In this document: positions 1 through 20,332 of the stretch, piece by piece
Numbering within the stretch: position 1 is the first letter of the stretch
Layout of the letters: the number at the start of each line of letters is the position of its first letter
Position numbers and translations under genes: made by a program
Origin: a virus
DNA length: 20,332 nt
Strand: one strand, 5' to 3'
Virus record (IMG/VR): IMGVR_UViG_3300009152_000269
Span: 1 to 20,332 of that record
The notes under the pieces: generated by a model
The model's database searches: none
The model's input: the letters and a program-made list of their open reading frames with translations, nothing else
Told to the model about the DNA's origin: nothing

Positions 1-69
1 GGTTGCGACAAACCCATGGACAAGAACACTCCACGGTACTGGGCATGCCAGGACCTCTGGGGGCAATGA
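1..69 (+). CDS. 3' end of an unidentified gene (partial)
   Basis: An open frame runs in from the left edge and stops at TGA 67-69. The 22 visible residues read GCDKPMDKNTPRYWACQDLW followed by GQ. The mix of Cys, Trp and charged residues looks like real protein, and codon choice resembles the neighbours. Two Cys residues 14 apart could belong to a metal-binding or disulphide-linked tail, but nothing identifies a family. It lies on the same strand as the lysozyme-like gene, so it is probably the preceding member of that transcription unit. Only the C-terminus is visible, so function cannot be assigned. Confidence 0.45.
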   Translation, partial: GCDKPMDKNTPRYWACQDLWGQ

Positions 70-115
70 TCTGCAGGGCAAGTATTGATAGAGTGCTCAA
101 AAATTGTGTATGATT

Positions 116-137
116 GGAGATAACAGTAGTTGTCTCC
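116..137 (+). promoter_or_regulatory. RNA hairpin covering the ribosome-binding site of the lysozyme-like gene
   Basis: The arms ggagataac (116-124) and gttgtctcc (129-137) pair over 9 bp with one T-G wobble around the loop agta, and the ATG follows one base later at 139. The only purine-rich Shine-Dalgarno candidate, GGAGA at 116-120, is locked in the 5' arm. In RNA this would hide the initiation site. A similar arrangement is established for the T4 lysozyme gene e, where a hairpin silences long early transcripts. Whether a late promoter here makes a shorter transcript is inference. Confidence 0.55.
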
Positions 138-138
138 A

Positions 139-798
139 ATGTCTAACTTTTCAAATGCTGTAAATCTGATTTGCAAGCATGCTGGATACAATGAAAAAGC
201 ATATGCCGATCCGTCTACTGGAGCGGAACCCTATAGCTTTGGTTACGGTACGCAATTTTATCCTGACGGTTCCCCCGTCAAGCGAGAGCAGTGTTGCTCC
301 AAGGAAAAAGCACTTGAGTATTTGTTTTATGAGTTGAATATCATTGATGATTTACTTAGCAAATTAAACCTAGGCCTTCCACAATCAACGCAAGAAGCTT
401 TGCTTTCCTTTATTTATTCCATTGGATGGGAATCTTTTCTTTACAGCACAATTATTGATTCCCTGGAGGAAGATAATTTTTACGCTGCTGCCGAAGAAAT
501 TAGCCGATGGGTTTTTGATGAAGAGCACCATGTTATTGGTGGCCTTATTGAGCGTCGCAACGACGAAATTCAGCTTTTCCTGGAGGATGTTGACGCAATT
601 CTTCCCCCGTCAACCGAAATTCTTTTGGCTGCCTTTCGGGAATACAGTGCTGCAGAACACGAAGTAATAGCAATCCGAAAGCTAGAACGCAAGATCAGCC
701 CCTATATTCTTTCGGTTTTTGCAAATGACTTTAAAGTGGGGTCCACGGGATGGTTGCGTTATCCTCTGAAGGACTTTGACGACATCTTCAACAGCTAG
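139..798 (+). CDS. GH24 (phage lysozyme-like) protein with a degenerate active site
   Basis: This 219-residue protein has the layout of T4-type lysozymes, which cut the glycan strands of peptidoglycan. Near the N-terminus the motif KAYADP and then YSFGYG match the family's Y-x-D and T-I-G-Y-G block, and GLIERRNDEIQLF near residue 135 matches its conserved C-terminal R-R-x-x-E helix. The position of the catalytic Glu (E11 in T4) is occupied by Ala15 (KHAGYNEK); Asp24 fits T4 D20 and Ser33 replaces T26. Glu19 lies four residues later and might substitute. About 65 residues beyond the lysozyme core are unmatched. ATG 139 is preferred; an in-frame TTG at 130 lies 9 nt after GGAGA and is the alternative start. 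It may be an active variant or a non-enzymatic wall-binding or virion protein. Confidence 0.7.
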   Translation: MSNFSNAVNLICKHAGYNEKAYADPSTGAEPYSFGYGTQFYPDGSPVKREQCCSKEKALEYLFYELNIIDDLLSKLNLGLPQSTQEALLSFIYSIGWESFLYSTIIDSLEEDNFYAAAEEISRWVFDEEHHVIGGLIERRNDEIQLFLEDVDAILPPSTEILLAAFREYSAAEHEVIAIRKLERKISPYILSVFANDFKVGSTGWLRYPLKDFDDIFNS

Positions 799-832
799 GA
801 TTAGAATGAATTAACCCAGCAGTCCCTTTCAA

Positions 833-1132
833 ATGGAGAATTCTTCTGAACCTAGGGAATTTGAGCTTCCGTTGGAGTTCCAATTTGCCATGCGGAAGGC
901 AGAACTTCAGGCTGATGAGATGTGCTGGGAGCAACTTCATGCTGCTCTACTCAACCTGTACCACCAACGCTTGATGGAATGGCAAGCAGTGCGTGAGATC
1001 TTGGCGGGTGAAAATATTGACTTGACCTTTGAGGTTCCAACAAACCTAGAATTGGCAGAACTTGCCGCCGCCTGCATGTTTGCAAGCGACGACGAAGATG
1101 ATGAAGAAGACGAAGACTGTGTCCCGTTCTAA
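833..1132 (+). CDS. nblA: NblA-like phycobilisome degradation adaptor
   Basis: This is a 99-residue acidic, helical protein. Residues 11-57 follow the NblA pattern: an LPLEFQF..MR..E.Q...M start, then EQL...LL.LY.QRL and a long second helix, corresponding to the short helix-loop-helix of cyanobacterial NblA. NblA delivers phycobilisomes to the host Clp protease for breakdown, and phage-borne copies are known in some cyanophages. The protein is longer than the usual ~60 residues: a second conserved-looking stretch (IDLTFEVPTNLEL) and an acidic tail (SDDEDDEEDED) follow. It starts 34 nt after the lysozyme-like gene on the same strand, without a clear Shine-Dalgarno. Its stop overlaps the stop of the convergent DUF3310 gene. 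The match is from motif memory only; a general phage helical protein of the same fold is the alternative. Confidence 0.6.
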   Translation: MENSSEPREFELPLEFQFAMRKAELQADEMCWEQLHAALLNLYHQRLMEWQAVREILAGENIDLTFEVPTNLELAELAAACMFASDDEDDEEDEDCVPF

Positions 1133-1152
1133 ACGTAATCCCGTTCTAAACG
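1122..1152. repeat. 14-bp direct repeat at a convergent gene boundary
   Basis: tcccgttctaaacg occurs at 1122-1135 and again at 1139-1152, a period of 17. The first copy holds TAA for the rightward NblA-like gene and TAG for the leftward DUF3310 gene, overlapping on opposite strands. The second copy is inside the DUF3310 coding region. It looks like a small tandem duplication that set the present stop codons. Confidence 0.7.
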
Positions 1153-1778
1153 CTCAATCAAGCGGTTGAGATACCAACGAGCTTTCTTGGCATCTTGGAG
1201 CATATTGTTCTTATACCAAAGACGTAACAAATATTTAAGTGTCTGCCACAATAAACCGCCAGAGACTGGATCAGGAGCGTCCTGTACAGCTTGCTCCAAA
1301 ATCTCAATGACTTCTACCTTACCCGCCGTGTAATGCTCTGGGTGATTTACCGGGTCCCCCTTGGGAGCAATAGGGCTTTTAGTAACTGCCCAGGGGACAG
1401 GGCAAACGCCATCAGCACAACCAGAATCTTCTACCGATTTAAACCACGTTTTGTCGGTGGTACCCCCAGAGCCAAGACTAGCTTCTGCGGGCGAGGAGAC
1501 GAAGCCGGATACTGCTCTAACGCTTCCTCCATTGAAGGAATGTAACCGGTCATTCCCGGACGCGCTTGCGACATTTCCTTCCATTCGTGGTTGTCCTCAC
1601 CAAGGTTTAAGCGTTCCCGACCCTGTTGGGGAAGGACCAGACCCCTATTATACATATCTTGGAGAGGAACATCAGCCTTTTCATTGTTTAAAGGCGCACC
1701 AAAATCTTCTTCGGTTAGGCAACGACAATCAATCTCGTCTTGGATGAAGCTATCCAGGAAACCAGCGGCTCCGTGCAT
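1129..1778 (-). CDS. DUF3310-family protein, reading frame interrupted by a shift near 1463-1467
   Basis: The C-terminal part (frame beginning at ATG 1584) carries the DUF3310 signature DPVNHPEHYTAGKVEVIE, then KYLLRLW and KKARWYLNRLIERLE. This phage family has no firmly known activity. Upstream, a second frame opens at ATG 1778 and gives protein-like sequence (FIQDEIDCRCLTEEDF, then MTGYIPSMEEALEQYPA) ending at a stop at 1431. The two frames overlap for about 150 bp; the first looks genuine before the G5 run (C5 at 1463-1467 on the plus strand) and the second after it. One extra G would join them into 216 residues. Possible causes are a homopolymer error in the assembly, a real mutation, or a -1 ribosomal shift. 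If the frames are separate genes, the DUF3310 protein would start at 1584 behind GGTGAGG. Confidence 0.65.
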
Positions 1779-1852
1779 GGTAATATAAGGCCTAAATTAT
1801 GTCTCTTACAATATTATCACGACAAGATTTGTTGCTTGAGTAGGCAGTTAAA

Positions 1853-2191
1853 ATGGGTTTAGGTACATCTGGAGCGGAGAGTTCGGATCTACGGCCAGAA
1901 CAGGCGTATGACACAGACTTACGGCGAGTAGAACCAAGGGAGCGAACCTCTGTATCGGAATTAAATGCAAAGCAAGATAAAGTTGCCAAGTACATGGCAG
2001 CCGCACGTAGTGCTGGTAAGTTTCGTCAAAAAGCTGGGATTGATGAGCCATCTATCCGAGGCAAAACACCTAGGACAGAAGCAAGTATTGCTGGTACCTC
2101 ATTGCCAAGCATGGGTGACACTATTGGCAGGGCAGGAAGCACCAACTACGCCAACAAACCGGGCGCTAGCTTTGGTCGCAGCTACGGTTAA
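1853..2191 (+). CDS. Small basic, low-hydrophobicity protein of unknown function
   Basis: This 112-residue protein is rich in Ser, Arg, Lys and Gly, with no membrane segment. A short helical stretch (SELNAKQDKVAKYMAAARSA, about residues 34-53) is followed by a disordered-looking tail ending GASFGRSYG. Such proteins in cyanophages are often small virion or DNA-associated proteins, but no family is recognised. It begins 74 nt from the divergent DUF3310 gene; that gap is AT-rich (ttacaatattatc at 1807-1819) and probably holds promoters for both. Its stop overlaps that of the leftward gene ending at 2188. Confidence 0.6.
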   Translation: MGLGTSGAESSDLRPEQAYDTDLRRVEPRERTSVSELNAKQDKVAKYMAAARSAGKFRQKAGIDEPSIRGKTPRTEASIAGTSLPSMGDTIGRAGSTNYANKPGASFGRSYG

Positions 2192-2385
2192 TAAGTAGTA
2201 TTCCCGTAGGCTTCAAGTTCCAGGGAATCTTGCAGCATTTCAAGCATTGGGTGAAGCGTGTTTAATACCCATTGCACATCATCACCACGAAAACGAGAAA
2301 ACTTTTTGCAAAGTTCTTCGTTTTCTTGGTGAATTACAGACCGTATTAAGATCTCTACAACTTCAAGCCTTTGTATGGCAGCCAT
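2188..2385 (-). CDS. Small helical protein at the end of the dCTP deaminase operon
   Basis: This 65-residue protein is predicted to be almost wholly helical (AAIQRLEVVEILIRSVI, then DDVQWVLNTLHPMLEMLQ). Its ATG shares the A of the dCTP deaminase stop (TAATG), so translation is likely coupled. No family is recognised. It is the last gene of the leftward operon, and its stop overlaps by 4 bp the stop of the rightward gene 1853-2191. Codon use resembles the operon. The short length makes it less certain than its neighbours, but the exact TAATG junction, repeated twice more upstream, argues that it is real. Confidence 0.6.
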   Translation of the reverse strand: MAAIQRLEVVEILIRSVIHQENEELCKKFSRFRGDDVQWVLNTLHPMLEMLQDSLELEAYGNTTY

Positions 2386-2972
2386 TACACCTGAGAGAAG
2401 ACTACTTCTTTCTTTTGATCTTGATACTTGCCTTTTCTATCTTGATAAGACACATCGCAGGGATTACCTCGATAAAACAAAAGTTGAGTAATGCCTTCGT
2501 CAGCGTAAATGCGATTAAACAAGCCAGTGCAATTGCTAATTTCTAGCGTAAGATAGCCCTCCCAAGCTGCTTCTGCTGGCGTGATGTTTACCAAGATCCC
2601 CGAACGTGCGTAAGTGGATTTACCTACTGCAACCACGGTCACATCCCTTGGAAGCTTGATGCGTTCTTGTGCAACACCAAGGCAATAGCCATAGGGAGGC
2701 AAGATAAAGTATTGGCCCTTCTCGTCTTCTAGCAATTCCGCATTTGTTAGGATATCAGTATCAAAATCCTTGGGGTCACAATCACCTTTTTGAATGCGCC
2801 CAAAAATTAAACATTGTTTTGGTGACAAACGAATATCGTACCCATACGAACTAAGCCCATAGCTTAGGATACGGCGACCATCCACTTCGCTGACTAGTTT
2901 ATCCTGGAAAGGACTAATCATTTCTTCTTGCAAAGCAAGCTCTTTAATTTCCCGGTCGCAAAGAATGCCCAT
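2385..2972 (-). CDS. dcd: dCTP deaminase
   Basis: This enzyme deaminates dCTP to dUTP, feeding dUMP and then dTTP synthesis. The 195 residues starting at ATG 2972 (MGILCDREI) align with the family's N-terminus; an in-frame TTG at 2984 would add only four residues. LSSYGYDIRL (about 40-49) is the family's GYD-x-R block. GKSTYARSGI places Ser119 and Arg123 at the positions of E. coli S111 and R115, and LTLEISN places Glu144 at the catalytic E138. It is probably a soluble trimer. It sits in the leftward operon 33 nt after the Dam-like gene and overlaps the next gene by one base. A bifunctional deaminase/dUTPase cannot be excluded from sequence alone. Confidence 0.9.
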   Translation of the reverse strand: MGILCDREIKELALQEEMISPFQDKLVSEVDGRRILSYGLSSYGYDIRLSPKQCLIFGRIQKGDCDPKDFDTDILTNAELLEDEKGQYFILPPYGYCLGVAQERIKLPRDVTVVAVGKSTYARSGILVNITPAEAAWEGYLTLEISNCTGLFNRIYADEGITQLLFYRGNPCDVSYQDRKGKYQDQKKEVVFSQV

Positions 2973-3005
2973 GAAGCGGTCCAATCGCTATTCAGTCTAC
3001 CGTGA

Positions 3006-3593
3006 TCAGGTAAGGATTCGTCCCTTGTCCTGGTAAAGATCTATAAATCTTTGCACAGCGTGTCCTGTGTCTGTAAGAGGTGGCAGGTAGGCAATTAATG
3101 AAGTGCACGTCTTATGGCTACCAATGCCCTGGCTTGTGTTCTTAACAAGCAAAGGAGGAGTTTTAAGGATACAAATAGGGAAATCAAATATTTTTTGTTC
3201 GTACCGAATCATGTCCGGACAGTTGGTAAAATACAACGCTTGCTTAACGTCTTTTTTAAACCATGTGCGATACAACTTGCGAAACCAAACGGCATGCGAA
3301 GATACCATTGAGGGGGAACTTGATCGCGTCATCTTCCAGCGATCCATTTTCTTTTGCCAGAAGTAAGCACCCCCTGGAGGAAATAGATAAACCTTCCCTG
3401 ACCACTCTTGGACGTTTAAGCCATCATCCATTGGGGAGTAAAACTTTTCCGCCTGGACGTATCCGTTAGCAACTTTTGAACTGGCAACATCCAGGTCAAT
3501 GCCATTCATTAACGCATGCGCAGATGATATCAAATCATAATTTGTGATTAACTCTAAATCTTCCCGGCGGGTTCTGTAATCATGAATAGCCAT
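3006..3593 (-). CDS. Phage Dam-type (DNA N6-adenine methyltransferase) homologue with altered catalytic motif
   Basis: This 195-residue protein resembles the phage Dam family: IDLDVASSKVANGYVQAEKF (residues 32-51) matches its L-D-V-A-A-S region, followed by MDDGLNVQEWSGKVYL. The catalytic motif, normally N/D-P-P-Y/F, reads FPPG at residues 71-74, with Phe in place of the base-contacting Asn/Asp. C-terminal YLPP resembles the family's closing strand. WFRKLYRTWFKKDVKQALYF in the middle looks like an ordinary folded core, not decay. It may bind DNA or SAM without methylating adenine, or use another residue. It is coupled to the preceding gene by TAATG and followed by dCTP deaminase. Adenine methylation should not be assumed. 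Confidence 0.6.
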   Translation of the reverse strand: MAIHDYRTRREDLELITNYDLISSAHALMNGIDLDVASSKVANGYVQAEKFYSPMDDGLNVQEWSGKVYLFPPGGAYFWQKKMDRWKMTRSSSPSMVSSHAVWFRKLYRTWFKKDVKQALYFTNCPDMIRYEQKIFDFPICILKTPPLLVKNTSQGIGSHKTCTSLIAYLPPLTDTGHAVQRFIDLYQDKGRILT

Positions 3594-3979
3594 TACGCTT
3601 CGTCCACCTTGTTATAGTCTATTTCCAAATAGCGAATGCCCTGGGCATCGTTAACTAAGTAACCAGCCTTTTCTACTGGATTAATTTTTTGTGCAGCTTG
3701 TAGAATCCTGCGAAAAGTCTCGGCTAGATCCCCGTTGTTATTGCGCTCTTCTTTTTCCTGGGCAGAGTGAAGTTCTTCGAGGGTTAAGAAAAGCATTGAG
3801 CGATCTTCGTTGTCTGGTTGAAAAACCATGACGCCAGGCCCTTCAGCTTCCCAGTGTTTTAAGTATTGTTGCCCCATGTCACCAAGGATGAGTTTTAGGG
3901 TGGCATCGAGCATCTTTGTTTTTGTGTCGTCCAGCTCAGGACCGATCACTGAAGAAAGAAGGCGTTCGCGTCGATTCAT
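3593..3979 (-). CDS. Unknown 128-residue protein
   Basis: No family is recognised. The protein is soluble and mostly helical in its first half (SSVIGPELDDTKTKMLDATL, then GDMGQQYLKHWE), with a short strand-like middle (GPGVMVFQPDNEDRSMLFL) and a charged C-terminal end (RYLEIDYNKVDEA). It overlaps the upstream gene by 4 bp (ATGA) and the downstream Dam-like gene by one base (TAATG), so it is embedded in the coupled leftward operon and should be made in step with them. Position beside nucleotide and DNA-modification genes suggests an early role, but that is only context. Confidence 0.65.
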   Translation of the reverse strand: MNRRERLLSSVIGPELDDTKTKMLDATLKLILGDMGQQYLKHWEAEGPGVMVFQPDNEDRSMLFLTLEELHSAQEKEERNNNGDLAETFRRILQAAQKINPVEKAGYLVNDAQGIRYLEIDYNKVDEA

Positions 3980-4434
3980 TTGTCTAGCAGTTTATGGAAA
4001 GCAAGAGACTCTAAAAGTTTTGGTAGCGGCTTGTACAACACAACAAGCTTACCCAAGTTACCACGTTTCTTGACAAGCTTGCCGGTTTCATCTCGCACCT
4101 TATCAAATTCACCCGAACGAATCAAGTATTCCGCAACACATCTTAACCGACGCTTCAAGGGCAGTTCAGCGAGTGGAAATTTACCGCATATTGTATCGGG
4201 CTCCATGTTTTTAAACGCTACTCGCAAACGATTTGCTAGTGTCATTCCAGAATTGACGTCCTCTTCTTCATAATTCTTAATATTTTCTAGGTATCTTTGC
4301 AGGCATTTGTCGTCAAAGGAGCCCTCGGGGGGCAAAAACATCTCCACCTGGACGGTCAGGGTAGCAGGCAAAAATTCTTTATAGTTCTCTAATGTAAGTA
4401 AACTAAGGTCAAGACCCTGAAACCGATACGACAT
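3976..4434 (-). CDS. Unknown 152-residue protein, possibly with a winged-helix-like C-terminus
   Basis: No family is recognised. Residues about 60-90 (GMTLANRLRVAFKNMEPDTI) and 95-140 (RLRCVAEYLIRSGEFDKV, then GKLVVLYKP) form a helix-helix-strand pattern with many Arg and Lys, reminiscent of a winged helix, so DNA or RNA binding is possible. Its ATG shares the A of the TAA stop of the HTH gene (TAATG), and its own stop overlaps the following ATG (ATGA). It is the second gene in the coupled leftward operon. Function is not assigned. Confidence 0.65.
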   Translation of the reverse strand: MSYRFQGLDLSLLTLENYKEFLPATLTVQVEMFLPPEGSFDDKCLQRYLENIKNYEEEDVNSGMTLANRLRVAFKNMEPDTICGKFPLAELPLKRRLRCVAEYLIRSGEFDKVRDETGKLVKKRGNLGKLVVLYKPLPKLLESLAFHKLLDK

Positions 4435-4856
4435 TATTCTAATTTCCCTTCGGTTGACGTTTTATACAGCATAGAAGATTTGTGTAAATCTGCTGGAACA
4501 ATGGCACGATCCTTGGAAAAAGAACGAATTAAATTGTTCCAAGGCACACGAATAACTGCTTTTTTCCCTGGTACCGGGCAAATGTTTACATAATGAATTC
4601 CCTCTGTCCAGCCTTTATCAGCATTTGTCCGCCCCATGGCAATCCAATTTCTGATTGTTTGATCTGATACGCCCAGGCGCCGGGCACACTCTTCGTTTGA
4701 AATGTACTCATCTGCAAAGGCTTCTGGATTTAAACGACTGGTTTCCTCCGTTTGGTACTTGCTTTGCCACATGGAGCCAAGAATATTGCGGATACCCTTG
4801 AGTTCATGGGCTACATCTTCCAGTCCTTTGCGAATTCCGTAAGACATTCCGACCAT
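4434..4856 (-). CDS. Helix-turn-helix DNA-binding protein (excisionase/MerR-like)
   Basis: This 140-residue protein carries a helix-turn-helix at residues 51-75: YISNEECARRLGVSDQTIRN followed by WIAMGR. A wing-like stretch ending VIRVPWNNLIRSF follows. This layout is typical of phage excisionases and small MerR-like regulators. An N-terminal helix (GLEDVAHELKGIRNILGSM) may mediate oligomer formation. It is the first gene of the leftward operon, divergent from the tail-fibre unit, and a 7-bp inverted repeat lies exactly over its start, so autoregulation and control of the late genes are plausible. ATG 4856 and ATG 4847 are both possible starts. Excisionase function would fit the integrase at 9629, though they are not adjacent. 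Confidence 0.7.
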   Translation of the reverse strand: MVGMSYGIRKGLEDVAHELKGIRNILGSMWQSKYQTEETSRLNPEAFADEYISNEECARRLGVSDQTIRNWIAMGRTNADKGWTEGIHYVNICPVPGKKAVIRVPWNNLIRSFSKDRAIVPADLHKSSMLYKTSTEGKLE

Positions 4857-4888
4857 TTGCTTTGAATTAATGCTAGTGTGTAAGCAAA
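4856..4888. promoter_or_regulatory. Inverted repeat in the divergent promoter region (candidate operator)
   Basis: tttgctt (4856-4862) and aagcaaa (4882-4888) are perfect 7-bp inverted arms separated by 19 bp. They lie in the 47-bp gap between the HTH gene and the rightward gene at 4904. tgctag is also repeated directly at 4871-4876 and 4894-4899. A site with separated arms next to an HTH gene suits a dimeric regulator, but binding by this protein is inference. Confidence 0.4.
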
Positions 4889-4903
4889 GATTTTGCTAGG
4901 CCC

Positions 4904-5248
4904 ATGGAAGAACAAATTCCCGCCAGTCAAGTTCCCCAACAATTGCAAGGGATTTCCCCTGAGCAGCTAGCGGAGATGAAAGCCCGTGCCAGAGAACAGG
5001 CAATTCGCATGACTATGCAACAACAAACGCCTCCACCACAATCTCCTCAAGCCCCCGTCGCGCTCCCTGGTGGTTACGTTTACATGCCCGAAGCCCCGGA
5101 ACCTCAGATTGTCTATGTACGCCGCAACCTAACCGTTGCTGAAATTTTGGTTATTGCTGTAGTTTCTTGCCTTGTTGTTGGCGGTATCCAAGGTATTTGG
5201 GGATTTGCCTCCAAACATCTTCCGCAAATTGAAGTAAGGGTTAAGTGA
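4904..5248 (+). CDS. Small single-pass membrane protein with a Pro/Gln-rich N-terminus
   Basis: This 114-residue protein has a helical Gln-rich N-terminal half (SPEQLAEMKARAREQAIRMT), a Pro/Gln spacer (about 40-70), and one strong hydrophobic segment at about residues 77-100 (ILVIAVVSCLVVGGIQGI). A short basic-amphipathic tail (KHLPQIEVRVK) follows. There is no signal-peptidase or lipobox motif. It begins the rightward late-type unit, 52 bp before the first tail fibre, divergent from the HTH gene. Its shape fits a single-pass holin-like or spanin-like lysis protein, or a membrane-anchored host-modifying protein. No family is recognised, so lysis is only a possibility. Confidence 0.65.
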   Translation: MEEQIPASQVPQQLQGISPEQLAEMKARAREQAIRMTMQQQTPPPQSPQAPVALPGGYVYMPEAPEPQIVYVRRNLTVAEILVIAVVSCLVVGGIQGIWGFASKHLPQIEVRVK

Positions 5249-5266
5249 CCCTGGGGCACAACCAAT

Positions 5267-5272
5267 TATAAT
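5267..5272 (+). promoter_or_regulatory. Possible -10 element (TATAAT) upstream of the first tail fibre
   Basis: A perfect TATAAT lies 28 nt before the GTG start at 5301, in the 52-bp gap after the membrane-protein gene. The expected -35 position has no good TTGACA match, so this may be a weak, activator-dependent or phage-modified promoter, or chance in AT-rich DNA. Confidence 0.3.
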
Positions 5273-5300
5273 TAACTGAATAGGCTTAAGTTATTCATAA

Positions 5301-7247
5301 GTGGCCAACAGACGCATATCTGAGCTTCAGGAACTTGCAGGTCTTGACCTAGCGGATCAGGACCTGCTCACAGTTGTGCATGTTTTTGAGGTTGACCCAA
5401 CACTAAAAAATAGAAAGCTAACCGTATCAGGAACAAAAGAATATCTTAATGTTTACTATTTGCCGCGCACTGGTGGCACCGTTAGCGGAGCACTGGTTGT
5501 TCAAGGTAACCTAACGGTTTCCGGCAGTACAAATTTTGCAACAGCTACTTTTACGGGTGCCGTTACCGTCGGTTCTCTTGTTGTTCAAAGTGGAATAGTC
5601 GCTAGTGGCACAATTAGTGGTGCAACAATTACCGGGGACAACATTCAAGGCACTAATGTTAACGGTGTCTTGGGCAATTTTACAACAATTACCGGCGGTG
5701 TAATTACTGTTAACTCAGGCAATTTTCTTACTAAGGTCAGCGGCGTAACCATTACTGGTGCATCAGGCGCATTTACTTCGTTAACTGGTCAAACTATTAC
5801 CGGTACTACGGTAAACGTTGCATCAATCACTGGTGATGCAGCTAAATTTACAGCAGTTACTGGTGATACTGCAGGATTCACTACGGTTACTGGTGTTACC
5901 GTAACGGGTACTACAGCCAATTTTGCATCTGGCGTATTCACCACACAAATTTCCGGAGCGGCAATTACTGGTGGTACTGCTGGATTCACTTCGATTACCG
6001 GCGTTACCGTAACAGGTACTACGGCCAACTTTGCATCTGGCGTATATACCACTTTGTTATCAGGTGCGACAGTCACTGGTGCATCTGGTGGATTTGCCAC
6101 CCTTATTTCTACTACCGTAACCTTTACCAGTCTTAGCGGCACCACGGTCACTCTTGTCAGTCTTACCGGTACTTCTGGCGTATTCACATCTTTAGTATCA
6201 GGTGCTACTGTTACTGGCACCTCTGGGGGATTTGGTACCCTCACTGCTACCACTGGTAACTTTACTTCACTTACGGGCGTCACAATCAGTGGTACAACCG
6301 TTTCAGCAGCCACTGGTATTTTTTCAAGTATTACATTTACCAGTACAACTGTTTCTGGAAACCTTACTGTTAATGGCTCTGGCTTCTTTGGTTCTGGCGT
6401 AAGTGTTACGGGAACAATCAGCGGCGTAACAATTACTGGGACCTCGGGTCAATTTACCTCAATCACTGGTGGGTCCGCTGGTTTTACTAGTGTTACTGGC
6501 GTAATTGTTACAGGCACAACAGCCAACTTTGCATCAGGCGTATTTACTACGCAAATTTCTGGTACCGCAATCACCGGTGATGCAGCAGGTTTTACTAGCG
6601 TTACTGGTGTTACGGTTACCGGTACAACTGCTAATTTTACGTCTGGCGTATTCACTACGCGGATTTCTGGTGTAACAATTACAGGCACAACAGTTACCGC
6701 AACCACTGGCAATTACACTTCTTTAACAGGCGTTACGACCACTGGCACCACTGCAAACTTTGTCACATTTAATGGCGCTTCTGGTGTATTTACTACACTG
6801 GTTTCAGGCGCTACTATTACTGGCCAAGCTGGTCAATTTTCAGACATTACTGGCGTTAGGGCTGGTTTTGGTACGGTCACGGGCGCTACGGTTACCGGCA
6901 CTACGGCTAATTTTGTATCAGGTGTATTCACTACTCAGCTTTCTGGCGCCACAATTACTGGGACAACCGTTAATGCAACTACTGGTAACTTTGGGACACT
7001 AACGGGGACCACTGCTACTGGTACTACCGCCAATTTTGTAACACACAATGGAGCGTCCGGTGTTTTTACAACTCAAGTATCTGGTGCAATTGTTACCGGA
7101 AACACGGGTTTGTTTACAAACATTACTGGTTCCACAATTACAATTACCACGCCTTCTGGCGCAACTCCGGCCATTGTCTGTTCTGGCGTAGTGTCTGGTA
7201 GCACCAGTGGGTTTGTGATTAAAGGACCCTTGATCATTCTTCCGTAA
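5301..7247 (+). CDS. Repetitive tail-fibre protein (Thr/Gly/Val beta-repeat shaft)
   Basis: This 648-residue virion protein starts at GTG 5301. Its N-terminal ~55 residues (RRISELQELAGLDLADQDLL, then PTLKNRKLTVSGTKEYLN) form a compact non-repeated domain of the kind that attaches cyanophage fibres to the particle. From about residue 65 onward it is almost entirely low-complexity repeats such as TGVTVTGTTANF-SGVFTTQISG, alternating roughly 15 and 21 residues; these would form a long trimeric beta-helical shaft. It ends in a short non-repeated strand region (VICSGVVSGSTSGFVI in part, then GPLIILP) with no obvious receptor-binding or chaperone domain. The next gene shares the repeat type and adds a chaperone, so the two may be proximal and distal halves of one fibre. 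Confidence 0.85.
   Translation: MANRRISELQELAGLDLADQDLLTVVHVFEVDPTLKNRKLTVSGTKEYLNVYYLPRTGGTVSGALVVQGNLTVSGSTNFATATFTGAVTVGSLVVQSGIVASGTISGATITGDNIQGTNVNGVLGNFTTITGGVITVNSGNFLTKVSGVTITGASGAFTSLTGQTITGTTVNVASITGDAAKFTAVTGDTAGFTTVTGVTVTGTTANFASGVFTTQISGAAITGGTAGFTSITGVTVTGTTANFASGVYTTLLSGATVTGASGGFATLISTTVTFTSLSGTTVTLVSLTGTSGVFTSLVSGATVTGTSGGFGTLTATTGNFTSLTGVTISGTTVSAATGIFSSITFTSTTVSGNLTVNGSGFFGSGVSVTGTISGVTITGTSGQFTSITGGSAGFTSVTGVIVTGTTANFASGVFTTQISGTAITGDAAGFTSVTGVTVTGTTANFTSGVFTTRISGVTITGTTVTATTGNYTSLTGVTTTGTTANFVTFNGASGVFTTLVSGATITGQAGQFSDITGVRAGFGTVTGATVTGTTANFVSGVFTTQLSGATITGTTVNATTGNFGTLTGTTATGTTANFVTHNGASGVFTTQVSGAIVTGNTGLFTNITGSTITITTPSGATPAIVCSGVVSGSTSGFVIKGPLIILP
5500..7190 (+). repeat. 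Degenerate coding tandem repeats of the fibre shaft
   Basis: Variants of actggtgttaccgtaacggg, ttttgcatctggcgtattca and related blocks recur throughout with drifted third codon positions, encoding ~36-residue units. Some copies are nearly identical at DNA level (for example 5885-5960 with 5995-6055, and 6500-6560 with 6600-6665), which would favour recombination and change of shaft length. The repeats also create long open frames on the opposite strand, which are not genes. Confidence 0.75.
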
Positions 7248-7302
7248 TTGAAATAAGTTTTAAGGTAGAATAAAGAAAAAGTAGTTTACTGGCGGTAGTA
7301 TC

Positions 7303-9438
7303 ATGCCTTATGGAACGATCAAGGTTGATAACATTACCTTTGATAATGGTGGTACAGACAAATTAATTACTGTTTCTGGTTTATTTTTTTCAACGTCAGG
7401 TGCTCTTACCGTTACCGGGACAATCTCTGGTGGTAACGTAACCGCTCCTACTGCTACTTTCACAACTCTTACGGGCATCACAACTGCCGGTACTACTGTT
7501 ACCTTTACGTCTGGCTCTTTTACTTCACTTACAGGTGTAACTACCACTGGCACTACTGCAACATTTACGTCTGGCTCTTTTACTTCACTCACTGGCGTAA
7601 CTACTACCGTTACCTCGGGTGTTTTTGGTTTAGGTTCTGCTGCCGCACCAAGTATTGCATTTAGCGGAGACACTAACAATGGCATCTATAGTCCTGGTGC
7701 AGACCAAGTAGCCATCTCAACTAATGGCACGCAGCGACTAGCAGTTGATACCGCAGCAACTACTTCAACCCTGCCTGTAGTTCATCCCCTTGGAGCAGTC
7801 GGCACCCCGTCGATTACCTTCACTGGCGACCTGAACACTGGCATTTACAGCCCCGCAGCCGACACGCTTGCCTTTGTTGAAGGTGGAGCAGAGGCCATGC
7901 GCCTGGACTCCAGTGGCCGCTTAGGTCTGGGGACCAGCAGCCCTGATAGCAAGTTAAATGTTGTAGACGCTTCTGGAAATTCTTTACGAATTGGATTTGG
8001 CAGCAACTTTAATATTTACGATGCAGCAACACATGCATTTAGAAATAATGGCGGCACAAGTGACTACATGCGCATCGACAGCTCAGGCCGTGTAGGCATA
8101 GGAACTAGCAGCCCAAGTCAACCACTTCAGGTTGTGGGCGCTATTGCGTCAACAGCTATTGCATCTTCATTAACTGCCGCTTCGGCTTTTATTGATTACA
8201 ACACTAGCTTTAACGGCATCCGTGTTGGCTCGGTCGGCAACACAACAGGCACAGCAGGACCAATTTACTTTTCTCAGTATTCATCTAATGCTTCCGTCGG
8301 GCGCGATGCAGTTATTATCGACTCCTCAGGCCGATTAGGGATTGGCACTACTGGGCCTAGCAGTTTGCTTCATCTTGTCTCAAGTGGACAGCCCACAATT
8401 ACAGTGGCAGATGATGCTGGCCGGTCTTTACAGGTTAAAGCTCCTGATAGCAGTGCCAACCCTGGCTTTATTGGCACTACAACAAATCATGATTTTTTGC
8501 TCCAAGCTGGAACTACCGCAGGTGGCTTAAATGTTATGCGGTTTAATACCGCTGGTTCTGAACGCGCCCGCATCGACAGCTCCGGCAGGCTCTTAGTTGG
8601 CACGTCTAGCAACGACAGCAATGCAAAATTAGTTTGCCAAGGATTTGTTGGTGGAGAAGCAAGTACCGGTGCTTTTGCAGTGAGATATGGATCTACAAGG
8701 CCAACTGCGGCCGACATTGGAATAGGTACTGTTCGGTTTGAATCGACAAGTAATACTAACTTGAATTATCACTATGCTTCGATTTCTTGCGCGACTGATG
8801 GCGCCAGCAGCTCTGATACTGACATCCCAGGCCGCCTAGTGTTCTCCACTACGGCAGATGGCGCGAGCAGCCCGACTGAGCGGATGAGGATTGGAAATGC
8901 TGGTAATGTGGGAATTGGGCAAGCGGATACAGCAGGGGCAAGACTTGCGGCTACTTCAACCGGAACAGCGTATGCCGGTTATTTTACTTTTCCAAATACT
9001 GCACAAGGCATAGGCATTGCCAGTACCGGAGCGGGAACTGTTGCTGCTGCATATTTTTTCAATAATGGAACAAACGTGGGATCAATCAATATGACATCCT
9101 CCGCAACTTCCTATGCAACTTCTTCCGACTATCGCCTCAAAGAAAACGTAGTTCAAATTCCTGACGGCATCACCCGCCTCCTTCAACTGAAGCCAAGCCG
9201 CTTCAACTTCATCGTTGACCCCGACCACACGGTTGACGGCTTCATCGCACACGAGGCACAGGCCGTAGTTCCTGAGTGCGTCACCGGAGAAAAAGATGCT
9301 GTGGATGAAGACGGCAACCCCGTCTACCAAGGCATCGACCAATCCAAGCTAGTGCCCCTGCTGACGGCTGCGTTGAAGGAAGCCATCGCCAAGATCGAAG
9401 CCTTGGAGACACGGCTATCTGCTCTGGAAGGCAAGTAG
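7303..9438 (+). CDS. Tail-fibre protein with C-terminal S74 intramolecular chaperone
   Basis: This 711-residue protein starts with ~100 residues of the same TGVTTTGTTATF repeats as its neighbour. Two GDxNxGIYSPxAD blocks and four copies of the DSSGRLGIGTSSP type follow, all common in phage fibre tips. The C-terminal ~105 residues are an S74 domain: SDYRLKEN places the self-cleaving Ser608 and Lys613 dyad (S-x4-K, as in the K1F endosialidase), followed by FIAHEAQ and a terminal coiled coil (ALKEAIAKIEALETRLSALE). The domain trimerises the fibre and is then cut off. G+C rises from about 43% (8461-8520) to about 57% (9181-9240) at this domain, suggesting a recombined module. This is probably the host-recognition fibre. 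Confidence 0.9.
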   Translation: MPYGTIKVDNITFDNGGTDKLITVSGLFFSTSGALTVTGTISGGNVTAPTATFTTLTGITTAGTTVTFTSGSFTSLTGVTTTGTTATFTSGSFTSLTGVTTTVTSGVFGLGSAAAPSIAFSGDTNNGIYSPGADQVAISTNGTQRLAVDTAATTSTLPVVHPLGAVGTPSITFTGDLNTGIYSPAADTLAFVEGGAEAMRLDSSGRLGLGTSSPDSKLNVVDASGNSLRIGFGSNFNIYDAATHAFRNNGGTSDYMRIDSSGRVGIGTSSPSQPLQVVGAIASTAIASSLTAASAFIDYNTSFNGIRVGSVGNTTGTAGPIYFSQYSSNASVGRDAVIIDSSGRLGIGTTGPSSLLHLVSSGQPTITVADDAGRSLQVKAPDSSANPGFIGTTTNHDFLLQAGTTAGGLNVMRFNTAGSERARIDSSGRLLVGTSSNDSNAKLVCQGFVGGEASTGAFAVRYGSTRPTAADIGIGTVRFESTSNTNLNYHYASISCATDGASSSDTDIPGRLVFSTTADGASSPTERMRIGNAGNVGIGQADTAGARLAATSTGTAYAGYFTFPNTAQGIGIASTGAGTVAAAYFFNNGTNVGSINMTSSATSYATSSDYRLKENVVQIPDGITRLLQLKPSRFNFIVDPDHTVDGFIAHEAQAVVPECVTGEKDAVDEDGNPVYQGIDQSKLVPLLTAALKEAIAKIEALETRLSALEGK

Positions 9439-9452
9439 TCCTACTCACTTCA

Positions 9453-9560
9453 ATGCCTCGTCCCTCTTACTGCTGCCAGAGCTGCGGTGAACAGATCGGG
9501 TGGGTTGGGAGATTCTTCCAGCTCATCCATATTCCGCTACATAGCTGCCAAACCTCGTAG
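9453..9560 (+). CDS. 35-residue CxxC/HxxC peptide (possible zinc ribbon)
   Basis: A short frame between the tail fibre and the integrase opens at ATG 9453 and encodes MPRPSYCCQSCGEQIG, then WVGRFFQLIHIPLH and SCQTS. Cys8-x2-Cys11 and His30-x-Cys32 could hold one zinc ion. An aromatic/hydrophobic centre (WVGRFF.LIHIP) sits between them. The composition is far from random, and it begins 14 nt after the fibre's stop on the same strand, so it can be read from the same transcript. No family is certain. It is the kind of gene that length cut-offs miss. Confidence 0.5.
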   Translation: MPRPSYCCQSCGEQIGWVGRFFQLIHIPLHSCQTS

Positions 9561-9577
9561 TCAACGCCCCTAACGGG

Positions 9578-9606
9578 TTGACAAGTTAAAGAAATACACG
9601 TAGGGT
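9578..9606 (+). promoter_or_regulatory. Candidate promoter for the integrase gene
   Basis: A perfect TTGACA at 9578-9583 is followed after 17 bp by TAGGGT (9601-9606), a weak -10 element, 22 nt before the integrase ATG. A strong -35 with a weak -10 fits a regulated sigma-70-type promoter of a cyanobacterial host. Confidence 0.4.
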
Positions 9607-9620
9607 TGTCTTTCGTTAAC
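9585..9620. promoter_or_regulatory. Inverted repeat over the integrase promoter (operator or recombinase arm sites)
   Basis: gttaaagaaa (9585-9594) and tttcgttaac (9611-9620) are inverted copies with 9 of 10 matches, separated by 16 bp, spanning the presumed -10. They end 8 nt before the integrase start. They could be an operator for self-control or arm-type recombinase sites of an attP; the sequence cannot separate these. Confidence 0.4.
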
Positions 9621-9628
9621 TCAAGAAC

Positions 9629-10483
9629 ATGCCTACGACCCTGGAAGAACTATGGAACGCTTTTGTAGAAGAGCGTTCCATTTCTTTGTGTCCAACAAGT
9701 TTGACTTCTGATTACAGGCAGACTGGAAATTGGTTGGCACGTTGCCCTATCCAAGATTTTCAAGAAGCCAAAAAAATAATGATGTGGGTTTTAAAAGAAA
9801 AGCCCATACCATCTTCTAGACGTGTTGCAATGTACCTTAAAACAATGTACAAATGGGCAGCCCAAGAAGACGTTGGACACATGAACCGAAATCCCTTGGC
9901 AAGTTTTAAAATGCCTAAGGCTCCACAAAAAGATGACGACATTATTGTGATCCCTAGAAACGAGGTGGAAATAGTACTTCAAGCCCTGGCGCAAAAAAGA
10001 ACATATCGAAGTGTTAATTGGTCTTTGTATACAGAGTTTATGTTACAAACAGCCATGAGAACTGGCGAAGTGCGTGCACTTGAATGGAAAGATATCAAAG
10101 AAAATAAGATATTGGTGCATCAAAATTACACATTAACTCACGGGCTTAAAGACAGTACTAAAACCAACAAAAAACGTTGGGTACCACTTAACGGTAAGTG
10201 CCAAGAGATACTAGAAAAACTTCCAAAAGAAAATCAGTTTATTTTCCCCTGGGACCGCGTTGCGTTTCAAAGTTATTTTCGCAAAAAATTACAACCTGTG
10301 CATCAAAAAGGATTGATTTCACATTTGTATCGTCCATATGATTGCAGGCATACCGCTATTAGTTATTGGATTGAATCTGGAATTCCGGTGCCGCAGGTAG
10401 CAGCTTGGGCTGGCAATACTAGCGAAATTATTTTTAAACATTACTGCAACACAACAAAAGAATACGAAATGCCTGAATTGTAA
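9629..10483 (+). CDS. int: Tyrosine recombinase (phage integrase)
   Basis: This 284-residue protein catalyses site-specific strand exchange through a Tyr-DNA intermediate. An N-terminal SAM-like core-binding domain (about 1-100, including AMYLKTMYKWAAQ) precedes the catalytic domain. Arg144 lies in TAMRTGEVRALEW, a Lys in the STKTNKKRWVPL hairpin, and Arg240-His241 in YDCRHTAISYW, where Tyr replaces the usual first His. Asn263 (AGNTSEI) stands where His or Trp is common, and Tyr272 in FKHYC is the nucleophile. Residue identities are within the range seen for active phage integrases. It lies downstream of tail genes and upstream of the C39-like peptidase. No tRNA or obvious attP core was seen nearby. 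Confidence 0.9.
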   Translation: MPTTLEELWNAFVEERSISLCPTSLTSDYRQTGNWLARCPIQDFQEAKKIMMWVLKEKPIPSSRRVAMYLKTMYKWAAQEDVGHMNRNPLASFKMPKAPQKDDDIIVIPRNEVEIVLQALAQKRTYRSVNWSLYTEFMLQTAMRTGEVRALEWKDIKENKILVHQNYTLTHGLKDSTKTNKKRWVPLNGKCQEILEKLPKENQFIFPWDRVAFQSYFRKKLQPVHQKGLISHLYRPYDCRHTAISYWIESGIPVPQVAAWAGNTSEIIFKHYCNTTKEYEMPEL

Positions 10484-10513
10484 GCTAAAGTAATTAAAAG
10501 CAAACACAATAAA

Positions 10514-11188
10514 ATGGCCACATTCCTTGACGCTGCCCGGGCAACAGACAAAGACAGTCCACTGGAGCACCAGGACAAGGCTTGGGCTTGGGCTTGGGGA
10601 GTGTTGTCAAAAGAACAACAGAGCGAGTTTTTAAAACGGTTTAGAAACTTATCCGATACTGCAATAAAACTTAACAATCCGCTAGCTGTTCAGTACATGA
10701 GTCAGCGGGATAATTACCGTGATGCTAACAGGACTTGCTTTAGTTCTAGCTGTGCGATGCTGCTAAAGTTCCTTAAGCCTGGCAGCATCAAAACCGATGA
10801 TGACTACATCAAAGTAGTGTTTACTTTTGGTGATACAACAGAGGGCAGCACTCAAATTGCAACTTTAAAGCACTTTGGTCTGCCCGCTACTTTTGTAACA
10901 ACCGGCAATCGTGCCTTAATACAAAAACAAATTAACGCAGGCAAACCAGTACCAGCAGGATTTTTGCACCATGGAACGCCAAGTAAACCAACTGGTGGGG
11001 GCCATTGGCTTTGCATTATTGGCTATGACGCTACTGGTTACTGGGTGAATGACCCTTGGGGAGAGATGTCCTTAGTTAGTGGCACCTATCCACTCACCGA
11101 TGGTGCCAAAAAACACTACAGCTACAAGAACTTTGAACCCCGCTGGATGGCTGATGGGCCGTCAACGGGGTGGTGTATTGTTGCCTAA
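10514..11188 (+). CDS. C39-like cysteine peptidase, candidate endolysin
   Basis: This 224-residue protein has a papain-like C39 pattern. Cys75 begins CFSSSCAMLL (compare C-G-P-T-S-L-A-M-L-L), His164 follows GGG in GGGHWLCIIGYD, and Asp180 lies in VNDPWGE. The N-terminal ~70 residues are helical and Trp-rich (LEHQDKAWAWAWGVLSKEQQ). In cyanophages such proteins are commonly found near lysis and tail genes and may cut peptidoglycan cross-bridges, so an endolysin role is likely but unproven. No signal peptide is seen, so it would need a holin to reach the wall. It is 30 nt downstream of the integrase and convergent with a small hydrophobic protein that might be that holin. A six-base unit (gcttgg) is repeated three times at about 10580-10598 within the Trp/Ala stretch. 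Confidence 0.75.
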   Translation: MATFLDAARATDKDSPLEHQDKAWAWAWGVLSKEQQSEFLKRFRNLSDTAIKLNNPLAVQYMSQRDNYRDANRTCFSSSCAMLLKFLKPGSIKTDDDYIKVVFTFGDTTEGSTQIATLKHFGLPATFVTTGNRALIQKQINAGKPVPAGFLHHGTPSKPTGGGHWLCIIGYDATGYWVNDPWGEMSLVSGTYPLTDGAKKHYSYKNFEPRWMADGPSTGWCIVA

Positions 11189-11190
11189 GT

Positions 11191-11358
11191 TTAACGTTGC
11201 TTGGTCTTGGCGGTAACCAGGGCCAAGATTTCAATCAGTTTGTAAAATTTCTTTACAAATTTATCGTCACGCGGAGTGTCGGTCAGAGCGGTGACTGCGC
11301 TCGCGGCAGCGTGAATTGCAAGTAAGGCGCCTACGTAATCGGCAAGTGATCCGTGCAT
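11191..11358 (-). CDS. 55-residue hydrophobic protein, candidate holin
   Basis: ATG 11358 opens a 55-residue frame: MHGSLADYVGALLAIHAAAS, then AVTALTDTPRDDKFVKKFYK and LIEILALVTAKTKQR. Residues about 6-25 form one Ala-rich hydrophobic helix; a charged turn (TDTPRDD) and a second amphipathic helix follow, ending basic. This shape is shared by many small phage proteins annotated as holin-like. It converges on the C39-like peptidase with only 2 bp between stop codons, although on the opposite strand. No Shine-Dalgarno is visible. The reading frame is convincing; the lysis role is inferred from topology and position. Confidence 0.6.
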   Translation of the reverse strand: MHGSLADYVGALLAIHAAASAVTALTDTPRDDKFVKKFYKLIEILALVTAKTKQR

Positions 11359-11377
11359 AGTTTTTAAGTAACTATTG

Positions 11378-11822
11378 TTATTTTACCTGTCTTGGCTTGT
11401 AATAGAAGAATGATTTAAATTCTTCATTAATATCCCACCCTACTGCTTCTTTACGTTGAAACCATTTCTTCCACACTTGAAATTGCTTGTCAGGCTTAGC
11501 TGACTCACAGCGCAAAGCAATTGAATCCCCTGGCGGCAACTCGCGCACCCAATCACGCAACTTGTAAACACCAATACCTTGAACTAAGTTTGCGTGCCTA
11601 CCGGTTAAACATGAATCCAGGCGGCGGACATTTTTTCTTTTTGTTTTTCTCTTCAGCCAATCGTTGATCTGTCTCCTGCTTTTGCCCACGGCAAGACTTG
11701 CAAGCCACACACATCCGTACTGAGTGCGCATCCATGGAAGTAACCGCATCACTACCAAATAACCTCCAGGTAGGTGCTTGGTAAATACTTTTTTCTTTCG
11801 TATGATTAACCTCATTCATCAT
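11378..11822 (-). CDS. Unknown Cys-motif protein, reading frame interrupted at an A6 run
   Basis: The N-terminal half reads in the frame of ATG 11822 (MMNEVNHTKEK, then MCVACKSCRGQKQETDQRLA) and would stop at 11598. The C-terminal half reads in another frame (RRLDSCLTGRHANLVQGIGV, then YKLRDWVRELPPGD and WDINEEFKSFFYYKP) to the stop at 11378. The change falls in the Lys-rich stretch at the A6 run (T6 on the plus strand, 11631-11636). Removing one A joins both into 147 residues. CVACKSC could bind zinc with the later Cys residues. The start shares its A with the stop of the upstream gene (TAATG), which supports the N-terminal frame. A sequencing indel, a true mutation or a +1 shift are the options. 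No family is recognised. Confidence 0.55.
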
Positions 11823-12739
11823 TAGCGATTGACAAGTGGCACAAATAACTCAGGCAGTGGGTCGCCAGGGCTTCTTTCGCGTTGCCAAGCATCGGTCCAT
11901 TCCGTGCGTGAGTGTTCGTGAATTGAGCTTCCATCGTAGCCAGGTCCCCCTTCAAGCGAGAACTTATCATTGCTTTCTGGAGATACAAAGCCAATGTACC
12001 ACGTAGAAGTAGTTGGGATTGTCACAGTAACTCCAGAGTTAATTGTGGCCGTATCAAACGTATAAGCATTAAAATTTGTTGCAAGCGTATAATTAGACGC
12101 AAAAATAGGGCCAATGATTATTGTGTTGTTTAAATCAAGAGCAGTTTCTTGTATTAAAAAGTCTTCTTCAACGTCTTCTAGCAACAGGAACATGTCGTCT
12201 GTTGGCACTTCAACAACAAGACCTAAGGTGTAGTCAAGTATTTCGTTGCGTGTGCTTGCAACACAAATCAAATAACTTCCTGCCTCCAGGGGGAAATACA
12301 AATCGTTTCCTTTGTCAAGCCGAAGTCGATCAAATGTGTTGTACAGGTCTGAACCGGCGCCCATTACATGGCCCAAGTACGGATAAAACGCCGTAGTTCC
12401 ATTGGCAGTAGTGGAGACGCTATCTGCCTGAAAAATCATTCGACCTTCGACAGGATTACGGTTTAAATCGTATGCCGATACTTCAATATAGTTAGGGCGC
12501 GGTCCGCCTTTCCTGGTAATAATCCAAGCAGATCTTAGTAAATCAACTTGAAACCAATGGTTCATGGTTCCACCACCATGACCACCATTGGAGTTTTGGC
12601 TTGTATCCCTGTAGCCAACTACTTGATTTAATGCGCCAAGCGTACCGGTCAACAAGCGCAACGATGTCTGATCAAACGAACCAATCAACAACGGATTTTG
12701 AGCGGTCCGCTGACGTTGAGTTGATTGATTACGTGCCAT
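11822..12739 (-). CDS. Beta-rich protein with a PPC-like domain, possible virion protein
   Basis: This 305-residue protein has no firm family match. After a polar N-terminus (ARNQSTQRQRTAQNP) come Gly-rich and beta-rich stretches (NHWFQVDLLRSAWIITRKGG). A stretch near residues 150-180 (LYFPLEAGSYLICVAS, then YTLGLVVEVP) resembles the strand pattern of bacterial pre-peptidase C-terminal (PPC) beta-sandwiches. A second Thr-rich beta region (ATINSGVTVTIPTTSTWYIG) follows. This composition suits a tail or capsid decoration protein, yet it is on the opposite strand to the tail fibres. It is coupled to the next gene by TAATG. The role is inferred from composition only. Confidence 0.6.
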   Translation of the reverse strand: MARNQSTQRQRTAQNPLLIGSFDQTSLRLLTGTLGALNQVVGYRDTSQNSNGGHGGGTMNHWFQVDLLRSAWIITRKGGPRPNYIEVSAYDLNRNPVEGRMIFQADSVSTTANGTTAFYPYLGHVMGAGSDLYNTFDRLRLDKGNDLYFPLEAGSYLICVASTRNEILDYTLGLVVEVPTDDMFLLLEDVEEDFLIQETALDLNNTIIIGPIFASNYTLATNFNAYTFDTATINSGVTVTIPTTSTWYIGFVSPESNDKFSLEGGPGYDGSSIHEHSRTEWTDAWQRERSPGDPLPELFVPLVNR

Positions 12740-12781
12740 TATTAGCTATAGTCTCGTATTTCTATTGTACTCGCGGAGAAT

Positions 12782-13459
12782 CTAACCCTCGTCGTAATCA
12801 GGTGGTTCTTTGGCGTACAGCGGATTTGTAATAGCTCTTTTAAATGATTGCTCAACAATTTTTTCAGGTTGCTGGTTTAGTACGCTTTGACGATTAAACA
12901 GCATTAATTTTTCTGCTTTGAATTCAATTTCAAGCGGAGTAACGGTTTGCGGTGGAGAGGGCGCAACATTAAGGCTAGATGCCATGTGCAATGGGTTTCC
13001 ACATTTTGGATTGCCACACATCCTGGTAACCAGCAAAGAACCTACGTCCCCCCAAGCGCATTGATATAACGCTTTGTGGATGTTGACGTTTTCAGATTTT
13101 TGTTTACTGTAATCAGACCTATACGATGGTATGCAGATTCTTTTGGGTGTACGTTTAGTAGCGCCTTGAATTTCCCAACAGTCCTGGGGCAGGCCGATAT
13201 CAATTTGGTGCCAGAGGCTGGCGTACCTTACCTTATACGCTTTGTGAAGATAGTTTACGTCAAAGCCGCAAACGTTGGAAGCAATTTTTCTGGCGCAATG
13301 GTAACACCAATGCTGTTCAATATCCCTAATGGTGTGACCATGGGGGCACGGATAGCCGTGATAGTAGCCCTCATTCTCAAGTTGAGACTCATTGAGGTTG
13401 TCAATAAGACTAACAAAACGAAAGATCTGAAACTGAGAGTCTTGGTACAGGTTTGCCAT
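12782..13459 (-). CDS. HNH-type endonuclease with N-terminal zinc-binding motif
   Basis: ATG 13459 is chosen because it lies 5 nt after the stop of the preceding HNH gene, behind the purine-rich aggaaggt; longer in-frame starts overlap that gene. The 225-residue product has Cys38-x3-His42 with Cys52-x2-Cys55 near the N-terminus, then DCWEIQG (93-99), typical of phage HNH proteins. VTRMCGNPKCGNPLHM (144-159) is the Cys-rich HNH core (compare V-x-H-x-C-D-N-x-x-C-x-N-P-x-H-L). Arg146 stands where the first His is usual, so activity may be reduced. Such enzymes act as homing nucleases or in genome processing. It ends 43 bp from the PPC-like gene. Confidence 0.7.
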   Translation of the reverse strand: MANLYQDSQFQIFRFVSLIDNLNESQLENEGYYHGYPCPHGHTIRDIEQHWCYHCARKIASNVCGFDVNYLHKAYKVRYASLWHQIDIGLPQDCWEIQGATKRTPKRICIPSYRSDYSKQKSENVNIHKALYQCAWGDVGSLLVTRMCGNPKCGNPLHMASSLNVAPSPPQTVTPLEIEFKAEKLMLFNRQSVLNQQPEKIVEQSFKRAITNPLYAKEPPDYDEG

Positions 13460-13464
13460 GACAA

Positions 13465-13821
13465 CTAGCTTACCTTCCTGGAGCCACGGGTGTTTTCGAC
13501 CAACTCTTTGCGGTTGTCCCGGCAAGGGTTGCTTGCCAGGTGCAGGATCTCCTTGGGGGTGTCCCTGCCTGTCCGCATGTAGTAGACGATCCTATGGGCC
13601 ACGTACTTGCCCCCCAGGAGCCTGACGACGTAGTAGGGGTTGGGTGTGGAGAGTACGCCAGCTTGCCTCCCCTCCTCCCGCCAACGGTCACTGACGGCCC
13701 ACTCCAGGCCCGAGGGGTAGGCGTCCGATAACCGAACAATTTTCTGTAGGTCCTCCAGGGGTGGAAGGGTTTTTACCGGGGCTGGCATGGGGAAATGAGT
13801 GGTGTCATAGGACTCTAGCAT
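13465..13821 (-). CDS. Small HNH-like protein of foreign base composition
   Basis: This 118-residue protein matches the N-terminal part of cyanophage HNH proteins: PSGLEWAVSDRW (36-47), then YYVVRLLGGKYVAHRIVYYM with His76, and ILHLASNPCRDNRKEL (92-107) in place of D-H-x-D-x-x-x-x-N-N-x-x-x-N-L. His94 and Asn103 are kept but the preceding Asp is lost. G+C is about 62% in sampled lines (13561-13620, 13681-13740), against about 37% at 13381-13440 in the next gene, a strong sign of separate origin. It begins only 2 bp from the first GACTTTAGGG repeat, so the palindromic region forms its leader. It could be a homing endonuclease or a decaying remnant. Confidence 0.6.
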   Translation of the reverse strand: MLESYDTTHFPMPAPVKTLPPLEDLQKIVRLSDAYPSGLEWAVSDRWREEGRQAGVLSTPNPYYVVRLLGGKYVAHRIVYYMRTGRDTPKEILHLASNPCRDNRKELVENTRGSRKVS

Positions 13822-13823
13822 CA

Positions 13824-14071
13824 GACTTTAGGGCTTATGTGCAGAGTTTGATGCGGATCTTCGGACTTTAGGGGTCATTTCAAAAACTTTCCCTAAGGAA
13901 ATTACAAGAAAATTCCAAGTTGTCATTATTGTTACAGAGTGTTAACCTTCTTATATTCGTTACAAAACGCCACAACCATTACAACTTTGATTTTTTTTGT
14001 AATTTGCTTAGGGAGAGTTTTCAGGGCGACCCCTAAAGTCCGCAAAGTCCCAAGAGTCCCTCCCTAAAGTC
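13824..14071. repeat. Large imperfect palindrome with four GACTTTAGGG repeats (candidate origin or control region)
   Basis: This gene-free region holds nested inverted repeats centred near 13952. cggactttaggggtc (13862-13876) is perfectly mirrored at 14028-14042. 13889-13912 is mirrored by 13992-14015 with about 21 of 24 matches, and aagttgt (13918-13924) is mirrored at 13981-13987. These keep register without gaps, so the two ~90-bp arms are one structure. GACTTTAGGG occurs at 13824-13833 and 13864-13873 on the plus strand, and at 14031-14040 and 14062-14071 on the minus strand, all pointing inward. The centre is AT-rich with TTACA repeated at 13902, 13932, 13960 and 13979. A replication origin with iterons, an operator array for the HNH gene, or a remnant element are all possible. 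Confidence 0.7.
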
Positions 14072-14096
14072 CGCAGAGTCGGTCAATTCCTGACAC

Positions 14097-14122
14097 AAAA
14101 AAGCCCCCACTTCCGTGGAGGC
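14097..14122 (-). terminator. Intrinsic terminator of the glycosyltransferase transcript
   Basis: Read on the minus strand, gcctccac, loop ggaa, gtgggggc form an 8-bp GC-rich stem with one T-G wobble (14103-14122), followed directly by six T residues (14097-14102). It lies 27 bp beyond the glycosyltransferase stop and should end the leftward transcript before it enters the palindrome. Confidence 0.85.
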
Positions 14123-14148
14123 CCATTCGTTTTCTCAATAAATGACCG

Positions 14149-15411
14149 TTATTGCCTTTCCGAGTAAACCGATCGCTTAACCGGCCTACCCTTCTTCTTC
14201 TTCTTAGGTTGCGTCTCAGTAGTCTCGACCACAGGATTTAACACCTCCTGGAACACCTCGTCAAACTGGTGCGCGATCGTATCCCAGCCAAAGCGTTCCT
14301 CCGTGGCTCGCAGGTAACAGAGCTCAGCAGTAGCCGCCAACTTCTCCCGGTCCTCGTACAGCTCCGTCAGGATGGCTGCCAGGTGGTCACTGGAGGGGCA
14401 GGGCATCTCCCTTGAGTAGTTGGTGTCCACATCAACGTGGTCGCAGCGGATGAGGCGTCCATAGCCCTCAAAGATCTCCTTGCATGACGTATGGTTCGGC
14501 ACCACCTGCGCCACTCGACAGGCTGCATGCTCATGGGAGACCAGCCCCCAACCCTCTCCTTTACAAGTGTTTACACCAACGTCAACAGCGTTATAAATCG
14601 TATTTAAAAACTCCACCTCCACATTGGGCGGCCCCTGCGTCTGCGCCGTAAGGATGATACGACCATTGGGATCAATCCCCTCCCTCTGCATTGCCCTGGC
14701 AAACAAAGGCATGACGTCCCAACCCTGGTCCTTCAATCCCATGTGGAGATATAGTTGAGTGTCCGGCTTGTCTTTTGCAAATTTTGCAAATCCCTCAACC
14801 GTAATATCAATGCGCTTGCGGAACTGATTCCTGTTCCCATTGAACACAATAAAAATATCGTCCTTCAAACTGAGCCGTTTACGCGCCTCTGCTTTATCCA
14901 TGGGATAAAACTGATTTGCCGTAATACCGTGGGGGATGATCGTAATTGGTTTACGGATGCCGCCCCTAATAAATTCGTGCGCACCAAATTCCGTATACGA
15001 GATGACTCCATCCCAATCGTTGGCGGTCTCGTCAAGGCACCCCGTCCAGCCATACGAATCCATGGGGGCATACCCCACAAACTTAAATAGTTTCTGGTCG
15101 TGCAGATCTTTAATGCGCTTGTACTGCTCATTAATAATCCACATGTCATTGATAGTAAACACAATGTCTGGCTTCTCTTTCTCCACTACTTCCCTAATGC
15201 GATCCTCCCCAAAGGGCGCCGTCTGAAAACGATTAGACGACGGATACATCTTGTACTTACTCTGAAGTGGCGTCGGGTCCCCCCACCAGTTGTGAGAGAG
15301 TACCACAATCTCATACTGCTCCTGGAGACGGCTCAATACATTTTCTGTAACGCGAGCAAATCCCGTCATGGCAACAATGTCACCACACCACAAAAGCTTA
15401 GGTTTAGCCAT
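14149..15411 (-). CDS. GT4-type glycosyltransferase with AT-hook-like C-terminal tail
   Basis: This 420-residue GT-B fold enzyme transfers a sugar from a nucleotide donor. NGNRNQFRKR (191-200) is the phosphate-binding region, and KGEGWGLVSHEHAA (284-297) holds the E-x7-E pair Glu286/Glu294. DMWIINEQ and YAPMDSYGW near residues 89-122 belong to the acceptor-side domain. The last 20 residues (QPKKKKKGRPVKRS) are strongly basic with a K-G-R-P core like an AT-hook, odd for a carbohydrate enzyme. The acceptor is unknown: host lipopolysaccharide, a virion protein, or modified DNA bases are all possible. It follows SpeD by 23 bp and ends in a clear terminator. The 3' third is richer in G+C than the 5' part. 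Confidence 0.85.
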   Translation of the reverse strand: MAKPKLLWCGDIVAMTGFARVTENVLSRLQEQYEIVVLSHNWWGDPTPLQSKYKMYPSSNRFQTAPFGEDRIREVVEKEKPDIVFTINDMWIINEQYKRIKDLHDQKLFKFVGYAPMDSYGWTGCLDETANDWDGVISYTEFGAHEFIRGGIRKPITIIPHGITANQFYPMDKAEARKRLSLKDDIFIVFNGNRNQFRKRIDITVEGFAKFAKDKPDTQLYLHMGLKDQGWDVMPLFARAMQREGIDPNGRIILTAQTQGPPNVEVEFLNTIYNAVDVGVNTCKGEGWGLVSHEHAACRVAQVVPNHTSCKEIFEGYGRLIRCDHVDVDTNYSREMPCPSSDHLAAILTELYEDREKLAATAELCYLRATEERFGWDTIAHQFDEVFQEVLNPVVETTETQPKKKKKGRPVKRSVYSERQ

Positions 15412-15434
15412 TAAATCGGATAATTCTCGATTTA

Positions 15435-15794
15435 CTATAGCCTATTGGACAATGTTGTGGATCTGCATAACTCTCTTTCGTCCGCAGTTTCCGCCTTAAG
15501 TTTTACTTTTAAAAACTCAGCAGCCTTATGAGTAAGCGTAGTATCACCACAGGTATACAAATCAATCGCTGCATAACCTAATTGAGGCCAGGTGTGAATG
15601 CTGGCATGGGATTCCGAGAGTAATGCCAACAATGTAACCCCTTGTGGTTCAAATTTATGGCCACAAATTCGCAGGATGTTTGCCTTGGCAAGCACCAATG
15701 CAATCTCTAGAAAACGCTGAAGCTCACCGTAGTCATCCAAGATTTCTGGACTGCACCCGTACAGGTCCAGGATCAAGTGCCGCCCATTACCCAT
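15435..15794 (-). CDS. speD: S-adenosylmethionine decarboxylase proenzyme
   Basis: This enzyme makes decarboxylated SAM, the aminopropyl donor for spermidine. The 119-residue protein matches the small prokaryotic class: GRHLILDLYGC at the N-terminus, FEPQGVTLLALL, then SESHASIHTWPQ with the self-cleavage site between Glu61 and Ser62, which becomes the pyruvoyl group. His67 and Cys82 (YTCGD) match the proton-donor residues. All key residues are present, so activity is expected. Its ATG lies 8 bp inside the end of the primase-helicase gene, so it is made with the replication protein. speD is a known auxiliary metabolic gene of cyanophages; no spermidine synthase is in this window, so the host would complete the pathway. 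Confidence 0.93.
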   Translation of the reverse strand: MGNGRHLILDLYGCSPEILDDYGELQRFLEIALVLAKANILRICGHKFEPQGVTLLALLSESHASIHTWPQLGYAAIDLYTCGDTTLTHKAAEFLKVKLKAETADERELCRSTTLSNRL

Positions 15795-18447
15795 CAGTCT
15801 CTATTTCATATTCATTTTCTATTCTGACATCAGATTCCGCACTGTAATCAATACCGTAAAATTCTTTGTACTTCTGGCGATCTGACGAAATCTCTACTAC
15901 GCTCGGCCACCCCTCATACTTAGGGCTGGACTCCCGCACTGCAACATTAATGATACGTACGCCCCTAGTAGTGCGCTTACTGAATACCTTCAAATCCAAC
16001 TGATGGGTCAAGATATCCATCAACAAAACTTCAAAGCGACTACGAGACATGACCCCCGTATTGCACTGCCTACTGAACTCTGCATAACTTGCGTACAACC
16101 ACTTGTCTTGATTGTCATAAATATTGGATGAACCCATCGGCGCATTCTTAGTAAACCCAATTGCACTAGCAACACCCGGATCATAAATTACCTTGTGCTC
16201 CAGCCAATCAAGCAGCGGGTTAGACCGCAGGTTTTGCAACTTTTCATATTTCTTAAAAAACTCCACCCGCTTGGAGGTTTCCATTAGATAACTCCGCATT
16301 TCTTCTTCCGTCATATCCAACAACCAGTTCACCAACCCTGGCAGCAACGGGGCAAAGTCTCCCTCAGGTTCACCCTTTTGGTTGAACTTAATCAATTCCC
16401 TTTGTTCATTAGGCCCGCCCGTGAACGGTCGGTCAAATGGAATGGTAAGACGACGACGTGCCAAGCCCGATGTATAGTCTGTCGATTGAATAGCTTCGTT
16501 TGCCGTAATGATTACGACACCTTTAAATTGGAAAGGCTCTTGATTCTCATTCTGATACTTACGTTCCGATCGAATCCAGTCACTGCCGGTAATCGCCTTC
16601 AACCTAGAAACCGATCCGCCCCACCGATCAGCATCCTGGAACAGCAAGAGTTTTTTACCCATGTAGCCCGCCGCCTCAAACCGGTTTTTCTCCAGGTTCT
16701 CGAAGTCAGTTGAGTACACATTCTTCCTACCCACCAGTGCTACAGCCAAGTTTGCGTAAGTTGATTTTCCAGACTTACCTGGTCCCACAATCTCAACAAA
16801 CTTCTGCATTTCATAGCGGCCAAGCAGTGTTGCCCGCAACCAGGCCCTCAATACTTGGGTGCGATTCCAACTATCACGCTGCACATACTTCAACCACCTA
16901 ATAATTTCCTCACAAGAAGCAGCAGAGTCATATGTGTACGGCTGTTGTTGTGTCAGATAAAGCTCCCTACTAAAAGGAAGCAACTCCCTAGTTTCAATAT
17001 CCAACACCCCATTAGTAAACAATAGGTAGCGGCTACCCTCATACCACTCCTTAAAGTAAAGTGCCGATTGAAGCTGATCGTTTACATCGTTGATTAATTT
17101 GGTATTAAACCCCTCAATAATTCCGCCTTTATCTCGCACTTGTAGCAGTTTGCTACGAATATCCCCAGCCATCTCAACCTTGCTCATGGGGGACCAAAGC
17201 CCTTGCCCTTCTCTTTCGTACATAAAAAACTGATTGTGCTTCAAGCTAAACACTAAATTTCCTTCATACATCTGCATTACCACATCTGACACAACATCAG
17301 CAGAAGCGTTGCGCCCACTTTCTTTTTTCTCTGCCTCAGCTTTATTTAATGGAGGCCTGCCCCGCTTTCGTTCCGTTTTTGGTTCTGTCTTTTTTACTTC
17401 TGCTGCCTTGGCTGTTTGCACAGCTAAAATTGTTTCCATCTCTTGTGTGTCCGTGTCAGTAGGAAGTTTTGCCAATTGATCAAGCGTCTGGTCGTCAACG
17501 CTTTTTACTTTGTGATCTTCAGGGGGAGACCAACCATTCTCTTTAGCGATGTAAAACAATGAGCCAATGCCCCGTCCACCACCTTTACTAAAGGAGAGCC
17601 AACGCTTGTGGCATTCACCATCTCTATACTTGTCACTTTGCTTGGACCACTCATCCCACTCTTCAAGCAACGACTCATCTAATGAATGCAACGTCTGACC
17701 AATTGTGATCCAGATGTCATAATCATCTGCTGCTTCTGCGGGCAAGGCATGCATTGCTTCAATTGCAAGCTGCATATCCCTCTCCAAAGAAATCTCAGCC
17801 TGCACTGCAAACCCTGGACCAACCATCCTGGTTACTTCCCTGGCAGGCACACCTTGCTTTACATTTTTTGTAATGATCTCATTCAACAAACACTCCGGAA
17901 ATTCCGGAAGGTTCATCGCCCACTCATAACCCAACCCATCAGGCGTAAAGTATCCATCCGTTTCCGGATGCAAACCCATCAACACACCTTGGTGCCGCGA
18001 CCATAGAATCTCTAACTTTTCGCCCTTCGTCTCAGCAGTCCATGTATATTTGTTGCGAACAAAGTGCAACTGCTTATCGCGTGCAATTTTATACAGACGC
18101 CGTTCCCTGCCAGCTTTACCACTACAAATGGTTAGCGTCCTTGGTAGGGCATCTGCAAAACTTTTGTTTGTAATTTTTTCAATGAGGGGGTATACACTTG
18201 GGCCATCCACGTCCACCCACACCAAACCATAAGGCAAGTTGAAGACAGGGCCACCAATGAGTCCAATGGCTTTGCATTGACCACCAGCAATCTCTTCTTC
18301 AATTTCCCGAAGACTAAAAGGTTTATTTTGCCAGCCATCAACATAAGGATTTTTGTTGCCGCCCAGTGGGGTCAGCGGCCAATCTAAAGGAATGTAACCA
18401 AGATTAATTTCACCTGGCCGAAGGGCCTGTCCAATTTCGCTGCTCAT
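15787..18447 (-). CDS. Primase-polymerase/D5-type SF3 helicase
   Basis: This 886-residue replication protein begins with a prim-pol domain: WPLTPLGGNKNPYVDGWQNK (23-42), then Asp79/Asp81 in LVWVDVDG. A PriCT-2-like helical region follows (about 220-305, including DDYDIWITIGQTLHSL). A charged linker holds KRGRPPLNK (361-369), a classical AT-hook core. The D5 N-terminal domain (TNGVLDIETREL) leads into the SF3 ATPase: Walker A GPGKSGKST (555-563), Walker B KKLLLFQDAD (598-607), motif C VVIITANE (644-651) and Arg finger GLARRRL (661-667). The C-terminus looks like a winged helix. It should prime and unwind DNA at the origin. It overlaps speD by 8 bp and the upstream small gene by 4 bp (ATGA). 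Confidence 0.92.
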   Translation of the reverse strand: MSSEIGQALRPGEINLGYIPLDWPLTPLGGNKNPYVDGWQNKPFSLREIEEEIAGGQCKAIGLIGGPVFNLPYGLVWVDVDGPSVYPLIEKITNKSFADALPRTLTICSGKAGRERRLYKIARDKQLHFVRNKYTWTAETKGEKLEILWSRHQGVLMGLHPETDGYFTPDGLGYEWAMNLPEFPECLLNEIITKNVKQGVPAREVTRMVGPGFAVQAEISLERDMQLAIEAMHALPAEAADDYDIWITIGQTLHSLDESLLEEWDEWSKQSDKYRDGECHKRWLSFSKGGGRGIGSLFYIAKENGWSPPEDHKVKSVDDQTLDQLAKLPTDTDTQEMETILAVQTAKAAEVKKTEPKTERKRGRPPLNKAEAEKKESGRNASADVVSDVVMQMYEGNLVFSLKHNQFFMYEREGQGLWSPMSKVEMAGDIRSKLLQVRDKGGIIEGFNTKLINDVNDQLQSALYFKEWYEGSRYLLFTNGVLDIETRELLPFSRELYLTQQQPYTYDSAASCEEIIRWLKYVQRDSWNRTQVLRAWLRATLLGRYEMQKFVEIVGPGKSGKSTYANLAVALVGRKNVYSTDFENLEKNRFEAAGYMGKKLLLFQDADRWGGSVSRLKAITGSDWIRSERKYQNENQEPFQFKGVVIITANEAIQSTDYTSGLARRRLTIPFDRPFTGGPNEQRELIKFNQKGEPEGDFAPLLPGLVNWLLDMTEEEMRSYLMETSKRVEFFKKYEKLQNLRSNPLLDWLEHKVIYDPGVASAIGFTKNAPMGSSNIYDNQDKWLYASYAEFSRQCNTGVMSRSRFEVLLMDILTHQLDLKVFSKRTTRGVRIINVAVRESSPKYEGWPSVVEISSDRQKYKEFYGIDYSAESDVRIENEYEIETDG

Positions 18448-18629
18448 GCTTTGACGGGGTCCACTCTCTTTACTTTAAACTCTCGCTGGGGAAACGAGGC
18501 ATTCTTCACTAGCCAGTAAGCATGAAGATGTATGTCGGTTGGCAGACAAAAGCAGTCTCCGTCCGCCGCATTTTCCATGTGACGTTGGAGCGCAGTCATC
18601 CACTCACCAACAGAGAGTTGGATCTCCAC
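18444..18629 (-). CDS. Small protein before the primase-helicase
   Basis: This 61-residue protein starts at GTG 18629 (MEIQLSVGEWMTALQRHMEN, then DGDCFCLPTDIHLHAYWLVK). It has a helix followed by strand-like sequence with Cys-x-Cys and two His residues, but no recognised family. Its TGA overlaps the primase-helicase ATG (ATGA), which favours a real, coupled gene. The sequence taggataaagagaac upstream offers only a weak ribosome-binding site. Its role is unknown; position suggests replication or a regulator of the primase. Confidence 0.55.
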   Translation of the reverse strand: MEIQLSVGEWMTALQRHMENAADGDCFCLPTDIHLHAYWLVKNASFPQREFKVKRVDPVKA

Positions 18630-18684
18630 GGGGTTGGGTGCGGTTGTTCTCTTTATCCTACAGCTCCCTAGCCAAAGGCAATTG

Positions 18685-19518
18685 TTAAATTAAGTCTCGG
18701 TCTTGCATCCCATATTCATCCACCTGTTCGTAATATTCCTTAACAATTCCCAGCCAGTCAGTCCTCAACATATCCAAAAATCGACGTGAAATCTTAAAGA
18801 CCTGGGTACGCACAGGAGTTGATACCAATATGGCAGCCTGCTGAACTTTCATCCCCAGCGTCTGTTCAATCCCCAGGTCGTAAGCTGCTAATTGTTTGCA
18901 TGTTTTTTTGAATTTCATGTGACCACCCAACAGGTCTCTCCATTCTGGAGACCCCTTCTCCAAATCTTTTGGCCACTTTCTGCTGTATGGTTTAACCGAA
19001 GTCTTCAAGTCGGCCAGCGTTAGCTTGCCACCCACAACACCAATAATATCAGGAGCACCGGCCCAAGCACGCCCTTCATCATCGCAACCCCAAACACGAG
19101 CCACATCATCACTGCCAACAGTAAACTGATGTTTTTCCAATAACGGGGATTCCGCCCAAATGACTTCTTCAAATTGATCGAGTATTCCTGGCATGCCCGT
19201 CCAAAACTCTGAATACTCCCCTGGAACCTCATGTTCAATTTTTTTTAAGTAACACTCCATACCATAGTGTATAGCTGTGCCCCTCTTGGCAGCAGCCTCC
19301 TTTACACCTGGATTATTCTTAGACCACATCTCAAGCTTTTGTTTGTTTGCTTCGGATGCAGTCTGCGAAAGAATTGTAGTAACCGATGGCGCCGCACCTT
19401 GCTTCAATGGTGTGGTATAGTGCCGCCTTCCGTTTAACGTAATGCGTACAGGGTTCTTATTCAGAACTTGAAGCGTGGGTTCCCATACCTTAAGGCTGGA
19501 ATTCTTGGAGGTACCCAC
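18685..19518 (-). CDS. PD-(D/E)XK nuclease (RecB/Cas4-like phage exonuclease)
   Basis: This 277-residue nuclease starts at GTG 19518; no in-frame ATG occurs before residue 64. KRGTAIHYGME (78-88) is the R-G-T-x-x-H motif. GAPDIIG (154-160, Asp157) and LTLADLKTS (166-174, Asp170-x-Lys172) form the catalytic core, and KQLAAYDLG (208-216) is the Q-x-x-x-Y motif. No Cys cluster for an iron-sulphur centre is seen, so a phage RecB-type exonuclease is preferred over Cas4. It probably processes DNA ends in replication or recombination, or degrades host DNA. It is the first gene of the leftward replication block, divergent from 19558. Confidence 0.85.
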   Translation of the reverse strand: MGTSKNSSLKVWEPTLQVLNKNPVRITLNGRRHYTTPLKQGAAPSVTTILSQTASEANKQKLEMWSKNNPGVKEAAAKRGTAIHYGMECYLKKIEHEVPGEYSEFWTGMPGILDQFEEVIWAESPLLEKHQFTVGSDDVARVWGCDDEGRAWAGAPDIIGVVGGKLTLADLKTSVKPYSRKWPKDLEKGSPEWRDLLGGHMKFKKTCKQLAAYDLGIEQTLGMKVQQAAILVSTPVRTQVFKISRRFLDMLRTDWLGIVKEYYEQVDEYGMQDRDLI

Positions 19519-19557
19519 ACATAATCTTGTATATTAGTTTTATTCTAACAACAAATC
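19519..19557. promoter_or_regulatory. Divergent promoter region
   Basis: This 39-bp AT-rich gap separates the leftward nuclease from the rightward 19558 gene. It contains tgtatattag and ttattcta on the plus strand, and tatacaag and tagaataa on the minus strand, all usable as -10 elements. No good -35 is visible, so the promoters may depend on phage or host activators. Confidence 0.4.
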
Positions 19558-19710
19558 ATGGTTAGTAACACCGTCCGCTTCTACTACGGCGAGAAAGATG
19601 GAGACAGGTTCCGAAAACTTGCCTTCGACGACTATGATATGGACGAGGCAGATGCCCACGAAACCCTACTCAAAGAGCAAAACATTGACTATCTTCGAAT
19701 CGAAAGCTAG
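19558..19710 (+). CDS. 50-residue acidic protein of unknown function
   Basis: ATG 19558 opens a 50-residue frame: MVSNTVRFYYGEKDGDRFRK, then LAFDDYDMDEADAHETLLKE and QNIDYLRIES. The composition and codon pattern look like a true small protein: a beta hairpin-like start, an acidic middle and a helix-strand end. The methyltransferase begins 4 nt after its TAG, so the two form a coupled pair. No family is recognised. It was missed by length filters; the overlapping frame that opens at 19598 gives implausible sequence in this stretch. Confidence 0.6.
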   Translation: MVSNTVRFYYGEKDGDRFRKLAFDDYDMDEADAHETLLKEQNIDYLRIES

Positions 19711-19714
19711 CGAT

Positions 19715-20293
19715 TTGGCATGCTGGGATGCTTACTGGGACCAAATCAAGCAGCGCCTTAACAAACGCGCCGACACTTTCCAGCAGATCTTTGATTACCT
19801 AGAGCGTATTGTAGATCCAGTCATTGTTGAAACTGGCACATACCGCGAGGAAAACAATTACGAAGGCGATGGCTGCTCAACCCTTTTGTTTGATCAGTAC
19901 GTTGCTGCTCACGGTGGAATCCTTTGGTCAGTAGACAATGACCCCAAGGCTTGCGACTTGGCAACAGCCGAAACCGATCACGCAATTGTTGTATGCCAAG
20001 ACTCCGTAGAATTTCTTGCCTCCCTGGAGGGTAAGGTAGATCTTCTCTACTTGGATTCCTACAACATCGCTGATTGGAATCACGACTGTGAACCGGCAGC
20101 CCATCACCTCAAAGAGTTGTTTGCTGCACGTAATTGCCTCAAGTCCGGAACTCTTGTCGTAATTGATGACAATATTGTGACACCACAAGGCAAACGCTTA
20201 GGTAAAGGTCGTTTAGTTTATGAGCTTTTTGAGGCCCTTGGCGGTGAACCGTACTTTGATGCGTACCAAGTTGGATGGATTTGGCAAGAATAA
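19715..20293 (+). CDS. Class I SAM-dependent methyltransferase
   Basis: This Rossmann-fold methyltransferase has 192 residues from TTG 19715; an ATG at 19598 in the same frame exists, but the added residues are the shadow of the 50-residue gene. PVIVETGTYREENNYEGDGC forms motif I with the SAM-binding loop. ILWSVDNDPKAC supplies the acidic residue at the second strand, and VDLLYLDSYN then GTLVVIDDN give the later strands with acidic metal- or substrate-site residues. This resembles the Methyltransferase_24/cephalosporin-hydroxylase-like group, often acting on sugars or small molecules. The target here is unknown. A TTG start 4 nt after the previous stop suggests translational coupling. It could pair with the glycosyltransferase in surface or DNA-sugar modification, but that is inference. 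Confidence 0.8.
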   Translation: MACWDAYWDQIKQRLNKRADTFQQIFDYLERIVDPVIVETGTYREENNYEGDGCSTLLFDQYVAAHGGILWSVDNDPKACDLATAETDHAIVVCQDSVEFLASLEGKVDLLYLDSYNIADWNHDCEPAAHHLKELFAARNCLKSGTLVVIDDNIVTPQGKRLGKGRLVYELFEALGGEPYFDAYQVGWIWQE

Positions 20294-20332
20294 TACTTGC
20301 TTTCTATCGTAAAATAAAAATTATTTCCCCAA

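Follow-up and report, generated by a model that had tools for sequence, protein, structure and literature searches.

A conserved palindrome 3′ of a primase-helicase gene as the probable replication origin of S-EIV1-type cyanophages

We propose that an imperfect palindrome of 181 bp in a viral genome record is a replication origin of S-EIV1-type cyanophages, of the kind proven in the plasmid pRN1 and proposed for the phage BPP-1, and that it carries inverted tandem iterons. Judged from sequence and by analogy with other replicons, this reading has a probability of about 70%. It draws on the conserved position and pairing of the palindrome, the architecture of the nearby primase-helicase (Rep), the anatomy shared with pRN1 and BPP-1, the palindromes that our scanner found at other rep genes, the 9-bp words in their arms, and the iterons of the SaPI and P4 origins. 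The palindrome offers a specific origin candidate for the S-EIV1 lineage, whose origin is unannotated.

Results

The window analyzed here spans an entire IMG/VR record (20,332 bases). A preliminary description, made from the letters alone, had noted a 181-bp gap-free palindrome at 13862 to 14042. Both a repeat finder and BLAST self-alignment recovered this palindrome, to which no strand is assigned. The repeat finder returned ungapped arms of 71 nt (13862 to 13932 and 13972 to 14042, with the center near 13952) that are 80% complementary and 39 nt apart, and the 181 nt matched their own reverse complement at 71% over the full length by BLAST. The perfect 15-bp outer arms (13862 to 13876 and 14028 to 14042) were confirmed by direct reading. 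The remark that differences between the arms are often transitions also held, with 9 of the 14 mismatches in the window being of the transition type. The middle of the palindrome is A+T-rich, and its center is imperfect. Folding against shuffled controls, as proposed in the preliminary description, placed the palindrome far beyond shuffled sequences on both strands and as DNA: the RNA fold of the + strand reached −87.6 kcal/mol (z = −10.6), the z scores were −8.6 for the − strand and −8.7 for single-stranded DNA, and no shuffle matched the stability of the palindrome in any of these folds. A DNA similarity search in phage records and an Rfam search with the palindrome gave no match. A 14-mer from an arm, compared with viral contigs, gave mostly chance matches besides true relatives. 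The single promoter-like match lies on the + strand inside the loop and is near chance level. We rejected a miniature inverted-repeat transposon: no end duplication was seen by eye, BLAST found one copy in the window record, and the palindrome occupies the same locus in relatives.

The palindrome lies between an HNH-type gene and a terminator, as initially described, in a gap (13822 to 14148) with no open reading frame of at least 50 amino acids. The neighboring genes are on the − strand: rep (15787 to 18447), the S-adenosylmethionine decarboxylase gene speD directly 3′ of it (15435 to 15794), a glycosyltransferase gene (14149 to 15411), and, on the far side of the palindrome, HNH118 (13465 to 13821; 118 amino acids) and p247 (12782 to 13459). 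The decarboxylase gene behind the primase gene is retained in most relatives. The intrinsic terminator of the glycosyltransferase/primase operon (14101 to 14124, − strand) separates the operon from the palindrome, such that the order onward from the glycosyltransferase gene is terminator, palindrome, HNH-type genes. The palindrome follows rep at a distance of ~1.75 kb, across two intervening genes.

Rep, the proposed initiator, has the Pfam domains Prim-Pol, PriCT_2, D5_N, and DUF5906 (SF3 helicase). Its AF2 model has a predicted C-terminal winged helix (helices at residues 784 to 794 and 802 to 816; strands at 822 to 826 and 829 to 837) and, in Foldseek comparisons, was closest to AsfvPrimPol and the SaPI5 primase-helicase. 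No HUH/relaxase-type nicking domain was detected in Rep or in the other window proteins scanned; hence, we rejected a rolling-circle double-strand origin, although HNH proteins are present. Nor was there a protelomerase match among the window proteins scanned. p247 has a zinc-binding HNH/His-Me-type fold that weakly resembles I-PpoI, and alignment of its family revealed a C-x4-C-x4-H zinc motif as in I-PpoI. We take the catalytic His of I-PpoI to lie two residues before the first Cys of this motif. The aligned p247 members have Arg or Lys at that position, so p247 may bind DNA without cutting it.

We gathered relatives via the primase-helicase, via the glycosyltransferase, and via a Rep profile, and scored palindromes in register with both strands treated alike. 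In the first set of relatives, the best palindrome of most loci was in the same gap. The preliminary description had suggested a search of related cyanophages for the palindrome at the same locus, and this search was successful: 62 of 81 Rep relatives have an ungapped palindrome with a score of at least 15 located 3′ of Rep and 5′ of p247; double changes at paired arm positions in nine relatives are described below. The remaining 19 have no strong ungapped palindrome between Rep and p247; clades of this kind include L244 to L252 except L249, L183/L184, L253, L254, and L226. The fold z score was below −3 for 58 of 81 Rep-p247 regions, compared to 2 of 81 control stretches inside rep. The syntenic palindrome is kept across lineages with Rep identity down to 54%, and it is the strongest palindrome genome-wide in five whole ~80-kb relatives (G012, G002, G005, G008, and G003). 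The genome-wide scan found no palindrome above threshold in G006, G007, or S-EIV1, and the sole palindrome above threshold in G004 is located elsewhere. The records of G012 (L004) and G002 (L032), ~81 to 85 kb in length, look complete because they have 127-bp identical ends; the primase of G012 is 94% identical to that of the window. Three phage Rep genes (L257, L259, and L260) came from Gammaproteobacteria, unnamed-bacterium, and Heimdallarchaeota MAG bins, probably through misbinning of phage DNA. An inverted repeat of ~0.5 kb in L260, close to perfect, is likely an assembly artifact.

The distance from Rep to the palindrome is 1.7 to 3.4 kb in most loci, with p247 closer than Rep. Within the S-EIV1-type lineage, the palindrome is never apart from p247, which always comes after it. 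Five loci (L181, L185, L189, L190, and L240) have the glycosyltransferase gene relocated to a position behind p247; the order of its neighbors is unchanged, and the palindrome has stayed, directly after Rep-speD. HNH118 is missing from many loci, several of them palindrome bearing, and L207 has its palindrome between HNH118 and p247. From these arrangements, we concluded that the palindrome is independent of the glycosyltransferase gene and HNH118 and is constant relative to Rep and p247. A partial Mantel test indicated that palindrome similarity tracks Rep only slightly, and not decisively, better than p247 (partial r of 0.25 versus 0.165). The preliminary description had also named cumulative GC skew as a check; in nine relatives, the skew had no global turn at the palindrome and merely a local step past the primase operon.

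Across nine relatives, double changes occurred in 31 of 45 pairs (79 double-change cells), compared to 5 to 12 pairs (6 to 17 cells) in slid controls, and none of 500 shuffles reached the observed values. Many of the double changes are full swaps, e.g., C-G to G-C. We concluded from these sequence comparisons that the structure is retained while the arm sequences diverge. Quasi-palindrome correction by template switching can also produce double changes. Because pairing is kept through double changes, the earlier suggestion of a remnant inverted duplication is not supported; for a partition site, another of the earlier suggestions, we found nothing.

We used arm mismatches to compare the two strands, with G-T read as wobble on the coding strand and A-C as wobble on the other. 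In the first set of 47 palindromes, the two were balanced (178 G-T versus 193 A-C). A second set, of 68 palindromes found by the symmetric scan, gave a mild imbalance (209 versus 278), to which we attach little weight because, as estimated from counts, it is partly explained by arm composition (G+C of 0.412 in the left arm versus 0.373 in the right). In the window, L019, and L020, the core enclosed by the outer arms has, as a unit, the opposite orientation to that in L021 and L005. Frequent flipping of the core was considered and rejected, since only a single inversion event was seen, accounting for 3 of 44 pairs, each of them spanning the two clades closest to the window. The simplest view of an element that works after inversion of its core is a DNA site with twofold symmetry. 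The lack of a consistent G-U excess, together with inversion of the whole core in close relatives, points to a DNA element rather than an RNA. These observations, with the negative Rfam search, argue against the structured RNA leader that had initially been considered; a structured RNA family was likewise rejected, there being no Rfam model match and no consistent one-strand tolerance of G-U.

Four copies of the decamer GACTTTAGGG are present in the window, each lying at the palindrome or its flanks (at 13824 and 13864 on the + strand and at 14031 and 14062 on the − strand), in inverted arrangement. With its neighboring word, it makes up a tandem 9-bp pair, GACTTTGCG-GACTTTAGG. This pair is read on the − strand at 14032 to 14049, partly within the outer arm, and a second tandem pair, GACTCTGCG-GACTTTAGG, lies outside the palindrome at 14063 to 14080 (− strand). 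On the + strand, inverted copies of GACTTTAGG are found in the opposite outer arm (13864 to 13872) and outside the palindrome (13824 to 13832). Relatives carry different words at comparable positions: L090/L078 have seven copies of a CCCGCTATAC-type word, L040 has four copies of TTCATTCCG with spacings of 61, 33, and 61, and L067 has TGCAGACTT twice in tandem. For 65 S-EIV1-type palindromes, the excess of self-matches was modest and confined to lags of ~8 to 11, and a period-9 test gave a genuine though modest excess at lags 9 to 11, with clear tandem pairs in only about ten lineages. Short-word repeats in the origin region are a feature of the iteron origins of P4 and SaPIs, and the palindrome region has such repeats. 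GTCTCA..TGAGAC was rejected as a special origin motif, since single GTCTCA words are scattered throughout the genomes.

The Sulfolobus plasmid pRN1 requires, in vivo, a 100-bp stem-loop 3′ of a rep gene of this kind; the terminator between rep and the stem-loop is dispensable, and the stem-loop still works when moved (Berkner et al. 2014, PMC4234260). The same anatomy has been pointed out as a putative origin in phages BIP-1/BPP-1, whose Rep has PriCT_2 (PMC4234260). As a positive control, the top palindrome that our scanner found in pRN1 was the proven origin stem-loop (5084 to 5183). The top palindrome genome-wide in BPP-1 was at 26607 to 26710, 3′ of rep, and top-ranked palindromes were located 8 to 62 nt behind rep in Acinetobacter phage 4316, BcepC6B, Javan465, AcaML1, and NatCom_3870. 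Among 19 phages with related Reps (loci of ±4.5 to 6 kb), 8 had their top palindrome no more than 500 nt 3′ of rep, compared to 0.86 expected; these 8 include Armstrong and Eileen, whose palindromes are inside a coding gene, and BPP-1, which was known beforehand, and the positives that remain without these three are still well above expectation. No strong ungapped palindrome was found 3′ of rep in the distant-Rep phages R9Y2, Sasha, Flyfo, UFOVP1367, Kurt, Teagster, and Elezi. Reading the sequences, we found five palindromes whose arms carry direct 9-bp words, two or three in number: GCCTCGTTT in BPP-1, AGTGACGTT in Acinetobacter phage 4316, GGGACGATA in BcepC6B, CTGACGGGT in AcaML1, and GGCACAGAT in Urkel. 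The pRN1 arm has a weaker 9-bp pair, TGTCCATAG-TGTCCAACT.

The window resembles pRN1 in having a stem-loop 3′ of a Prim-Pol/SF3 helicase/winged-helix rep with a terminator between, and in the low conservation of sequence and high conservation of structure. The pRN1 stem-loop is movable, and in S-EIV1 relatives the palindrome-Rep distance varies freely. The pRN1 stem-loop is ~100 bp long, lies 54 bp behind rep, and has been described as lacking iterons, whereas the window palindrome is longer, more elaborate, and farther from rep and has iterons in its arms and flanks (in relatives, also in the loop). BPP-1 likewise has a Rep with Prim-Pol, PriCT_2, SF3 helicase, and winged helix (domains given for BPP-1/BIP-1 in PMC4234260), its top palindrome 3′ of rep, and tandem 9-bp words; in contrast to the window, its palindrome is shorter (104 bp), has terminase-block neighbors, and carries another iteron sequence. 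An annotated small endonuclease gene adjoins it. These features of the pRN1/BPP-1 type are present in the window: the Rep domains (by Pfam, the winged helix of the AF2 model, and Foldseek), a large dominant stem-loop 3′ of rep, albeit at a greater distance, and structure conserved over diverging sequence. SaPI origins, directly downstream of rep, consist of iterons bound by the Rep C terminus (PMC7581432). The P4 crr lies 3′ of the α gene after a terminator and has type-1 repeats in both orientations. As proposed here for the window, SaPI and P4 iterons are recognized by the C-terminal domain of the helicase initiator; unlike in the window, no large palindrome has been described for them, and P4 differs further in the Toprim-type primase of α and in its separate ori.

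Discussion

A replication origin was one of the options in the preliminary description. The comparisons uphold it, in that the palindrome is syntenic, covarying, dominant, and pRN1-like; the expected global turn in GC skew was absent, and skew did not help to decide. In the mechanism we envisage, Rep would use its C-terminal winged helix to bind the ~9-bp iterons GACTTTAGG/GACTTTGCG. The inverted orientation of the iterons in the arms and flanks would make two Rep assemblies load in opposition. Strand opening may be aided by the A+T-rich middle and by the palindrome itself, perhaps extruded into a cruciform when the DNA is supercoiled; the SF3 helicase would then unwind the DNA and Prim-Pol would prime both strands, giving a bidirectional start.

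The main rival to a replication origin is a DNA site of the HNH-type proteins p247 and HNH118, either an operator or a site bound or nicked in recombination or nick-start replication. We consider it unlikely, yet it has to be taken seriously because p247 is as constant a neighbor as Rep: p247 comes after the palindrome, in most cases immediately, and does so also in loci with a displaced glycosyltransferase gene or without HNH118. Its zinc/HNH-type fold and the endonuclease gene adjoining the BPP-1 palindrome also speak for such a site. However, our phage collection has no p247 relatives outside S-EIV1, whereas pRN1 and unrelated phages have similar palindromes 3′ of their rep genes. The L207 palindrome separates HNH118 from p247, the catalytic-His position of I-PpoI is Arg or Lys in p247, and operators are seldom 180 to 390 bp long.

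Other explanations appear much less probable. Long palindromes serve as hairpin telomeres (protelomerase), packaging sites, or dimer-resolution sites, and hairpin transfer or arm recombination would yield core inversion; nevertheless, a DNA-processing site of this sort is very unlikely, given that the palindrome is internal in the two relatives that are complete or circular, with 127-bp repeats at their ends, that its center is imperfect, that the window proteins scanned gave no protelomerase match, and that terL of S-EIV1 is >30 kb away. Slightly less probable still is a structured RNA, acting as an HNH-gene leader or a phage noncoding RNA in the form of one long hairpin. The very stable fold on both strands, the location downstream of a terminator and upstream of a gene, and the mild excess of A-C over G-T (278:209), equivalent to wobble on the antisense strand, are in its favor; these are countered by the unbiased first set (178:193) and the partly compositional origin of the later bias, by the inverted core and the lack of an Rfam match, and by the sole promoter-like match being on the + strand, in the loop, and near chance level. 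We give least credence to a palindrome with no function, its symmetry kept only through template-switch correction. That process makes double changes and core inversions, both of which we observed, but it does not account for a single syntenic site across lineages that in most cases is the one long palindrome in the genome, or for iterons in and around the arms.

With replication origin as the preferred reading, we tentatively suggest a broader generalization, about which we are more doubtful than confident: inverted tandem ~9-bp iterons within a palindrome may serve as a shared origin code for initiators of the Prim-Pol/SF3-helicase type, in replicons ranging from pRN1 to many tailed phages. 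Such a code would unite "stem-loop" and "iteron" origins, with two Rep complexes head to head, and in S-EIV1-type phages the iteron word would change between lineages with the Rep winged helix. The motifs that the pRN1-type initiator recognizes at the stem-loop were "not yet identified" in 2014 (PMC4234260), and the iterons are candidate binding sites for that question. Natural variants of the palindrome are numerous, and one has its core inverted; together they offer a set on which binding and replication could be studied.

The named phage nearest to the window is Synechococcus phage S-EIV1 (KJ410740), which has the same order of primase, glycosyltransferase, and p247 genes. An inverted repeat at 7843 to 7955 in the same gap differs from the window palindrome in having indels and another iteron and is unannotated in KJ410740. 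The S-EIV1 lineage of cyanophages has been reported to be widespread in freshwater. The window has a tyrosine integrase gene (9629 to 10483, + strand), and an 89-kb S-EIV1-like prophage has been reported in Synechococcus elongatus UTEX 3055 (PMC9239245); hence, the lineage may be temperate. The window also has a 648-amino-acid open reading frame (5301 to 7247, + strand) made of near-identical short repeats of the GVTVTGTTANFASGVFTT type, which is tail-fiber-like.
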